A stretch of DNA of 64,000 nt, taken from the NCBI GenBank assembly GCA_903857255.1, contig CAIODY010000047.1:1-64000 (forward strand). The letters are read 5' to 3'. Position numbers and translations under genes: made by a program. Positions 1 through 64,000 of this stretch are shown here, in pieces (position 1 is the first letter of the stretch; the number at the start of each line of letters is the position of its first letter). The DNA comes from an uncultured bacterium (GTDB lineage Bacteria > Bacteroidota > Bacteroidia > Chitinophagales > CAIODY01). The notes under the pieces are model-generated. The model was given only the letters and a program-made list of their open reading frames with translations. It was not told where the DNA came from and searched no databases.

Positions 1-1
1 G

Positions 2-514
2 GGCTTGGCTTGCAACGCCATTCATTTGTTAGATTTGTTCAACTATTTTAATGATAACACCGATTATCATTTTGAAATTGATGGCATTGATAAACAAGTT
101 CACTCCGCCAAACGCAAAGGATTTATTGAATTAACTGGCACCATAAAAACCGAAGCAAAAGATTTATTTCAGTTTTCTGCTATATCGCACAACACAAGCG
201 GAGAGCCACTTTTGATTCAATTAAAAACTAATCGAGCCGAATTTATTATCAACGAAACAGAAGGAAAAATTAGTTGCCGAGCAGTTTTAGAAAATGAAGA
301 AAACAAACATTTCAACAATTTGAAAATTGATTACAAAGCTTTGCCGTTAAGCCAATCAGCCAATTTATTTGTAGATGATTTATTGAACACAGGTAGTTGT
401 TTGCTCACCGATTATTTTGTGTCGGCACAATTGCACACGGCTTTAATCAAGGCTTACGAGCAATTTTTACAAGAAATGAATTTTGATGTGAGCAATGGTG
501 TGCCGATAACTTAG
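2..514 (+). CDS. Gfo/Idh/MocA-family oxidoreductase, C-terminal part (5' end outside window)
   Basis: The frame is open from the first bases, so the start lies upstream of the window; about 170 C-terminal residues remain. The visible beginning reads GLACNAIHLLDLFNYF, which resembles the substrate-domain stretch (GLGCNSIHFIDLF-like) that follows the NAD-binding domain in sugar oxidoreductases of surface-polysaccharide and nonulosonate clusters. No Rossmann domain is present in the window. The next gene on the same strand is another Gfo/Idh protein, and neuC and a NeuD-like gene lie about 10 kb on, which fits a sugar-modification role. The exact substrate cannot be read from the sequence. The family call rests on one motif and on context. 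Confidence 0.6.
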   Translation, partial: GLACNAIHLLDLFNYFNDNTDYHFEIDGIDKQVHSAKRKGFIELTGTIKTEAKDLFQFSAISHNTSGEPLLIQLKTNRAEFIINETEGKISCRAVLENEENKHFNNLKIDYKALPLSQSANLFVDDLLNTGSCLLTDYFVSAQLHTALIKAYEQFLQEMNFDVSNGVPIT

Positions 515-601
515 TAGTGAATGGTGAATGGTCAATAGTTAATCCAAAAGAAAATTTTAACACCTTTGTGTGCTTCGTGCCTTCAAGGCAAAAAAATAAT
601 C
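515..601. other. Spacer with degenerate dispersed-repeat text
   Basis: Two short repeat types are seen: GTGAATGGTGAATGGTCAAT (near 517-536) and TTTGTGTGCTTCGTGCCTTC (near 565-584). Both resemble micro-repeats common between Bacteroidota genes. No gene is seen. Confidence 0.4.
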
Positions 602-1540
602 ATGAATAAAATACTTTTAGTTGGTGCTGGTCCGATGGCAGAGGCTTATGCTGCTGTGTTGCAAGCTATGTACGTTGATTTTGATGTGGTGGGCAGAAGC
701 GAAATTTCGGCAAAAAATTTTGAAGCGAAGACTAACAAGAAAGTTTTTGTAGGTGATGATGCTGCACAAATTTTATTGACTGCAAAAAATTATTCAGCAG
801 CAATAATTGCTGTGAGTATGGAGCAATTGGGAAATGTAACGGCTCAACTTTTAGAAAAAAATTTCAACAAAATTTTGGTAGAAAAACCTGGTGGAATGAA
901 TGCTGCTGAAATAAAAAAAGTAGCAAAAATTTCGGAAGAAAAAAATGCTACGGTTTTGTTGGCTTATAACAGACGCTTTTATTCATCAGTGTTTGCAGCC
1001 GAAAAAATAATTTTGGAAGATGGCGGATTAACTTCGATGCACTTTGAATTTACCGAATGGAGTCATGTGATTTCGCCATTAAAAAAAGCAGATGGGGTGA
1101 AAGAAAATTGGTTTTTAGGCAACTCAACACATGTGGTTGATTTGGCTTTTTCGTTGGCTGGCAATCCAAAAGAAATTAGTTGTTATAAAAATGGTTCATT
1201 GTCGTGGCATCCCAATGGTGCTGCGTTTGCAGGAGCAGGCATTACTGAAAAAAATGTGTTGTTTAGTTACAATGCAAACTGGGCTGCGCCTGGAAGATGG
1301 AGTGTGGAATGGCTCACCAACCAACATCGCATCATTTTAAAACCGTTGGAAAAATTGCAAATTCAAAAAATTGGAAGTGTGGTGGTGGAAGAAATTGCGA
1401 TGGATGATTCATTGGATACAAAATTTAAGCCCGGTTTATATAAACAAGTAGAAGCCTTTCTACAACACGATTACAGCCGATTTATTACCATTCATCAACA
1501 AGCAGAAAATGCTTTGCTGTATGATAAAATGGTGGGATAA
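602..1540 (+). CDS. Gfo/Idh/MocA-family NAD(P)-dependent oxidoreductase
   Basis: A 312-residue protein. The N-terminus carries a Rossmann fold with VGAGPMAEAYA (residues 5-15). A VEKPGG motif follows near residue 95, then AYNRRF near residue 130, the EKP and catalytic-region signatures of glucose-fructose oxidoreductase-type enzymes. The C-terminal half is the family's alpha/beta substrate domain with NSTHVVDLAF. The start at 602 is preferred over the in-frame codon at 566 because the fold begins immediately after it and the 12 extra residues look like read-through of intergenic repeat. It is co-directional with the partial oxidoreductase upstream. A role in modification of nucleotide or surface sugars is likely but not proven. 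Confidence 0.8.
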   Translation: MNKILLVGAGPMAEAYAAVLQAMYVDFDVVGRSEISAKNFEAKTNKKVFVGDDAAQILLTAKNYSAAIIAVSMEQLGNVTAQLLEKNFNKILVEKPGGMNAAEIKKVAKISEEKNATVLLAYNRRFYSSVFAAEKIILEDGGLTSMHFEFTEWSHVISPLKKADGVKENWFLGNSTHVVDLAFSLAGNPKEISCYKNGSLSWHPNGAAFAGAGITEKNVLFSYNANWAAPGRWSVEWLTNQHRIILKPLEKLQIQKIGSVVVEEIAMDDSLDTKFKPGLYKQVEAFLQHDYSRFITIHQQAENALLYDKMVG

Positions 1541-1614
1541 TTTTTACTTGTGAAATTCTATTTTCCATTTTCTTCTTCCATCTTTTACTATTTCATTTAT
1601 TTTGAGAAATTGAA

Positions 1615-1725
1615 AAAGGCATAACGCAAAGAGCGCAAAGTTTTTTCGCAAATTTCGCCAAGAAAAAATCTGTGAAAATCTTTTCAATCAGCGTTATCCG
1701 TGTTCTATTTTTTATCACCAATAAA
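1615..1725. other. Spacer with dispersed-repeat-like text upstream of the thiolase
   Basis: Repeated phrases ACGCAAAGAGCGCAAAG, TCGCAAATTTCGCCAAG and ATCAGCGTTATCCGTGTTCT recall degenerate intergenic repeats. The ORF reading through them is not a gene. Confidence 0.4.
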
Positions 1726-1734
1726 AAATTAAAA

Positions 1735-2910
1735 ATGCAAGAAGCATATATCGTTAGTGGCTTACGAACCGCTGTGGGCAAGGCAAACAGAGGTGGTTTT
1801 CGTTTTACTCGTGCCGATGATTTGGCTGTGAAAGTGATTCAACAACTCATCGCTGATTTACAACTCGACCCAAAATTAGTAGATGATGTAGTGGTTGGCA
1901 ATGCTGTACCCGAAGCCGAACAAGGTTTGCAAATTGGTCGCATGATTGCGTTAAGAGCCGTGGGTATGGATTGCGCTGGCTTTGTGATTAATCGTTATTG
2001 CGCCAGTGGATTAGAAGCTATTGCTATTGCAACAGCAAAAATAAAAAGTGGCATGGCTGATTGCATCATTGCAGGCGGTGCAGAAAGCATGAGTTTGGTG
2101 CCCACAGTGGGTTGGAAAACGGTGCCGAATTATGAAGTTTCAAAAGAGCATGCCGAATATTATTTGGGCATGGGACTCACGGCTGAAGCGGTGGCGAAGG
2201 ATTTTAAAGTGAGCCGTGAAGACCAAGATATGTTTGCTTTTCAATCGCATCAAAAAGCAGTGAAAGCAATTGCCGAAGGAAAATTTAAAGACGAAATTTT
2301 GCCTGTGGAAGTAGAAGAAGTTTATTTAGATGAAAATAAAAAACGCAAAACAAAAAAGTCAATCGTAGCTGTGGATGAAGGTCCGAGGGCTGATACCTCA
2401 TTAGAAGCATTGGCAAAATTAAAACCAGTGTTTGCGGTAAATGGAACTGTAACTGCTGGTAATAGTTCACAAACCAGCGATGGTGCTGCATTTGTTGTTG
2501 TGATGAGTGAAAGATTGATGAAGCAACTGAACAAAAATCCGATTGGTAGATTATTGGGTTGTGTGAGTGCAGGTGTGCATCCGAGAGTGATGGGTGTAGG
2601 ACCAATTGCTGCCATCCCGAAAGTATTGACACAAGTGGGTTTGAAGCTGGATGACATTAATTTGTTTGAAATCAATGAAGCGTTTTCATCGCAATCGTTG
2701 TCTATAGTTAGAGAATTACGTATAAACACGGATTTGCTGAATGTGAACGGTGGCGCAATTTCGCTCGGACATCCATTGGGATGCAGCGGTGCAAAATTGA
2801 GCATTCAAATATTGAACGAATTGAAAAGAAGAAATCAGCGATACGGCATTGTGAGTGCTTGTGTAGGCGGCGGACAAGGTATTGCAGGTGTGATAGAAAG
2901 ATTGAGTTGA
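1735..2910 (+). CDS. fadA: Thiolase (acetyl-CoA C-acyltransferase)
   Basis: A 391-residue thiolase, the usual length. It cleaves 3-ketoacyl-CoA with CoA, or runs the reverse condensation, in the cytoplasm. Visible signatures are the nucleophile-cysteine region NRYCASGLEAIAIA, GGAESMS, the histidine block GHPLGCSGAK, and CVGGGQG, which carries the second catalytic cysteine near the C-terminus. The annotated start gives the MQEAYIVSGLRTAVGK N-terminus typical of the family; the longer in-frame reading upstream runs through a noncoding repeat. No FadB partner is seen in the window, so degradative versus biosynthetic use cannot be settled. The symbol fadA is used in the broad family sense. Confidence 0.93.
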   Translation: MQEAYIVSGLRTAVGKANRGGFRFTRADDLAVKVIQQLIADLQLDPKLVDDVVVGNAVPEAEQGLQIGRMIALRAVGMDCAGFVINRYCASGLEAIAIATAKIKSGMADCIIAGGAESMSLVPTVGWKTVPNYEVSKEHAEYYLGMGLTAEAVAKDFKVSREDQDMFAFQSHQKAVKAIAEGKFKDEILPVEVEEVYLDENKKRKTKKSIVAVDEGPRADTSLEALAKLKPVFAVNGTVTAGNSSQTSDGAAFVVVMSERLMKQLNKNPIGRLLGCVSAGVHPRVMGVGPIAAIPKVLTQVGLKLDDINLFEINEAFSSQSLSIVRELRINTDLLNVNGGAISLGHPLGCSGAKLSIQILNELKRRNQRYGIVSACVGGGQGIAGVIERLS

Positions 2911-2950
2911 TAAATAAGCGGATAGTGTTTCTTTTTTCTGAAAATAATTC

Positions 2951-2958
2951 TATTTTTG
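2951..2958 (+). promoter_or_regulatory. Candidate -7 box upstream of the OmpA-family gene
   Basis: TATTTTTG fits the Bacteroidota TAnnTTTG box. A TTTC (2928-2931) sits about 19 nt upstream, at the expected -33 position. The leader to the gene at 3050 would be about 85 nt. Confidence 0.4.
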
Positions 2959-3049
2959 TAGCATCCTGAACCATAGTTAAATTATAACCTAAACGCAAAA
3001 ATTCTAAAACCGCTTTTTTGAATTTTTGTAAAGACATTTTAATAACCAA

Positions 3050-5164
3050 ATGAGCATGAAAAAACTCTTACTGTTTTGTTTAATTTTTACGCTATCATCT
3101 TTTGTGTATAAGGCTTACAGCCAAGAGGAATTGCAAGAAGAAGATACCCAAACTACTTTGACAAAAGCCCAACAAAAAAAGTTGGCGCAAGAAGCTGCCA
3201 AGCAAAACAAATCGAAATCAAAAAGTAGTAGTAAAGCCTCTAAAACTACTTCTAAAATTGCTGACAACCAAGATGAATATGCAACGGATGGTGTTGATTC
3301 ATCAGCGTTAAAAACAAAAGCAAAAACTACAAAAAGTAGTACAGCTAAAACTTCAACAACTACAAAAGTAGCAAAGAAAGAACCAGCACCAGAGCCTGAA
3401 CCAACGCCAGCACCTAAAGCCGATAATGGAGATAGAACTTATACTGTTATCAACAAAAGTACCAATCCACCAACTTATGAAGTATTAGATTCATCAGCAC
3501 AAGGGCAATTAAATTTATATCGCCCATTGAATGATACAAATTGGGTGGCTGCAAAAAATTTGCGTCAAGCTCGTGAATACAAAGCTGGAACAGAACCCTA
3601 TCCAGCTAAACCCAAAAGTATGTGGCAGATTGGTGTCAACCTTGGCATTCCAAGTGTAAGTGGTGATTTGCAAACTTGGTTACGATTTGGTAAAACTTAT
3701 GGGATGGGATTCACAGTTCGCAAGGCTTTGGGTTATGTAGGGTCAATTAGATTTCAATATAATCAAGGAACAACCTATGGTGCAGGTTGGAAAGGAAGCC
3801 AATTTAGCCAGAATAATAATAAAGCTTTGAATGGACATAATGATAGCTTATTGAATTATGTTGGGAAAGATTTGTACTTGAATTATAAAATGAATTATAA
3901 GTCGTTTTATACACAAATTGTAATCAACCTAAATAATGTTAGATTTCACAGAGAGCGTTCAAAAGTAGTATTTTATGCTTTAGCAGGAGCAGGACCATTG
4001 TTGTATCACACTTACATGGATGAATTAGATGCTAGTGGTAAGATGTATGATGCAGCTTATTACAAAATAAATAATTCGCTTGACCATGCTGATAACACTG
4101 CTGTAAAAAAACAATTAAAAGCATTGTGGGATGGCACTTATGAAACTGATGCCGAACAAGACCCTTCATTTATGCACTTAGGAAAGAAAAATGCTGCAGG
4201 TCATTATCAGTGGAGAGTAGATGGAACAGTATGTTTTGGTATGGGCATGAGCATTCGTATGAGCCGACGTTGGACTATTAATTTAGAATCAATGCAAACA
4301 TTCACTGCTGATGATTTATTGGACGGACAACGTTGGACAGAACATCCATCAACTGACCCAACATTATCGCCTAATAATGACAATTTGAATTATTCTTCAG
4401 TTAGTTTAAATTATAACATTGGTGATAAATCAGCTGAGCCCCTATGGTGGTTAAACCCGATTGATAACCAGTTAGTGGTTTTGAATGAAACGAAAAATAA
4501 ATTAGCACGAATTCCTGAATTTACTGATAGTGATAATGATGGTGTAATTGACTTTTTAGATAGAGAACCTAATACGCCCGAAGGTTGCCCAGTTGATACA
4601 CATGGTGTGATGTTGGACAGTGATAAAGATGGTGTGCCAGATTGTAGAGATAAAGAGCCATTCTCACCACCAGGTGCAAAAGTAGATGCAGAGGGCGTTG
4701 CAGAGAAAAAGAACAATCCTGAAATTGATACTTTAATGGCACGTGTTAAGGATATGATTGCCAATGGTGCAGGAAAAAATGCAACTTTTCCAGGATGGTA
4801 TTTACCAATGATTCATTTTGATTTGGATAAAGATTATATCAAACCAGATTTTTATCCTGACTTATACCATGTTGCACAAGTGATGAAATTATATCCGCAA
4901 ATGAAATTGTATGTAGATGGTCATACCGATATTCGTCATTCTAATAAATACAATGAAGAATTATCACACCGCAGGGCTGAAAATGCTAGAAATTTCTTGT
5001 TGAAAAATTATGGTATTGACCCTGCAAGATTAATTGTTCGCTATTTGGGTAAAACAACCAATATGGTTAAAGATTTACCTGACCATTATGATTCAAGATT
5101 CGAACGAGAACAGTACATCAATCGCCGTGTTGAATTCACAGTTGTTCCTGAATCAATGCAATAA
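3050..5164 (+). CDS. OmpA-family outer-membrane protein with TSP3-like calcium repeats
   Basis: A 704-residue protein with an N-terminal signal peptide (MKKLLLFCLIFTLSS; cut likely after the YS of AYSQE). A low-complexity K/S/T-rich stretch (about residues 40-110) follows, with a short PEPEPTPAP segment. The middle looks like an outer-membrane beta-barrel domain (about 190-460). Next come two thrombospondin type 3-like Asp repeats (SDNDGVIDFLDREPNTPEGC and DSDKDGVPDCRDKEP), then a C-terminal OmpA peptidoglycan-binding domain containing YVDGHTD and a conserved NRRVEF. The architecture anchors the outer membrane to peptidoglycan. Two start codons (3050 and 3056) are possible. The gene stands alone, with its own promoter candidate and a strong terminator. 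Confidence 0.88.
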   Translation: MSMKKLLLFCLIFTLSSFVYKAYSQEELQEEDTQTTLTKAQQKKLAQEAAKQNKSKSKSSSKASKTTSKIADNQDEYATDGVDSSALKTKAKTTKSSTAKTSTTTKVAKKEPAPEPEPTPAPKADNGDRTYTVINKSTNPPTYEVLDSSAQGQLNLYRPLNDTNWVAAKNLRQAREYKAGTEPYPAKPKSMWQIGVNLGIPSVSGDLQTWLRFGKTYGMGFTVRKALGYVGSIRFQYNQGTTYGAGWKGSQFSQNNNKALNGHNDSLLNYVGKDLYLNYKMNYKSFYTQIVINLNNVRFHRERSKVVFYALAGAGPLLYHTYMDELDASGKMYDAAYYKINNSLDHADNTAVKKQLKALWDGTYETDAEQDPSFMHLGKKNAAGHYQWRVDGTVCFGMGMSIRMSRRWTINLESMQTFTADDLLDGQRWTEHPSTDPTLSPNNDNLNYSSVSLNYNIGDKSAEPLWWLNPIDNQLVVLNETKNKLARIPEFTDSDNDGVIDFLDREPNTPEGCPVDTHGVMLDSDKDGVPDCRDKEPFSPPGAKVDAEGVAEKKNNPEIDTLMARVKDMIANGAGKNATFPGWYLPMIHFDLDKDYIKPDFYPDLYHVAQVMKLYPQMKLYVDGHTDIRHSNKYNEELSHRRAENARNFLLKNYGIDPARLIVRYLGKTTNMVKDLPDHYDSRFEREQYINRRVEFTVVPESMQ

Positions 5165-5170
5165 ATTCAA

Positions 5171-5226
5171 GAATTCAATATAAAAAAAGCGACGCAAATT
5201 TGTGTCGCTTTTTTTATATTGAATTC
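5171..5226. terminator. Large bidirectional terminator palindrome
   Basis: Two perfect 23-nt inverted arms (5171-5193 and 5204-5226) enclose ten bases that can pair further. Each arm carries an A7/T7 tract bordering the GCGAC core, so the hairpin has a U-run in either direction. It lies between the convergent OmpA-family gene and rodA. Confidence 0.85.
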
Positions 5227-5361
5227 CGATTTTTAAACGATATAACCTATATTGAAAAGTTAGAAAACAAAAAGAAAAAAGTTTTTGCAAAGTTTGAATA
5301 GCTAAAAAAAATTACCAGCTCATTTTTCTATATTAACCAATTACAAATACTCTTTCTAATT

Positions 5362-6645
5362 TTATCGCAATACTGCAATCCGCTCGGTATCGAGTTTTAG
5401 CAAGATAAACAGCATAGCAGAGAAATTAATAAATGATGAACCGCCATAGCTAATGAATGGCAACGGAATACCAATCACGGGCAATAAGCCTATGGTCATG
5501 CCTACGTTAATCATGATGTGAAAAAACAAAATGCAAGCAACACAATAGCCATATACTCGGCTGAATTTACTGCGCTGTCGTTCGGCAAGTGTGAGGATGC
5601 GGAACAGCAGAAAAATGTAGAGTCCTAATATGACCAGAATGCCTATAAACCCTCGTTCTTCGCCAATGGTACAGAATATAAAATCGGTATGCTGTTCGGG
5701 TACAAAATTGAATTGTGTTTGAGTACCTTTTAAAAAACCTTTGCCCCAAAAGCCACCCGAGCCAATAGCTATTTTCGATTGAATAACATTATAGCCTTCT
5801 TTTTTGGCAGTGGCTTTATCGCCCACCACACCAAAGGTGAGTAACAGCCTTTCACGTTGATGCTTTTGCAATACATGCTCCATCACAAAATCTTTTCCCC
5901 ACAATACAAATACACCACAAAAAGCAAAGATGCTCAACACAATTATTATTTGCGAACGCATTCTGTTTAGTTTTCTGCGCCATCCATAAATAATATAAGC
6001 TACTACCAAAGTAAAAATGCCAAACAAAATCAACTTAGGCATCATCAACGATGCTACCAACAATACAATCACTGATACACCAATCACCAAAATATACCCT
6101 GGCAAACCTTCGCGATAAAGCACCAACATAAATGCGCCATACACCAATGCCGAGCCCGTGTCTTTTTGCAAAATGATTAATAAAGCTGGCAAACCAATTA
6201 GTGCAATGGCTCTAATTCGGGCTTTTGAAGTTTTAAAATTTACATCGCTTAATGAAAGATATTTCGCTAAAGCCAATGCCGTAATAGTTTTGCTAAATTC
6301 AGATGGTTGCAATTTGAAGCCTCCAATATCTAACCAAGCATTAGCCCCATTCACTGTTTTAGCTACCAATGCTACTACAATCAGCATAAACAAACTTGCG
6401 CCATACAACACCCAAGGCGATGCCGTAATTAGTTTTACATCAATCAGCATAATAGCTACACCTGTAAATAAACCTAAGCCTACCCACATCATCTGTTTGC
6501 CATAATCTTTTTTGAAATTGAAAAGGAAAGATTTTCCTTCTTGATATTCGGCAGCATAAATGGCTAACCAACCCAACAACACCAACGCCAGATACATGTA
6601 AAATGTATTCCAATCTATTTTATCCCAAATGCTTTTCTGATGCAT
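5362..6645 (-). CDS. rodA: Rod-shape-determining SEDS glycosyltransferase RodA
   Basis: A 427-residue polytopic membrane protein of the FtsW/RodA/SpoVE family, which polymerises lipid II into peptidoglycan with a class B PBP partner during elongation. Diagnostic blocks are NGANAWLDIGGFKLQPSEFSK (about 99-119), VPEQHTDFIF containing the catalytic-type aspartate (D321), and the C-terminal LPFISYGGSS. About ten membrane segments can be seen. It is the last gene of a leftward run acpP-fabF-rnc-rodA, 27 nt after rnc. mre genes and the partner PBP are not in the window. RodA rather than FtsW is preferred for its overall length and the IGxxKLQPSEF wording, with modest certainty. Confidence 0.9.
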   Translation of the reverse strand: MHQKSIWDKIDWNTFYMYLALVLLGWLAIYAAEYQEGKSFLFNFKKDYGKQMMWVGLGLFTGVAIMLIDVKLITASPWVLYGASLFMLIVVALVAKTVNGANAWLDIGGFKLQPSEFSKTITALALAKYLSLSDVNFKTSKARIRAIALIGLPALLIILQKDTGSALVYGAFMLVLYREGLPGYILVIGVSVIVLLVASLMMPKLILFGIFTLVVAYIIYGWRRKLNRMRSQIIIVLSIFAFCGVFVLWGKDFVMEHVLQKHQRERLLLTFGVVGDKATAKKEGYNVIQSKIAIGSGGFWGKGFLKGTQTQFNFVPEQHTDFIFCTIGEERGFIGILVILGLYIFLLFRILTLAERQRSKFSRVYGYCVACILFFHIMINVGMTIGLLPVIGIPLPFISYGGSSFINFSAMLFILLKLDTERIAVLR

Positions 6646-6672
6646 AAATAATTTTCGGAGGCAAGATAGTAT

Positions 6673-7380
6673 CTAAACGGCTAATTCTTTACAAGCCGCT
6701 TCAGCAGCCTGTTTCTCGGCTTGTTTTTTATTGAAATTTAATCCTTCGCCTTTTTGTTCGTTGTTGACAAATGCGCCCACCTTATACAAACTACGATGCT
6801 TAATTTTTTTCTCTTCTAATATTTTAAACTCTACCGTATTCCTATTGAGTTGTGCCCAATTCAACAAACGGCTTTTATAATTGAATTCAGTTTGCGCCAA
6901 TTCGTTTACATCAATATGTGGTTTCAAGAATTTATCTAAAATAAATTTCCGAGCTGCGTTGTAACCCTTATCTAAATATACAGAGCCAATCAAAGCTTCC
7001 AATGCATTGCCCAGCATGTCATTCTCTTTCACATTTTTTATGCTGTGGCTGTATTTAATAAAACTTTGCAAACCCATATCGCTAGCAATATCATTCATGC
7101 TTTGTCGGCTAACAATTTTGCTGCGCATTTCGGTTAAGAATCCTTCTCGTTTATCTAAAAATTTATTGAATAAAAAATCAGCTACTACAAAGTTCAACAC
7201 ACTATCACCCAACATTTCTAATCGTTCATTATTGTTGCCATCCGAAGCGCTACTGCTATGACGAAAGGCTAAATGATACAACGATAAATTTTTTGGGCAA
7301 AAGCCTAAAATATCACACAACGAATGCGTAAAATTTTTATCGGGCGATAAGTAAAGATTGTATACTCGGCGTAAAATCAA
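6673..7380 (-). CDS. rnc: Ribonuclease III
   Basis: A 235-residue double-strand-specific endoribonuclease that processes rRNA and mRNA. The family signature NERLEMLGDS is at residues 51-60. The second metal-binding segment ALEALIGSVYLDKGY holds the conserved Glu near residue 129. A double-stranded-RNA-binding domain fills the C-terminus (about 160-235), including KQAEKQAAEAA. It lies between fabF and rodA on the same strand, a common Bacteroidota neighbourhood for fabF and rnc. The 91-nt gap to fabF shows no clear terminator, so co-transcription is likely. Confidence 0.95.
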   Translation of the reverse strand: MILRRVYNLYLSPDKNFTHSLCDILGFCPKNLSLYHLAFRHSSSASDGNNNERLEMLGDSVLNFVVADFLFNKFLDKREGFLTEMRSKIVSRQSMNDIASDMGLQSFIKYSHSIKNVKENDMLGNALEALIGSVYLDKGYNAARKFILDKFLKPHIDVNELAQTEFNYKSRLLNWAQLNRNTVEFKILEEKKIKHRSLYKVGAFVNNEQKGEGLNFNKKQAEKQAAEAACKELAV

Positions 7381-7471
7381 TTTCTAAAAATGAAAGGCAA
7401 AACTAAACAATTGAATGCATATAACCCTTCCAATTTTCATGAGAAAAGTTAAGTTGATTTTTGAGATAAAA

Positions 7472-8725
7472 TTACTCTGCAAATTTTTTGAAAATCACCG
7501 AAGCATTATGTCCACCAAATCCGAAAGTGTTGCTCAAAGCTGCATCAACAGTACGTTTTTGCGCTTTACCAAAAGTAAAGTTTAAGCGACTATCAAATTG
7601 TGGGTCGTCAGTAAAGTGATTGATAGTTGGCGGACAAATATCATTTTGCACAGCCAATAAAGTAGCAATGGCTTCAATTGCACCAGCACCGCCGAGCAAA
7701 TGACCAGTCATTGATTTGGTACTGCTGATGTTTAATTTAAAAGCATTTTCGCCAAAGATTTGTTGAATGGCTTTTGTTTCGCTCACATCGCCCAATGGCG
7801 TAGAAGTGCCATGAACATTGATATAATCTAAGTCTTCAGGTTTTAAATTAGCATCGGCTAAAGCATTTTTCATCACATTTAATGCGCCCAATCCTTCGGG
7901 ATGAGGTGCTGTAATGTGGTGTGCATCAGCGGTCATTCCACCGCCAACCATTTCGGCATAAATTTTTGCACCACGAGCTTTGGCATGTTCTAATTCTTCT
8001 AACATCACACCGCCTGCACCTTCGCCCATTACAAAACCATCACGGTCTAAATCAAACGGACGACTTGCTGTTTGTGGCGAATCGTTTCTTGTTGAAAGTG
8101 CATGCATGGCATTAAAACCACCCACACCACTTTCATTGATGGCTGATTCGCTGCCACCTGTTAAAATCATATCTGCACGATTCATGCGAATATTATCAAA
8201 CGCACAAATCAGCGCATGGCTCGAAGAAGCACAAGCACTCACGGTTGCATAGTTTACACCACGGAAACCATAACGCATACTAATATGCCCTGCGGCAATA
8301 TCTAAAATCATTTTTGGAATAAAGAATGGATTGAACCGTGGTGTGCCATCGCCTTTGGCAAAGCCCATCACCTCTTCTTGAAAAGTGTGTAAGCCGCCAA
8401 TGCCCGATGCCCAAATAACGCCCACTCTATCTTTGTTGACGGTTTCTAAATTGATACCGCAATCTTTTACTACTTCATCCGAACAAATCAATGCAAACTG
8501 TGCAAAAGGGTCGAGCTTACGAGCTTCTTTTCTATCCAAGAAATTGGTTACATCCAAACCTTTTACTTCGCAAGCAAATTGTGTTTTGTGTTTGCTGGCA
8601 TCAAATCGTTTGATGTAATCGGCACCGCTAACGCCTGCCAATAGTGCATTCCAATAATCAGAAGCATTATTGCCAATTGGTGTAAGCGCACCAATTCCTG
8701 TAACTACTACACGTTTGAGTTGCAT
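7472..8725 (-). CDS. fabF: Beta-ketoacyl-ACP synthase II
   Basis: A 417-residue condensing enzyme for fatty-acid elongation using malonyl-ACP. With the chosen start (MQLKRVVVTGIGALTPIG) the Cys-His-His triad is clear: C165 in VSACASSSHA, H305 in NVHGTSTPLGD and H342 in TGHLLGGAGA. A longer in-frame reading to 8782 adds 19 residues without homology and is not used. It sits directly downstream of acpP, its carrier-protein substrate, and upstream of rnc. This is the standard acpP-fabF pairing. Confidence 0.96.
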   Translation of the reverse strand: MQLKRVVVTGIGALTPIGNNASDYWNALLAGVSGADYIKRFDASKHKTQFACEVKGLDVTNFLDRKEARKLDPFAQFALICSDEVVKDCGINLETVNKDRVGVIWASGIGGLHTFQEEVMGFAKGDGTPRFNPFFIPKMILDIAAGHISMRYGFRGVNYATVSACASSSHALICAFDNIRMNRADMILTGGSESAINESGVGGFNAMHALSTRNDSPQTASRPFDLDRDGFVMGEGAGGVMLEELEHAKARGAKIYAEMVGGGMTADAHHITAPHPEGLGALNVMKNALADANLKPEDLDYINVHGTSTPLGDVSETKAIQQIFGENAFKLNISSTKSMTGHLLGGAGAIEAIATLLAVQNDICPPTINHFTDDPQFDSRLNFTFGKAQKRTVDAALSNTFGFGGHNASVIFKKFAE

Positions 8726-8887
8726 TTGATTTTGTTTTTTTTGAGAAGAATGTTTTGTAAAAATCAAAAAGCTAAATTCCAAATCTCAACAAGAAATTTG
8801 GAATTTAGTTTTTAAAATTTTTAAAGATTGGATGGATGAAAAACAAAATTTTATTTCGTTTAAAATCACCAATCGCAAGTGTGTTCT

Positions 8888-9124
8888 TTATTTTACGTGT
8901 TCTTCTAAATAAGAAATGGCTTCGCCAACTTTTGTAATTTTTTCAGCTTGTTCATCAGGAATAGAAATGTTGAATTCTTTTTCAAATTCCATAATCAACT
9001 CAACAGTGTCCAACGAATCGGCACCTAAATCGTTAGTGAAACTTGCTTCAGGCGTAACTTCTGATTCTTCAACACCTAATTTGTCAACGATAATTTTTTT
9101 AACTCTTGCTGCAATGTCTGACAT
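8888..9124 (-). CDS. acpP: Acyl carrier protein
   Basis: A 78-residue acidic protein. The phosphopantetheine attachment motif [15 protein letters not shown] places the modified serine at S37. Helix and loop content match the usual four-helix ACP ([20 protein letters not shown] at the end). It carries acyl chains for FabF, encoded just downstream, and other FAS II enzymes in the cytoplasm. It is the first gene of the leftward run, with a good TAnnTTTG box upstream. Confidence 0.97.
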
Positions 9125-9156
9125 GATTTGTAATTTTATTTTTTTAAATTAGGCTG

Positions 9157-9164
9157 CAAATATA
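9157..9164 (-). promoter_or_regulatory. Candidate -7 box for acpP-fabF-rnc-rodA
   Basis: On the minus strand this reads TATATTTG, matching TAnnTTTG. It lies 32 nt before the acpP start and is the only good box in the 76-nt gap. Confidence 0.5.
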
Positions 9165-9200
9165 ATAGAGAGATTAAAATTTTAGTAACAATTTTTGGTT

Positions 9201-10013
9201 TTACATTTTTCTTATTTGAACCACTGCCGATTGCACCTCTTGTAAGATGTTAGCAATTCGCTCTTTTGTTAATCCGCCTTCGGGCAATTGATTGCTGATG
9301 TAGCTCACAAACTTCCATACTTCTTGCACTTCACTGATGTTTACTTCATAATCTTTGTATTGCGGATTTAGCGAACGCAACACTAAGTTTCGTTTCTTTT
9401 TGATTTGATTAAAAGCCAATTTGAAAACAATGCCATCGTTTTTTGTGAGTATAATATAAGCATATTCATCTTTAATATCGTTCCAATTTTCTAAATATTC
9501 AGCTAGCACATACGATTTATCAGGAATGGGCAACATGCTATCGCCTTCAATTTGAAACAACCTATATTTTCTTTCTCTGCTAGTAATTATCGGCAATTGA
9601 AATTTTGGCAATGATTCAATATAAGCTGGGTCGAAAAAACCCATTGCATAGCCGGCTTTGGCTTTGATGGGTACTACTTCAATGTTTTCAACATTATTTG
9701 AATCAACTGTGGTAGCCAAAATTCGGAGCTTTGAACCTGTGATAAAAACATCATTGCCCGATTGCAATTGCTTCAATTTGTATTCGCCAATTTTGCTTAA
9801 ATCATGCTTCAACAAAGCATCAATGCTGATTTTAAAATAGTCAGCCACAGTCACCAAATCTTCATTGGGCATATTGCTGCGAATGCCATTTTCATAACTG
9901 TTCAGTTTTCCACGGCTCATTTCTAAAATGGTGGCTAAATCTTCCTGACTTTTATTTTTTTGATTTCTCAAAAATTTGATGTTGCTGCCTAAAAATATTT
10001 TTTGTTGCTTCAT
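9201..10013 (-). CDS. XRE-type repressor with S24 (LexA/CI-like) autoprotease domain
   Basis: A 270-residue regulator. An N-terminal helix-turn-helix (about 10-65; SQEDLATILEMSRGKLNSYE) is followed by a linker and a peptidase S24 domain. The probable self-cleavage pair is A120-G121 (KAKAGYAMG). The nucleophile is S159 in EGDSMLP and the general base is K198 in GIVFKLAFN. Such proteins are phage CI-like or stress repressors cleaved on RecA filaments. No prophage genes are adjacent, so it may be a chromosomal stress regulator. Two palindromes just upstream (10026-10058) look like its own operators, implying autoregulation. The gene is convergent with nothing and divergent from a lipoprotein gene. 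Confidence 0.85.
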   Translation of the reverse strand: MKQQKIFLGSNIKFLRNQKNKSQEDLATILEMSRGKLNSYENGIRSNMPNEDLVTVADYFKISIDALLKHDLSKIGEYKLKQLQSGNDVFITGSKLRILATTVDSNNVENIEVVPIKAKAGYAMGFFDPAYIESLPKFQLPIITSRERKYRLFQIEGDSMLPIPDKSYVLAEYLENWNDIKDEYAYIILTKNDGIVFKLAFNQIKKKRNLVLRSLNPQYKDYEVNISEVQEVWKFVSYISNQLPEGGLTKERIANILQEVQSAVVQIRKM

Positions 10014-10025
10014 TTTTATTGATAC

Positions 10026-10058
10026 GTTACGTAACTATTTTACGATACTTAAAGTATC
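10026..10058. promoter_or_regulatory. Tandem palindromic operators upstream of the S24-type repressor
   Basis: A perfect 10-nt palindrome GTTACGTAAC (10026-10035) is followed by a 15-nt odd palindrome GATACTTAAAGTATC (10044-10058). Both lie 13-45 nt before the repressor start and share TAC/GTA half-site text. They probably overlap its promoter. Confidence 0.5.
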
Positions 10059-10164
10059 AAAGGTAAAACCATTTTTGAGTTTTACAAAGCTTTTAAATAA
10101 AAGTCAAATAAAAAATCGTAAATTTGATTTCTAATTTTTTTCAAACCAAAAAACATTTTCAATC

Positions 10165-10722
10165 ATGCAATCAAAAATTTACACATCGGCACTCATTGCA
10201 GTTTTTGCAGTGTCAGTTTTTTTCTCATCTTGTAAAAAAGATTTGACGGTTTCATTCGATAAAAGTTTCCCAGGTTTAAATCTTGTTTTAGACACTACCA
10301 GCCACACAGGCACGTTTACAATTTCGCAAGCGAATATTAATACAGGTATCTCTGCATTCGCTTCCAGCAATGGTTTCAGCGTTAACAACATTAAATCAGT
10401 GGTGATAAAAAGTTGCACTATTGGCATTGCTGACACCACCAATCCAATTGCATCTCGAATCACTTTTGATGCGTTGGATAGCATCAAAGCAACGCTTTCA
10501 TCAACAGGCTTAACTGATATGAAAATTGGAACTGTAAACCCCATGCCTCATACCGGATTAACATCCATAACCTTAAATTTGAACAATGCTGATGTAACTT
10601 CATTCATCAAAGCATCTCAATTTTCGTATGTGGTAACGGGGGCAAACAATGCTCCGATTACACATAAATTACCCATGACCGCATCAGTAACATTTACTAT
10701 TTCAGCTTCCATTACGAAATAG
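10165..10722 (+). CDS. Hypothetical lipoprotein
   Basis: A 185-residue protein with a lipoprotein signal peptide ending in FFSSC (lipobox; Cys near residue 23), followed by KK. The mature part is rich in Thr/Ser/Ile and reads like a beta-sandwich (LDTTSHTGTFTISQANI, ASVTFTISASI). I recognise no catalytic motif. It is divergent from the S24 repressor and ends at a clear terminator, so it is monocistronic. Function unknown. Confidence 0.75.
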   Translation: MQSKIYTSALIAVFAVSVFFSSCKKDLTVSFDKSFPGLNLVLDTTSHTGTFTISQANINTGISAFASSNGFSVNNIKSVVIKSCTIGIADTTNPIASRITFDALDSIKATLSSTGLTDMKIGTVNPMPHTGLTSITLNLNNADVTSFIKASQFSYVVTGANNAPITHKLPMTASVTFTISASITK

Positions 10723-10742
10723 TTTTGTCATCCATAAGAAGC

Positions 10743-10773
10743 AAAAAAGCCTTTCGAACTGAAAGGCTTTTTT
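10743..10773 (+). terminator. Rho-independent terminator after the lipoprotein gene
   Basis: A 13-nt stem (10743-10755 with 10761-10773; core GCCTTTC/GAAAGGC) and a 5-nt loop, followed by a T8 run. Confidence 0.85.
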
Positions 10774-10901
10774 TTATCCATAATTTTTTTAAAGATTTTT
10801 CTGCTTGACTAATCTTGAGGTTTAATCCATCCATTTTTGTATCCTACTATTCTAATCGCTATTACCAATAGTATTGTTTGTTTACAGTAGTCAGTAAAGT
10901 T
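10774..10901. other. Intergenic stretch without a recognised gene
   Basis: This is the first part of the roughly 400-nt gap between the lipoprotein and the PIN gene. It is A/T-rich with no convincing ORF. A short text resembling AGTAGTCAGTAAAG, common as degenerate micro-repeats near Bacteroidota genes, is seen near 10886. The rest of the gap is occupied by broken copy A. Confidence 0.5.
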
Positions 10902-11127
10902 TTATTTCTCTATCCACTTCACTATTTGAAAAGCTTCGGCAGCCTCACCCCACCCCTCTCCAATAGAGAGGGAGCAATACAGTTGCGCCACGATGAATGG
11001 CTAAGGCTTCCACATTTTTTTCACTTCTTGGAAATGGATGCTTGCCCATTTCCGATTCGTAAATGGAAAGCACATTGTGTTTGGTTTTGAAAATTGCATT
11101 ACCTTTGAAACCGAAATTTAAAAACAT
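10902..11127 (-). pseudogene. Broken C-terminal gene fragment, copy A (interrupted by a palindromic insert)
   Basis: On the minus strand about 50 codons read as protein (segments FKTKHNVLSIYESEMGK and NVEALAIHRGAT). They are cut by a roughly 39-nt insert (10942-10980), after which the frame resumes as AEAFQIVKWIEK and stops at 10902-10904. The second copy (11805-11894) has the same ending without the insert. I do not recognise the parent family. The fragment overlaps the start of the rightward PIN gene by two bases. Confidence 0.6.
10942..10980. repeat. Small palindromic insert (REP-like) inside copy A
   Basis: The insert holds a 7-nt stem CCCTCTC (10954-10960) / GAGAGGG (10966-10972) within a C/G-rich context unlike its surroundings. 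Comparison with copy B shows it replaces about 15 nt. Similar CTCACCCC...CTCTCC text recurs as a dispersed repeat in many Bacteroidota genomes, from memory. Confidence 0.5.
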
Positions 11128-11587
11128 GACGCAGCGATTTTATTTCGATACTTCGGTATTTGGTGGTGTGTTTGATAAAGAGTTTGAAGAATTTAGTTTT
11201 CAACTTTTTGAAAGAGTAAAATTGGGGCAATTGATTTGTGTTTATTCCGATTTAACTGAATCTGAATTATTAGATGCGCCAAAGAAAGTGGTAGCCTATT
11301 TTAAAAATTTACCACAACAATATATGGAACGGGTGGTGGTGAATGATGAAATTTTAGCTTTGGCTTCAAAATATATTAGTGAGAAAGTGGTAGGGCAAAC
11401 CAGCTTTGATGATTGTGTACATATTGCCACAGCAACTATTCATAAAGCTGATATTTTAGTAAGTTGGAATTTTAAACACATTGTAAATGTGTATCGCATC
11501 AGAGGGTATAATGCCATAAATATTCGCTCCAATTATTCATTGTTAGAAATTCGTTCGCCAAAAGAAATCATACAATATGAAGATTAA
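11126..11587 (+). CDS. PIN-domain ribonuclease toxin (VapC-like)
   Basis: A 153-residue PIN domain, cytoplasmic. Acidic residues expected for metal binding are visible: D in YFDTSVFGG near the N-terminus, E in TESELLDAP (residues about 53-58), and D in SFDDCVHIATATIHKADILVSWNF (about 95-120), ending with the family's W-N-F-K-H block. The start at 11126 (MTQRFYFDTSVFGG) is preferred over 11063 because the domain begins there. Its last four codons overlap a 51-codon ORF in another frame, a typical toxin-antitoxin arrangement with the toxin first. It is flanked by two copies of a broken gene, suggesting recent acquisition. Confidence 0.8.
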   Translation: MTQRFYFDTSVFGGVFDKEFEEFSFQLFERVKLGQLICVYSDLTESELLDAPKKVVAYFKNLPQQYMERVVVNDEILALASKYISEKVVGQTSFDDCVHIATATIHKADILVSWNFKHIVNVYRIRGYNAINIRSNYSLLEIRSPKEIIQYED

Positions 11588-11732
11588 AAAACAAGCCCCC
11601 GAAAAAGAGTTTGATACGGTTAAAACTTTTAGAGCTATCAAAGAAAAATTATCACTCGAAATGGCTGATATGAGTTTTGAACAAATCAAAGCGTTGTTAA
11701 AAAAACGAAGTAGGCAGTTGCAAGCGCAGTAG
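11577..11732 (+). CDS. Small antitoxin-like partner of the PIN toxin
   Basis: 51 residues, basic at both ends. It contains FDTVKTFRAIKEKLSLEMAD followed by MSFEQIKALLKK, matching small proteins that follow PIN-domain genes in Bacteroidota and Cyanobacteria (FDxVxxxRxIKEKxxxExxxMxxEEI pattern). The ATG lies inside the last codons of the PIN gene (11-nt overlap), so translational coupling is likely. Too short for ordinary gene calling. Neutralising the PIN nuclease is inferred from position and pattern. Confidence 0.7.
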   Translation: MKIKKQAPEKEFDTVKTFRAIKEKLSLEMADMSFEQIKALLKKRSRQLQAQ

Positions 11733-11804
11733 ATAGAAGTTATAAGTATTCAGTTGCCAGTTTTCAGTAAAAGGCAAACGCACTTTACAAACTTTAACAA
11801 CCGA

Positions 11805-11894
11805 TTATTTATCTACCCACTTCACAATTTGAAATGCTTCGGCATATTCTACCCCAGCCGTTGCGCCACGATGAATGGCTGATGCTTCAACATT
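11805..11894 (-). pseudogene. Broken C-terminal gene fragment, copy B
   Basis: On the minus strand the text NVEASAIHRGATAGVEYAEA, then FQIVKWVDK and a stop, lies directly after the neuC stop codon and in the same reading frame. It matches the end of copy A (10902-11127). The parent gene is unrecognised; its position suggests it once followed neuC. Confidence 0.6.
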
Positions 11895-13052
11895 TTAATG
11901 TAGGTCGTGAAATGATTTCTTTAAGTTAATAGTAGGTATATTTTTCTTGAGCAACTCAATAATTTTGTTAGCTGAATTTCCTGAACCAAATGGATATGGG
12001 TCTTTTGCAGCATTTTTAACAAAAGCATTAGTTCTAGCCTTAATTATTGATTTTGAAATATCTAAGAATGATGCTCCGCAATCTATTACCGTCGCAGCTT
12101 TGTGCCGCCCTTTTTGTCTATCTCCGATGTTAATAGTTGGATGTTTAAAGTAAGGCATTTCAATTATACCTGCTGACGAATTCCCAATCATCATGTCAAC
12201 ATTTTTCAAAGTGGAAAGAAATTTTTTCATTCCTAATGAGTCAACCAATACGGCATTATCTCTTTTTGCAACAAATGCTTCCAACGCCTTATTTAAAACA
12301 TCACCATCCGTATCAGCATTTGATTTGTTGAATACCAAATTCATTTCAGGAAAATGATTTAAGGCTTCTAATAAATTTTGCAAATGTTGTAAAGAAGTAC
12401 TCTTTTCTAAAGTTACAGGATGATAGGTAATTAATGCAGATGGTGAAGCCAAAGAAATTCCGATAAACTTTTCTAATTCTTCTTTCGACAATAAGTTTTC
12501 TTGTTGAATATTATCAACTACTAAAGCACCAACATTGAAAACTGTTTTTGGATTTTCGCCCAATTGAATTACTCTGTTTTGATACTCCTCACAAATCACA
12601 AAATGTAATGCAGAAAGTTTTGTGATTGAATGGCGGAAACCTTCATCAAATGCACCTGCCGATACTTCGCCGCCGTGAATATGTGCAATTGGAATTTGCA
12701 ATACATAAGCCGCAATGGCTGCTGCAAACACTTCATATCTATCGCCTAAAACCAAAACCAAATCGGGTTTGGCTGTGGAATAGTAATTCGAAAATTGAGC
12801 AATTAATTTTCCAATGGCTTCATTGATTGCGTTAGCCGAAGTGGTTGTTAAATGGGTCGGAATTTTTTCGACCGTAGCAAAATTATCTTTTTCAATTTCG
12901 GTAATCGTGTTACCAAATTTTTCATCCAAATGAGAGCCAGTGGCAACCACAACTAAATCAAATGCTTCATCTTTTTCTATTTTTTTTAGTAATGGTTTTA
13001 AAATACCATAGTCGGCTCGGCTGCTGGTTACTGCTATGATTTTATGTTTCAA
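11895..13052 (-). CDS. neuC: UDP-N-acetylglucosamine 2-epimerase (hydrolysing), NeuC/LegG type
   Basis: A 385-residue GT-B-like epimerase. It would convert a UDP-HexNAc to free ManNAc-type sugar plus UDP, the entry step to sialic or legionaminic acid. Visible motifs are TSSRADYG (9-16), LVLGDRYEVFA (100-110), AHIHGGEVSAGAFDEGFRHS (123-142), ITYHPVT, and GNSSAGIIE, which lies in the UDP-binding region. The SRADYG N-terminus separates NeuC-like hydrolysing enzymes from WecB. A NeuD-like acyltransferase lies about 3 kb away on the same strand with a secreted protein between. neuA and neuB are not in the window. Its GDP- versus UDP-sugar choice (LegG uses GDP-linked substrate in Campylobacter) cannot be decided. 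Confidence 0.88.
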   Translation of the reverse strand: MKHKIIAVTSSRADYGILKPLLKKIEKDEAFDLVVVATGSHLDEKFGNTITEIEKDNFATVEKIPTHLTTTSANAINEAIGKLIAQFSNYYSTAKPDLVLVLGDRYEVFAAAIAAYVLQIPIAHIHGGEVSAGAFDEGFRHSITKLSALHFVICEEYQNRVIQLGENPKTVFNVGALVVDNIQQENLLSKEELEKFIGISLASPSALITYHPVTLEKSTSLQHLQNLLEALNHFPEMNLVFNKSNADTDGDVLNKALEAFVAKRDNAVLVDSLGMKKFLSTLKNVDMMIGNSSAGIIEMPYFKHPTINIGDRQKGRHKAATVIDCGASFLDISKSIIKARTNAFVKNAAKDPYPFGSGNSANKIIELLKKNIPTINLKKSFHDLH

Positions 13053-13073
13053 ATTGGTTTTAATTTTTTAATT

Positions 13074-15932
13074 TTATTTTATCAAAGTTACATTGCCCTT
13101 AATAAATTTTTGCTTTTGTTCGCAAACATCATAAAAGGTTACATAATAATCGAACACACTCAAAGGCTCGTTTTGTGAATTAAATACACCATTCCAACCT
13201 TGTTTAGTATCTGTTGTTTCAAAAACCATTTGTCCCCAACGATTATAAACCCTAAATAAATAGTTGGGTAATTCGCAACCTACAATAGGTTTAAAAACAT
13301 CGTTGATACCATCGCCATTGGGTGTAAAAGCATTGGGAATGGCTATATTGCAATAAGTGTTGAGTATGGATATTTGAACTGCATCAGTATAGCTGCCGCA
13401 TTGATTAGTAACGGTTAAAGTATAATTACCCGAAACATTAGCCGTGATATAATTGCTGGTAGAATTATCTTGCCAATGATAGGTAGCATTGGGGAATAGA
13501 TTGGCGGCTACGCCCAATTTGAAGGTAGCTCCATTGCAAACAGCAGTATCATTGCCTAATGAAAATTTGGGAGCTGTAATTTCTGATAAACGAATAGTAT
13601 CACTTACTGTTTTGCAGGCATTGCTAACCGAAGCCCAATAAGTGCCTACTGTATTTACTGTGATGGGATTGCCTACTACGCCGGTACTCCAATGCGTATT
13701 TACATTATTAGTAGAAAGTACCATTGAAAATGCGCCGCAAAAAGCAGTATCGTTACCAATAAAAATGGGTGCTGGTGGATTAACGGTAGTAATTAAAATA
13801 GTATCAGATGCACTACCACAAAGGTTTGTTACTGTAGCCCAATATTTTCCAGCGGCGTTGATAATGATTTGTTTTGACGTAGCACCTGTATTCCAATGGG
13901 CTGCTGGACTATTTGCTGTTAATTGCAAATTAGCATTAGTACAAATGGTGGTATCATTACCCAAGTAAAAAGGAGTAGGCAATGAATCAACTGTTAAATA
14001 CATAGAATCACGGCTGCGGCAAGTGTTTTGAGTTACTTGCAACCAATACCAACCTTGAGCATTGACAGCAATAGTTGGTGTAATTGCACCAGTATTCCAA
14101 ATGTAATTAGTGAAAGAAAGCGATGAAGCAAGTGTAACGAAATTTGGTTTGCAAATAGTGGTATCGTGCCCAATATTTACGTTAGGTAGTGTGAAAGCAC
14201 TAATGATGATAGTATCCCTTTTTGTGCCACAAGAATTACTAACACTTGCCCAATAAGTACCTGCTGAATTTACCACAATTTGATTGCCCACTGCCCCTGT
14301 ATTCCAAGTAGCTGTGTAATTTCCTGCCTGCAATGTTTTTGAAAATGCACCACAAAGGGTAGTATCATTACCCAAAGAAAAATTAGGGGCTGCACCTGCT
14401 GTGATATGAACGGTATCCCTTAAAGTATCGCAACCGTTGATTAAATAAGCTGAATAAGTACCGATGCTTGTTACTACAATTTGTGAATCTCTAACACCAT
14501 TGCTCCACACAGTATTAGAATCTATTGATTTTAATTTGATAGAAAAACTACCACAAACACTTGTATCACGTCCGATGCTTAATGGCTTGTTTACAAAATA
14601 TTTATCACCATCAACTGGGTCGGGCAAATCGCTACCTGCCCACTGATGAGTACCGAATAAATGAGCATTAATAGGGGTGATGGATGGCGTTGTATTGGGA
14701 TTGCTAATCTGAATTAATGTTTTTGTTCCAAAGCCCGGGTTCCAATATATTTTACCATCATAAGCAGTATGCATGTGTGCTGCGCCATAATGAAGATAAG
14801 ATGAAAGACTGAAAAATGGTGCTGCGGCTAAAGAAGTAGTTGCAGAAGGAACATTGATGTAATAGATTTTAGTGCCTGTATTTTCATAAATGTATAGTTT
14901 TTGGCTATTGGGCGAAAAATCAAAACTTATGGTTGAACCATAAGGGTCATCAATATATCGAAAGTTTGTTAATGCGCCTGTTGACATATTTAAGTCATAA
15001 ACTAAAATATCTTGAGCCAAACTAATTCCATTATAAATATTCACCGCCAAATATTGTCCATTGGGTGAAACTGAAATCCAACATGGGTTTACATTCGGAT
15101 AACTTCCATTGCCTAAAGTAGGCGAAGTAGCAGCAACTATTGGTACTGAAACACCAGTAGGCGTTACCAAACTTTCCATAATTTTTACTGTGAAATTTGA
15201 CGTATCAAATTGAGTAAAAAAAAAGTAGCGGTTGTTGGTTGCAGTTATTTTTTTTGATAATCCCATGCCTTCGCCAGTAAGTACATTATGTGAAAGAAGT
15301 GTTGGTGTGCTAACTGTTTTTGTGGTGTGGTTATAAACTACATACTTGATGTCATCAACAAAATAAGTTGAGGCTCGTGTTTTATAAAAAATATAATATT
15401 CATCGCCATTTGCACCAGTAGGTAAGCAATTTTTTTTCACCACATCCATTTCCAAAACTGATGCACCAAATTCATCTGTTGTGAATTTTGCTGTTACCTC
15501 ATCTTTGTTTGTAGTAGTATTATATTCAACCACATAAAACGTATCGCCTGGTGCAGTAAAAAAATTGCCATTAGCAGCTGTTCGTGCAGCACTAAAAACA
15601 TAAAAAACTAAATTCCCATTATTGTCATAATACTGTCCGCTTGGGTCTGATGTACCATAAGATTGAATTGAATTAATTGAATTGCCAATTGGTCGGGCGT
15701 TGCCTACTGGCGTTGAACCGCTAAAATCTACTTCGTAAAATCTTAAATTGTTGGTGGTAAAACTTGTCCAATTGCCTAAAGTATCTTGTTGTCCGCTTCC
15801 AATAATCCATTTTGGTTGTTGCCCAAAAGCATGGCTGCCAGCAACAAAAACTAGTAAGAGAAAAAAGAAAACAGTTTTCAACCGAAAAAGAGTTTTGGTG
15901 CTGTAAATATAAATATTTTTACACACCGCCAT
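13074..15932 (-). CDS. Large T9SS-secreted protein: beta-propeller, Ig-like repeats, CHU_C C-terminus
   Basis: 952 residues. An N-terminal signal segment (TVFFFLLLVFVAGSHAFG) is followed by a region of about 430 residues with propeller-like blades (SPNGQYLAVNIYNG, SPNSQKLYIYENTG). About six Ig-like repeats of roughly 76 residues follow (about 455-855), each with the pattern SLGNDTTLC...W.TGA...I.VN..G.YWASVSN.C. The end is a gliding-motility-associated C-terminal domain (IPNAFTPNGDGINDVFKP, YNRWGQMVFET, KGNVTLIK), the T9SS sorting signal. It is probably a surface-exposed adhesin or exopolymer protein. It sits between neuC and the NeuD-like gene; the upstream gap is filled by a 21-nt repeat array. 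The 5' start could be a few codons later. Confidence 0.85.
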   Translation of the reverse strand: MAVCKNIYIYSTKTLFRLKTVFFFLLLVFVAGSHAFGQQPKWIIGSGQQDTLGNWTSFTTNNLRFYEVDFSGSTPVGNARPIGNSINSIQSYGTSDPSGQYYDNNGNLVFYVFSAARTAANGNFFTAPGDTFYVVEYNTTTNKDEVTAKFTTDEFGASVLEMDVVKKNCLPTGANGDEYYIFYKTRASTYFVDDIKYVVYNHTTKTVSTPTLLSHNVLTGEGMGLSKKITATNNRYFFFTQFDTSNFTVKIMESLVTPTGVSVPIVAATSPTLGNGSYPNVNPCWISVSPNGQYLAVNIYNGISLAQDILVYDLNMSTGALTNFRYIDDPYGSTISFDFSPNSQKLYIYENTGTKIYYINVPSATTSLAAAPFFSLSSYLHYGAAHMHTAYDGKIYWNPGFGTKTLIQISNPNTTPSITPINAHLFGTHQWAGSDLPDPVDGDKYFVNKPLSIGRDTSVCGSFSIKLKSIDSNTVWSNGVRDSQIVVTSIGTYSAYLINGCDTLRDTVHITAGAAPNFSLGNDTTLCGAFSKTLQAGNYTATWNTGAVGNQIVVNSAGTYWASVSNSCGTKRDTIIISAFTLPNVNIGHDTTICKPNFVTLASSLSFTNYIWNTGAITPTIAVNAQGWYWLQVTQNTCRSRDSMYLTVDSLPTPFYLGNDTTICTNANLQLTANSPAAHWNTGATSKQIIINAAGKYWATVTNLCGSASDTILITTVNPPAPIFIGNDTAFCGAFSMVLSTNNVNTHWSTGVVGNPITVNTVGTYWASVSNACKTVSDTIRLSEITAPKFSLGNDTAVCNGATFKLGVAANLFPNATYHWQDNSTSNYITANVSGNYTLTVTNQCGSYTDAVQISILNTYCNIAIPNAFTPNGDGINDVFKPIVGCELPNYLFRVYNRWGQMVFETTDTKQGWNGVFNSQNEPLSVFDYYVTFYDVCEQKQKFIKGNVTLIK

Positions 15933-15959
15933 TTCATTTTTTATTTCAAAAAAAATAAC

Positions 15960-16220
15960 GTTGACTGTAGATAATTGAATACTATTCGTTAATATGCTAT
16001 CACGACCTTTAGATAATTGGCAATGATGCTTGAATAATTGCTAATGATAGATGTGTTTTTTATCGTGACCTGTCAATATTTCAGCATGATGCTTTAATCT
16101 TTTATACTTGAATGTAAATCTGTCAGCATCGTACATGTATATTTGATAATGACCTGCGTATATTTGATTACGACCTGTGTATATTTTACTGCGACTTGTT
16201 TGAATTTGATAATGACGTGT
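15960..16220. repeat. Degenerate 21-nt minisatellite (about 12 units)
   Basis: Consecutive 21-nt units begin at 15960, 15981, 16002, 16023, 16044, 16065, 16086, 16107, 16128, 16149, 16170 and 16191. A partial unit from 16212 runs to the NeuD-like gene end. The approximate consensus is ATGACCTGTGTATATTTGATA. The last four are most alike; the left units are more diverged. The array fills nearly all of the 293-nt gap. Confidence 0.8.
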
Positions 16221-16225
16221 AATAA

Positions 16226-16843
16226 CTACTTCGCTGGATTGCCTACCACTGTTTTTCCATCTTCTACATTTTTAATTACCACTGCGCCTGCACCAATCAC
16301 ACAGTTTTTACCAATGCTGATGCCTTGTTTCACCACTGCATTAGCACCCACAAAACTGCCTTCGCCTACTTTCACATTGCCACACAAAACCGCACCAGGA
16401 GCAATATGTACAAAGTCAGCAATTATACATTCATGCTCAATAATACTGCCTGTGTTTAAAATCACACCATTGCCAATATTAGTGCAAGGGTTAATCACCA
16501 CATTAGCCCCAACCATAGTGCTGATGCCCATTTCAACATGCGAACCTATAATAGCTGATGGATGAATGGCATTGATAAATTCACATTCGGCATTCATTAA
16601 TTCAAATACTTTTTTCCGCATTTTATTATCGCCATTGGCAATAAATGCTGGGTGCTTTTTTAATAATTTTTTCACCGCTTCATCGGTCTCAAAGCCTAAA
16701 TGTTTTAGCTTGAAAGGGTTTTGGGTTTTAGGTTCTTTTTCTAAATAACCCAACATAGTTTCGCCTGATTTAATAAGTATATCAGCCACTACAAAAGCAT
16801 GACCTGAATAACTGAAAAGAATGATAGCATTGTTGTTTGTCAT
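16226..16843 (-). CDS. Sugar O/N-acyltransferase, NeuD/PglD-like (left-handed beta-helix)
   Basis: A 205-residue protein. The N-terminal Rossmann-like half begins NNNAIILFSYSGHAFVVADI, as in NeuD and PglD. The C-terminal half (about 95-200) is a hexapeptide left-handed beta-helix with IHPSAIIG, HIAPGAVLCG, VGANAVVKQG and VIGAGAVVIKNV; the central His of INAIHPSA and H/E pairs near IIEHE are active-site-like. It transfers an acetyl group from acetyl-CoA to a nucleotide-linked amino sugar or nonulosonate. Location near neuC supports a role in nonulosonate surface-sugar synthesis. The cognate substrate is unknown. Confidence 0.85.
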   Translation of the reverse strand: MTNNNAIILFSYSGHAFVVADILIKSGETMLGYLEKEPKTQNPFKLKHLGFETDEAVKKLLKKHPAFIANGDNKMRKKVFELMNAECEFINAIHPSAIIGSHVEMGISTMVGANVVINPCTNIGNGVILNTGSIIEHECIIADFVHIAPGAVLCGNVKVGEGSFVGANAVVKQGISIGKNCVIGAGAVVIKNVEDGKTVVGNPAK

Positions 16844-16888
16844 AACTATTTAATAAAAAAATTGGAAGGATGTAAATGTAAATATTTT

Positions 16889-17158
16889 ATGGAAGAACTA
16901 TTGCTTAGCAAACGAGCTTATAATGTTTTAAAGCAGTGTGAAAGCAGCACTATTCAGCAATTGGTAGCTTGCGAAGAAATAGTTAAATTTTTTTGCCCTA
17001 GTAATTGTTGTAAAAAAACTATCAACTGCATTCAAGTTGCTTTGGTTATTTTAACGGTTTTAAAAAATGGTTATGCTGGCAAATTTTTTAAAAAACTGCG
17101 CCACAGGAAGTTACTAAAAACAACGAACAGCATAGCTATCTTACTCTACAAACATTAA
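16889..17158 (+). CDS. Small RNA-polymerase alpha-CTD-like (HhH) protein
   Basis: 89 residues from the ATG at 16889. The first 55 residues (LLLSKRAYNVLKQCESSTIQ, then QLVACEEIVKFF) match the layout of the RNA polymerase alpha C-terminal domain (LSVRAYNCLKAAxIxTIGELV-like), a helix-hairpin-helix DNA-binding fold, without any alpha-NTD. The tail is hydrophobic then basic. It is divergent from the NeuD-like gene with a 45-nt spacer and overlaps the rnr 3' end by 18 nt convergently. Whether it is expressed is uncertain. A regulator or polymerase-interacting protein is a guess from the fold. Confidence 0.55.
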   Translation: MEELLLSKRAYNVLKQCESSTIQQLVACEEIVKFFCPSNCCKKTINCIQVALVILTVLKNGYAGKFFKKLRHRKLLKTTNSIAILLYKH

Positions 17159-19132
17159 ATCTACTTCTTTCTTTTCGGGGTTGGCTGCGCTGATAATTAC
17201 TCTCACTTGATTGCCCAAAGTGTATTGTTTGCCAGTGAACTTGGCTGTTACGCTCATTGTTTTTTCATCAAACTCATAAGGCTCGGTCATTTTGCGTAAG
17301 CTCACCATGCCTTCGCATTTGCTATCGAGCAATTCAACAAATACACCAAACGATGTAACGCCTGAAATGATGCCATCTTTCACCATGCCCACTTGCGTTT
17401 TTAAAAATTCGGCTTGCTTGTATTTAATACTATCGCGTTCGGCTTCGGTTGCTTTTTTCTCTTGTGAGCTGCAATGCTTGCACATCACTTCCATTTCGCC
17501 TTGATAAGAAAAATCTTTTTTGGTTAAATGTTCTTGCAATAACCGATGCACCAACACATCAGGATAGCGACGAATAGGGGAGGTGAAGTGGCAATAATCA
17601 ACAAAGCCCAATCCATAATGACCGATATTTTTGGTGGAATAAATTGCTTTCGCCATGCAACGAATGGCTAATGAAGTCAGCATACTTTCTTCGGGTTTGC
17701 CTTTTAGTGCAGCCATCAATTCATTAAACGATTCAGCAATTTTTTTCGGCGCAGTAATATTAATTCGATAACCAAATTGCTTGGCAAAATTGTTGAAGTT
17801 TTTTAGTTTTTCTAAATCAGGCAAATCATGAATTCGATAAGGAAATTCAACGTGTTTGCCTTTGTACAATTCTTTGTTCATCAAGTGTGCCACCTGCTTA
17901 TTTGCCAACAACATAAAATCTTCAATCAGCAAATGTGCATCTTTTCTTTCTTTCAAAGTGATGCCAGTTGGATGACCAGTTTCGTCTAAAATAAATTTAG
18001 TTTCAATAGTGTCGAAATTGATTGAACCTTCTTTGAATCGTTGTTTGCGGAGTTTATGCGCCAACGTATTTAGCGTTTTTAATTCTTCGGCAAATTCTCC
18101 TTCGCCGCTTTCAATCACAGTTTGAGCACCTTCATAGGTGAATCGTTTGTCGCTGTGAATCACTGTTTTGCCAAACCATTCTGAAATTATTTTTCCGTTG
18201 GTATCTAATTCAAACACAGCACTGAAGCAGAGTTTATCTTCATTGGGTTTTAGCGAACATAATTCATTCGATAGTTTTTCGGGCAACATGGGCAAGGTGC
18301 CATCTACCAGATAAACACTCGTAGCTTTTTCATAAGCGAAAGCATCTAAAGCTGTATTCGGAATTAAATAATGACTTACATCGGCAATGTGAATACCTAC
18401 TTCCACATTGCCATTGTTTAAATATTCTATTGACAAAGCATCATCAAAATCTTTTGCCGTATCGGGGTCAATAGTAAATGTGGTGGTCTTTCTAAAGTCT
18501 TTTCTTTTTTTGATTTCTTCTTTTGAAATTTCGGTAGAAATCGCTTCGCTTTCATCCAACACTTGCTTAGGAAAATCAAGCGGAAAACCTTGGTCCATCA
18601 ATATCGTTTTCCACATCAGTTCTTTTGTGCCAATGCCGCTCAACACTTCTTTCACTTTGCCTTGCGGATTTTTTCCTTTCTCATTCCAATCCACTATTTG
18701 CACTATGACACGTTCGCCATCTTTAGCACCATTAATGTGTTTTTGGGGCACAAAAATATCATTGCTCATGCCATATTTATTATCAGGCAATACAAAAGCG
18801 AAATCTTTTTTTACATGAATTAATCCATCGAAATATTCGTGTGAACGCTTAATTACTTTTACAATTCGTCCTTCGGTTTTCTTGCCCGATTTGTTGGTGA
18901 TTTGCACCAAAACTCTGTCGCCTTTTATGGCTGAATTCAAATTGCTCTGGCGAACTAATATATCATCATCAGGTCTTTCTTCGCAGATAACAAAGCCGTA
19001 GCCTTGGCGGTTTACATCTAATTTCCCTTCTAATGCTATCAGCTTGGTGTTGGCATGTTTGGGTGCTGATTTTATTTTTGATTCCTTGCTTTTTGTAGCA
19101 ATATTATTTTTTCGATTTCTACTGTTTTTCAA
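17141..19132 (-). CDS. rnr: Ribonuclease R
   Basis: A 663-residue processive 3'-5' exoribonuclease of the RNB family. A basic N-terminal tail is followed by cold-shock domains (KLDVNRQGYGFVICEE near 35-50; GLIHVKKDFAFVLPDNKYG near 98-116). The RNB catalytic core contains IDPDTAKDFDDALSIE, the Asp cluster for metal binding, plus ADVSHYLIPNTALDAFAYEK and SPIRRYPDVLVHRLLQ. A C-terminal S1 domain ends the protein (GMVKDGIISGVTSFGVFVEL). It is shorter than E. coli RNase R mainly at the N-terminus. It degrades structured RNA in the cytoplasm. It stands alone with its own -7 box. Confidence 0.95.
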   Translation of the reverse strand: MKNSRNRKNNIATKSKESKIKSAPKHANTKLIALEGKLDVNRQGYGFVICEERPDDDILVRQSNLNSAIKGDRVLVQITNKSGKKTEGRIVKVIKRSHEYFDGLIHVKKDFAFVLPDNKYGMSNDIFVPQKHINGAKDGERVIVQIVDWNEKGKNPQGKVKEVLSGIGTKELMWKTILMDQGFPLDFPKQVLDESEAISTEISKEEIKKRKDFRKTTTFTIDPDTAKDFDDALSIEYLNNGNVEVGIHIADVSHYLIPNTALDAFAYEKATSVYLVDGTLPMLPEKLSNELCSLKPNEDKLCFSAVFELDTNGKIISEWFGKTVIHSDKRFTYEGAQTVIESGEGEFAEELKTLNTLAHKLRKQRFKEGSINFDTIETKFILDETGHPTGITLKERKDAHLLIEDFMLLANKQVAHLMNKELYKGKHVEFPYRIHDLPDLEKLKNFNNFAKQFGYRINITAPKKIAESFNELMAALKGKPEESMLTSLAIRCMAKAIYSTKNIGHYGLGFVDYCHFTSPIRRYPDVLVHRLLQEHLTKKDFSYQGEMEVMCKHCSSQEKKATEAERDSIKYKQAEFLKTQVGMVKDGIISGVTSFGVFVELLDSKCEGMVSLRKMTEPYEFDEKTMSVTAKFTGKQYTLGNQVRVIISAANPEKKEVDLMFVE

Positions 19133-19149
19133 ATTAAAACTTGTTTAAG

Positions 19150-19157
19150 CAAATGTA
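19150..19157 (-). promoter_or_regulatory. Candidate -7 box for rnr
   Basis: TACATTTG on the minus strand fits TAnnTTTG and lies 17 nt before the rnr start. Confidence 0.5.
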
Positions 19158-19190
19158 GTTTTTAATTTAGTAGCAAATAAAAAATAAAAA

Positions 19191-19808
19191 ATGCCTCATC
19201 ATCAGCATCTTTCAAAAGATAAAATTTTGAAAAAAATTGCGGCGCAACATCCACCTATTCAATTAAAAAAGGCAAAAAATATTTTCAATCATTTGTGTGC
19301 ATCTATCATGAGTCAGCAATTATCAACCAAAGTGGCTGATGTAATTCACAAACGTTTTTTAGATTTATTCAAAGGCACAGAACCTACACCCGAAGCAGTG
19401 TTGAAGATTGATTTTGATGAACTGAAAGCAATAGGATTATCTAATTCAAAAACGCATTACATCAAAAATGTAGCACAATTTGCCATTGATATTGGCTTGG
19501 AAAATAAAAAACTAAACAAACTGACTGATGAAGAATTGATTGCTTATCTCACTCAAATAAAAGGTGTGGGCAGATGGACGGTGGAGATGTTGATGATGTT
19601 TGCCTTAGGTAGAGAAAATGTTTTTTCGCCCGATGATTTGGTCATTCAAATGGCGATGATAGAATTGTATAAATTAGATAACAGCAACAAGAAAAAATTA
19701 AGAACCGATATGTTGCAAATTGCTGAAAACTGGCATCCATACCGAACTTACGCTTGTTTGTTATTATGGAAACATAAAGATGTAGAAAAGAAAAAGAAGA
19801 AAAAATGA
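19191..19808 (+). CDS. DNA-3-methyladenine glycosylase II (AlkA/HhH-GPD)
   Basis: A 205-residue base-excision-repair glycosylase. It has the SIMSQQLSTKVADVIHKRF helix (38-56), a helix-hairpin-helix LTQIKGVGRWTVEMLMMFAL (120-139), and the catalytic aspartate in FSPDDL (D148/D149). Length and motifs fit the short AlkA/Mag1 class that lacks the AlkA N-terminal domain. It removes alkylated bases from DNA. It is divergent from rnr, with 58 nt between the starts. The poly-lysine C-terminus (EKKKKKK) is unusual but follows the complete domain. Confidence 0.88.
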   Translation: MPHHQHLSKDKILKKIAAQHPPIQLKKAKNIFNHLCASIMSQQLSTKVADVIHKRFLDLFKGTEPTPEAVLKIDFDELKAIGLSNSKTHYIKNVAQFAIDIGLENKKLNKLTDEELIAYLTQIKGVGRWTVEMLMMFALGRENVFSPDDLVIQMAMIELYKLDNSNKKKLRTDMLQIAENWHPYRTYACLLLWKHKDVEKKKKKK

Positions 19809-19848
19809 GGTTAGAAATTGTGCTCATGCAACTTTGAAATAATCTCAC

Positions 19849-20790
19849 TCAATTCTTCACCCATTTCAAGGTTTGAGGGGCAGCATTTTCCTTTTTTAAT
19901 TGGATAATATACATGCCATTAGTTAGGTTTTCAACGCCAATAGCACATTCCATCCGCACATTATTAAAGGTATTGCTATACACAACCCTACCCGGTAAAT
20001 CAGTCAGCAAAATAGTTTGAAATCCATCAGCATATTTTAGTCGCAATTGCTCATGAATCAGTTGCGCTTCAATAGTAGGAATAGCAACATTCAAATTATA
20101 AATGCCGCTTGGCTGGCAAGCGGCAAAATTAGAAGTGGCATTAAAGGAAGAAGTAGCATTATTGGTTTTGACATTATTGATGATGACTTGCTGACCATAA
20201 ATATCTGTAACTCTTACATTCATCATCGTATCATTATTCAATGATAATGTCCAATAATTATAATTAGTACGAGTCATAGCTTGCCAATTGGAATTGACAA
20301 AAGCATCAACAGTAGCAATTTCATTAGCAGCATGATGAATTAAAAAACTGGCATAAAAAGTATTCGATAACGCATTCGTTAGCCATAAAGGTTGAGCAGC
20401 AAATGGGCAACTGATTAATTTCCAAGTTATATTTCCTGTGCTTATTGATAAATTTCCAACCACCGCTTGAAAAGATGCAGGGCTTAAATCTAAATCGCCT
20501 GTTTGACAAGTCAGGCAATTATCATTCACTACCAAAATCTGTGTGCCGTTGCTTCCAGTGGCTGATAAACAAGCACCACAATAAGCTGATGTATCATATT
20601 GTGCTTGATTAATTGCACAATAATAAATGCCGGTTTCAGCAGTATCAATTGAACAAGCCGAAGCGCTACCACCTGTGTAATAAGTTGCATGACCACTATA
20701 AACAGTAGTTGAACAACTATTTTGTGCAAATGCTGCATGATAAACAAGCACAGAAATTAAGCACAAGCCGAAGTAAATAATTTTTTTCAT
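19849..20790 (-). CDS. Bacterial expansin with T9SS C-terminal domain
   Basis: 313 residues from the ATG at 20790: signal peptide (cut after AFA, residue 22), an expansin D1 double-psi barrel (about 30-128), a D2/CBM63-like beta-sandwich (about 130-225), and a T9SS-type tail ending LKWVKN. D1 keeps SGHATYYTGG (cf. T12 of Bacillus EXLX1), an aspartate in VVNDN (D90) and the key aspartate in DLDLSPASF (D101). D2 has NWQAMTRTNYNYWTLS with the aromatic surface residues. Many cysteines (CGAC, CLTC) suggest disulfides. Expansins loosen cellulose or peptidoglycan without hydrolysis. The upstream 30 residues in the longer frame are not used. Its promoter lies in an orphan T9SS-tail fragment. Confidence 0.8.
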   Translation of the reverse strand: MKKIIYFGLCLISVLVYHAAFAQNSCSTTVYSGHATYYTGGSASACSIDTAETGIYYCAINQAQYDTSAYCGACLSATGSNGTQILVVNDNCLTCQTGDLDLSPASFQAVVGNLSISTGNITWKLISCPFAAQPLWLTNALSNTFYASFLIHHAANEIATVDAFVNSNWQAMTRTNYNYWTLSLNNDTMMNVRVTDIYGQQVIINNVKTNNATSSFNATSNFAACQPSGIYNLNVAIPTIEAQLIHEQLRLKYADGFQTILLTDLPGRVVYSNTFNNVRMECAIGVENLTNGMYIIQLKKENAAPQTLKWVKN

Positions 20791-20797
20791 GATGCTG

Positions 20798-20805
20798 CAA
20801 ATATA
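20798..20805 (-). promoter_or_regulatory. Candidate -7 box for the expansin gene
   Basis: TATATTTG on the minus strand fits TAnnTTTG and ends 7 nt before the ATG, implying a very short or absent leader. Confidence 0.45.
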
Positions 20806-20808
20806 CCG

Positions 20809-20976
20809 ATAGAAGTTACAAATGTTTTTGGGCAAATGGTATTTAATCAACAACTCAATAATTCAATCCATCAAAAAATGCAACTTGATGTAAGTGGCTT
20901 ATCAAGCGGCATCTATTTCCCCAAAGCCATTGATGTCAATGGCAAAGTAAACAATGGGAAGTTTGTGAAGGAATAA
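20809..20976 (+). pseudogene. Orphan T9SS type A C-terminal domain fragment
   Basis: 56 codons read IEVTNVFGQMVFNQQLNNS, then MQLDVSGLSSGIYFPKA and NGKFVKE before a stop, the classic end of a T9SS type A sorting domain (Gq-v, l-LssGiY, gKfvke). No upstream passenger gene is in frame: a start would fall at 20836 in mid-domain, and the upstream frame runs into the expansin start region. It is the remnant of a lost secreted-protein gene. Confidence 0.75.
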
Positions 20977-20998
20977 GTTGCTTAAAGAATTTTTCATA

Positions 20999-21030
20999 AA
21001 AAAAGCAGTAAGAATTTTTACTGCTTTTTT
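20999..21030. terminator. Bidirectional terminator between the T9SS-tail fragment and the HU gene
   Basis: 13-nt perfect arms (20999-21011 and 21018-21030; core GCAGTAA/TTACTGC) with A6 and T6 flanks and a 6-nt loop. Confidence 0.85.
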
Positions 21031-21043
21031 ATTTTAGTTGAAA

Positions 21044-21340
21044 CTATTTCTTGTCAGGAAATTTAGTAACCTTAATTTCTTGTAAAAATTCTTTAGCTGG
21101 TTTGAAAGCAGGAATATGATGTTCAGGGATTTTCACTTCGATATTTTGTTTTACAATTCTACCAATTTTTGCGGCACGTTTTTTCAAAATAAAACTTCCA
21201 AAGCCACGAACATAAATGTTTTCGCCGCTTTTAAGGTTGTCTTTTATTTCTTTAAATAAGGCTTCAACAGTAACCAACACATCTATTTTAGGGATGCCTG
21301 TTTTTTGATGAATATTATTTACTAAATCAACTTTTCGCAT
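21044..21340 (-). CDS. HU/IHF-family DNA-binding protein
   Basis: A 98-residue histone-like protein. Typical features are MRKVDLVNNIHQKTGIPK at the start, RGFGSFILKKRAAKIGRIVK in the beta-arm, and IPAFKPAKEFLQEI at the end. It bends DNA as a homo- or heterodimer and organises the nucleoid. The extended C-terminus (KVTKFPDKK) is slightly longer than E. coli HU and resembles Bacteroidota HU/IHF-beta-like proteins. It is preceded by a TTATCTTCG -7 variant box and followed by a terminator, so it is monocistronic. Confidence 0.93.
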   Translation of the reverse strand: MRKVDLVNNIHQKTGIPKIDVLVTVEALFKEIKDNLKSGENIYVRGFGSFILKKRAAKIGRIVKQNIEVKIPEHHIPAFKPAKEFLQEIKVTKFPDKK

Positions 21341-21372
21341 AAAAACTATTTTAATGGTAAATGATAATAGGA

Positions 21373-21380
21373 CGAAGATA
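21373..21380 (-). promoter_or_regulatory. Candidate -7 box (TATCTTCG variant) for the HU gene
   Basis: TATCTTCG on the minus strand, 33 nt before the start. The same nonamer TTATCTTCG precedes pgk and truB. Confidence 0.4.
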
Positions 21381-21420
21381 ATAAACTCAATCAGTTTAAA
21401 TGAATACTGATTTTAAAATG

Positions 21421-22614
21421 TTATTTTTCAATGGCAGCCACACCAGGCAATTCTTTCCCTTCAAAAAACTCTAACAAAGCACCACCACCAGTGCTTACAT
21501 AACTCACTTGTGATGCCATATTAAATTGATGAATAGCTGCTGCACTATCACCGCCACCAATTAAGCTGAATGCCCCATTCTTTGTAGCTTCAGCAATCGC
21601 AATAGCAGTTTGCTTAGTGCCATTTTCAAATGCTGGCATTTCAAAAACGCCCATTGGTCCGTTCCACAAAATTGTTTTTGAATTTTTGATTTGCGCTGCA
21701 AATAATTCAATTGTTTTTGCGCCAATATCTAATCCCATCCAATCGGCTGGAATGTTCTCGTTATCAACTGTTTGCGTATTTGCATCGGTTGCAAATTTAT
21801 CAGCAACAATAGAATCAACAGGTAATAACAGTTTTACATTTTTCTGCAAAGCCATTGTTATCAATGCTTTTGCGGTATTTATTTTATCTTCTTCACACAA
21901 TGATTTTCCAATTTGCTTGCCTTGCGCTTTTAAAAAAGTGTACGTCATTCCGCCGCCAATTATCAACGCATCAACTGTGTCCATCAATTTTTCAATAATC
22001 AAAATCTTATCTGAAACCTTTGCTCCGCCTATGATGGCAGTAAACGGACGTTCGGGATGAAGAATTACTTTTCTTGCATTTTCCACTTCAGCTGCCATCA
22101 AAAAACCAAACATTTTTTTCTCTTTCGAAAAATGATTAGCAATAATGGTTGTGCTGGCATGTGCTCTGTGCGCTGTGCCAAATGCGTCATTCACATACAC
22201 ATCAGCCATGCTTGCCAATGTTTGAGCAAATGCATCATCTCCTTTTTCTTCTTGTTTGTGAAAACGTAAATTTTCCAATAACAACACTTCACCGCTTTTT
22301 AAATTAGTGGCTTTATTTTTTGCTTCATCACTGATACAATCGTCAGCAAATTGCACAGGCAATTTTAATAAATCAGACAAATGAGCAATGATATGTTTCA
22401 ATGAATATTTATCAGTGGGTCCATCTTTGGGTCTGCCCAAATGACTCATCAATATTACACTTCCACCATCTTTCAATATTTTATTGATTGTGGGTAAAGC
22501 CGCTTTGATACGACTGTCATCTGTAATTTTAAATTCAGCATTTAATGGTACATTAAAATCAACACGAACAATAGCTCGTTGATTTTGAAAATTATAATTG
22601 GCTACGGTTTTCAT
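21421..22614 (-). CDS. pgk: Phosphoglycerate kinase
   Basis: A 397-residue glycolytic kinase converting 1,3-bisphosphoglycerate and ADP to 3-phosphoglycerate and ATP. Motifs seen are [13 protein letters not shown] (13-25), [10 protein letters not shown] (about 58-67), [40 protein letters not shown] and the glycine-rich nucleotide segment [12 protein letters not shown]. Length matches the family. It stands alone (divergent from the DUF2130 gene), with a TATCTTCG -7 box and no other glycolysis gene in the window. Confidence 0.97.
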
Positions 22615-22635
22615 TTTTTTTAATTAAAATTTCGG

Positions 22636-22643
22636 CGAAGATA
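22636..22643 (-). promoter_or_regulatory. Candidate -7 box (TATCTTCG variant) for pgk
   Basis: TATCTTCG on the minus strand, 22 nt before the pgk start. It is identical to the boxes of HU and truB. Confidence 0.4.
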
Positions 22644-22768
22644 ATTCTTTCAACTTTATTCATTGTATCAAGATGAAAGTGAAAATTGTTTTCAAAATAA
22701 ATACTTGGATAAAAACAAGCTCAATAAATTATTTCGATAATTTCGGGGTTTAAATTTCTTATTGAGTT

Positions 22769-24019
22769 ATGCAAAACACGATTGTTTGTCCAAATTGTCA
22801 TCACGAATTCAGCGTTGAGAAAGCTGTTGAGGATAAAGTAAAATTAGAATTGAACCAAAAATTTGTTGAGTTTAAAAAGAATTATGAGCAACAAAATGCC
22901 ATTCGTGAAAAAGAATTGGAAGAAGAAAAAAGAAAATTGGCCGAGCTAAAACAAAATGAATTTGCCATCATTCAAAAGAAATTGAACGAAGAAAAGGAAA
23001 AGCAAAAAATTGCGATTGAGAAAGAACTGAAATCGGAAAACGAAGAACAACTAAAAGCATTGCAAGAAGACAATGCAAAAAAAGATGAACGACTGAAAGC
23101 CGCTATGCAATTAGAATTGGAGATGCGCAAAAAAACGCAAGAGCTACAAGAAAAGCAAGAAATGATGGAATTGGAAGTGCAACGAAAAATGGATAGCGAA
23201 CGAAAATTGATTGAAGAAAATGCACGAAAAAAAGAAGCCGAAAGTCAGTTTATGAAATTGAATGAAAAGGATTTATTGATTCAAACGCTGCAAAAGAATT
23301 TGGAAGAAATGAATCGCAAAGTGGAACAAGGAAGCATGCAATCGCAAGGCGAAGTGCAAGAGTTGGCGTTGGAAAAATTGTTGCAAACTTCTTTCCCAAT
23401 TGATGTGATTGAAGAAGTGGGCAAAGGTGTTCGAGGAGCTGATTGTGTGCAAATTGTAAGAAACAATTTTGGCAAAGAATGTGGTAAAATAATTTACGAA
23501 AGCAAGCGCACAAAAATATTTCAGCAAGAATGGATAACGAAATTAAAAGCCGATATGCGAACCGCAAAGGCAGATGTGGCGGTAATTGTAACCGAAACGA
23601 TGCCAAAAGATATGGAGCAGTTTGGTTTGAAAGATGAGGTATGGATTTGTTCTTTTAATGAAGCTAGGGCTTTAGCTACTGTGCTTCGCGATGGTATTTT
23701 GAAAATTGAAATGGCAAAATCATCGCAAGAAAACAAGGGTGATAAAATGCACATGCTGTATGATTATTTAACGGGCAACGAATTTGTAAATCATGTGTCA
23801 GCCATTGTGCAAGGCTTTACGGCGATGAAAACTAATTTGGAAAAAGAGAAAGTTTCATTTCAAAAAATTTGGAAAGAACGTGAAAAACAAATTGAGTTGG
23901 TGATGCAAAACACAGTGGGCATGTATAGCTCTATTAAGGGTTTGGCAGGTTCATCGGTAAAAGAAATTAAAGAATTGGAATTAGATAATGAAGGCGAACA
24001 ATTAAGTTTGGGCGAATAA
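22769..24019 (+). CDS. DUF2130 domain-containing coiled-coil protein
   Basis: A 416-residue cytoplasmic protein. It starts with a zinc-ribbon-like CPNCHHEFSVEKAVE (5-19). A long Glu/Lys/Gln-rich coiled coil follows (about 25-195). The C-terminal half contains the conserved DUF2130 core: ALEKLLQTSFPIDVIEEV, GADCVQIVRN, CGKIIYESKRTK, AVIVTETMPKDM. The core has restriction-endonuclease-like flavour (IIYESKRT resembling a catalytic E-x-K strand), but no activity is established. The gene is divergent from pgk and nearly abuts the convergent tnaA (4-nt gap). Family call firm; function unknown. Confidence 0.88.
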   Translation: MQNTIVCPNCHHEFSVEKAVEDKVKLELNQKFVEFKKNYEQQNAIREKELEEEKRKLAELKQNEFAIIQKKLNEEKEKQKIAIEKELKSENEEQLKALQEDNAKKDERLKAAMQLELEMRKKTQELQEKQEMMELEVQRKMDSERKLIEENARKKEAESQFMKLNEKDLLIQTLQKNLEEMNRKVEQGSMQSQGEVQELALEKLLQTSFPIDVIEEVGKGVRGADCVQIVRNNFGKECGKIIYESKRTKIFQQEWITKLKADMRTAKADVAVIVTETMPKDMEQFGLKDEVWICSFNEARALATVLRDGILKIEMAKSSQENKGDKMHMLYDYLTGNEFVNHVSAIVQGFTAMKTNLEKEKVSFQKIWKEREKQIELVMQNTVGMYSSIKGLAGSSVKEIKELELDNEGEQLSLGE

Positions 24020-24023
24020 ACAA

Positions 24024-25403
24024 TTATTCTATCCGCTCAAATTTCGCCGTAAAATGTCTTAAAAACTTTGGTTCTTCAATAATGTAAAAGCCTTTCGATT
24101 TTTCTTTTTCGTTTAAAATTTTTTGAAAAACCTCAATCACATATTCAATGTGGCTTTGGGTGTAAACTCTTCGTGGAATAGCTAATCGCACCAAATCATT
24201 GGGTGCAGGAATCAATTTTTTATCGCCATCATATTTTCCAAACATCACCGAACCCACTTCCACAGCCCTGATGCCGCCATACTGATATAAATCACAAACT
24301 AAAGTTTGTCCAGGATATTCTTCCACAGGAATATGCGGATACATGGCTCGTGCATCTAAATACACTGCATGACCACCAATCGGCAACATCAATGGAACAC
24401 CCAACTGATGCAACTTTTCGCCTAAATAAGTTACACTGCGAATTCTGTATTTTAAATAATCTGGTTCAAAAACTTCTTGCAAACCAATCGCAATGGCTTC
24501 CATATCTCTGCCCGATAATCCGCCATAAGTGGCAAAACCTTCGGTGATGATGAGCAAACTTTTGCAAGCATCAGCCAGCGTTTTATCTTTCAAAGCCAAG
24601 AAACCACCCATGTTTACCAGTGCATCTTTCTTTGCACTCATCACTGCACCATCGCATAATTTGAACATTTCTTGTGCAATTTCGTAGTACGATAATTTGT
24701 GAAATTCCTCTTCGCGATGCTTGATGAAATAAGCGTTTTCAGCCACTCGGCAACAATCTAAAATCAGCAACACACTATGTTTTTTACAAACAGCACTCAC
24801 TGCTTTTGCATTTGCCAAACTCACAGGTTGCCCGCCACCACTATTGTTGGTAACAGTTAAAATAACAGCAGCAATATTTTCTGCGCCTTTTTCAACAATT
24901 AATTTTTCCAATTTTTCTACATCTAAATTTCCTTTAAAAGGATAATCGAAGCTTGGCACTTTACTTTCTTTTATTGGAATGTCAATGGCTTCAGCACCCG
25001 AAAACTCAATGTTGGCACGGGTTGTATCAAAATGCGTATTGCTGATAAAAGTTTTTCCTTTGCCGCCCAAATGCGAATACAAAATTCTTTCTGCAGCTCT
25101 GCCTTGATGTGTGGGCAAAATAAATTCGCAGTGCGTTAATGCTTTTACTACACGTTCCATGTGCAACCAACTTCGTGAACCAGCATACGCTTCATCGCCC
25201 ATCATCACGCCTGCCCATTGTGCTGCGCTCATGGCTGATGTGCCGCTATCGGTTAAAAAATCAATCATCACATGGTCGGCTTGCAACAAAAATGGATTAA
25301 AAAAAGCGTTGGCTAAATAGCTCTTTCGTTCTGCTTCTGTGGTAACTTTTATTGGTTCAACACTTTTTATTTTAAACGGCTCGATGATGGTTTTAAAACT
25401 CAT
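24024..25403 (-). CDS. tnaA: Tryptophanase (beta-eliminating PLP lyase)
   Basis: A 459-residue PLP enzyme of the tryptophanase/tyrosine phenol-lyase family. The Schiff-base lysine is K259 in VMSAKKDALVNMGGF. Other blocks are PTHQGRAAERILYS, SNTHFDTTRANIEFSGAEA, TNNSGGGQPVSLAN and LDCCRVAENAYFIK. Tryptophanase gives indole, pyruvate and ammonia. The MSAKKDA sequence favours tryptophanase over tyrosine phenol-lyase (MSGKKD), but VNMGG is intermediate, so the substrate is not certain. No tnaB transporter is adjacent. A terminator-like hairpin 155 nt upstream could be a leader element. Confidence 0.85.
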   Translation of the reverse strand: MSFKTIIEPFKIKSVEPIKVTTEAERKSYLANAFFNPFLLQADHVMIDFLTDSGTSAMSAAQWAGVMMGDEAYAGSRSWLHMERVVKALTHCEFILPTHQGRAAERILYSHLGGKGKTFISNTHFDTTRANIEFSGAEAIDIPIKESKVPSFDYPFKGNLDVEKLEKLIVEKGAENIAAVILTVTNNSGGGQPVSLANAKAVSAVCKKHSVLLILDCCRVAENAYFIKHREEEFHKLSYYEIAQEMFKLCDGAVMSAKKDALVNMGGFLALKDKTLADACKSLLIITEGFATYGGLSGRDMEAIAIGLQEVFEPDYLKYRIRSVTYLGEKLHQLGVPLMLPIGGHAVYLDARAMYPHIPVEEYPGQTLVCDLYQYGGIRAVEVGSVMFGKYDGDKKLIPAPNDLVRLAIPRRVYTQSHIEYVIEVFQKILNEKEKSKGFYIIEEPKFLRHFTAKFERIE

Positions 25404-25424
25404 GATTTCATTTTTATTAAGCTA

Positions 25425-25432
25425 CAAAAATA
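25425..25432 (-). promoter_or_regulatory. Candidate -7 box for tnaA
   Basis: TATTTTTG on the minus strand fits TAnnTTTG and lies 21 nt before the start. Confidence 0.4.
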
Positions 25433-25557
25433 AAAGTGGGAAGGGCTGCGAAAGATGACATTGCTCATCTCGATGGTTGCTCGTGCATTTTGGTTAAATC
25501 TCAATCAAAAAATTTTGTTGTTATTTATTGGTGGTAACTGAATTAAGTTTAGAAAAA

Positions 25558-25577
25558 AAACGAAGACCTTTTCGTTT
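25558..25577 (-). other. Terminator-like hairpin upstream of tnaA
   Basis: Arms AAACGAA (25558-25564) and TTCGTTT (25571-25577). Read leftward it is followed by a T run. No minus-strand gene precedes it, so it may be an attenuator in a longer tnaA leader or chance. Confidence 0.3.
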
Positions 25578-25626
25578 CAAACAGTAAAATAACAAAGGCG
25601 TATTTCAGAAGCGTTCATATTCTATT

Positions 25627-25634
25627 TATCTTCG
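25627..25634 (+). promoter_or_regulatory. Candidate -7 box (TATCTTCG variant) for truB
   Basis: TATCTTCG, 24 nt before the ATG, preceded by TT as in the pgk and HU boxes. Confidence 0.4.
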
Positions 25635-25658
25635 CCAGCTACAAAAAAAATATTTGCT

Positions 25659-26348
25659 ATGTACACTTTTGATGAAGGCGAAATCATTATCATCAACAAA
25701 CCTACTCGTTGGTCATCATTTGATGTGGTGAGAAAAATTCGCAATACAATTCGCTTCAAAAAAATAGGACATGCTGGTACACTCGACCCCTTAGCTTCGG
25801 GCATTTTGATTTTAGCCACAGGAAAAAAAACAAAAACCATTTCATCGTTGCAAGCCACTACGAAAGAATATATTGGTACTATCACTTTGGGTGGCACTAC
25901 GCCTTGCTTCGATTTAGAATTGCCTATTGATAAAACTTACCCTACCGAACACATCACCAATGAATTAATTCATGCTACTGCCCTCACCTTTGTAGGCGAA
26001 CAAATGCAATACCCACCCATTTATTCGGCTGTGAAGCAAGATGGGAAGCGGCTTTACATTGCAGCTCGAAAAAATGAAGAAGTGGAATTGAAAAAGCGCA
26101 GCGTAACTATTTCAGCATTTGAAATCACTAAAATAGAAATGCCTATAGTTTATTTTCGGGTGGTTTGCAGCAGCGGCACTTATGTCCGTAGCTTAGCAAA
26201 TGATTTTGGCAAAGCGATGAACAGCGGCTCACATCTATCTTCTTTATGCCGAACAAAATCAGGCGATATTACTATTTCGCAAGCTACTGATTTGGAAAAA
26301 TGGGTAGATGATTTCAAGGCATGGAAAAGAAATCAAGAAACTTCTTAA
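25659..26348 (+). CDS. truB: tRNA pseudouridine-55 synthase
   Basis: A 229-residue enzyme making pseudouridine 55 in the T-loop of tRNAs. The catalytic block KIGHAGTLDPLASGILILATG places the nucleophile at D43. Other motifs are KEYIGTITLGGTT, YPPIYSAVKQDGKRLYIAAR and CSSGTYVRSLANDFG. The C-terminal PUA domain of longer TruB proteins is absent, as usual in Bacteroidota. Monocistronic, with a promoter box upstream and a strong terminator behind. Confidence 0.95.
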   Translation: MYTFDEGEIIIINKPTRWSSFDVVRKIRNTIRFKKIGHAGTLDPLASGILILATGKKTKTISSLQATTKEYIGTITLGGTTPCFDLELPIDKTYPTEHITNELIHATALTFVGEQMQYPPIYSAVKQDGKRLYIAARKNEEVELKKRSVTISAFEITKIEMPIVYFRVVCSSGTYVRSLANDFGKAMNSGSHLSSLCRTKSGDITISQATDLEKWVDDFKAWKRNQETS

Positions 26349-26354
26349 AAAAAC

Positions 26355-26391
26355 AAAAGCCGCTTTGAAATACTTATTCAAAGCGGCTTTT
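26355..26391. terminator. Terminator between truB and the M13 peptidase gene
   Basis: 14-nt perfect arms (26355-26368 and 26378-26391; core GCCGCTTTGA/TCAAAGCGGC) with a 9-nt loop. A/T flanks suit termination of both convergent genes. Confidence 0.85.
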
Positions 26392-26415
26392 AAATTATTA
26401 AATTATATTTTCAGC

Positions 26416-28470
26416 TTACCAAACTCTGGCTCTGTCTTCGCTTTTGCGGAACATTTTATTTCCTTCTTTCACACCAAATGCTTTGTAAAATGGATCGAAA
26501 TTCATTAATGGCACATTCACACGATACATAGCTGGTGAATGAGGGTCGGTTTTGATACTCATACGCATCAATTCATCGCGTTTAATTACTCTCCATACCT
26601 GTGCAAAGCCTAAGAAGAAACGTTGGTCGCCAGTGAAACCATCAATTTTTTCGTTGCCTTGACCTTGTTTAGTCATTTTATAAGCGTCGTAAGCAATAGC
26701 AATACCACCAAAATCGGCAATATTTTCGCCTAATGTTAATTCGCCATTTACATGCAAACCGTCTAAAATAGTACAAGCAGAATATTGGTCAACCAAGCCT
26801 TTTGTTTTGGCTGCAAATTTTTCAGCATCATCTTTCGTCCACCAATTTTTCATGTTGCCTTGTGCATCATATTGACAACCTTGGTCATCGAAACCATGTG
26901 TGATTTCATGACCGATAACCATTCCAATGCCACCATAATTGATAGCATCATCAGCATTTTCATCAAAGAATGGAAACTGCAAAATACCAGCAGGAAAAAC
27001 AATTTCATTATAAGAAGGATTGTAATAAGCATTCACAGTTGGCGGCGTCATTCCCCATTCGGTTTTATCAACTGGCTTGCCTAATTTTTTTATCATTTCA
27101 TTAAACTCGTGTTTGCTAATGCTTTCATGATTAGCGAAGTAATTGTTTCTATCAATTGTTACATCATCATAGTTTTTCCATTTAGATGGATAACCAACTT
27201 TACGCATAATAGCAGCTAATTTTTCTTCGGCTTTTGCTTTTGTTTCATTGCTCATCCAATCTAATTTTTGCAAACGAATTTTGTAAGCAGTAATAATATT
27301 ACTAACCAATTCGTCCATACGTTTTTTAGCATTATCAGTGAAATATTTTTTCACATAAAGCTGACCAGCTAATTCACCCAAGTTGCCATCAACGCTGTTG
27401 GTCATTTGTTTCCAACGTGGTTGTTCAACTTTTTGTCCGTTTAAAGTTTTTGAATAAAAATTAAATTGTGCATCGCGGAAAGGCTTGTTCAATGTGCCTG
27501 CATGACCACTGATATAATTGAATTTTAATTTTGTTTTCCAATCGGCTAAAGGAATTGCTGTCAATAAATTTCCTAATGCTTTATAATAATCGGGCTGACC
27601 AATATTCACGGAATCAATCTTTACACCAATGTTATCAAACACTCGGTTCCACTCAATTTTGTCTGAAATCAAAACAGGCAAGTCTCTAACAAAAAATTTA
27701 TTGTAGTTTTTTTGTGGGTCTCTCAATTCAACTTTGCTGCGGTGCGAAGCAGCAATTTTAGTTTCAACTTCCAAAATTGTTTGTGCATCTACTGAAGCTT
27801 TATCAGTGCTTTCGCCAGCCAACGAAAACAAAGTGGATGCATATTTCAAAAATTCTTCTCTAATTTTTTTTGCTCTTTCATCACTATCTGTATAATAACT
27901 TTTTTCAGGTAAACTGGTTTCAGCTTGCACTAAATTAGCAATGTTGCTATTGCTGTTTTTTTCATCAGCACCTACATAAAAGCCAAACAAAGCACCACCG
28001 CCATTTTTCATTTCCATGGTAGCATAGTTAAGCATTTCATCTACTGAATTGATTTTATCAATTTTTGCTAACCCAGGTTTGATAGGTGAAACGCCTGCAT
28101 TTTCAATAGCTACAGTATCCATACCGCTGGCAAAATAATCACCCACTTTTTGTTCTAATGAACCTTTTGGTAAATTATTTTTTGCTGCTAATTCAGCCAC
28201 TAAGCCGTGTAAATTATTCACGTTATTTTCTTTCACAATCATAAAACTTCCCCAACCTTTTTGGTCATCAGGAATTTTAACTGACTTTAACCATCCGCCA
28301 TTGGCATAATTAAAGAAATCATCAGCAGGGCTAATGCTGTTATCCAAGCCCGATTTTTCAAAGAAAGAAGTTCTGCCTGCTTCTTTTTTAACTTCATTTG
28401 AGTTGTTGCCTGCAAATGATGATGTTGCAATAGTTGCCGACATAATTAAAGAAAAGATTTTTTTGTTCAT
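26416..28470 (-). CDS. pepO: M13-family zinc metallopeptidase (PepO/neprilysin-like)
   Basis: 684 residues with a signal peptide (MNKKIFSLIMSATIATSSFA). The M13 N-terminal helical domain begins SPADDFFNYANGGWLKS. The catalytic domain contains NAYYNPSYNEIVFPAGILQ, zinc motif HEITH (521-525), GFDDQG and GENIADFGG with the third zinc ligand (E582 region). The C-terminal RVW matches the family's terminal aromatic. It is an exported, probably periplasmic or surface endopeptidase for peptides. No lipobox cysteine is seen. Monocistronic; the downstream terminator is shared with truB. Confidence 0.93.
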   Translation of the reverse strand: MNKKIFSLIMSATIATSSFAGNNSNEVKKEAGRTSFFEKSGLDNSISPADDFFNYANGGWLKSVKIPDDQKGWGSFMIVKENNVNNLHGLVAELAAKNNLPKGSLEQKVGDYFASGMDTVAIENAGVSPIKPGLAKIDKINSVDEMLNYATMEMKNGGGALFGFYVGADEKNSNSNIANLVQAETSLPEKSYYTDSDERAKKIREEFLKYASTLFSLAGESTDKASVDAQTILEVETKIAASHRSKVELRDPQKNYNKFFVRDLPVLISDKIEWNRVFDNIGVKIDSVNIGQPDYYKALGNLLTAIPLADWKTKLKFNYISGHAGTLNKPFRDAQFNFYSKTLNGQKVEQPRWKQMTNSVDGNLGELAGQLYVKKYFTDNAKKRMDELVSNIITAYKIRLQKLDWMSNETKAKAEEKLAAIMRKVGYPSKWKNYDDVTIDRNNYFANHESISKHEFNEMIKKLGKPVDKTEWGMTPPTVNAYYNPSYNEIVFPAGILQFPFFDENADDAINYGGIGMVIGHEITHGFDDQGCQYDAQGNMKNWWTKDDAEKFAAKTKGLVDQYSACTILDGLHVNGELTLGENIADFGGIAIAYDAYKMTKQGQGNEKIDGFTGDQRFFLGFAQVWRVIKRDELMRMSIKTDPHSPAMYRVNVPLMNFDPFYKAFGVKEGNKMFRKSEDRARVW

Positions 28471-28617
28471 TTTTAAAAAATTTGAGGAGGTGAAAATAAA
28501 ACCATTTTGCTGAATTCTGATTTTAAAAACAAAATACCATGTTAATAGAACTGGCGTGCAATTATATTTTGATTCACTCGAACTTGAAATTAAACCTCAA
28601 AATCTTATTTTGATTTT

Positions 28618-28625
28618 TAAATTTG
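28618..28625 (+). promoter_or_regulatory. Candidate -7 box for the methyltransferase gene
   Basis: TAAATTTG fits TAnnTTTG and ends 8 nt before the ATG at 28634. This supports that start over the upstream in-frame codon at 28556. Confidence 0.4.
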
Positions 28626-28633
28626 CAACAATT

Positions 28634-29404
28634 ATGATGGAAGAAAAAACAAAAATTGATGTGGCTACTGTGATTAAAGACATGAATCGCCGAGCTACCG
28701 AAACACCAGCATTTGAAGCTGTTTTGGATGCTAATGTAAAATCGCATCATGCCAATATTTACCGTAATCATCAATCGTTATGGGCTATAAAAAAAAATAT
28801 GCCCCTCACTAAAAATGATGTAGTGGTTGAATTTGGTTGTGGCACTGGTAGATTAATTTTTCAATTGAATAACTATTGCAAGCAAATTATCGGATTAGAT
28901 ATTTCTGATAAAATGATTGATGCTGCTAATAAATTAGCAAAAGAAAAAAAAACATCCAATGTTCAGTTTATTCATTCGGCTGAAAAAATTCCACTGGCTG
29001 ATAATTCAGTAGATAAAATTTATGTCTGCTGGGTTTTTAGTTTAATGCCCGATATGGCTATTCATCAGGCTTTGAAGGAGTTTGAACGAATTTTAAAACC
29101 AAATGGAGGTGCTTATATTTTCGACCATACGAGCAATAGTGGAAAAGAAACTGGCAACTTGCAAGTACACCGCAAACCTGAACATTTGCAAGAAGTTTTG
29201 GCATCGAGCAATTTGAAAATTGCCAAAAACAAAAAGGTGATTCGCCACCCCAGCCGTGGAATGAGCATTTGGACAAAAATCAACAACAGCAATTTTACTT
29301 TTATTTTGCCCTTGTTGCAAATGTTAGATGACCAATTGGTATTGCGTAAGCCCGAATTTATCGATTATTACACTGAGTTTTTTGAATTGAAAAAACTAAG
29401 CTAA
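28634..29404 (+). CDS. Class I SAM-dependent methyltransferase
   Basis: 256 residues. SAM-binding motif I is VVEFGCGTGRLIFQL (about 60-74), followed by GLDISDKMIDAAN (motif II) and FIHSAEKIPLADNSVDKIYV (motif III region), the UbiE/Methyltransf_11 layout. The substrate is not evident. The start codon pair ATGATG at 28634/28637 is chosen because a -7 box lies just upstream and the longer frame adds unrelated residues. Its 3' end overlaps a convergent glycosyltransferase gene by 9 nt. Confidence 0.82.
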   Translation: MMEEKTKIDVATVIKDMNRRATETPAFEAVLDANVKSHHANIYRNHQSLWAIKKNMPLTKNDVVVEFGCGTGRLIFQLNNYCKQIIGLDISDKMIDAANKLAKEKKTSNVQFIHSAEKIPLADNSVDKIYVCWVFSLMPDMAIHQALKEFERILKPNGGAYIFDHTSNSGKETGNLQVHRKPEHLQEVLASSNLKIAKNKKVIRHPSRGMSIWTKINNSNFTFILPLLQMLDDQLVLRKPEFIDYYTEFFELKKLS

Positions 29405-30265
29405 TTCATAATTTTTAAATCGCCACAACTCTTTCCCAGTCATCTTTTCGAGCATTTCAACAATTTTGTGTTTCAATTTTCTCGGCTTTATTTTTTTAGG
29501 ATTAAAATCAAAATGCCAATTCATTTTTTCAATTCTTTCCTTCATCACAGCAGGATGTGAGCCTGTGAATTTTGTTAAAGAATCAATGGTGGAATAATCA
29601 AATTCATCGGCTTGATGTTGCTCTTTTATGTATTTATCATCATGCCAAAGTTTGTCAAATTCTTTTCTTTTTTCTGATTGTTTTTTTGGGTGCTTCACCC
29701 AGCCATAGTGATAAATACTGGCATCCACAAAAGTGCATTTTAATTTTGCACCATTTTTTCTAAAACTCATGGCATCTTTCCAGCTACGAATTTGTTTATC
29801 ATTTCTAATTACCCTCACTTCATTTTTCACCCAACCTCGGCTATCAGCTTCATAATCGTAAGTGGCAAAAAAATTGATGTGTTTAAATACTAAGCCCTGA
29901 ACCTTACTGTTATCAAGGTGTTCGAGCATGGCTGCTTTTATTTTAGGCAAATCATTTTCATGAAAAACTTCATCGCCTTGTACATAAAAACACCAATCGG
30001 CATCGGCGCTCACTGCATCTAAAGCCTTGTTGGTTTCCACAGCCAACACATGCCCACCCTCACGAAGTGAATCATCCCAAATAGTATCAATGATTTTTAT
30101 TTTTGGTGAATTGATAGCTTCAATTTTTTTTCGGGTATCATCTTCGCTATAACCTACTGCCACTATTAATTCATCGCATATTGGCAAAATAGATTGAATT
30201 GCTTCGATAAATGGATAATCAAATTTAACGCCATTACGAACAAATGTAAATCCGGCAACTTTCAT
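29396..30265 (-). CDS. Glycosyltransferase family 2-like protein
   Basis: 289 residues from MKVAGFTFVRNGVKFDYPF. The GT-A fold is shown by the N-terminal strand, EAIQSILPICDELIVAVGYS, and an acidic segment (WCFYVQGDEVFHE) resembling the metal-binding DxD region in modified form. Such proteins (family with conserved FxRNgxxxdyP start) occur in Bacteroidota near LPS or carbohydrate genes. The acceptor is unknown. The 12 upstream residues in the longer frame are unlikely to be translated. It is convergent with the methyltransferase. Confidence 0.75.
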   Translation of the reverse strand: MKVAGFTFVRNGVKFDYPFIEAIQSILPICDELIVAVGYSEDDTRKKIEAINSPKIKIIDTIWDDSLREGGHVLAVETNKALDAVSADADWCFYVQGDEVFHENDLPKIKAAMLEHLDNSKVQGLVFKHINFFATYDYEADSRGWVKNEVRVIRNDKQIRSWKDAMSFRKNGAKLKCTFVDASIYHYGWVKHPKKQSEKRKEFDKLWHDDKYIKEQHQADEFDYSTIDSLTKFTGSHPAVMKERIEKMNWHFDFNPKKIKPRKLKHKIVEMLEKMTGKELWRFKNYELA

Positions 30266-30401
30266 TGAATGATGATATTTAACGGCAAAGTTCGCAAACA
30301 TTTTTGCAAAGTGGTTAAAGATTTTATTGGTGAAATGGCATTGATAAATTAGTTAGATTTTTTCTGGCTTTACAATTCAATTAAATCCACCTACAAACTA
30401 T

Positions 30402-30409
30402 TACATTTG
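30402..30409 (+). promoter_or_regulatory. Candidate -7 box for tRNA-Ser
   Basis: TACATTTG, followed by GCACTCCG. The same 15 nt precede tRNA-Phe (41694-41708). It lies 13 nt before the tRNA. Confidence 0.55.
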
Positions 30410-30422
30410 CACTCCGAAAATT

Positions 30423-30509
30423 GGAGAGTTGTCCGAGTGGTTGAAGGAGCACGCCTGGAAAGTGTGTATACTCGAAAGAGTATCAAGAGTTCGAATCTCT
30501 TACTCTCCG
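30423..30509 (+). tRNA. tRNA-Ser (anticodon GGA)
   Basis: An 87-nt class II tRNA. Acceptor stem GGAGAGT/ACTCTCC is fully paired with discriminator G. The D-arm is GTCCGAGTGGTTGAAGGA. The anticodon loop CTGGAAA gives GGA. The long variable arm TACTCGAAAGAGTA marks serine. T-arm AAGAGTTCGAATCTCTT. CCA is not encoded. Confidence 0.95.
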
Positions 30510-30520
30510 CAGTTTTTCAC

Positions 30521-30545
30521 GAGAGGTGTCTCGGAGTGGTCGAAA
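30521..30545 (+). pseudogene. Truncated tRNA-Ser-like 5' fragment
   Basis: GAGAGGTGTCTCGGAGTGGT plus CGAAA resembles the acceptor and D-arm of another tRNA-Ser. The anticodon arm, variable arm and T-arm are missing. It lies 12 nt behind the intact tRNA-Ser. Confidence 0.5.
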
Positions 30546-30568
30546 TCCTTTATGGGAAAAATGTATTT

Positions 30569-30590
30569 AGCCCTTGTCAGGGTTTGTTTT
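30569..30590 (+). terminator. Weak terminator after the tRNA-Ser region
   Basis: A short CCCT-TGTC-AGGG hairpin (30571-30582), extendable by two pairs and followed by a T-rich run. Confidence 0.4.
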
Positions 30591-30606
30591 TATCAATGTT
30601 TGTTGC

Positions 30607-32376
30607 TTACTGAATATTCATCCCAAAAGGCAATCGGGCTTGCACACCCTTCCAATTTTTAATGGCTTTCACCTGCTCAAACAAATCGTAGTATTCGCCC
30701 AATTCAGCCTTGATAGCACTTTGACGTTTGTTTTCGCTGAATTGATAAAACACTTCTTGCCAAGTAAAATCACGAGTAGGATAGCGATTAATGGTATAAT
30801 CACTGATTTTCGCTAAGCGTTGAGCACAAGCAATGGCATCATCTAAATTACCTAATTTATCAACCAAACCTTTGCTGATAGCCATTTCACCACTCCACAC
30901 CCTGCCTTGTGCAATGCTATCAATTTCTGCTTTTGAATGATGACGACCTTGTGCTACACGATTTAGAAAATCGCTGTAAATGCTATCTACACCTGCCTGA
31001 ATAATCTCTTTTTCATCTGCAGTTAAATGACGAGTGAGGTTCGGTAAATCGCTGTATTTGCCTGTTTTTACACCATCATGCGTTACACCTAATTTCTCTT
31101 GCAAGAAATTTTCAAAGCAGGGTAAAATACCGAAAACACCGATAGAACCCGTGAGGGTATTGGGCTCAGCAAAAATAGAATCGGCAGCGCAACTGATGTA
31201 ATAACCACCGCTGGCAGCATAATCGCCCATGCTCACTACCACATGCATTTTTTGTTTTGCCAACATGATTTCTCTCCACATCACTTCGCTGGCAAATGCA
31301 CTGCCACCAGGCGAATTCACCCGAAGTACCAAGGCTTTAATATTATTATCCTGACGGATTTTGCGAATGATTTCGGCAAATTTTTCACCACCAATATTTT
31401 CATCATCACCTTGCCCATCCACAATTTCACCTTCGGCATACACCACTGCAATTTTGTTTTTTGAAATCACCGTTTTGATGCCCGATGGCGTATTGTCGTA
31501 ATCTTCAATTTTTACCAGTTTTGGATTTTTATCGCTTCCACCAGCCAAAGTATTTAATTCATTTAAAACTTCATCGTAGTATTTCAAACCATCTACCACC
31601 TTGTATTTCAAAGCATCTGATGGATGACGAACTAATAAATTTTTGCTAATGCTGTCTAATTTTTCAAATTTCATTTCTCGGTTTGTAGCAATATTTTGCA
31701 TAAAATGATTGTAGAATTCGGTGATGAATTCAGTAGTTTGCAAACGATTAGCATCGCTCATTTTTGTTAGTCGCAAAGGTTCAGTTGCGCTTTTGAATTT
31801 ACCGCAATAAAATATTTGTGGTTCAATGCCCAATTTATCCAACGTGCCTTTAAAGAAAGTAATGTTCATACTCAAGCCTGCTAACTCCATCAATCCTTTT
31901 GGGTTCAAATAAACTTTATCAGCAACGCTGGCTAAGTAATAACTTTTTTGGGTCATCATTTCTCCATAAGCCACAATGAATTTTTTTGAAGTTTTGAAAT
32001 CATTCAACTCTTTCCTCACCGCTTCAAGCGTTGCCCAGCCTGCTTGTACATATCGAGCATCGAGATAAATACCCACAATTTTTTTATCGCTTTTTGCTTT
32101 GCGAATGTTCTCGATAATTTCTTTCAAACCCAAATTTTTCGAACCACTCAAATTGCTGATGGATGACAAATTAATATCACTGTAACTCATGCGTTCGCCG
32201 ATGGGCTTATCTAATGCGATTTCTAAAACAGAATGTTCTGTAACTGAAACTGGTTCAGACTTTTTTGTGGCTGCAATAATACCAGCAACTATGGCAAAGA
32301 AAATAATGAGCAAAATTACACCGCCAATCAAAAAGCCAAACATGCTGCCAAATACGATTTTGAAAAATTGTTTCAT
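30607..32376 (-). CDS. sppA: Signal peptide peptidase SppA, 67-kDa type
   Basis: A 589-residue serine protease of the S49 family with two tandem domains and an N-terminal membrane anchor (about 8-36). The catalytic dyad is visible: Lys195 in GKFKSATEP of the N-terminal domain and Ser389 in SMGDYAASGGYYIS of the C-terminal domain. NSPGGSAFASEVMWREI and LTGSIGVFGILP are family blocks. It degrades leftover signal peptides in the inner membrane, facing the periplasm. A TACATTTG box lies directly upstream; no operon partner is seen. Confidence 0.95.
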   Translation of the reverse strand: MKQFFKIVFGSMFGFLIGGVILLIIFFAIVAGIIAATKKSEPVSVTEHSVLEIALDKPIGERMSYSDINLSSISNLSGSKNLGLKEIIENIRKAKSDKKIVGIYLDARYVQAGWATLEAVRKELNDFKTSKKFIVAYGEMMTQKSYYLASVADKVYLNPKGLMELAGLSMNITFFKGTLDKLGIEPQIFYCGKFKSATEPLRLTKMSDANRLQTTEFITEFYNHFMQNIATNREMKFEKLDSISKNLLVRHPSDALKYKVVDGLKYYDEVLNELNTLAGGSDKNPKLVKIEDYDNTPSGIKTVISKNKIAVVYAEGEIVDGQGDDENIGGEKFAEIIRKIRQDNNIKALVLRVNSPGGSAFASEVMWREIMLAKQKMHVVVSMGDYAASGGYYISCAADSIFAEPNTLTGSIGVFGILPCFENFLQEKLGVTHDGVKTGKYSDLPNLTRHLTADEKEIIQAGVDSIYSDFLNRVAQGRHHSKAEIDSIAQGRVWSGEMAISKGLVDKLGNLDDAIACAQRLAKISDYTINRYPTRDFTWQEVFYQFSENKRQSAIKAELGEYYDLFEQVKAIKNWKGVQARLPFGMNIQ

Positions 32377-32399
32377 GAATAAAATTATTTTTAAGATTG

Positions 32400-32407
32400 C
32401 AAATGTA
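32400..32407 (-). promoter_or_regulatory. Candidate -7 box for sppA
   Basis: TACATTTG on the minus strand, 23 nt before the start. Confidence 0.5.
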
Positions 32408-32490
32408 ACAAGAATAAATGTTGAGATAACTTGTTTTCATTTCCAAAACAAAAAGTGGATAATTGTCCTAAAATGGTTGTAAAACAGCAT

Positions 32491-32498
32491 TAAATTTG
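32491..32498 (+). promoter_or_regulatory. Candidate -7 box for the lipoprotein-prmC unit
   Basis: TAAATTTG ends only 4 nt before the ATG at 32503, so a transcript from it would be leaderless. Confidence 0.45.
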
Positions 32499-32502
32499 CG
32501 CT

Positions 32503-33699
32503 ATGAAATATTTGGTGTACCTAATTTTTATTACTTCACTGATGGCTTGCAAAAGCGCAACCACCAAAGCAGATAGCGACAACAGCAATTCATCTGCACA
32601 ATTAACAGATGCAAATTTCGAAAGGGGTAAATTGATTAATCTGATAAAATTGCCTTCCAATTCCGACCATTCATTCGCAATTTATTTACCTACCACTTAT
32701 GTTTCAAAAGCAAAATTTCCTGTCATGTTTTTTTTCGACCCACATGGTAGTGGTGCTTTTGCGATTGAAAAATATATCAATTTGGCGGAAGAATATCATT
32801 GCATTTTAATTGGCAGCAACGATTCAAAAAACGGAATGGATTTGAATGAATCATATAATATTGCTTCTGAATTATTAAATGATGCCACAAAGATATTTTC
32901 AATTGATGAGCAGCAAATTGTTTTTTGTGGGTTTAGTGGCGGCTCTAAAGTAGCAATCAATGCGGCTTTACAGCTCCAGAATGTTTCAAAAGTTGTTTAT
33001 TGTGGGGCAGCATTGCCTATTCAAAATTGTAACCATTCGCTGCAAATGCTTGGTTTTGCTGGCATTCGCGATATGAATTATAGTCAAATGGTTCAGTTTG
33101 CAATTTCTCCTTTACCAAGCACTATAAAAAACTATAGCGTTGAATGGTATGGTAAGCATGAATGGCCTGATGCTGCTACATTTGAAACGGCATTTTATTT
33201 TTTGAATAATGAAATTGACAAAATTCCAGTTGCAAAATTTGGTGATGATAAAGTAAAAATGATTCAAGATGAACAACGCATACAACAACAATACATAGAA
33301 GGCTTGCACAACTACGATGTGAATTATTGGGCTCGTGAAATTTTAAAACTCAATAACCAAAAGTTGGGTGATAAAACCGGAACTACAGACAGATTGTTGA
33401 GTTATATATCGTTAGCTTGTTATTCTTTATCTAATCAAATGCTGCAACAAAATTTGTTTGACCAAGCTGGAAAAATTTTAACCATTTACAAAATGGCTGA
33501 CCCAACAAATTCAGATTGTGATTTCTTACAAGCTGAATTATATGCCAAAGAAAACAACCCATCAAAAGTTTACAATACCTTGAGAATGGCTGTGCAAAAC
33601 GGTTTGAAAGATTTTAATAAAATTGAAAACGAACCTATATTCGTACCATATTTGAATACAGATGAGATGAAAGAGATTCGACAACTGTTATCAAAATAA
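32503..33699 (+). CDS. Lipoprotein with alpha/beta-hydrolase fold
   Basis: 398 residues. The lipoprotein signal peptide ends SLMAC (Cys 16). The middle holds an alpha/beta-hydrolase core: FAIYLPTTYVSKAKFPVMFFFDPHGSG, then the nucleophile-elbow-like GFSGGSK, and a late HEW segment that could hold the catalytic His. The C-terminal 130 residues look alpha-helical, with TPR-like spacing (QAGKILTIYKMADPTNSD). It is probably an esterase- or peptidase-like protein anchored in a membrane; the substrate is unknown. Its stop is followed in the same frame, six bases later, by the TTG start of prmC, implying one transcript. Confidence 0.75.
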   Translation: MKYLVYLIFITSLMACKSATTKADSDNSNSSAQLTDANFERGKLINLIKLPSNSDHSFAIYLPTTYVSKAKFPVMFFFDPHGSGAFAIEKYINLAEEYHCILIGSNDSKNGMDLNESYNIASELLNDATKIFSIDEQQIVFCGFSGGSKVAINAALQLQNVSKVVYCGAALPIQNCNHSLQMLGFAGIRDMNYSQMVQFAISPLPSTIKNYSVEWYGKHEWPDAATFETAFYFLNNEIDKIPVAKFGDDKVKMIQDEQRIQQQYIEGLHNYDVNYWAREILKLNNQKLGDKTGTTDRLLSYISLACYSLSNQMLQQNLFDQAGKILTIYKMADPTNSDCDFLQAELYAKENNPSKVYNTLRMAVQNGLKDFNKIENEPIFVPYLNTDEMKEIRQLLSK

Positions 33700-33705
33700 T
33701 TTTCA

Positions 33706-34542
33706 TTGACTAATTTTTACCAGCAATTTATCGAAACTTTATCCTTGATTTATGATAAGGATGAAGCTATCGCAATTACAAATTTAGCTTTTGAAAAAAC
33801 ATTAAATTTGCCCAGCAAAAACGATTTCTATCAACCCCATTTACAGCAAAAATATTTTGCACAATTACAAAATTGTCTTTTTCGATTGCTTGCAAATGAG
33901 CCATTGCAGCACATTTTAGAAGAATCATTTTTTTTGAACTGCAAATTGAAAGTGAACAAAAATGTACTCATTCCTCGACCTGAAACTGAAGAGTTAGTGT
34001 TACTTTTCATCAAAGCTGCCAATGAAAAAAACATTTCATCCTTTCAAATCATTGATGTTTGCAGTGGCAGCGGTTGCATTGCAATTGCTGTGGCAAAAGC
34101 ATTTCCAAAAGCAACAATTTTTGCTTTAGAAAAAAGCGAAAAAGCGTTAAGCGTTGCAAAAGAAAATGCGTTGACAAATCAAGTTGAAATTAATTTTTTA
34201 CAGCAAGATTTTTTTGATTTTGCAAGCAACGAAAAATTTGATTTCATCATCAGCAATCCGCCATACATCAAAGAAGATGAAATGAAATCAATGGATAAAA
34301 ATGTGTTGCTGTTTGAGCCGCAAGAAGCTTTGTTTGTTAGCAATCAAACACCTTTGATTTTCTATCACCAACTTAAAAAATTGGCGGATGAAAATTTGAA
34401 ACAACAAGGCTTAATTTATTTAGAAGTAAATGCTGAATTGGCTAACGAAGTTAAAAATTTATTCGGCGAAAATTATTCAGCAATTATCCAACATGATATG
34501 TTTGGTAAATCACGATTCGTGATAGCGGTGAAGAATAATTAA
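33706..34542 (+). CDS. prmC: Peptide chain release factor glutamine N5-methyltransferase
   Basis: A 278-residue methyltransferase that modifies the GGQ glutamine of RF1 and RF2. The SAM motif IIDVCSGSGCIAIAVAKAFP (about 112-131) and the substrate-binding NPPY at 184-187 (ISNPPYIKEDE) are diagnostic. RPETEELV near residue 90 is also typical. The only plausible start is TTG at 33706, since an in-frame stop (33697-33699) precedes it and the next Met is too late. It is translationally close to the upstream lipoprotein. Its last 4 nt overlap a convergent PLP-enzyme gene. Confidence 0.92.
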   Translation: MTNFYQQFIETLSLIYDKDEAIAITNLAFEKTLNLPSKNDFYQPHLQQKYFAQLQNCLFRLLANEPLQHILEESFFLNCKLKVNKNVLIPRPETEELVLLFIKAANEKNISSFQIIDVCSGSGCIAIAVAKAFPKATIFALEKSEKALSVAKENALTNQVEINFLQQDFFDFASNEKFDFIISNPPYIKEDEMKSMDKNVLLFEPQEALFVSNQTPLIFYHQLKKLADENLKQQGLIYLEVNAELANEVKNLFGENYSAIIQHDMFGKSRFVIAVKNN

Positions 34543-35402
34543 GTTAAGTTGATTTTTCCTTGCAAGCCACCAGTATGGATGGCAAGAATTTTATCATCAG
34601 CATTGAAAAAGTTTTTTGTCGCCAAATCAAAAATTGAAAATATCATTTTTGAAGTATAAATTCGGTCAGTTTCCAAATCAAAATCAGTTTTTATTTTTGT
34701 CATAAAATCAATCAATTCTTGGTTCACTTTTCCAAATCCACCAAAATGATATTGCGTTAAAAGTTGCCAGTTTTTTGGGGTTGTAATTTTGCTGATTTCA
34801 TCGTTTAATTCTTCACCATTTTTAATAGCTGTAATACCAAATATTTTTTGCGAATCAGATGCTGAATTGGCAATGCCAGCTAATGTAGTTCCATAACCAA
34901 CTGGCACAAAAATATGAGTGAATTTATCTCTTATTTCTTTTAAAACATCTAATGCTAAAATTTCTTCACAACCTTGAATGCCAAGCTGTGTATGCCCTCC
35001 AGCTGGTATCCAATGAATTTTGTTGTGCCAATCAATAGGTTCATTGATTGTTTTTTGTTGAGCAATTTTAAAATCGTTGTTGTTTAAAAACTGCAATTGC
35101 ATGCCATTTTTTTCGGCAGCAACTAAGGTTGGATATTTTTTGTAATCGCCTTGAAATCTAACACAGCCAATGGTTTTAAGCTGATGTGATTTTCCGTAAG
35201 CAGCTAATGCCGCAAGATGATTAGAGTAAGGTCCGCCAAAAGAAGCAACGGTTTTGCAATCATTTTGCAAAGCTTCTTCGATGTGATATTTTAATTTGAA
35301 AATTTTATTACCGCCATAATCCGCATGAATTTTATCTAATCGCAAAACCCAAACTTCTATTTTTTTTTGAGTAAAAAATTCGGTGTTTAGTAATTGCAAC
35401 AT
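34539..35402 (-). CDS. ACC deaminase/D-cysteine desulfhydrase-like PLP enzyme
   Basis: 287 residues of fold type II PLP enzymes. GGNKIFKLKYHIEEA carries the PLP lysine and SFGGPYSNHLAALAAYG is the phosphate/substrate loop of the ACC deaminase family; IFVPVGYGTTLAGIAN and the C-terminal HTGGLQG follow. The Bacteroidota versions usually act as D-cysteine desulfhydrase-like enzymes, but activity cannot be read here. It is somewhat shorter than enterobacterial DcyD (about 328). It is the last gene of a leftward run beginning at 40883, directly behind the ABC transporter gene (9 nt). Confidence 0.85.
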   Translation of the reverse strand: MLQLLNTEFFTQKKIEVWVLRLDKIHADYGGNKIFKLKYHIEEALQNDCKTVASFGGPYSNHLAALAAYGKSHQLKTIGCVRFQGDYKKYPTLVAAEKNGMQLQFLNNNDFKIAQQKTINEPIDWHNKIHWIPAGGHTQLGIQGCEEILALDVLKEIRDKFTHIFVPVGYGTTLAGIANSASDSQKIFGITAIKNGEELNDEISKITTPKNWQLLTQYHFGGFGKVNQELIDFMTKIKTDFDLETDRIYTSKMIFSIFDLATKNFFNADDKILAIHTGGLQGKINLT

Positions 35403-35411
35403 TTGAAAAAA

Positions 35412-37181
35412 TTAAACAGTTACAGTTTTTTCTTCTTCATTTTTCTTTGCTAAAGTGGTATTCAGCAAGTTGAAATAAAATCCTTTGTGCGCCAATAACT
35501 GTTGATGTGAGCCACTTTCAACCACTTGCCCTTTATCTAACACTAAAATTTTATCAGCCTTTTCAATGGTTGATAAACGATGTGCAATCACAATAGAAGT
35601 TCTGTTTTGTAATAATTTGGGGATGGCTTGTTGCACCAATTTTTCTGTTTCCGATTCGATAGAAGAAGTGGCTTCATCCAAAATCAAAATAGATGGATTG
35701 TAAACGATTGCACGTAAAAATGAAATCAATTGTCGTTGCCCTAAACTCAATGTAGTGCCACGTTCCATCACTTGTTGAGCGTAGCCATCGGGCAATTGCA
35801 TAATGAAATCATCAATGCCAATTAATTGGGCTGCGGTTCTAACTTCTGCCAAGGAAATATCTTTGTTGTAAAGCGTAATGTTTTCAAAAATTGAACCGCT
35901 GAATAAAAAAACATCTTGCAAAACGATACCAATATTTCGGCGTAAGCAACTCAATTTATATTTTTCGATGGGCAAATTATCAATTAATATTTCACCGCTT
36001 TGATGTTCGTAAAATCTTGCCAAAAGCTGTGTGATAGTGGTTTTTCCGCTACCTGTTGCGCCTACGATGGCTAAACTTTTTCCTGATTCAATTTCAAACG
36101 AAACATTTTTTAAAACGGGATTATGCTCGATGTATTCAAACGAAACATTTTTAAATTCAACTTCCCCATTTGTTTTTTTATGGTCAATTTTTCCTTTGTT
36201 ATCAATGGTTTGATTATCTTCTAATAAATTTTTTAGTCGTTCGCCTGCAATTACACCACGTTGCAAAGTATTGAATTTATCAGCAACAGCACGTAATGGG
36301 CGAAACAACAAATTAATGTACATGATGAATGCTACCATCAATCCAGGCGATGCAGTTTGATTATACAAATGCAAGCAAACCCAAAAAACAACCAATGCAG
36401 TTGCGATGGCTGAAATCAATTCAACTACTGGAAAAAACACACTGTAAGCCCAAATAGATGCAATGTTGGCTTTCTTTAAATCGTGATTGATGCGGCGAAA
36501 TTTATAAAACTCACGTTGCTCTGATGCAAACATTTGAATAATGCTCATGCCGCTCAAATGCTCTTGGATAAAGGCATACAGGTTTCCTATTTGTGTTCGT
36601 TCGGCTTGATAACTTTTGTTTACTGCTTCTTTAAAAAAATAAGTGGCTATTAATAACAATGGAAAAACAGTGAGTGTAACCAAGGTGAGTTGCCAACTTT
36701 TATATAACATCACACTGATGACTGCGATGATGGAAATCAAATCGGCAAATACAGAAATGATGCCTTCTGAAAAAACATCGTTGATGGTTTCTACATCATT
36801 GATAGTTCTTGAAACTACTGTGCCTACTGGTGTTTTGTCGAAAAACTGTAAACGAAAATTTAGCACCGTATTGAAAATTACATTTCGCAATTCTAAAATT
36901 ACTTGCTGCCCAAGTGCATTGGTTAAGTACATAAAAAAGTATCGACTGATGGTTTCAGATAGCAATAAAGTCAGCAACAAAAGGCACATCAAAGTGATGT
37001 GATGAAAATCGGCTTTCATCACATATTTATCAATGGCAATTTGCGCTACCATTGGTCTTACAGCCGATAAAGCAGCCAATAAAATGGCTAAGAAAATGGA
37101 AACAAAAAATGTTTTTTTATGCGGCGCAACAAATTGGTATAAGAACCTGATAACGCTTTTATTGCTGGGTTTTGATGACAT
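35412..37181 (-). CDS. ABC transporter, fused permease and ATPase (MsbA/LmrA-like)
   Basis: 589 residues: a six-helix exporter transmembrane domain (about 15-310), then a nucleotide-binding domain with Walker A GATGSGKTT, signature LSLGQRQLISFLRA, Walker B SILILDEATSS and the H-loop IVIAHRLST. The architecture is a homodimeric exporter for lipids or drugs in the inner membrane. The start at 37181 (MSSKPSNKSVIRFL) is preferred; the longer frame adds 14 residues with no homology. It lies in the leftward run between the SRPBCC gene and the PLP-enzyme gene. Confidence 0.92.
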   Translation of the reverse strand: MSSKPSNKSVIRFLYQFVAPHKKTFFVSIFLAILLAALSAVRPMVAQIAIDKYVMKADFHHITLMCLLLLTLLLSETISRYFFMYLTNALGQQVILELRNVIFNTVLNFRLQFFDKTPVGTVVSRTINDVETINDVFSEGIISVFADLISIIAVISVMLYKSWQLTLVTLTVFPLLLIATYFFKEAVNKSYQAERTQIGNLYAFIQEHLSGMSIIQMFASEQREFYKFRRINHDLKKANIASIWAYSVFFPVVELISAIATALVVFWVCLHLYNQTASPGLMVAFIMYINLLFRPLRAVADKFNTLQRGVIAGERLKNLLEDNQTIDNKGKIDHKKTNGEVEFKNVSFEYIEHNPVLKNVSFEIESGKSLAIVGATGSGKTTITQLLARFYEHQSGEILIDNLPIEKYKLSCLRRNIGIVLQDVFLFSGSIFENITLYNKDISLAEVRTAAQLIGIDDFIMQLPDGYAQQVMERGTTLSLGQRQLISFLRAIVYNPSILILDEATSSIESETEKLVQQAIPKLLQNRTSIVIAHRLSTIEKADKILVLDKGQVVESGSHQQLLAHKGFYFNLLNTTLAKKNEEEKTVTV

Positions 37182-37223
37182 GAATAGGGTAGTGCTAACT
37201 AAAATAATTTTGTTGAAAAACAA

Positions 37224-37610
37224 TTAAATTTCTTCCTCATAAAAATCAATCAATGCACCAAAATAAAATTCGTTCCAACCTTCACAAATATCTTCAAAAG
37301 CCTCATCTGGAATATTGGTATGCACTAATTCAACTGATGTTCCTTTTTTATGCGGATGCAATTTGATAGTTACGATGGATGGTTCATTTTGTTCACCAAA
37401 ATACCATTCCTGCACCATCTTTTTTCCTTTTTCAAATTCAATATTTCGCCCCACAATGTTTTCATCCCATAACGAAAATTCAGTGTCAGGCACATCACTC
37501 ATCACAGCTTTGTCGCCGCTCCAAAGCATGATGGTAGCTTCAGTAGTAAGCGCTAAATAAACTTCTTCGGGTGGCGCATTGAGCAAATAATAATTTTTGA
37601 AATCTTTCAT
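37224..37610 (-). CDS. SRPBCC/START-like domain protein (AHSA1-related)
   Basis: A 128-residue protein. The layout LLNAPPEEVYLALTTEATIMLWSG, MVQEWYFGE and HTNIPDEAFEDICEGWNEFYFG matches AHSA1-like Bet v1/START folds, which bind hydrophobic ligands. No signal peptide. Function unknown. It sits 23 nt after the redoxin gene and 42 nt before the ABC exporter, likely in one transcript. Confidence 0.8.
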   Translation of the reverse strand: MKDFKNYYLLNAPPEEVYLALTTEATIMLWSGDKAVMSDVPDTEFSLWDENIVGRNIEFEKGKKMVQEWYFGEQNEPSIVTIKLHPHKKGTSVELVHTNIPDEAFEDICEGWNEFYFGALIDFYEEEI

Positions 37611-37633
37611 TTAGAGAATAATTATGGGTTGAT

Positions 37634-38149
37634 TCATTTTTTCTTTCTAAAATTTTCGACCAATCTCAACACAGGTGCTTGTTGGTTGAAAGCCGCAATG
37701 CGTTTCCATTTCGAGTTGTACTGTCTAATCATGGGTATGTAATTGAAATCGAAAAATTGATGAAGCTGATTGCTGCCATCAAATAGCATGATGATTGGGT
37801 AATCGTAAATTCTTTTCGCCATGTAAAAAGTATAAACTTCTTTTTTGCTTTGCCTCGAAACCATTACAATTTGAACGCCTTTAAATTCATCAATGTTTTT
37901 TTTGAGACTTTCTATTTCGTGTTGACAGTGGTCGCAATCAGTATTAAATGAAATAAACAAAACTGGCAACCCTTTGCGAAGCATTTTTTTTGTAAACGGA
38001 ATACTGTCTTTAACCGTGTAGAAAGTGAAGCTGGGCAAACTGTCGGCTTCTTTCAGCGAATCGGCTTCAAACACTGGGTTTTCATACTCTTGAGCTACAG
38101 CAAATTTTGTGGCAACAAAAAACAACAAGGAAAATAAAATGTATTTCAT
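37634..38149 (-). CDS. Exported thioredoxin-like protein (CDHC motif)
   Basis: 171 residues with a signal peptide (LFSLLFFVATKFAVA, cut about residue 19). The thioredoxin-like core includes LPVLFISFNTDCDHCQHEI, where CDHC replaces the classic CGPC, and a later cis-Pro-like IPMIRQYN. Related to TlpA/AhpC-TSA redoxins. Likely a periplasmic disulfide reductase or thiol oxidoreductase; its target is unknown. Part of the leftward run. Confidence 0.8.
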   Translation of the reverse strand: MKYILFSLLFFVATKFAVAQEYENPVFEADSLKEADSLPSFTFYTVKDSIPFTKKMLRKGLPVLFISFNTDCDHCQHEIESLKKNIDEFKGVQIVMVSRQSKKEVYTFYMAKRIYDYPIIMLFDGSNQLHQFFDFNYIPMIRQYNSKWKRIAAFNQQAPVLRLVENFRKKK

Positions 38150-38213
38150 TCTATAAAGTTAGTTGATTTTAAAAATGAAATCCATTTCGTTTTTGATAAT
38201 AAAATTCAAATGC

Positions 38214-38546
38214 TTAATCGCCTAATAACAAACCTTGGTCCGGAATTGTAATCACAATATTTTTATTGTCATGCAATAAAATACATTGACAAGCCAAGCG
38301 GCTATTGAGTTTTGGGCTTTTGGCTCTGTCGATAAAATTTTCTTCTTTATCGCTTAATTCTTCCAAAAAATCCATTCCGTTTTCCACATAAATATGGCAT
38401 GTGCTGCAAGCACATACGCCGCCACAGTTGTGATGCAAGCCTAAATCATTCAGTAAAGCAATTTCTAAAATGCTTTCTCCTTTTGGGCAATCGAGCGTTA
38501 CAGGCTGTTTTGCTTTTTCTTCAAAATTAAATGTTATCGTATTCAT
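38214..38546 (-). CDS. fdx: 2Fe-2S ferredoxin (adrenodoxin type)
   Basis: 110 residues from the ATG at 38546. Cysteines C41, C47, C50 and C86 follow the C-x5-C-x2-C-x35-C spacing of adrenodoxin/ISC ferredoxins (HHNCGGVCACSTCHIYVE and SRLACQC). An extra C45 and C88 are present. It transfers electrons in the cytoplasm, typically for Fe-S cluster assembly. No isc/hsc genes are adjacent. Confidence 0.92.
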   Translation of the reverse strand: MNTITFNFEEKAKQPVTLDCPKGESILEIALLNDLGLHHNCGGVCACSTCHIYVENGMDFLEELSDKEENFIDRAKSPKLNSRLACQCILLHDNKNIVITIPDQGLLLGD

Positions 38547-38622
38547 CGTTATTTTTCTAAACACAAAAGTGCAGCAAAATGTTTGTTGTTAAGCAATAAT
38601 ATTTCAATAAAAATTGAACAAG

Positions 38623-39408
38623 TTATCCAATCCTATTTTTTCGTAGTTGCAAAAAATAGTTGGCAGCCAATTTCATTCGTGAGCCATACCAACTGAACAT
38701 TTCACCATCTACCAATACAATTTTTTTATTCGGAAATTTATTTTCAAATGCTGTTTTGTGTTTTTCCGTGAAAGGATAAGGTTCACTTGAAAGCAGGATG
38801 AGTGCAGCATCTGAAGCAATTATTTGCTCATCAGTTATTTCAGGATAACGATTTTGATGGCTGAAAACATTTACCAACCCTGCTTTTGAAAGCAACTGAT
38901 GAATAAAAGTATCACCGCCAATGGTCATCATAGGTTCTTGCCAAATCAAATAAATCACTTTTTGTTTTTCAAATGATTGTAATTGAGCAAAATTATTTTC
39001 GATAGTTTCAATTAATTGAGCAATGTTTTTTTGCACTTCAAAAATTTCGCCAATGCTTCTCATCATCTGCAAAGCCTCATCAATAGTGGTAATATCGCTT
39101 ATCCAAACTGGGCATATTTTTTCTAACGCTTCAATCTGTTCTTTCACATTTTCTTCCTTGTTGGCAATTATCAAATTAGGTTGTAATGATTGGATTAAAT
39201 CAATGGTTAAATTTTTTGTTCCGCCCACCTTCTGCACTTTATCTATCAATGGTTTTGGGTGAATACAAAATTTTGTTCTGCCAATAATTTTATCACTCAA
39301 TCCTACATCAAATAATAATTCTGTTTGTGATGGCACGATTGAAATCACTCGTTGAGGAATATTTTGCAAAACAATTTTTTTGCCTAATTGGTCTGTAAAT
39401 TCTCTCAT
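38623..39408 (-). CDS. Helical-backbone metal-receptor (BtuF-like) substrate-binding protein
   Basis: 261 residues. RVISIVPSQTELLFDVGLSDKIIGRTKFC and VGGTKNLTIDLIQSLQPNLII are typical of vitamin B12/iron-siderophore binding proteins of the BtuF/FecB class. No signal peptide or lipobox is visible, as in many Bacteroidota homologues, so the site of action is unclear. No permease or ATPase partner is adjacent. Its start overlaps the end of miaA by 4 nt, so the two are coupled. Confidence 0.82.
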   Translation of the reverse strand: MREFTDQLGKKIVLQNIPQRVISIVPSQTELLFDVGLSDKIIGRTKFCIHPKPLIDKVQKVGGTKNLTIDLIQSLQPNLIIANKEENVKEQIEALEKICPVWISDITTIDEALQMMRSIGEIFEVQKNIAQLIETIENNFAQLQSFEKQKVIYLIWQEPMMTIGGDTFIHQLLSKAGLVNVFSHQNRYPEITDEQIIASDAALILLSSEPYPFTEKHKTAFENKFPNKKIVLVDGEMFSWYGSRMKLAANYFLQLRKNRIG

Positions 39409-40310
39409 GGCAATTTTGTTTTGATAAACTCAATTATCTCATCAGCATTGGGTTGCAGCCAATGAATGGTTGCATCTTTCTTTAACCATGTGAGTTGTCG
39501 CTTAGCATAATTTCTGGTGTTTTGTTGAATTAATTCAATCGCTTTTTCTTTTGAAATTTTATTATCAAAATAATCGAACAACTCTTTGTAACCTACTGTT
39601 TGCAGGGCTTGTAGGTGCTTGAATGGATAAACATTTCGAGATTCTTCTTCCAACCCGAGTTGCATCATTTTTTCTACTCGTAGGTTTATTCGCTCGTATA
39701 ATTTTTCACGATTAATAGCAATAGCAATTTTCAAAACAGTAAAAAGCAATTCTTTTTTTTGTTGATGAAGAAAAGATGAAAATGGTTTGCCTGCCGCCAA
39801 ACACACTTCCAAAGCCCGTGTCAGGCGATGTGGATTATTTTTATCTACATGATTAAAATAGATTTCATCTTTCGATTTCAATTCATTTTGCAGCCATTCA
39901 ATTCCTTTTTGCTGATAATTTTGTCGAACAAAATTTCTTGTAGCTGCATCAATTTCAGGAAATTCATCTAATCCTTCTGTAACTGATTTGATGTACAAGC
40001 CAGTGCCACCAACCATTACAGCCACTTTTTTTTGTTGAAATATTTTCCCTAAAACATTTAATGCTTCTTGCTGATAAATGCCAACATCATAATTTTGATG
40101 AATTGAAATGTGATTTATAAAATGATGCTTAGCTTGCGAAAGCTCATCAGCAGTAGGTTTGGCTGTGCCGATGGAAATTTCTTTATAAACTTGTCGGCTA
40201 TCGGCTGATAAAATTTCTGTGTTGAAATGTTGAGCAATTGAAATGGCTAATTCGGTTTTACCACTGGCTGTAGGTCCTGTAATTACTATCAATAGTGGTT
40301 TTGAAGGCAT
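39405..40310 (-). CDS. miaA: tRNA dimethylallyltransferase
   Basis: 301 residues adding the isopentenyl group to A37 of tRNAs reading UNN codons. P-loop GPTASGKTE (12-20), SADSRQVYKEISIGTAKP and VGGTGLYIKSVTEGL are diagnostic, as is the C-terminal NYAKRQLTWLKKD. Length fits the family. It overlaps the BtuF-like gene by 4 nt and follows the PRiA4-like gene by 6 nt. The arrangement indicates a shared transcript. Confidence 0.96.
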   Translation of the reverse strand: MPSKPLLIVITGPTASGKTELAISIAQHFNTEILSADSRQVYKEISIGTAKPTADELSQAKHHFINHISIHQNYDVGIYQQEALNVLGKIFQQKKVAVMVGGTGLYIKSVTEGLDEFPEIDAATRNFVRQNYQQKGIEWLQNELKSKDEIYFNHVDKNNPHRLTRALEVCLAAGKPFSSFLHQQKKELLFTVLKIAIAINREKLYERINLRVEKMMQLGLEEESRNVYPFKHLQALQTVGYKELFDYFDNKISKEKAIELIQQNTRNYAKRQLTWLKKDATIHWLQPNADEIIEFIKTKLP

Positions 40311-40316
40311 GGGATA

Positions 40317-40883
40317 TTATAATTCTTCTTCGCTGCCAAATTCTTCTGCACCAAATTCATCGCTTTCTTCTGATTCCTCATCACTTTCGGCAGTTTCATT
40401 TTCTTCACCCATTTCATCAGCATCGTGTTCATCGTATTTTTCTTCAACATCAAATCCGTCAACCTCTTTATCAGCAATAGGTTGAGCGCCATATTGCTTG
40501 GGTGAGACACCTTCGGTTTTCACAATTCGTGGGTAAACAGTTTTTTTCAGTTCATCTTCAAATGTCATCAATTCAATTAAAAAATTCCATTCAGCATCAT
40601 AATCGTATTGATAAATAAATTTTTGATGAGGGTCGTCAATGAGGCTTGCCATCAATATTTTGCTCATTAATTGAGTATTTGCTTTTTTATTTAAGGCAAT
40701 TTCATTCAGCATTACCCAATTATCATTGGTAGTGAAAAATGAAGCTTCTTGTTTGCCATCAAATGAAAAAGCTTTGATGATGATTTGATGAAAATCGGCA
40801 AAAGATTGAGTGGGTTTGATTTCTATGTCTCTGAAAATAGTATCGTCTTGTTCTAAAAAAACTCTGAATTTAAAAATTGGCAT
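40317..40883 (-). CDS. PRiA4-ORF3/IS1096-passenger-like protein with acidic tail
   Basis: 188 residues from the ATG at 40883. The first 140 residues (FRVFLEQDDTIFRDIEI, FADFHQIIIKAFSFDGKQE, FIYQYDYDAEWNFLIEL) match the plasmid pRiA4b ORF-3-like family. The C-terminal 45 residues are an unusual run rich in Glu and Asp (ENETAESDEESEESDEFGAE). No transposase is nearby, so this is a chromosomal family member. Function unknown. It heads the leftward run before miaA, with a -7 box upstream. Confidence 0.8.
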   Translation of the reverse strand: MPIFKFRVFLEQDDTIFRDIEIKPTQSFADFHQIIIKAFSFDGKQEASFFTTNDNWVMLNEIALNKKANTQLMSKILMASLIDDPHQKFIYQYDYDAEWNFLIELMTFEDELKKTVYPRIVKTEGVSPKQYGAQPIADKEVDGFDVEEKYDEHDADEMGEENETAESDEESEESDEFGAEEFGSEEEL

Positions 40884-40910
40884 TGGTTTCAATTGATTTT
40901 TAACAATTGT

Positions 40911-40918
40911 CAAAGATA
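40911..40918 (-). promoter_or_regulatory. Candidate -7 box for the PRiA4-like gene and miaA run
   Basis: TATCTTTG on the minus strand fits TAnnTTTG and lies 27 nt before the start at 40883. This supports that start over the longer frame. Confidence 0.5.
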
Positions 40919-41002
40919 AAAAAAGAAAAAAACTTTTAAAATTTAGTATTGAAATTTGAAACACTTTTTTATTTTTAGTGTTCACAAAACACATCTAACA
41001 AT

Positions 41003-41650
41003 ATGAAAAAAATAATTCTCTTTACATTTTTGATATACACGAATTTTGCTTTTGCACAACTCAATCAAAGTGTTTCGCCAAGCAATTCGAGCCATGATAA
41101 CGGCGATAAAAATTTGATTTTTAAAAATCAAGCATCGTATCCGCCGCAAAAAATTTATCTGGGGTTGAGTGCTGGTATTAATAATCCTAATGGTTTAATT
41201 GGATTGAATGCAGAATATGCTTTGCCGAAATTTTCTTTTAGTGTTGGCTTGGGCGAAGGCACATGGGGCAATAAATTTGGCTTTGAAGCAAAAACTTATT
41301 TTGATAATTATACAACAGGCTGGGCTTTGGGAGTTAATCTGACGCATTCAACAGGCATTAGTAATTTTAAAACACAGCAGCATGATGAGCAAGGAAAAGT
41401 GTTGCAAGATATTACTATGAATTTTTCATCGCAACAAACATTAGGATTGATGCTTTATCATTATTGGAAAATGGGTAAAAAACAAAACCGATTTCATTTG
41501 GCATTTGGTTATTGCGCTGGTTTACACGCCGAGCAATATTCGGTGGTAAGCCCTGCCAATGTTATACTTTCAAGCTTTGATAAAAATGTCTATCATTTTA
41601 TTTCACCAGGTGGCATCACACTTTCTTTAGGAACTGATTTTGGGTTTTAA
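41003..41650 (+). CDS. Putative outer-membrane beta-barrel protein
   Basis: 215 residues with a signal peptide (MKKIILFTFLIYTNFAFA). The mature part alternates polar and hydrophobic strands (IYLGLSAGINNPNGLIGLNA, KFSFSVGLGEGTWGNKFGFEA) and ends in aromatic GTDFGF, the beta-barrel C-terminal signature. Likely about eight strands. No specific family is recognised. Divergent from the PRiA4-like gene; tRNA-Phe follows. Confidence 0.7.
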   Translation: MKKIILFTFLIYTNFAFAQLNQSVSPSNSSHDNGDKNLIFKNQASYPPQKIYLGLSAGINNPNGLIGLNAEYALPKFSFSVGLGEGTWGNKFGFEAKTYFDNYTTGWALGVNLTHSTGISNFKTQQHDEQGKVLQDITMNFSSQQTLGLMLYHYWKMGKKQNRFHLAFGYCAGLHAEQYSVVSPANVILSSFDKNVYHFISPGGITLSLGTDFGF

Positions 41651-41693
41651 TAAAAAATTTGCTTTGAAATTTTTTTAATCAAAAACATCGTTC

Positions 41694-41701
41694 TACATTT
41701 G
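41694..41701 (+). promoter_or_regulatory. Candidate -7 box for tRNA-Phe
   Basis: TACATTTG, followed by GCACTCCG exactly as before tRNA-Ser (30402-30416). It lies 24 nt before the tRNA. Confidence 0.55.
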
Positions 41702-41725
41702 CACTCCGTTAAAAAAAAAGAAGAT

Positions 41726-41798
41726 GGTGCGGTAGCTCAGTTGGTAGAGCAATGGACTGAAAATCCATGTGTCGCCGGTTCAACCCCGGCCCACACCA
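41726..41798 (+). tRNA. tRNA-Phe (anticodon GAA)
   Basis: 73 nt. D-arm GCTCAGTTGGTAGAGC. Anticodon arm ATGGA-CTGAAAA-TCCAT gives GAA. T-arm GCCGG-TTCAACC-CCGGC. The acceptor GGTGCGG/CCACACC has one C-A mismatch (position 5 with 68). CCA is not encoded. Confidence 0.95.
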
Positions 41799-41803
41799 CA
41801 GTG

Positions 41804-41840
41804 AAAAGCGATACTGATTTTTCAGTGTCGCTTTTTTATT
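41804..41840 (+). terminator. Terminator after tRNA-Phe
   Basis: 14-nt arms 41804-41817 and 41822-41835 (core GCGATACTGA/TCAGTGTCGC with one G-T pair), followed by a T6 run. Confidence 0.8.
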
Positions 41841-42002
41841 TTTTGCTGAATTGATTGGGATTCGATGCTCTATCAAAATTTGTAAAATGAGTTGATTTAC
41901 CGATGCTTTTACAGCAAACAACTGATTCTACTCATCATACGAAATTTTCACATTTGCTTTCGATAATTAAGCCAAAATTGAAATCTTAATTATTGAATCA
42001 AA

Positions 42003-45000
42003 ATGAAAAAGTTTATTAGCTTATTAATTCTATCCTTATTGTTGTTTTGGCATTATAGCCATGCACAAGTAGGAATTGGTACTACATCACCACTTTCAAC
42101 GCTTGATGTAAGAGGTTCTGCATCATTCAATGTAGTTTCAAAAACAAGTGCTTATACTTTATCCATTTCTGATAACACAGTAGTGTTCAATGGTTCGGCG
42201 GCAACCACTTTTACTTTGCCATCGGCAACGGCTTGCACGGGCAGAGAATATTGGATTAAAAATTCAAGTACCTACACTTTGACAATTGCCACTTCATCAT
42301 CACAAACTATTGATGGTAACTCAACTTGGGCAATGAGTAATCAATATGAGGCGGTGATGTTAATGAGCGATGGAACAAACTGGATTGTAAAACAACAAGC
42401 CGTTCCAACACAAGGTTCGGGTTGGATACCAGGTGGTAATTCAGTTTCAACTGCAAGAAATTTAGGTACAACTTCTAACATGGATTTGCCAATTATTACC
42501 AACAATACCGAACGAATGAGAGCTACAAGTGGCGGTAATATTGGTATCGGAACAACTACACCAAGTGAAAAATTAGAAGTAAATGGAAATATAAAAGCCG
42601 CCAACATTCGTACTTATGGTTTCACTCGAACTGTGCCAACCACCGTGAATGACGCTGTGGATATAGGTTCGTTTGCATTGACGAATGGCGGTGCATTTTT
42701 CGATATTTCGATTGTTGTGCCTGCATCAGGTTTTTCGGTTTCAAAATATTATTCGTTGCCCATTAAATATTCGCAAACGGGTGGGGCATGGAATATTGCA
42801 ACGCCAACTACCACTTCGGGCAGTTATGGCGGCAATGATTTTGATATGGATGTGAATGTAAATGGCGGAACAGCGTCTTTGCGTATTCGCCGAAGTACAG
42901 GCTCAACAGTAGGTACGGCTTATGTTACTATCAAACATCAAGGTGTGGTGAGTGATGTTTTTACATCATCAACCACAGTAAATACGGTAACAGCACCGAG
43001 CACTTCTTATTCAGGTTTGGCAGCAGGTTCAACCACAGTTAGCAACAGTTTATCTGGAACAAATTTAACTACAACAGTCAACGGAACAGCTGCAACAGCA
43101 TTAGATATTTCGCCAGCAATAAATTCAACAGCTTGGAGCAAAACTGGCAACAGCGGCTCAACAGCAGGAACAAATTTTATTGGAACAACTGACGCAGTTG
43201 ATTTTGTTGCTAAAACCAATGCAACAGAAAGGATACGAATTACCAGCGCAGGTAATGTAGGCATCGGTACTTCAAGCCCTGCGGAAGCATTAGATGTAAA
43301 TGGAAATATTCGTGCAACCAACATTCGTACTTATGGTGTAACTCGTGGGATGCCAACCACCATCAATGATGCGGTAGATATTGGTTCATTTAATTTTTCA
43401 AACGGTGGTGGATTTATTGATGTGTCCATCGTTGTGCCATCATCAGGTTTTTCTGTTTCGAAATATTATGCCTTGCCTATCAAATATTCACAAACTGGCG
43501 GCGCATGGGTGATTGTATCACCAACATCTAATTCAGGCAGTTATGGTGGAAATGATTTTGATATGGATTACAATGTGAATGGCGGTACTTGTTCATTACG
43601 CATTCGCAGAAGCGTAGGTAGCACACCTGGAACTGCTTATGTTACTATCAAACATCAGGGTGTAGTAACGGATGCTTTTACTGCATCTACTACAGTTAAT
43701 TCAGTCTCAACACCATCTACCAGTTCAAACCCAGTAACGAATAATAATTGGAGTCAAATTGGAACAAGCGGTACTACGGCTTCTACCAATTTCATTGGAA
43801 CAACTGATGCAGTTGATTTTGTTACTAAAACTAATAACACTGAAGTGATGAGAGCAACCAGCGGCGGCAAAGTGGGCATTGGCGTTACATCGCCAGCCGA
43901 AGTATTGGATGTGAATGGAAATATCAAGTTGAATAATTTGCGTACTAATGGCTTCACTAGAAATATTCCTACAACTGTTAATGATGCAGTGGATATTGGT
44001 TCGTTTGCATTTACTAATGGCGGTGGTTTTTTAGATATTTCAATTGTTGTACCCAGCGGCGGATTTTCTGTTTCAAAATATTATGCTTTGCCTGTTAAAT
44101 ATTCGCAAACCAGCAACACATGGGTAACAGTAACACCATCACAAAATACAGGAAGCTATTCAGGCAATGATTTTGATATGGATTATAATGTAAATGGCGG
44201 AACTTGCTCTTTGCGTATTCGCCGAACAGCAGGCAGCACAGCAGGTACAGCGTATGTAACCATCAAACAAGAAGGTGTGGTTACAGATTTATTTACAGCT
44301 TCTACAACTATTAATACTGTTACTGCACCAACTACAACTTCGAACCCAGCTGCTGCAATTACTTATTGGAGTCAAACTGGAAATACCGGATTAACAGCAG
44401 GGACAAATTTTATTGGAACAACTGATGCAGTAGATGTAGTTACGAAATCAAACAATACTGAAGTGATGAGGGCAACATCATCGGGTAAAGTGGGCATTGG
44501 AACATCTTCACCAACTGAAGTTTTAGAAGTAAATGGCAACATCAAAACAACCAATTTAAAAACTATTGGATTAATTAGAACAGTACCAACCACTGTGAAT
44601 GATGCTGTTGATATTGGAAGTTTTGGATTGTCGAATGGTGGTGGAGTTTTAGACATTAGCGTTATAATACCAAGTGGAAGTTTTTCAGTTTCAAAAAAAT
44701 ATTTGTTAGCCATAAAATATTCGCAAACAGGCGGTGCTTGGGTAATTGCATCACCAACATCTAACTCGGATAGTTATGGCGGCAATGATGTTGATTTAGA
44801 TGTAAATGTCAACGGAGGCACAGCCAGCTTACGTTTGCGCCGAAGTGCAGGAACAACAGCAGGCACAGCTTACATCACGATTATTCAAACAGGAATCAAT
44901 ACTGATGCTTTTACTGCATCAACAACAGTAAATTCAGTAACTGCACCCACCTCTTATTTTGGTTCATCAGTCATCAATCAAAGCAGTGGAAATGTAGGCG

Positions 45001-45311
45001 TAGCAACATCTTCACCACTTTCAACTTTAGATGTAACGGGTTCAACTGGTGCAAGTATCACAACCACTTCAACCAACATTTCATTAAACGCAACACATTC
45101 AACAGTCATTTTAACAAGCGGAACACCAGTAGTTACGCTACCTTCAGCCAGTTCTGCTACACGAAGAATTTATACAATAGTAAATAATACAGGAAGCAGT
45201 TGCACCATTAGCTCTTACGTTCCTTTTGGTGGCTCAACTTCTACAACACTTGCCAATGCTACATCTTACACTTTGCAAAGCGATGGAACGAACTGGTATA
45301 GAGTGAAATAA
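42003..45311 (+). CDS. Large secreted repetitive protein, phage-tail-fibre-like
   Basis: 1102 residues. Signal peptide (ISLLILSLLLFWHYSHA; mature start QVGIGTTSP). The protein has four long repeats, each beginning with an MRATSGGxxGIGTTxP-type motif and LxVNGNIK. VDIGSF, FSVSKYY and YSQTGGAW blocks follow, and each closes with AYVTIKHQGV-like text. SDGTNW modules lie at both ends (about residues 120 and 1095). The GIGTTSPLSTLDVxG pattern resembles tail-fibre/collagen-like knob proteins widespread in Bacteroidota. No T9SS tail is present. The repeats run from about 42508 to 44960. Likely a surface fibre; no partner recognised. Confidence 0.75.
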   Translation: MKKFISLLILSLLLFWHYSHAQVGIGTTSPLSTLDVRGSASFNVVSKTSAYTLSISDNTVVFNGSAATTFTLPSATACTGREYWIKNSSTYTLTIATSSSQTIDGNSTWAMSNQYEAVMLMSDGTNWIVKQQAVPTQGSGWIPGGNSVSTARNLGTTSNMDLPIITNNTERMRATSGGNIGIGTTTPSEKLEVNGNIKAANIRTYGFTRTVPTTVNDAVDIGSFALTNGGAFFDISIVVPASGFSVSKYYSLPIKYSQTGGAWNIATPTTTSGSYGGNDFDMDVNVNGGTASLRIRRSTGSTVGTAYVTIKHQGVVSDVFTSSTTVNTVTAPSTSYSGLAAGSTTVSNSLSGTNLTTTVNGTAATALDISPAINSTAWSKTGNSGSTAGTNFIGTTDAVDFVAKTNATERIRITSAGNVGIGTSSPAEALDVNGNIRATNIRTYGVTRGMPTTINDAVDIGSFNFSNGGGFIDVSIVVPSSGFSVSKYYALPIKYSQTGGAWVIVSPTSNSGSYGGNDFDMDYNVNGGTCSLRIRRSVGSTPGTAYVTIKHQGVVTDAFTASTTVNSVSTPSTSSNPVTNNNWSQIGTSGTTASTNFIGTTDAVDFVTKTNNTEVMRATSGGKVGIGVTSPAEVLDVNGNIKLNNLRTNGFTRNIPTTVNDAVDIGSFAFTNGGGFLDISIVVPSGGFSVSKYYALPVKYSQTSNTWVTVTPSQNTGSYSGNDFDMDYNVNGGTCSLRIRRTAGSTAGTAYVTIKQEGVVTDLFTASTTINTVTAPTTTSNPAAAITYWSQTGNTGLTAGTNFIGTTDAVDVVTKSNNTEVMRATSSGKVGIGTSSPTEVLEVNGNIKTTNLKTIGLIRTVPTTVNDAVDIGSFGLSNGGGVLDISVIIPSGSFSVSKKYLLAIKYSQTGGAWVIASPTSNSDSYGGNDVDLDVNVNGGTASLRLRRSAGTTAGTAYITIIQTGINTDAFTASTTVNSVTAPTSYFGSSVINQSSGNVGVATSSPLSTLDVTGSTGASITTTSTNISLNATHSTVILTSGTPVVTLPSASSATRRIYTIVNNTGSSCTISSYVPFGGSTSTTLANATSYTLQSDGTNWYRVK
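42508..44960 (+). repeat. Four long in-frame repeats within the tail-fibre-like gene
   Basis: Units start near 42508, 43226, 43839 and 44459 (spacings about 718, 613 and 620 nt). The protein repeat is MRATSGG/GIGT..P..LxVNGNI/VDIGSF/YYxLPxKYSQ/NDFDMDxNVNGGT. The first unit is followed by an extra stretch of about 100 nt. Confidence 0.8.
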
Positions 45312-45353
45312 TTACTCCTTCACCACTTTGCTGCGGTAAATGTTGGAGGAAGT
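45312..45353 (-). pseudogene. Orphan tail of a T9SS sorting domain
   Basis: On the minus strand TSSNIYRSKVVKE and a stop. The same ending closes the T9SS protein at 45776-47278. It starts right after the fibre gene stop and touches the stop codon of the retropepsin-like gene. Confidence 0.65.
45316..45346. repeat. 31-nt perfect direct repeat, copy 1
   Basis: Identical to 45780-45810. The pair flanks the retropepsin-like gene (45353-45733). Both copies encode NIYRSKVVKE on the minus strand. Confidence 0.85.
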
Positions 45354-45733
45354 TAAACCACTAACGCACCTGCAATATTCGGGTTGTTAGGGTTTACCGT
45401 AATTTTTAACTGAGCAGGATGAATGATTAAATCCATATCTTCAATTGGAATGGCTCCGAGTAAAACCATGTTGCCCAATACCAATGCACCTGTGAGGCAC
45501 ATTCTGTTTAAATAATTTACTTTTATCGGACCAACATAAGGCACTAATTTTTTGCTACCATCTGCAATAGTAACTTCCCGTTTTTCAAATTCAGTCAATT
45601 TTAATTGCAAAGCAATGTGCTCGGGGATGCACAAAAACAATGCGCCAGTATCTACCAAAGCATTGGCTTCAATGCTTTGTAAGGAAGCGTTTGCGGCATT
45701 GCTTAATTGTAATTCGGCATAAATTTGTCCCAT
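45353..45733 (-). CDS. Single-domain retropepsin-like aspartic protease
   Basis: 126 residues, the size of one retropepsin lobe. The catalytic aspartate is D28 in ANALVDTGALFLCIPEHIA. The flap-like GPIKVNYLNRM and the second hydrophobic block VLLGAIPIEDMDLIIHP complete the clan AA pattern. It would act as a homodimer. Short stand-alone members occur in bacteria and are often encoded next to toxin-like or mobile genes. No signal peptide. It lies between two 31-nt direct repeats carrying T9SS-tail sequence, so it may have been inserted or copied there. Confidence 0.8.
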   Translation of the reverse strand: MGQIYAELQLSNAANASLQSIEANALVDTGALFLCIPEHIALQLKLTEFEKREVTIADGSKKLVPYVGPIKVNYLNRMCLTGALVLGNMVLLGAIPIEDMDLIIHPAQLKITVNPNNPNIAGALVV

Positions 45734-45775
45734 GATTTTATTTATTTGACTTTTGCAAAGGTAGCCTAAAAAGCT

Positions 45776-47278
45776 TTATTCCTTCACCACTTTGCTGCGG
45801 TAAATGTTGGTGGAGGTTTGTACTTCAACAAAATAAATGCCTGCTGATTGATGAGATAAATCAATGGAGAATTGTTTTCCGTTTTGATTTTGTTTTTCAA
45901 CAATCATTTGACCAGTTAGATTGAAAATCTTGATGGCAGCATTATTCCAATCATTTGAAAAATTGATAGTAAAAGATGAATGGGTTGGATTGGGAAAAAT
46001 ATTCAACTCATCATTTTCTGTGTTCACATTTTCAATTCCTATATTGCAATTTATTGCTCCGAGTTTGTAATTAGGTGTATTGGGCAAAGAACCATACGCT
46101 ATATGCCCATTATTAATTGTTCCAACAAAAATTTGTTTCTGAACAAAATTGCAAGCCATCCCAAATGAATCGGGTTTGTTAATAACATGGATATAAGAAT
46201 TCCCTCCATAGCAACTGACATAAGTTTTATTGTCAATTGCATTTTTCATTTGGTAAAAATAACTGGCGAAGGGTGTGTGTGAACCATCCCAATCGCCAAC
46301 ATTTACTCTCGAATTAATTATATTATTATTATTTAAATCCAATTGCCACATGTGATTCCCAGTAGTTGTATACAAAAACCTTCCATTAGGGGAAATACAG
46401 GAAGTCCACCAATAGAGAGTGTCTCCATTTGAAATAAAAGGAATTACTTCTGTTTTAGGGTTAGATAAAGTACCTGTACATCTGTCAAAATTCAAAACAT
46501 CTAATTGCCCGTTTAAATAATTCAAGCTGATATTTAGATAAACCAACTTATCACCGTTCATAGAAATATCTCCGCTGGCTGGGTAGGTATACGGTACAGT
46601 ATATGCGGTTCCAATATGTTGAACAAATGGGGAACCTACTCCATTTGAATCAATTGGAATTATAAAGTATTTATCGCTATGATATTTTTTTAATATTACC
46701 CACCAATCTTTACCATTAGCATTTCTTGTAGCAAAAATATTTCCATTAACTAAAGTGTCGCCAACTAATAATGTTGAATCCTTAAAGACAACATCCCCTA
46801 AACCACCATTTAATGATTTATCAATTACTAACAATCTCAGTTTACTTGGTAATAAATTATTACTTGGCTGTTCTTCATAGTCCAAATCATTGTAAAACAT
46901 ATAAAATCTGTTAGTATCTTTTACAAATGGGATAATAATTGCACCTTTGTTTACAGGATAAGACGAATTGCCATTGATGTATATATCGCCATAAGTGCTG
47001 TGATTAAAATGATTACCATTAGGCATGATATTATTATTTTTATCATAAATATTATAGCCATTGCTATAAAACAATAGATTCCCTCTTGTATCACAAACAG
47101 AAGTGTGGCAATTAGCTATGGTAACTGTAGTGCAATTATTGTTATTGGTGTCAATAACCCCAACACTGCTTTTGAAAACTAATGCAGTTTTTCTGAAATT
47201 CCAGTATTCATCAGTTTGCCCAAAGCAATTCAAGCCTACCAAACAAAATAGTAAGCAAAATATTTTTTTCATCTTCAA
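45776..47278 (-). CDS. T9SS type A sorting-domain protein with beta-propeller-like body
   Basis: 500 residues. Signal peptide (IFCLLFCLVGLNCFG). The long beta-rich body has propeller-like segments (FYSNGYNIYDKNNNIMPNG; SPNGRFLYTTTGNHMWQLDL). The C-terminal 75 residues begin NIFPNPTHSSFTINF, run through IKIFNLTGQMIVE and LSHQSAGIYFVEV, and end SKVVKE, the canonical type A T9SS CTD. It is exported by T9SS and anchored or released at the surface. The body is related in general layout to the propeller half of the CHU_C protein at 13074. The 3' end carries one copy of the 31-nt repeat. Confidence 0.82.
   Translation of the reverse strand: MKMKKIFCLLFCLVGLNCFGQTDEYWNFRKTALVFKSSVGVIDTNNNNCTTVTIANCHTSVCDTRGNLLFYSNGYNIYDKNNNIMPNGNHFNHSTYGDIYINGNSSYPVNKGAIIIPFVKDTNRFYMFYNDLDYEEQPSNNLLPSKLRLLVIDKSLNGGLGDVVFKDSTLLVGDTLVNGNIFATRNANGKDWWVILKKYHSDKYFIIPIDSNGVGSPFVQHIGTAYTVPYTYPASGDISMNGDKLVYLNISLNYLNGQLDVLNFDRCTGTLSNPKTEVIPFISNGDTLYWWTSCISPNGRFLYTTTGNHMWQLDLNNNNIINSRVNVGDWDGSHTPFASYFYQMKNAIDNKTYVSCYGGNSYIHVINKPDSFGMACNFVQKQIFVGTINNGHIAYGSLPNTPNYKLGAINCNIGIENVNTENDELNIFPNPTHSSFTINFSNDWNNAAIKIFNLTGQMIVEKQNQNGKQFSIDLSHQSAGIYFVEVQTSTNIYRSKVVKE
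45780..45810. repeat. 31-nt perfect direct repeat, copy 2
   Basis: Identical to 45316-45346. It lies inside the C-terminal tail coding sequence of the T9SS protein. Confidence 0.85.
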
Positions 47279-47284
47279 ATTAAG

Positions 47285-47845
47285 TTACTTTTTACCAATC
47301 TTAAAACCAATCGGTTTAGGCTTAGTTGATTTTTGTTGTTTATCTTTTCTCAATTCATCAATCAATTCAAAAATGATTTTGATTTCATCATCGTGTTGTT
47401 TTAACCCATGGCTATGGCTGATGACATGCTTTTCAATTTTTTGCAGCTTGATTAATAATTCATGATTAGCAATAACCACTTCTCTTAATTTCACAAACAC
47501 TTCAATTATTTTAATACTCACTTCAACAGCACTTTCGCTTTTCAGCACATTCGATAACATCAACACACCATGCTCTGTAAACGCTATTGGTAAATACTTT
47601 GAATGCTGACCTCTTTTTAAGGTCGCAATTTGCGACCTTAAAGATTCGTTTTCTGAAGCAGTGAGTTCAAACATAAAATGTTCAGGAAATCTTTCAATGT
47701 TTCGTTTTACTTGTTCTTTCAATCGCTTTGTTTCTACATTGAAAAGTGCAGCCAAATCTTTATCCAACATCACTTTCACACCACGAATGGTGAAGATTTT
47801 ATTTTCAATTATTTTGTCAGAAACGTGTAATAGATTTTCGTTCAT
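47285..47845 (-). CDS. ORF6N-domain DNA-binding protein
   Basis: 186 residues. The N-terminal ORF6N domain (about 8-100) is recognised by IFTIRGVKVMLDKDLAALFN, VKRNIERFPEHFMFELT and KYLPIAFTEHGVLMLS. A coiled coil follows (about 110-165). ORF6N proteins are KilA-N-like DNA-binding regulators shared with phages but common on Bacteroidota chromosomes. No phage structural genes are adjacent. The coding sequence holds a 13-nt perfect inverted repeat near 47617-47643, in the segment LRSQIATLK. Only 6 nt separate it from the next leftward gene. Confidence 0.85.
   Translation of the reverse strand: MNENLLHVSDKIIENKIFTIRGVKVMLDKDLAALFNVETKRLKEQVKRNIERFPEHFMFELTASENESLRSQIATLKRGQHSKYLPIAFTEHGVLMLSNVLKSESAVEVSIKIIEVFVKLREVVIANHELLIKLQKIEKHVISHSHGLKQHDDEIKIIFELIDELRKDKQQKSTKPKPIGFKIGKK
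47617..47643. repeat. Near-perfect palindrome inside the ORF6N gene
   Basis: TTTAAGGTCGCAA and TTGCGACCTTAAA arms with a 1-nt centre. It is fully coding. Confidence 0.6.
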
Positions 47846-47868
47846 GATTTCAATTTGTAAAATTTAGT

Positions 47869-47915
47869 TCCTTCGACAAGCTCAGGATGACCGTCATGGT
47901 GAAATTGTCGAACCA
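47869..47915. repeat. Dispersed palindromic repeat between the ORF6N and DUF885 genes
   Basis: Outer arms TTCGACAA (47872-47879) and TTGTCGAA (47905-47912) enclose an inner palindrome ATGAC-C-GTCAT (47887-47897). The text CTTCGACAAGCTCAGGATGA is one I recall as a recurrent intergenic repeat in many bacterial genomes. Confidence 0.6.
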
Positions 47916-47930
47916 TGATTAGCAAATTGG

Positions 47931-49673
47931 CTAATTGTTCCCCATCAACTCATTAATATACTTCACAGGTGCACTGCCATAACTCAAAAATTGTTCGTGG
48001 AATTTTTTCAAATCAAATTTGTCGCCCAGCTTTTTCTTTTGTGCTTCACGGAATTCATAAATTTCGGTAAAGCCCGTAAAGTAGCAACACAACTGCACTT
48101 GCGTAACCGATACTCTGCGCCATTTACCTTCGGCTTCTGTTTTTTGCTGGAAAGCTTCATCCATTAATAAATGCATGGCTTGTTCTTTCGTCATGTTTCT
48201 GGTGTGAACAGAATTATCTAAAATGGTATTGCAAGTGCTGCGCAAATTCCATTTGTAATACATCAACCACATCTCTGGTGCATCGCCACCATAGCCACTT
48301 TCCAGCATCATGCGTTCGCCATACACTGCCCAACCTTCAATCATGGCATTGTTACCAAACAAAGCTTTTATAATACTTGGCGACTGATTGCTATACACCA
48401 ATTGAGTATAATGCCCAGGGATGGCTTCGTGAATGTCCAAGATTTGCAAAATGTATTTATTGTATTCGCGTAAATAGCTTTCAGCTTTTGCTGCGTCCCA
48501 GTTTTTCATCGAACCCACATTATAATAAGTGTTGCCATTTTTATCATAAGGACCAGGCGCAGATATAGATGCACCAGCCACACCAGCCATGTATGCAGGT
48601 TCTTTACGCACCACCAAAGGTTTTTTCGGGTCGATGTAAATCAGGTTTTTATCGTTGATGAATTTCACCAACTCAGGCAATTGATGTTCGATAGTAGTTT
48701 GGAACGAATCAGGAGAAGTGTGTGTTAAAGAAATTTTATCAATCACTTGTCGAATCAATTTCAAAGTGTCAGTTGGTTTTGCAGCATTGCCCATGTATTT
48801 GCTCCATAATTGATTCGATAACTCAAACATTTTTTGATGCAATTCTTTTTTGTGGTCAATCGCTTTCTGATACATTTCATCAGCCGTATAGCTCGATTGA
48901 ATATCGAAATCAAATTTCTTAGCATAGAGTTCTTTTCCTAAACGGAAACTTCTTGGTGTTTTGTTATCTAATTTCTTCAAAAATTCAGCATAGTCTTTTA
49001 CGGCTTTGGCTGCGGCTTTGGCAGTTTCAACCATCAACTGCTTTTGTCCGTCACTCACATTTATTTTCTTCAATGAATCCATAAAATCAGTTTCAAAAAC
49101 TGAAACACCGCCCAAGTTTTGGTCAATGGCTAATTGAGTATGTTCGATAGTTGGGTTTTTGATATTGGCTTTTGCTGCTTCATAATAAGCTGCAATGGTT
49201 CTCATTTTAATGCACATGTCATTCATGCGTTGCATCAAAGGCAAATAATTACCAGCCAGCAATTCGCTGAAACTACCGCAAACATTATATTCCGAAGGAT
49301 TCCATTCCCATGATTTCATTTCATTGATACTCCAAATAGTGGAGTTCAATTGATTTTCAATCATGCGATAATCGGTTTTATTATTGCTAGATAAACTGTT
49401 TAAATCAAATTGCTTCAGCGAATCTAAATTTGCTTTTGCAAAATTTAATTCTACATTTCTTTCTGCATCATTCGGCACAATCAAAGTAGTATCGTATTTA
49501 TGATAACCCTGACTGGAAGCCCAACCCGGATAAACTTTCCAAAGATTTTCTACAAACTGATTTTTGTAAGCGTCAAACTTTGCATCAGCGTTTGAAGTGT
49601 TGTTAGCTGCTTGTTTTGAGTTGCAAGAAAATGCAATGAAAGCAATGGCAAGAAGAGAAAATAGTTTCTTCAT
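47931..49673 (-). CDS. DUF885 zinc-dependent lipoprotein (putative metallopeptidase)
   Basis: 580 residues with a lipoprotein signal peptide ending AFIAFSC (Cys 17). The DUF885 family is shown by the C-terminal zinc site HEAIPGH (415-421), followed by EGWAVYGERMMLESGYGG and LMDEAFQQKTEAEGKWRR. It is presumed to be a periplasmic or outer-membrane peptidase. The N-terminal 300 residues are largely helical. Divergent from the exonuclease gene. Confidence 0.88.
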   Translation of the reverse strand: MKKLFSLLAIAFIAFSCNSKQAANNTSNADAKFDAYKNQFVENLWKVYPGWASSQGYHKYDTTLIVPNDAERNVELNFAKANLDSLKQFDLNSLSSNNKTDYRMIENQLNSTIWSINEMKSWEWNPSEYNVCGSFSELLAGNYLPLMQRMNDMCIKMRTIAAYYEAAKANIKNPTIEHTQLAIDQNLGGVSVFETDFMDSLKKINVSDGQKQLMVETAKAAAKAVKDYAEFLKKLDNKTPRSFRLGKELYAKKFDFDIQSSYTADEMYQKAIDHKKELHQKMFELSNQLWSKYMGNAAKPTDTLKLIRQVIDKISLTHTSPDSFQTTIEHQLPELVKFINDKNLIYIDPKKPLVVRKEPAYMAGVAGASISAPGPYDKNGNTYYNVGSMKNWDAAKAESYLREYNKYILQILDIHEAIPGHYTQLVYSNQSPSIIKALFGNNAMIEGWAVYGERMMLESGYGGDAPEMWLMYYKWNLRSTCNTILDNSVHTRNMTKEQAMHLLMDEAFQQKTEAEGKWRRVSVTQVQLCCYFTGFTEIYEFREAQKKKLGDKFDLKKFHEQFLSYGSAPVKYINELMGNN

Positions 49674-49817
49674 TTTGAAAATGATTTATTGTTGAGGGGC
49701 AAAAGTAATAGAATAGTTTGGTTTCGGATTTCAATTTTCCACACTGATTTTTGCTAAGAAATCTTTTTAAAAAAAGTTGCTTGTTTGTGTTTTCTTTGTT
49801 GTTCAAAATTTCAAAAA

Positions 49818-50615
49818 TTGTCTGATTTATTTGCCTCACAAAAACCCGAAACGAAATTCATTTTAAATTTAGAAAAACCAATCGTTTTTTTTGATTTAGA
49901 AACCACAGGCATTGATACCCAAAATGATAAAATTGTAGAAATAGCATTGCTCAAAGTGCTTGCTGATGGCAGCACACAAGAATATTTGCAAGTTGTAAAT
50001 CCGATGAAACCCATTCCGAAAGAAGCCAGCGATGTGCATGGTTTTACAGATGAAATGGTGAAAGATAAACCGCCATTTTCTGCCATCGCAAAAGATGTTT
50101 TTGATTTCATTGGCGATGCCGATTTAGCAGGTTTCAACAGCAACCGATTTGATATTCCGATGTTGGTAGAAGAGTTGTTGCGCTGCGATATTAATTTAGA
50201 AATCGAAAAAAGAAAAAGTGTAGATGTGCAACGCATTTTTCACAAAATGGAACCACGAAATTTAGAAGCTGCTGTGAAATTTTATTGTGAACAAGAACTT
50301 AAAAATGCACACAGCGCAATGGCAGATGTAAAAGCCACGTATGCTGTGCTGCTTGGGCAATTGCAGCGATATGATGCGTTGAAAAATGATGTAGCTTCCT
50401 TAGAGAAAATTTCGGAAGACGGAAAATTTATTGACGTAGCAAGGCGTTTAGTTTTTAAAAATAACAAAGTCTGTTTTAACTTTGGCAAATATAAAGACCA
50501 AGCAGTGGTGGAAGTTTTGCGCCGCGAACCGCAATATTATGATTGGGTGATGAAGAGCGATTTTCCATTACACACAAAAATGAAATTGAAAGAAATAAAA
50601 CAACAAATGAAATAA
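49818..50615 (+). CDS. DnaQ-like 3'-5' exonuclease
   Basis: About 265 residues from a TTG at 49818. The DEDDh nuclease core has Exo I FFDLETTG, Exo II FNSNRFDIPMLVEE and Exo III HSAMADVKAT. A C-terminal extension (VCFNFGKYKDQAVVEV, REPQYYDWVMKSDFP) matches a small domain often attached in Bacteroidota exonucleases. It degrades DNA or RNA ends in repair or proofreading. No ATG lies before the core, so the start codon is a TTG; an upstream TTG at 49785 is less likely. Divergent from the DUF885 gene. Confidence 0.87.
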   Translation: MSDLFASQKPETKFILNLEKPIVFFDLETTGIDTQNDKIVEIALLKVLADGSTQEYLQVVNPMKPIPKEASDVHGFTDEMVKDKPPFSAIAKDVFDFIGDADLAGFNSNRFDIPMLVEELLRCDINLEIEKRKSVDVQRIFHKMEPRNLEAAVKFYCEQELKNAHSAMADVKATYAVLLGQLQRYDALKNDVASLEKISEDGKFIDVARRLVFKNNKVCFNFGKYKDQAVVEVLRREPQYYDWVMKSDFPLHTKMKLKEIKQQMK

Positions 50616-50753
50616 TGCTCAATGCCTCAATTACTCAATGAATTTGGAAATTTGAGAATGAGGTAATTTGAAAATTAAAATACAAAAACTGAAATCCCAA
50701 AATCAAAAATATTTTACCAGTAACAAGAAACCAGTAACTTAAAACTATTCATT
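50616..50753. other. Repeat-rich spacer without a gene
   Basis: A 138-nt gap with short degenerate repeats: CTCAATGCCTCAATTACTCAATG and two copies of ACCAGTAAC (50716-50724, 50730-50738). No ORF is seen. Confidence 0.5.
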
Positions 50754-51461
50754 TTGTCTTCCAAAACACTCATCATCATTCCCACTTACAACGAAAAAGA
50801 AAACGTTGAAAGCATCATCAACACTACATTAGCGTTGGATTCGGATTTTCATGTGTTGATTGTAGATGATGGTTCGCCCGATGGCACAGCTGCCATTGTG
50901 AAGCAAATGCAACAACAAAATAATCGCCTTTTTTTATTGGAACGAAATGGTAAACAAGGCTTGGGAACGGCTTACATAGCAGGTTTCAAGTGGGGTTTGC
51001 AAAATGGATTTGATTTGTTGTGTGAAATGGATGCCGATTTTTCACATCCGCCACAAAAATTAGTAGAGCTGAAAAAATGTTGCTTAGATGGTGCTGATAT
51101 TGCGGTTGGAAGCAGATATGTGAAAGGTGGAAAATTAGAAAACTGGAGTACCGATAGAGTGTTGTTGAGCAAAGGCGCATCTATTTATGTGCGCTTGATT
51201 ACTGGCATTCCCATTCGTGATACCACTGCTGGATTTATTTGTTACAAACGAAAAGTTTTGGAAACCATTAATTTGGATGACATTCATTTCATTGGTTATG
51301 CTTTCCAAATCGAAATGAAATACAAAGCTTGGAAAGCAGGATTTAAGCTGGCTGAAGTGCCTATCACTTTTAAAGACCGAGAAAAAGGCAACTCGAAAAT
51401 GAGCACTGCAATTTTTAATGAAGCATTTTCAGGCGTTTGGAAAATGCGATTTGGAAAATAA
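50754..51461 (+). CDS. Polyprenol-phosphate mannosyltransferase-like GT2 (dolichol-P-Man synthase type)
   Basis: 235 residues. LIIIPTYNEKENVESIIN at the start, VLIVDDGSPDGTAAIVK (nucleotide-sugar binding), EMDADFSHPPQ (DxD), RDTTAGFICYKRKVLETI and FKDREKGNSKMS are hallmarks of Dpm1-like GT-A enzymes. It transfers a sugar from a nucleotide donor to polyprenyl phosphate at the inner membrane; it lacks C-terminal membrane helices. The start is a TTG at 50754, since no ATG precedes PTYN. Closely followed (24 nt) by a GT9 gene. Confidence 0.9.
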   Translation: MSSKTLIIIPTYNEKENVESIINTTLALDSDFHVLIVDDGSPDGTAAIVKQMQQQNNRLFLLERNGKQGLGTAYIAGFKWGLQNGFDLLCEMDADFSHPPQKLVELKKCCLDGADIAVGSRYVKGGKLENWSTDRVLLSKGASIYVRLITGIPIRDTTAGFICYKRKVLETINLDDIHFIGYAFQIEMKYKAWKAGFKLAEVPITFKDREKGNSKMSTAIFNEAFSGVWKMRFGK

Positions 51462-51485
51462 ATTTCCTACCTTCATTTTTTGAAA

Positions 51486-52451
51486 ATGAAAATTCTGATT
51501 CTTCGTTTTTCTTCCATCGGCGATATTGTTTTAACAACACCAGTGGTGCGCTGTTTGAAACAACAATTGAATGGTTGTGAAATTCATTATGCCACCAAAA
51601 GCCGCTTTGCAAGCCTGTTGCAAGACAATCCTTACATAGATAAAGTTCATTTGCTCGAAAATTCATTACCCGATTTAATCAAAGAATTGCGACAAGAAAA
51701 TTTTGATTTCGTTATTGATTTGCATCACAATTTGCGCACATTTTTTATCAAAAAATTGGTGAACGGAAAATCATTTTCTTTCAACAAAATTAATTTCGAA
51801 AAATGGTTGATGGTCAATTTTAAAATCAATCATTTGCCCAGCGAACATATTGTTGACCGATATTTAAAAACGGTTGAAACACTTGGTGTAAAAGGCGATA
51901 GGAGAGAACTCGATTTTTTTTTGAATGAAGAAGAAGCTGCTTTTGGAAAAGTTTTTTCGACAAAAAATAATTACATCGCATTTGCCATTGGTGGGCAATT
52001 CAACACCAAAAAAATGCCGCCCGAAAGAATTGTAGAACTGATAAATTCGTTGCGAAAAAATGTGGTGTTGTTGGGTGGAAAAGAAGATGAAGCCGCAGCC
52101 AATTTTATTGCATCAAAAACAAAATTGGTGGGAAATTTTTGTGGTAAAATTTCTATTCATCAATCGGCAGCAATAATTAAATATGCTGATGCAGTTATCA
52201 CCCACGATACAGGCATGATGCACATTGCAGCCGCTTTTCAAAAAAAGATTGTAACTATTTGGGGCAATACCATTCCGCAATTTGGTATGCAACCTTATTT
52301 GCAAAATGATTTGTTTTTTAATGCTGAAGTGGATGATTTAAAATGTCGCCCCTGTTCAAAAATTGGTTTTGATGCTTGCCCTAAAAAACATTTCAATTGC
52401 ATGAATTTGCAAAACATTAATTCCATCAAATTAGCTATGGATAAGTTGTGA
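51486..52451 (+). CDS. Glycosyltransferase family 9 (heptosyltransferase-like)
   Basis: 321 residues. MKILILRFSSIGDIVLTTPVV is the family start; ITHDTGMMHIAAAFQKKIVTIWG with GNTIPQFGM is the donor-binding region. The rest fits a GT-B fold. It adds heptose or a related sugar to the LPS core in the cytoplasm. The ATG at 51486 is used; a TTG two codons earlier is possible. Co-directional with the GT2 gene, which suggests a shared envelope-glycan role. Confidence 0.87.
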   Translation: MKILILRFSSIGDIVLTTPVVRCLKQQLNGCEIHYATKSRFASLLQDNPYIDKVHLLENSLPDLIKELRQENFDFVIDLHHNLRTFFIKKLVNGKSFSFNKINFEKWLMVNFKINHLPSEHIVDRYLKTVETLGVKGDRRELDFFLNEEEAAFGKVFSTKNNYIAFAIGGQFNTKKMPPERIVELINSLRKNVVLLGGKEDEAAANFIASKTKLVGNFCGKISIHQSAAIIKYADAVITHDTGMMHIAAAFQKKIVTIWGNTIPQFGMQPYLQNDLFFNAEVDDLKCRPCSKIGFDACPKKHFNCMNLQNINSIKLAMDKL

Positions 52452-52533
52452 GAAAATAGCGTTGTAAAAATTTCTTCAACTACGAGTTTTTCCGTATCAT
52501 TGCTTCAACTTTAAAGTAACTTATTTTCCATTG

Positions 52534-54405
52534 ATGAAAACAACATTTTTTTTTCGGCTGATTTTGCGGAGCTTTTTTGTTTCGCTCTTTCTTTTTTTTC
52601 TTGTTGGGCTGGGTCAGTCTTTTGCTCAATGCCCACCAAATATTGATTTTGAAAATGGCGATTTAACTGGTTGGGAAACTTTGATAAGTGGTGATGCAGC
52701 ATGTGTGTCTGGCAATCCTGGTACATCTATTTCAGGTTCATGTTCTTTACCACCAAGTTCAACCAATATTTTATCCTCTTTAACTGCTTGTCTTTCACTA
52801 GGAATGAATACACAAATTCAAACAAATACTCGAGTTGTTGTTGTCCCTAATCCGAATGTTCCAGCTATTGATCCTTATAGCGGTTTACCAGTTGTGTGTC
52901 CAACTATGTTGAATGCTAATAATTTTTCTTTAAAACTTGGGAATGAAGAGGTAAATGATAGTGCAGAAAGTGTTAGGATTCAGTTTGTAGTAACTAATAG
53001 AATTTCTTTAACTTATAGGTATGCAGCTGTAATGAGTAATCCTCAAACTGGACATGATTTTTGTACACAACCAAGATTAGAATTTAATATCTATGATTTG
53101 GGACCTGTTGGAAATCCTTATCCTAACAAAATCAAGGATACTTGTTCTTCTATTTTTATTCCAACACCTGACGCTAATAATCTTCCTGCTGGTTGGTTTG
53201 CAAGTCCAGTTCTTTTTGCTGGCGACCCAGTTAGTTGTTCTAATTGGATTCCACTTACTATCAATTTAGTGAGTCTTTTGAACCATAATATTGAAATAGA
53301 ATTTACCACCGGCGACTGCTCTTTAGGAGGTCATTTTGGTTATGCTTACATTGATATCGAATGTAATAAGTTTGAAATTATTACCAAATATTGTCCAGGT
53401 GATACATCAGCAACTTTATATGCACCAAAGGGATTTGCAAATTATATTTGGGATACGCTAAACACAGGTGCACCTGCTATTGCTGTAGGGCAAGATTCTA
53501 TTTATATTTCGCATCCACATGATAGCTTGATTTATCGAGTTACTATATTTCCAAGTACATCAAATTGTGCAGTTGATATTTATGATACTTTAAGACCAGT
53601 CCCCAAGCCAACTGCTGATTTTCTACTAAATCCAATTCCAGGTTGTGTCGGTTATCCAGTTAATTTTATTGACACTAGTAAATCAAATTATAAATGGTCA
53701 ACTGTGAATCACTGGAATTGGGTATTTGGCGATAAAGGAACTGGTTTATTAGATTCGAGTCATTTAAGATTTCCATCGCATACTTATAACAAACCCGGTA
53801 CTTATTATACTTTGCTTACTGTCAAAACAGATTTTCAATGTCTATCTGATTTGAAAATCAAACCTATTGTGGTAGAGCAGCCGAATATTATTTTGTTAGA
53901 TTCGGTACATCCATGTTATAATAGTGCTTATCATTTAGGCTTCTTTTCTAACGATACTATTGTTGGTGCACATTGGTATTTGAAAAATAATATTGGAAAT
54001 TTGTCATGCAATGATTGTTTCGACCCATTATACACCACTGGGCAAAACAATATGGTGTATGTGTTTTACACCGATAAGCATGGTTGTACCAATACCGATT
54101 CGATAAAAATAGATTTGGTTGATTGCCCCGAATTAGTTGTTCCTTCTGCCTTTAGTCCAAATGCTGATGGAGCAAATGATTACTTCTTTATTTTGAATCG
54201 AAAATTTGTTACGCTAAATAAATTTGAAGTGTATAATCGTTGGGGCGAAATGTTGTATTCCACCACTGATTTGTTGGCAAAAGGTTGGGATGGAACTTAT
54301 AAAGGAAAGCCGCAACCTCAAGATGTGTATGTGTTTCAAGTGGTGGCAACTGATGTGAATGGAAATGTGAAAACATTGAAAGGAAATGTAACTTTGTTAA
54401 GATAA
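52534..54405 (+). CDS. T9SS CHU_C adhesin-like protein 1 (N-terminal shared module, PKD)
   Basis: 623 residues. Signal peptide ends GQSFA; mature start QCPPNIDFENGDLTGW. The first 260 residues form a module shared with the next two large proteins (CPxNIxFExGxLxxW, YSGLPVVCP, FSLKLGNEE, GDCSLGGHFGYAYIDIEC, KYCPGD). A PKD-like domain follows (about 375-460; WNWVFGDKG). The end is a CHU_C gliding-motility tail (VPSAFSPNADGANDYFF, YNRWGEMLYST, GNVTLLR). Surface-exposed via T9SS; probably adhesion or matrix. First of three tandem paralogues; two small secreted genes separate it from the second. Confidence 0.85.
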   Translation: MKTTFFFRLILRSFFVSLFLFFLVGLGQSFAQCPPNIDFENGDLTGWETLISGDAACVSGNPGTSISGSCSLPPSSTNILSSLTACLSLGMNTQIQTNTRVVVVPNPNVPAIDPYSGLPVVCPTMLNANNFSLKLGNEEVNDSAESVRIQFVVTNRISLTYRYAAVMSNPQTGHDFCTQPRLEFNIYDLGPVGNPYPNKIKDTCSSIFIPTPDANNLPAGWFASPVLFAGDPVSCSNWIPLTINLVSLLNHNIEIEFTTGDCSLGGHFGYAYIDIECNKFEIITKYCPGDTSATLYAPKGFANYIWDTLNTGAPAIAVGQDSIYISHPHDSLIYRVTIFPSTSNCAVDIYDTLRPVPKPTADFLLNPIPGCVGYPVNFIDTSKSNYKWSTVNHWNWVFGDKGTGLLDSSHLRFPSHTYNKPGTYYTLLTVKTDFQCLSDLKIKPIVVEQPNIILLDSVHPCYNSAYHLGFFSNDTIVGAHWYLKNNIGNLSCNDCFDPLYTTGQNNMVYVFYTDKHGCTNTDSIKIDLVDCPELVVPSAFSPNADGANDYFFILNRKFVTLNKFEVYNRWGEMLYSTTDLLAKGWDGTYKGKPQPQDVYVFQVVATDVNGNVKTLKGNVTLLR

Positions 54406-54459
54406 AAGTGGGTGCGTAGAATTTGCAAAAATTGTACTTTCTTTTTACTGAAATAGAGT

Positions 54460-54467
54460 TAATTTTG
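54460..54467 (+). promoter_or_regulatory. Candidate -7 box for the small secreted pair
   Basis: TAATTTTG fits TAnnTTTG, with TTTC at 54438-54441 near the -33 position. It lies 48 nt before the first ATG. Confidence 0.45.
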
Positions 54468-54514
54468 TGTTATCAAGTTTTAAAATCAATAATCAAAAAA
54501 TAAATATTTTAATC

Positions 54515-54871
54515 ATGAAAAAAATAATCGTTTTCGTTTTGTTATTAATGCCTTTGGCGTTTGTAGTTAATGCTCAAAAAAGTAGCACAAAAAAAATGCA
54601 GGTGATTGACCGTTCTTATAATCCGGTTCGCCATTGGCGTATTTATGTGTTTGAAACAGTTGACCAACAACCGATGGACATTACAAAACTGAAAGCAAGT
54701 TTGTTAGCTACAAAAGGTGTACAACGTGTTGACCCAAGTGCAGAAACTATGTCGAAAAGAATTTTGATTTATGCCGATGAAAAAATGATGTTGAGCAAAA
54801 GTGTTGAATTGAAAAACGCTTTTACTAATGCAGGTGTTGAATTGAGTAATATTCCAGTAGAAACTAAATAA
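54515..54871 (+). CDS. Small secreted protein, paralogue 1 (unknown family)
   Basis: 118 residues from the ATG at 54515. Signal peptide (IIVFVLLLMPLAFVVNA, cut before QK). The mature domain of about 97 residues has KKMQVIDRSYNPVRHWRIYVFETVDQQP then LLATKGVQRVDP and a terminal ELSNIPVET. The pattern of two beta-alpha-beta halves is ferredoxin-like (HMA-like), but no metal-binding cysteines occur. The next gene is a paralogue of the same length, 11 nt downstream. I do not recognise the family. Placement between two T9SS adhesin genes suggests a role in the same surface system. Confidence 0.7.
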   Translation: MKKIIVFVLLLMPLAFVVNAQKSSTKKMQVIDRSYNPVRHWRIYVFETVDQQPMDITKLKASLLATKGVQRVDPSAETMSKRILIYADEKMMLSKSVELKNAFTNAGVELSNIPVETK

Positions 54872-54881
54872 TTTAATTACC

Positions 54882-55238
54882 ATGAAAAAAATATTAACAT
54901 TAATTTTCACTTTGTTTTCATTGGGTGTTTTGGCACAGAATCAAAATTTAAAGAAAATAGAAGTTGTTGACCAAAATCATAATACAATTAGGCATACTAG
55001 GCTTTATTCGTTTATGACTGATGATAGGCAGCCAACCAATCTTTCAAAAGTATGGAATGGTTTACATTCTTTAAGTGGCGTTATTAAATTGACTCCAACA
55101 AGCTTAGAAAGCGGTTCATCCTATAGGTTAGCTATTGAGGTTGATGATAAAATTATTTTAAAAAATAGTAAGGAAATAAAGAAAATTTTTGAGGATAACG
55201 GGTTTCAATTGGTTAATATACCTACAGCCGACAATTAG
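54882..55238 (+). CDS. Small secreted protein, paralogue 2 (unknown family)
   Basis: 118 residues. Signal peptide (ILTLIFTLFSLGVLA, cut before QNQN). It aligns with paralogue 1 throughout: LKKIEVVDQNHNTIRHTRLY matches KKMQVIDRSYNPVRHWRIY, DDRQP matches DQQP, and the ends share NIP. About four residues in ten appear identical by eye. No Cys or catalytic motif. Two-gene unit with paralogue 1 (10-nt spacer); the next adhesin gene starts 35 nt later. Confidence 0.7.
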   Translation: MKKILTLIFTLFSLGVLAQNQNLKKIEVVDQNHNTIRHTRLYSFMTDDRQPTNLSKVWNGLHSLSGVIKLTPTSLESGSSYRLAIEVDDKIILKNSKEIKKIFEDNGFQLVNIPTADN

Positions 55239-55273
55239 TTTAATTAAGTAAATACAAACTTTAAATTTTAACA

Positions 55274-58200
55274 ATGAAAAAAATAATTTACATAGTAGCA
55301 TTATTTTTGTGTATAGGAAGTATTGATGTTTTTGCACAATGCCCAACAAATATTGGCTTTGAGACAGGCGACTTAACGGGCTGGGTTTCTGAAATTAGTG
55401 GTACTGGTTGTACAGCTGGTAATCCTGGGACTGGGGCTAATTGTGCCATTCCTCCTAGCCCTGCCAATATAATAACTCCGTTGAATACCTGCAATAGTTT
55501 AGGGCAAAATGCTCAAATATTAACCAACAGTAGAATTCAGGTTTGTTCAGCAACTTCAACTGAATATTCTAATTGGTTGACATTGCATTATTCTGGTACT
55601 GACCCTTGGAGTGGTTTGCCAGTTGTTTGTCCATCGGGTTGCCTTAATAATTATACTTTAAAACTTGGAGACGATGTAGCAAATGATAGTGCCGAAAGTG
55701 TTACTACCAACTTTTTGGTGAGTTCATCTAATTCTTCGTTGATTTATAATTATGCTTCTATTATTTATAATGGAGGTACTTCACATACTTATTGTACGAA
55801 TTCAAGGCTTGAATTAGAGGTTTTTGATTTGGGTACGCCTTCTAATTTATATACCACCCCAATTATACAGAGTTGTGCATCTAACATTTTCCCTTTTCCG
55901 CCTAATACTAATTCTACTAACGTTGTTAATTTACCTGGTTGGCACATGAGTACACAATCTGCTTTATCTGGACAGGTGTTTTATTCTGATTGGTCATCAG
56001 TTGCTGTAAACTTATCAAGTTTGGTAGGTCATGTTATTAAATTGAAATTTTCAACGGGCGATTGTAATTTGAGTGGGCATTGGTCTTATGCTTATATTGA
56101 TATACCCTGTGGTTGTACTCCATTTCATATTTTTACTGGCTATTGTCCTGGTCAGGATACAGCCATATTGCAAGCCCCACAAGGTTTTAATTCTTACCAA
56201 TGGATTAACGGTGGTGTTACACCGCATAAAATTATTGGCTATGGTCAAATTTTACAAGCCCCAACGGATAGTCTTATAAATCCAAATTGTACGCCTTATC
56301 CTTGCCCGGTTCCAATTTATTTGGTTGTTACACCAGTTGGTGGTGTTGTTTGTAACGATACGTTGATTGATACTTTACGTGCAATCCCTCCTCCAACAGC
56401 AGCATTTACTCATCAGCAGAATATTTGTGCCCGAAGTGCAAGTCAGTTTTATGATTCCTCTTTCACACAAGGTTGGGGGCGAATAATACGGTGGGATTGG
56501 GATTTCGGTGATGGTTCTCCACACGACACATCACAAAATCCAACTCACACTTATGTACTAACAGGAACTTATACTGTAACACTCACGGTTTGGTCTTCCT
56601 TATCCTGTGTATCAAGTACTGTTTTGCATCCTATTGTCAATGTAAATATTCCAGCTGTAAATGTTAATGCAGGAGCAGATATTCACATTTGTCAAAATAA
56701 TATTGCACAGTTGAATGGGTCCTATTTCCCCACTTCTCCCTACACCTATCATTGGTATTCGTTGAATGGGCTATCGTATCCCTATAACGGTCTTAATTTT
56801 GATTCTATTTATAACCCAACTGCAAATGTGTTAGTCAATACCTCTTATGTATATGCAATTACAGATACAGTTCATCATTGTGTATTTACAGATACAATGC
56901 AGGTTTTAATAAGCGGTGTTGCTCCAAACATTTTAGTAAATGCGGCAAAGGACACTATATGCCCTAATACGAGTGTGAGATTAAGTGTTGACCCAGCACC
57001 TGTTCAATGCGGTACTACTGTGTTGTATTGTAATGGAACACCAACAAACTCCCAAGTCGGCTCTGGAAATACTAATATTACCCATGACCCTACTCCATTT
57101 AATGGGACCTATTCTGCTGGCAGAATTCAAATGTTATTTTTAGCCAGTGAATTAAGTCCATATTTTAGTGCTGGTGAAATTGATGGGTTGGCATTTAAAA
57201 TTACTTCTAAAAATAGCAATTATCCGTTTTATGACTTTTCTGTTAAAATGGGTTGTTCACAACTTAGTCAGTTTAACTCATCTTCCACATTTGTTACTGG
57301 TTTATCAATGGTTTATAGTACAATGAATTTTGTAACTGTTATTGGAAATAATCCAATCAATTTTCAAAACCATTTTATGTGGGATGGCGTTAGCAATATC
57401 ATTGTAGAAGTTTGTTTTTCGGGGTCGGCATTAAATTCTGATTATGTTTCTCAAACCACTTCTGCGTTTAATTCTGTTATTTATGATTATGCAAATGGGT
57501 CTGGTGTTAATGGTTGTTCAATGACCTCTGGATATTTAGGGATAGGACTTTCGACTACTCGTCCTTCGTTGATATTTAATACTTGTACACCATCTACTAA
57601 TGGGTTTACTTATGCTTGGACACATAATAATACACTTGCTCCACCTACATCTGGTAGCCCAATTGCTTCACCAACAGTTACAACAACCTATATTTGTACT
57701 GTTACCGACCCAATTGGTTGCTTTAATAAAGATTCTATTACAATAGTGGTTGATAATTCTGCTTCTGTTAATTTAGGAAATGATACCACTTTATGCAATG
57801 GAAGTATTTATCAAACTCATCCGATAGTGAGTGGTTATGTACCATATAATTATTCTTGGAGTTCATCACCTGTTGGTTTTAGTTCATCTATACCGAGCCC
57901 TATTTTATCACCAACGGTTACAACTACTTATACACTTAATTTTACGGATAGATTGGGGTGTGTAAAAACTGATAATGTGGTGGTGAATATTAATCAAATG
58001 CCAACATCAACATTTTCGGTTTCGCCAAATCCAGTATGTACTGGTGTTCCAGTTACAATTGTTGATACTGGTGTTTCACCACCAGGCTCTGTTCCTGTTT
58101 GGAATTGGAGTGGAGGGATTTTGCAAACTGGTGGTGGTACAGGCACTTCAACTGTTATTTGGAATACACCAGGTGTGAAAAATATTACGTTAACTGTTTC

Positions 58201-60028
58201 CGCCAATGGCTGTACATCGACCACAACAAGTTATCAATTGACTGTTAATTTATCACCAACATCAACATTTACCGTTTCACCAAATCCAATATGCTCTGGT
58301 TCAAATAATTTGACAACCATCACTTATACTGGAACAACAACTGCCTCTGCTGTATTCCAATGGAATTTTGTTGGTGGAAATACTGCAAGCGGTTTTGGGC
58401 AAGGACCGTTCCAAGAATATTGGAATACTGCTGGATTGAAGAATGTTGGTTTAACTATTACAGATGCAAATTGCAGTTCAACCACTACTGTTCCTGTTAC
58501 AGTTAATCAAACACCTTTGGCAACTTTTGCTGTTGCACCAATTAATACTTGTGCATTGCAAAATGTGCAGGTTACACAAAACTATCCTGCCGGTTCTATT
58601 TTGAATTGGAGTTGGGATGGCGGAACGGCTACACCTGGCAATACCAACCCTGTAAATGAAACCGTTGTGTTTCCGAATCCGGGTGGAACTAAATTTATTA
58701 AATTAACAGTAACTGAAAATGGTTGTACTTCATTGCCCGATTCGGTGGCTGTATTTGTTTCACCTTCGCCAACATCAACCTTTACATTTAATCCAACATC
58801 AGCTTGTTCAGGTTCAAATGTGTTAATAACATACACAGGCAATGGTTCATCAAGCACAGGATATAGTTGGACTGTTTCTGGAAGCACCAATCCTGTTAAC
58901 TTAGTTGGTTCGGGTCCGAATAGTATTTTGTGGCTAACTCAAGGAAATGCAGTATCCACTGAAAATGTAACATTGGTTGCTTCTGATGGGGTTTGTTCAA
59001 CAACTACAACACAATCCATTCAAGTTACACCAATTCCTACTGCTGATTTTACCATCACATCACCAGTTTGTGCTGGCGAAAATGCAACAGTAAATTATAT
59101 CGGAAATAATGCTGTAAGCGGTGCTGTACCAACTTTTAATTGGTCTGGGGGGATTGTAACGAGTGGCAGCGGTTTAGCCCCTTATAAGGTAAAGTGGAAT
59201 ACATCAGGAAGCTATAATGTATCCTTAGTTGTCAATCAAAATGGTTGTTCTTCAACACCATTTACGGCTAATGTAAATGTATTACCTAATCCTCTTGTAA
59301 CAGCTCATCCTGATACGGCAATTTGCCCTGGTAGCGGAGTTGGTATTTGGGCTCAAGGGGCAAATAGTTACGTATGGCAAGCAAATAATTCAACTATGCC
59401 AGCTACTTATGTTTATCCACAACATAACACGGTTTATAGTGTAATAGGCACAGATAATAATGGCTGTCAAGGAGTAGGAACTGTTACTGTCAATATTTTG
59501 AATCCTCCGTTTGTTGATGCTGGAAGGGATACTTGTATTTTACGTGGTGATACTGTAAACATTGGGGTTTCAGGATACATTGCTCCTAATTTCCACTATT
59601 ATTGGACACCTAATTTCAATTTAAGAAATGATTCTGTGCCATTAACTAGTGCAACACCACCTAATACAACACTTTATACTTTACATATAACTGATAATAG
59701 GGGATGCAACAATTTGGATTCGATAGTTGTCTGTATTAATGCTTGTTCCGAAGTTATCATGCCGACAGCCTTTTCGCCGAATGGTGATGGTAAAAATGAA
59801 AGATTGTTCCCAGCCAACAGAAAAGAATTAATTGGCTTGGCTCGATTTGATATTTATAATCGTTGGGGTGTGAAAGTGTTTGGTACTGCTGATTTGAATG
59901 ACAAAGGTTGGGATGGAACTTACAATGGTACGCCTCAAGAATTAGGGGTTTACACTTACTTTATTGAAGCCATTTGTCAGCAAGGCAGTATCGTAAGAAA
60001 ACAAGGAAACGTTACATTACTTAGATAG
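55274..60028 (+). CDS. T9SS CHU_C adhesin-like protein 2 (PKD/Ig-rich, 1584 residues)
   Basis: Signal peptide (IIYIVALFLCIGSIDVFA). The N-terminal 260 residues are the shared CPTNIGFETGDLTGW module. A PKD domain follows (WDWDFGDGSPHDTSQNPTHT, about residues 405-425). A roughly 200-residue beta-sandwich (about 570-780) contains GRIQMLFLASEL and FMWDGVSNIIVEVCF. Then many Ig/PKD-like repeats occur with the phrase SPTSTFTVSPNPxC...TTTY/W.. and TTTTYTL. The CHU_C tail ends the protein (MPTAFSPNGDGKNERLFPA, YNRWGVKVFGT, GNVTLLR). Probably a large surface adhesin exported by T9SS. The body repeats are weakly conserved at DNA level. Confidence 0.85.
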   Translation: MKKIIYIVALFLCIGSIDVFAQCPTNIGFETGDLTGWVSEISGTGCTAGNPGTGANCAIPPSPANIITPLNTCNSLGQNAQILTNSRIQVCSATSTEYSNWLTLHYSGTDPWSGLPVVCPSGCLNNYTLKLGDDVANDSAESVTTNFLVSSSNSSLIYNYASIIYNGGTSHTYCTNSRLELEVFDLGTPSNLYTTPIIQSCASNIFPFPPNTNSTNVVNLPGWHMSTQSALSGQVFYSDWSSVAVNLSSLVGHVIKLKFSTGDCNLSGHWSYAYIDIPCGCTPFHIFTGYCPGQDTAILQAPQGFNSYQWINGGVTPHKIIGYGQILQAPTDSLINPNCTPYPCPVPIYLVVTPVGGVVCNDTLIDTLRAIPPPTAAFTHQQNICARSASQFYDSSFTQGWGRIIRWDWDFGDGSPHDTSQNPTHTYVLTGTYTVTLTVWSSLSCVSSTVLHPIVNVNIPAVNVNAGADIHICQNNIAQLNGSYFPTSPYTYHWYSLNGLSYPYNGLNFDSIYNPTANVLVNTSYVYAITDTVHHCVFTDTMQVLISGVAPNILVNAAKDTICPNTSVRLSVDPAPVQCGTTVLYCNGTPTNSQVGSGNTNITHDPTPFNGTYSAGRIQMLFLASELSPYFSAGEIDGLAFKITSKNSNYPFYDFSVKMGCSQLSQFNSSSTFVTGLSMVYSTMNFVTVIGNNPINFQNHFMWDGVSNIIVEVCFSGSALNSDYVSQTTSAFNSVIYDYANGSGVNGCSMTSGYLGIGLSTTRPSLIFNTCTPSTNGFTYAWTHNNTLAPPTSGSPIASPTVTTTYICTVTDPIGCFNKDSITIVVDNSASVNLGNDTTLCNGSIYQTHPIVSGYVPYNYSWSSSPVGFSSSIPSPILSPTVTTTYTLNFTDRLGCVKTDNVVVNINQMPTSTFSVSPNPVCTGVPVTIVDTGVSPPGSVPVWNWSGGILQTGGGTGTSTVIWNTPGVKNITLTVSANGCTSTTTSYQLTVNLSPTSTFTVSPNPICSGSNNLTTITYTGTTTASAVFQWNFVGGNTASGFGQGPFQEYWNTAGLKNVGLTITDANCSSTTTVPVTVNQTPLATFAVAPINTCALQNVQVTQNYPAGSILNWSWDGGTATPGNTNPVNETVVFPNPGGTKFIKLTVTENGCTSLPDSVAVFVSPSPTSTFTFNPTSACSGSNVLITYTGNGSSSTGYSWTVSGSTNPVNLVGSGPNSILWLTQGNAVSTENVTLVASDGVCSTTTTQSIQVTPIPTADFTITSPVCAGENATVNYIGNNAVSGAVPTFNWSGGIVTSGSGLAPYKVKWNTSGSYNVSLVVNQNGCSSTPFTANVNVLPNPLVTAHPDTAICPGSGVGIWAQGANSYVWQANNSTMPATYVYPQHNTVYSVIGTDNNGCQGVGTVTVNILNPPFVDAGRDTCILRGDTVNIGVSGYIAPNFHYYWTPNFNLRNDSVPLTSATPPNTTLYTLHITDNRGCNNLDSIVVCINACSEVIMPTAFSPNGDGKNERLFPANRKELIGLARFDIYNRWGVKVFGTADLNDKGWDGTYNGTPQELGVYTYFIEAICQQGSIVRKQGNVTLLR

Positions 60029-60046
60029 TTTTAAATTTATTTTATC

Positions 60047-63000
60047 ATGAAAAAAATATTTTTACTCTTTTTCCTTATTTCGATAGTGATAATTGTTAAG
60101 GCGCAATCTTCTTTTTGCCCACCCAATATTGATTTTGAACAGGGAAACCTAAATCATTGGATTTGCAATGTAGGCAGTTGTGCCACAAATACTGTAAATA
60201 CATCAATGCCGCCAATTCTTACCTATCCTGGTACTCCGACAGGACCTAACAGTGTGCAGCATGTGATTAGAACGAGTGGAACTGATTATTATGGAGGCTT
60301 TCCAGTTGTTAATCCAATTACTGGAAATACCTACTCTTTGCAATTAGGGGATACATTGGAAACTGCTCTTAACGTATGTGCTCGGGCTGTTTATGCTGTG
60401 CATGTTCCTGCTAATGCTAATAATTTTTCTTTACAATATTATTATGCTATTGTTTTGGAAAATTCTACTTATCACACCGCAAACGAACAACCATATTTTC
60501 ATGCACAAGTATTTGATTCTGCAAATAATAGTGTAATTATTCAATGCGCTAGCTATACTTTCGTTCAACCTCAAAGTGGCGCATTACCAGGATTTACTGC
60601 TTCAATTCATTTAGATAAGAATAATGGAGATACGATTTATTATAAATCATGGACTCCTTCTACAATAAGTCTGAATGGATTGGCTGGGCATACTGTTTAT
60701 ATACAATTTGATGCAAGTGATTGTACTGGTGGGGCGCATTCTGGTTATGCCTATATTGACTTTGCAACAGCTTGTCAGTTGCCGGTTATCGTTCAAGGCT
60801 ATTGTCCAGGTTCGCCAACTGCTGGTTTGTATGGTCCCAATGGGTTTCAAACTTACAAATGGTATGATTCAACAAGAACAACCTTGTTAAGTACAACACA
60901 AACATATACCATAAACCCAGCACCAACAGATACGACCAAATATATTTTGGTGGTTTTGCCTTATCAGGGCTTTGGCTGTCCTGATACGATGACAACTTAT
61001 TTAACGGCACAACCTAAACCAATTTCTAATTTTGGTTATCCTGACCATTATTGTGCTGGAAGTATTATTCATTTTAGAGACAGCTCCATTTCGCTTACAC
61101 CTGGCACTTACATTAATCACTGGAAATGGGATTTTGGCGACCCAAGTGCAGGGGTCGGGAATCCGAATACCGATACTACCCAAAATCCGTCGCATGTGTA
61201 TAATAATCTGGGGACTTATACCGCTTGTTTGGTGGTAGAATCGAGTATTAGTTGTGAATCGGATACACAATGCTATCAAATTCATATTGATAGATTACAG
61301 CCACCATTGCCAATTTTATTCACTAAAAATAATATATGTGGTACTACAGATACTACTACTATATGGACATCTGTGGCTTCTATACCTAATGCAACTTACA
61401 CTTGGACTATTAGTGGTGGAACATTGGTAAGCGGTAGTTTGAGTTCTATATCTACGCCTTTGGTTGTAAAATGGAACTCATCAGGTTCTAAATTAATTAG
61501 TTTGACGGCGGCACCGCCAATTGGTGATGATACAGATTGTTGGGTGCATAATCAAATTACAATCAATGTAAAAGGTATTTATCCTTCCGTATTTTTAACT
61601 GGGAATGATTCAATTTGTTTAAATCAAAACACAACAGTTACAACATCTGGCAGACCAAGTACTTGTGGTGCTTCTTCTATTGTTTGCTCAAATCCTCTTA
61701 CTTATTCGGTTGGTTCAAATAATGCTGGTAGTACATCTATTCCTACACCGTTTTATGGGCTTTGGACACAAAGTAAATTTCAAATGATTGTCTTAGCAAG
61801 TGAATTAACGAGTTTGGGTTTTCAAGGTGGTCCAATATCAGAAATTGCATGGAATGTAATTTCTAAGAATAGTTCTCAAGGAACTCAAACTGGTTGCAAT
61901 GGAAATGGTCAATACGCTGGCTTCACTATAAACATGGCTTGTGTGCCTTACAATTCTATTTTCCATGGAACTGGAAGCGACTCATTAGATGTAACAACAC
62001 CACTAACTACAGTTTATACCACTACTGCATATAACACTACATCTGGGATAAATAATTTTGTTTTACAAACTCCTTATAATTGGGATGGCGTTAGTAACTT
62101 GTTAATTCAAACTTGTTATAACGCAGGGTCTGTGTGTTACACATCTAACGATTATGTTGCTTCTTCTACTGTTGCCTCAATTGCTGCTGCAAATGGAGTT
62201 CCAGCAAGTGTTAATTTAGCAGCATACGCATATTCTGACCAATCAATAGGCTGTGACCCAAATTATCCTTACAGTTCAAGCAATGGTACTTCAGGTTTTC
62301 TAGGATATTATACTGCAAATAGACCAGATGTTATTTTAAAAGCTTGCAGTGGCAATATTCCAAACACAACAACTTTCTCTTGGACATCAACACCTGCAGG
62401 ATATAATTCGGCTCAAACCAATATTACAGTTTCTCCAACGGTAACTACAACCTATCATTTGGTAGCAAATGATAATGGCTGTATTACACCTGATTCGTTT
62501 AAAGTAACTGTATTAACTGTCAACACAGTTAATGCTGGGTTAGACACTACCATTTGCCCAGGCAAGCATATTGTGTTACATGCTTCAGCTACTGGACCTC
62601 CGCCGACTACGCCTGTTCCTTGCTCTACAAATACAACTGGTGGTTGCAGTGGAGCTACTTTGACTGCTCAAGTTGGAACAGGTACGAATACATCAAATGC
62701 TTATTCACCGTTCAATTATAATTACGGCAATTCGAGGGTGGCTATGAGATATTCTGCTGCAAGCTTGCAAGCTGCTTTGGGCGCAGGACCTAAGATAATT
62801 AATCAATTGCAATTCAACGTAACTAACCATCAAAATACATATCCTTACCCAGGTTTTACAGTTAAAATCAGTTGTGTTAATCCTAATGCAGTTTATTGGG
62901 GTGCATCTTCAAATACTTTCCCAACAAATGGTTATGTAGTTTATACTACACCAAATTATACAATGTCGGCAGGTAATGGCTGGAAAACAATTCCATTTAC

Positions 63001-64000
63001 TTCGTCCTATAATTGGGATGGACAAAGTGATTTAATTGTTGAGGTTTGTTATTCAAGTACTTTATTTTCAAGCATTGATGTTGTTCAACAGACTACTACC
63101 GCAAATAATTGTGTATTATATGCTGGTAATGGAACTACACCAGCAGGTTGTAATATTACAACAGGAACTACGAGTACCTTATTGCCGAATATTAAATTAG
63201 GTTATTGTAATTATCCGATTATAGTAGGTGGTTATAATTTTCACTGGACTGCTATTCCAAGTTCACCAAATCCTTTTATTTCAACTGCTGATACAGCAAC
63301 ACCAATAGTTGCACCATTTGTTACTACTAAGTTTTATGTTACATTATTAGGAACAACTTCTTGCCCTGTATCTGATACTGTAATTGTTAATGCTGGAGCA
63401 TCTTACTCATCAGTTCATTCAAAGAATGATACAGTATGCGTAGGTACGAAAGTAAAATTAACTTCTAATTCATCATCTGCCTTACACCAAATTGTTGCTT
63501 GGCAATGGACAAGTTTACATGGTAATCCAATTGCTTGTTCAACTTGTGATACAGCAACAGTAACGGTGAATGGAAAAGATACCATTTTGGTCATCATATC
63601 TGATGCTTTAGGTTGTTCAAAATTAGATACGATTGCTTTGGATACTTTCCGAACTCCAATTGCTTCTTTTATTTTAGATAAATATACCGAATGTAGTGGT
63701 TTGAAAGTAATTGCTACCTCTACATCAACTACAAATTCTTTTGGCGGCGCAGTTACTTATACTTGGAATTTTAATAATCCTAATTATTTTGGAGCTAATT
63801 CAACCAATAGTATTGATACGGCTTCATGGATAAATACAAGTACAACGCCATTAGTGAAAACTATAACGTTAAAAGTAACGCAAGATGGTTGTACATCACC
63901 TACATTTGGTTCGCAAGATACCATTCACATGATTCCAATTGCACTTATCACAGCAAGCCTTAACGAGGTTTGTTCTGGAATTACTTTGAGTGAAAGTTCT
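60047..64000 (+). CDS. T9SS adhesin-like protein 3 (3' end outside window)
   Basis: The frame is open from ATG 60047 to the window end (1318 complete codons, no stop). Signal peptide (IFLLFFLISIVIIVKA), then the shared module FCPPNIDFEQGNLNHW, GGFPVVNP, YSLQLGDTLE, DCTGGAHSGYAYIDF, GYCPG. A PKD domain follows (HWKWDFGDPS, TTQNPSHVYNN, at about residues 360-385). Two copies of the roughly 200-residue beta-sandwich come next, with YNWDGVSNLLIQTCYN (about nt 61660-62360) and YNWDGQSDLIVEVCYS (about nt 62615-63225), then Ig-like segments. A CHU_C or type A tail is expected beyond the edge but not seen. Confidence 0.8.
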   Translation, partial: MKKIFLLFFLISIVIIVKAQSSFCPPNIDFEQGNLNHWICNVGSCATNTVNTSMPPILTYPGTPTGPNSVQHVIRTSGTDYYGGFPVVNPITGNTYSLQLGDTLETALNVCARAVYAVHVPANANNFSLQYYYAIVLENSTYHTANEQPYFHAQVFDSANNSVIIQCASYTFVQPQSGALPGFTASIHLDKNNGDTIYYKSWTPSTISLNGLAGHTVYIQFDASDCTGGAHSGYAYIDFATACQLPVIVQGYCPGSPTAGLYGPNGFQTYKWYDSTRTTLLSTTQTYTINPAPTDTTKYILVVLPYQGFGCPDTMTTYLTAQPKPISNFGYPDHYCAGSIIHFRDSSISLTPGTYINHWKWDFGDPSAGVGNPNTDTTQNPSHVYNNLGTYTACLVVESSISCESDTQCYQIHIDRLQPPLPILFTKNNICGTTDTTTIWTSVASIPNATYTWTISGGTLVSGSLSSISTPLVVKWNSSGSKLISLTAAPPIGDDTDCWVHNQITINVKGIYPSVFLTGNDSICLNQNTTVTTSGRPSTCGASSIVCSNPLTYSVGSNNAGSTSIPTPFYGLWTQSKFQMIVLASELTSLGFQGGPISEIAWNVISKNSSQGTQTGCNGNGQYAGFTINMACVPYNSIFHGTGSDSLDVTTPLTTVYTTTAYNTTSGINNFVLQTPYNWDGVSNLLIQTCYNAGSVCYTSNDYVASSTVASIAAANGVPASVNLAAYAYSDQSIGCDPNYPYSSSNGTSGFLGYYTANRPDVILKACSGNIPNTTTFSWTSTPAGYNSAQTNITVSPTVTTTYHLVANDNGCITPDSFKVTVLTVNTVNAGLDTTICPGKHIVLHASATGPPPTTPVPCSTNTTGGCSGATLTAQVGTGTNTSNAYSPFNYNYGNSRVAMRYSAASLQAALGAGPKIINQLQFNVTNHQNTYPYPGFTVKISCVNPNAVYWGASSNTFPTNGYVVYTTPNYTMSAGNGWKTIPFTSSYNWDGQSDLIVEVCYSSTLFSSIDVVQQTTTANNCVLYAGNGTTPAGCNITTGTTSTLLPNIKLGYCNYPIIVGGYNFHWTAIPSSPNPFISTADTATPIVAPFVTTKFYVTLLGTTSCPVSDTVIVNAGASYSSVHSKNDTVCVGTKVKLTSNSSSALHQIVAWQWTSLHGNPIACSTCDTATVTVNGKDTILVIISDALGCSKLDTIALDTFRTPIASFILDKYTECSGLKVIATSTSTTNSFGGAVTYTWNFNNPNYFGANSTNSIDTASWINTSTTPLVKTITLKVTQDGCTSPTFGSQDTIHMIPIALITASLNEVCSGITLSESS

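Follow-up and report, generated by a model that had tools for sequence, protein, structure and literature searches.

Duplicated PIG-L gene tails around a PIN toxin-antitoxin unit behind neuC, and similar brackets around related units

In an uncultured Chitinophagales bacterium, a small unit consisting of a PIN-domain toxin gene and a presumed antitoxin gene lies between two copies of the same gene end, the C-terminus of a PIG-L deacetylase, directly behind neuC. The toxin-antitoxin (TA) unit probably entered the PIG-L tail with a long duplication of its target, and the locus would be an old and decayed case of such an entry. The event is one of a class of bracketed TA insertions, which extends the earlier sequence-only reading of this DNA. 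The window, meaning the whole stretch of 64,000 nucleotides that was analysed, belongs to contig C47 of a 134-contig, 2.97 Mb genome.

The duplicated tails and the unit between them

The features of the locus are the following.

10902..11091, minus strand: copy A, 3′ part of a PIG-L deacetylase gene from about codon 169 to the stop, a remnant with a palindromic interruption (upper limit by eye)
10942..10981, no strand assigned: palindromic stretch in copy A, with the dispersed repeat 10954-10972 as its core (19 distinct places; copy A folds at z -2.7)
11089..11804, plus strand: putative inserted unit of ~716 nt between copies A and B (limits inferred)
11126..11587, plus strand: PIN-domain toxin gene, 153 aa (D8, E47 and D96 invariant; Pfam PIN 20.3 bits)
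11577..11732, plus strand: small second gene, 51 aa, presumed antitoxin, overlapping the PIN gene by 11 nt
11805..11896, minus strand: copy B, last 29 codons and stop of a PIG-L gene, the 5′ part of the gene missing
11895..13052, minus strand: neuC, UDP-N-acetylglucosamine 2-epimerase, intact (TIGR03568, 447.7 bits over a cut-off of 235.9)
16226..16843, minus strand: neuD-type sugar acetyltransferase (TIGR03570, 213.1 bits)

A repeat search of the window aligned copies A and B in register on the minus strand in two blocks, 10902-10941 with 11805-11844 (40 nt, 90% identical, 903 nt apart) and 10982-11018 with 11860-11896 (37 nt, 92% identical, 878 nt apart), with the rightward PIN/antitoxin unit (11126-11732) between them. 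Copy A reads NVEALAIHRGA...AEAFQIVKWIEK-stop and copy B NVEASAIHRGA...AEAFQIVKWVDK-stop, the C-terminal end of both being AEAFQIVKW(I/V)(E/D)K-stop. This agrees with the sequence-only reading, which had placed the same C-terminal text twice on the minus strand, about 900 nt apart, around a rightward PIN/antitoxin pair, and had described copy A as the longer one with a palindromic insert and copy B as lying in frame right behind the neuC stop. Copy B opens in frame immediately 3′ of that stop, and the PIG-L homology of copy A starts near 11091, as judged by eye from the reading frame. The two aligned blocks of the repeat total 77 nt, to which the interrupted part must be added, and the target would have measured ~165 nt; the direct repeats on either side of the unit have a length of the order of 100 bp.

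The duplicated tails are not due to chance, because the copies have a common coding frame and stop and because intact genes elsewhere carry the same tail. Since the copies are only ~91% alike, the duplication event appears to be old and its boundaries blurred. The copies differ at 7 of 75 aligned positions and five of these seven differences fall at third codon positions (P = 0.045), which hints weakly that one copy or both went on coding once the duplication had taken place; this would be expected if copy B was part of a whole gene. When the tail peptide was searched against the window's own genome, it gave three matches, all within copies A and B, and a second tail query additionally picked up a more distantly related PIG-L gene (contig C6; 42% over 33 residues). 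In a 60-genome search, the window's genome included, the first tail peptide matched nothing beyond the window's own places.

In copy A, the 40 nt at 10942-10981 replace 15 nt of copy B (11845-11859), which shifts the frame and brings a stop soon after. The core at 10954-10972 is a dispersed palindrome, with 36 pattern matches on both strands, at 19 distinct places in the genome, at one mismatch or fewer, against 0 matches for the reversed-pattern control. The palindrome is a separate, dispersed element, a point that the sequence-only reading did not include. Palindromes of the type CCCTCTCC...GGAGAGGG are found at 10954-10972 and at 18 other places in the window's genome (G000), and like stretches occur in its congener G001. 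Folding gave z -0.9 and no long hairpin for copy B, and z -2.7 for copy A, in which the hairpin is the dispersed palindrome. An origin of the window repeats as attC sites was rejected, the copies being coding sequence of genes that are intact elsewhere and having no long hairpin.

A tail peptide was matched in 16 of 396 genomes of the order, the window's own included (E up to 0.001). The three best places outside the window's genome (loci L004, L005 and L006) are the ends of intact proteins of 222-225 aa, and the whole L004 protein, the one scanned against Pfam, belongs to PF02585, PIG-L (86.7 bits). Copy A aligns to this protein from residue 169 (start by eye) with 68% identity, and copy B, with 72% identity, corresponds to residues 194-222. 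The gene order in L004 is neuC - PIG-L - neuD, with neuC partial in the locus (TIGR03568, 267.4 bits), neuD at 200.3 bits (TIGR03570) and no PIN match within the 3.1 kb of the locus. At 135-2249 of L004, the three genes overlap or nearly touch. This order suggests a deacetylation/reacetylation step in a nonulosonate-type cluster. One PIG-L gene is present in each of L004, L005 and L006 (3.1 kb each), and its surroundings in L005 and L006 differ from those in L004. A different gene lies next to neuC in G001 and G003-G005, and G002 is syntenic at neuC, but its contig stops inside neuC.

Judging from the order in L004 alone, neuC was probably followed by a PIG-L deacetylase gene in the ancestor of the window as well. 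The sequence-only reading had proposed that a gene once following neuC was lost, and that the region downstream of neuC in relatives be inspected for an intact gene without the PIN unit. L004, and among these loci L004 only, has such a gene, a PIG-L deacetylase intact between neuC and neuD with the motif present once. Because the motif occurs once in this intact gene, copies A and B are duplicates; a single gene split in two, which the sequence-only reading had named as its refutation, was rejected, the intact genes of L004, L005 and L006 having the motif once. No close relative showing the window's own empty site was found, and L004 serves as a distant comparison only.

The toxin scores 20.3 bits against Pfam PIN, below the cut-off of 23.6. 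D8, E47 and D96 are invariant in 13 aligned sequences, the window's included, and 6 of these 13 family members have a PIN match at E up to 0.01. An ORF of 49-65 aa lies directly behind the PIN gene at 21 of the 25 other loci for which ORFs were listed, and for the remaining four none was listed by the overlap filter. The 51-aa partner has no Pfam family match, and its antitoxin role is presumed from its place behind the PIN gene; likewise, the toxicity of the PIN protein and its neutralisation by the partner are predicted functions. The unit contains the PIN gene and the small gene only and is not a restriction-modification system. Among the 31 matches listed, the DNA in common with the window unit starts at 11089 in one (L075), at 11117-11141 in 20 and at 11345-11386 in 10, and ends between 11521 and 11738, so that the common DNA is the PIN and antitoxin genes and stops near them. 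At 14 listed loci the insert ends have no mutual likeness by eye.

The PIN family is carried by 12 of 60 genomes, the window's included (E up to 1e-10). Plasmid carriage as a visible vector was rejected, with only three plasmid records, all from Leptospira, at E up to 1e-10, as was phage carriage, with no phage record at E up to 1e-6. PADLOC and PHROGs gave no match at E up to 0.01, which led to the rejection of a known defence or phage family, and no solved structure was matched by the toxin sequence at the same limit.

Bracketing repeats at other loci of the toxin family

Repeats around the PIN gene at some loci of the 60-genome search prompted a survey, which also took the best 80 of 555 PIN relatives, whose hosts are mostly Bacteroidota by record title, with a few Fibrimonas-, Cloacimonadota- and Kapaibacterium-type records, and the loci of a third search; many survey rows are metagenome assemblies. 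The first pass comprised 131 loci, of which 124 are distinct and 108 have at least 600 nt on each side, and revealed 37 direct and 5 inverted bracketing repeats. By a script rule, 21 of the 37 are two-copy and non-palindromic and 16 are multi-copy or palindromic. In an extra set, formed by 17 of 25 further places of the third search that lacked a locus (the window's own place is not among the 25), direct repeats were found at 10 of 17 and inverted ones at 1 of 17, seven of the 17, with 4 of the 10, coming from one genome (G637).

The pooled test used uniform 700-nt flanks on 141 distinct loci, 123 of them assessable, the window included. Direct bracketing repeats are present at 40 of the 123 loci, again counting the window, and inverted ones at 6 of 123. 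Left flanks compared with right flanks of different loci gave 0/365, and shifted spans on the same contigs gave 11/477 (from 67 loci, 7 of them with any). In an earlier control on 34 full-length loci, 12 had direct repeats at the PIN unit vs 0 and 2 at two shifted places, and 4 of 56 pseudo-centres in the window were bracketed. Across the 40 loci the median repeat length is 91 nt (range 33-372), 30 of the repeats measuring between 50 and 200 nt, and 36 of the 40 pairs are spaced 739-1103 nt apart, a range partly set by the 700-nt flanks. The distance from the repeat to the PIN match is 0-422 nt upstream and 22-579 nt downstream. No bracketing repeat at threshold was seen at 83 of the 123 loci, and this repeat-free two thirds may reflect age or another route.

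Each locus has its own local DNA as bracketing repeat, and many of these repeats include ends of neighbouring genes. They hold the 3′ end of mfd in L083, the end of pheT in L133, the end of a DUF1905 gene in L092, the end of a LIM/DA1 gene in L163, the 5′ end of a TauE gene in L127 and a leader with the start of a long reading frame in L222. The repeat of L125 falls in the antitoxin region, its start being 22 nt past the PIN match, and the copies in L120 and L227 are only 61-64% alike.

Several TA types lie between copies of one repeat in L079, L077, L102, L113 and L038. At 405-2763 of L079, copies of one 46-91 nt repeat separate an MNT/HepT pair, a PIN/antitoxin pair and a third presumed TA pair, the latter made of an 81-aa gene of no known family and two overlapping PIN-like frames. 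L077, L102 and L113 are likewise arrays, with Gp49/HTH or MNT genes. In L038, which is outside the 40 with its pair 1719 nt apart, copies of the nadA 3′ region alternate with a HepT/MntA pair and a PIN pair.

The three copies of the mfd 3′ end at 1343-4971 of L083 enclose a gene for an ice-binding, sorting-tail protein between the first two and a PIN/antitoxin pair between the last two; in this locus, a non-TA gene is in the same kind of bracket. Among 30 HepT-type TA loci, 3 of them too short and 27 assessable, the footprint was found at 2 of 27 at a spacing of up to 1300 and at 4 of 27 at any spacing, with 0 inverted. Two HepT-type loci, L216 (G398) and L197 (G427), have bracketing repeats of 59-60 nt with 90-93% identity, and the set contains congeners of G398, whose genome is a single contig.

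Hairpin-like repeats were counted at 8 of 40 loci at z < -4, and at no fewer than 9 of 40 when the attC-like L047 is added; 32 of 40 are not hairpin-like at this threshold, L047 being counted among the 32. Some of the loci with hairpin- or attC-like repeats may be cassettes. L047, on contig C78 of the window's genome, holds a second PIN/antitoxin pair between parts of attC-like repeats (1274-1329 and 2023-2168). Its repeat is a long imperfect hairpin with GCCAACG...CGTTGGC ends (z -5.2), and recurs at nine places in the congener G001, with up to 97% identity over 146 nt. From its sequence, L047 looks like an integron-type cassette, and attC-like is a better class for it than 'unique', its first-pass label. 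At 2885-2919 of L047, where contig C78 ends, the sequence reads like what we take to be an Illumina adapter, and this contig end is probably an assembly artefact.

An apparent empty site is provided by two congeners. In G637 (L221) the order is R1 - PIN/antitoxin - R2 - lipoprotein-like gene, with a repeat R of ~89 nt and R1 and R2 97-98% alike, while one contig of G774 (L268) has the repeat once and no PIN match. The stretch 2657-2764 of G637 (19 nt of left flank and R1) aligns to 3758-3864 of G774 at 81%, and 3761-4122 (R2 and right flank) to 3779-4139 at 75%. Because both alignments converge there, the left and right sides of G637 meet in one repeat copy of G774, and because the identity between R1 and R2 exceeds that of both alignments to G774, the duplication would have followed the split of G637 and G774. 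On the left side only ~20 nt match past R. Another 108 nt match at 70%, but at different distances, ~260 nt in G637 and ~20 nt in G774, and between this side and a common EamA gene the two genomes carry different genes. G774 is hence an apparent empty site for the G637 insertion, the left side contributing short matches. A second candidate (L163; G681 vs G772) is ambiguous, because at the repeat two contigs share an overlap of exactly 127 nt. The sequence-only reading had tied the duplication or insertion in the window to the acquisition of the toxin module, and this link gains support from the recurrence at many loci and from the one apparent empty site.

Proposed course of the insertion and its rivals

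The reading that we consider probable for the window is an entry of the PIN/antitoxin unit into the 3′ part of an intact PIG-L gene behind neuC. The entry would have duplicated a target of ~165 nt, from about codon 169 to the stop, onto both sides of the unit. Copy B, on the neuC side and joined to the remainder of the gene, would have kept PIG-L whole at first, while copy A would have been left behind as a stray tail. A later deletion is required, because copy A contains more of the gene than copy B; this loss of the PIG-L 5′ part, up to codon 193, would have brought copy B against the neuC stop. Copy A would later have gained the dispersed palindrome. As for the physical step, the most likely mechanism is that a linear fragment was captured where nicks stood widely spaced at a break, and that fill-in copied the overhang on both sides, because the inserted units have no visible common termini and no recombinase. 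The unit probably persists because recombination between the repeats, which would remove it, would release the toxin; such retention by addiction is proposed by analogy with the known logic of TA and restriction-modification units.

A first rival holds that two tandem PIG-L paralogues behind neuC both decayed and that the TA unit landed between them independently. The ~91% likeness of the copies, with five of the seven differences at third codon positions as for genes that diverge while coding, suits this scenario, as does another PIG-L gene in the window's genome. However, no genome was seen with two PIG-L genes behind neuC, though only L004 has even one there, and it would stay unexplained why other members of the TA family are bracketed in the same way by unrelated DNA, which makes tandem paralogues unlikely.

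Alternatively, a circle carrying the TA unit and the PIG-L tail of another strain could have integrated in the Campbell manner, by homologous recombination at the tail. Such an integration yields a repeat - TA - repeat structure, the divergence of copies A and B would suit an incoming allele, and a circle could form by recombination between the repeats of an existing copy (reasoned from the anatomy; no circle was seen). We nevertheless judge it rather improbable, since the repeats differ by locus and the first insertion at each new target would stay unexplained. In addition, R1 and R2 of G637 show more identity with one another than either side shows with the congener G774, as local duplication predicts, and no vector is visible, with 3 Leptospira plasmid records and no phage record at the limits used.

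An element with defined ends and a very long target duplication, driven by a transposase or recombinase served in trans, would account for one toxin family at many unrelated sites and for the 739-1103 nt spacing of 36/40 pairs (a flank-limited range), but it is very improbable, given that the insert ends at 14 loci have no common sequence by eye, that the repeat-to-PIN distance varies and that the common DNA is the coding unit only. An integron-type gene cassette with the repeats as attC sites, which L047 in the same genome and family (bracketed by hairpin parts dispersed in G001) and the 8/40 hairpin-like repeats might recommend, is hardly credible for the window, whose copies are coding sequence of intact genes elsewhere without a long hairpin, and for which a search with 8885-12100 found no tail copy in five relatives (among the first 40 candidates scored per genome).

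Beyond the insertion into the PIG-L tail, a joint reading of all loci is offered tentatively. Small TA pairs would be mobile without a recombinase and, in Bacteroidota and neighbours, would enter gene ends while duplicating ~50-200 nt of target, the target gene keeping an intact end. Repeated entries would build arrays in which TA types alternate with one tail, and addiction would guard against precise loss between the repeats. If the joint reading is true, addiction may be the reason why addictive units dominate such insertions.

Relation to known systems

A recurrent footprint, with local DNA duplicated on both sides and an apparent empty site in a congener, makes the movement of chromosomal TA pairs without a transposase or integrase testable, as insertions become datable and targets listable. 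It also yields the prediction that addictive units are hard to remove by recombination of their flanking repeats, and it links TA units with what restriction-modification units are known to do.

Both copies in the window are the C-terminus of a PIG-L / LmbE deacetylase of the kind found in nonulosonate clusters, but in contrast to these clusters the window keeps the tails only. Similar to VapBC-type systems, a PIN-like protein with D8, E47 and D96 stands beside a very small partner gene; unlike in these systems, the toxin gene comes first and the partner second, the PIN domain scores below the Pfam cut-off and the partner has no Pfam family. TA units between repeats are likewise known from integron cassettes, and L047 has that look, whereas the window repeat is coding sequence without the long hairpin of attC and 32/40 repeats are not hairpin-like.

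The closest parallel is offered by restriction-modification units, which reportedly insert with a long target duplication, as is said to have been described by Nobusato et al. in 2000 and by Furuta et al. in 2010. Passages in three papers describe a restriction-modification unit without a recombinase whose direct repeats, of the order of 100 bp, are local target DNA (PMC3874152, PMC1643837, PMC3031569); in the corresponding passages, a fourth paper cites the original target-duplication paper only (PMC2654758) and the target duplications of a fifth are short ones (PMC4615327). Like the insertions in these passages, the unit in the window is small and presumably addictive, has no recombinase and is flanked by local direct repeats of ~100 bp. 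A further likeness is a repeat that differs by target (0/365 in the cross-locus control), and the apparent empty site in a congener for one PIN locus, with its short left-side match, may be another. The differences are that the unit here is a PIN toxin/antitoxin pair, with hosts that are mostly Bacteroidota by record title (best 80 of 555), and that some loci are arrays in which copies of one repeat separate several TA types. Among the matches listed from the open-licence PubMed Central literature, and in the passages of these five papers, no report of TA units moving by long target duplication was found.
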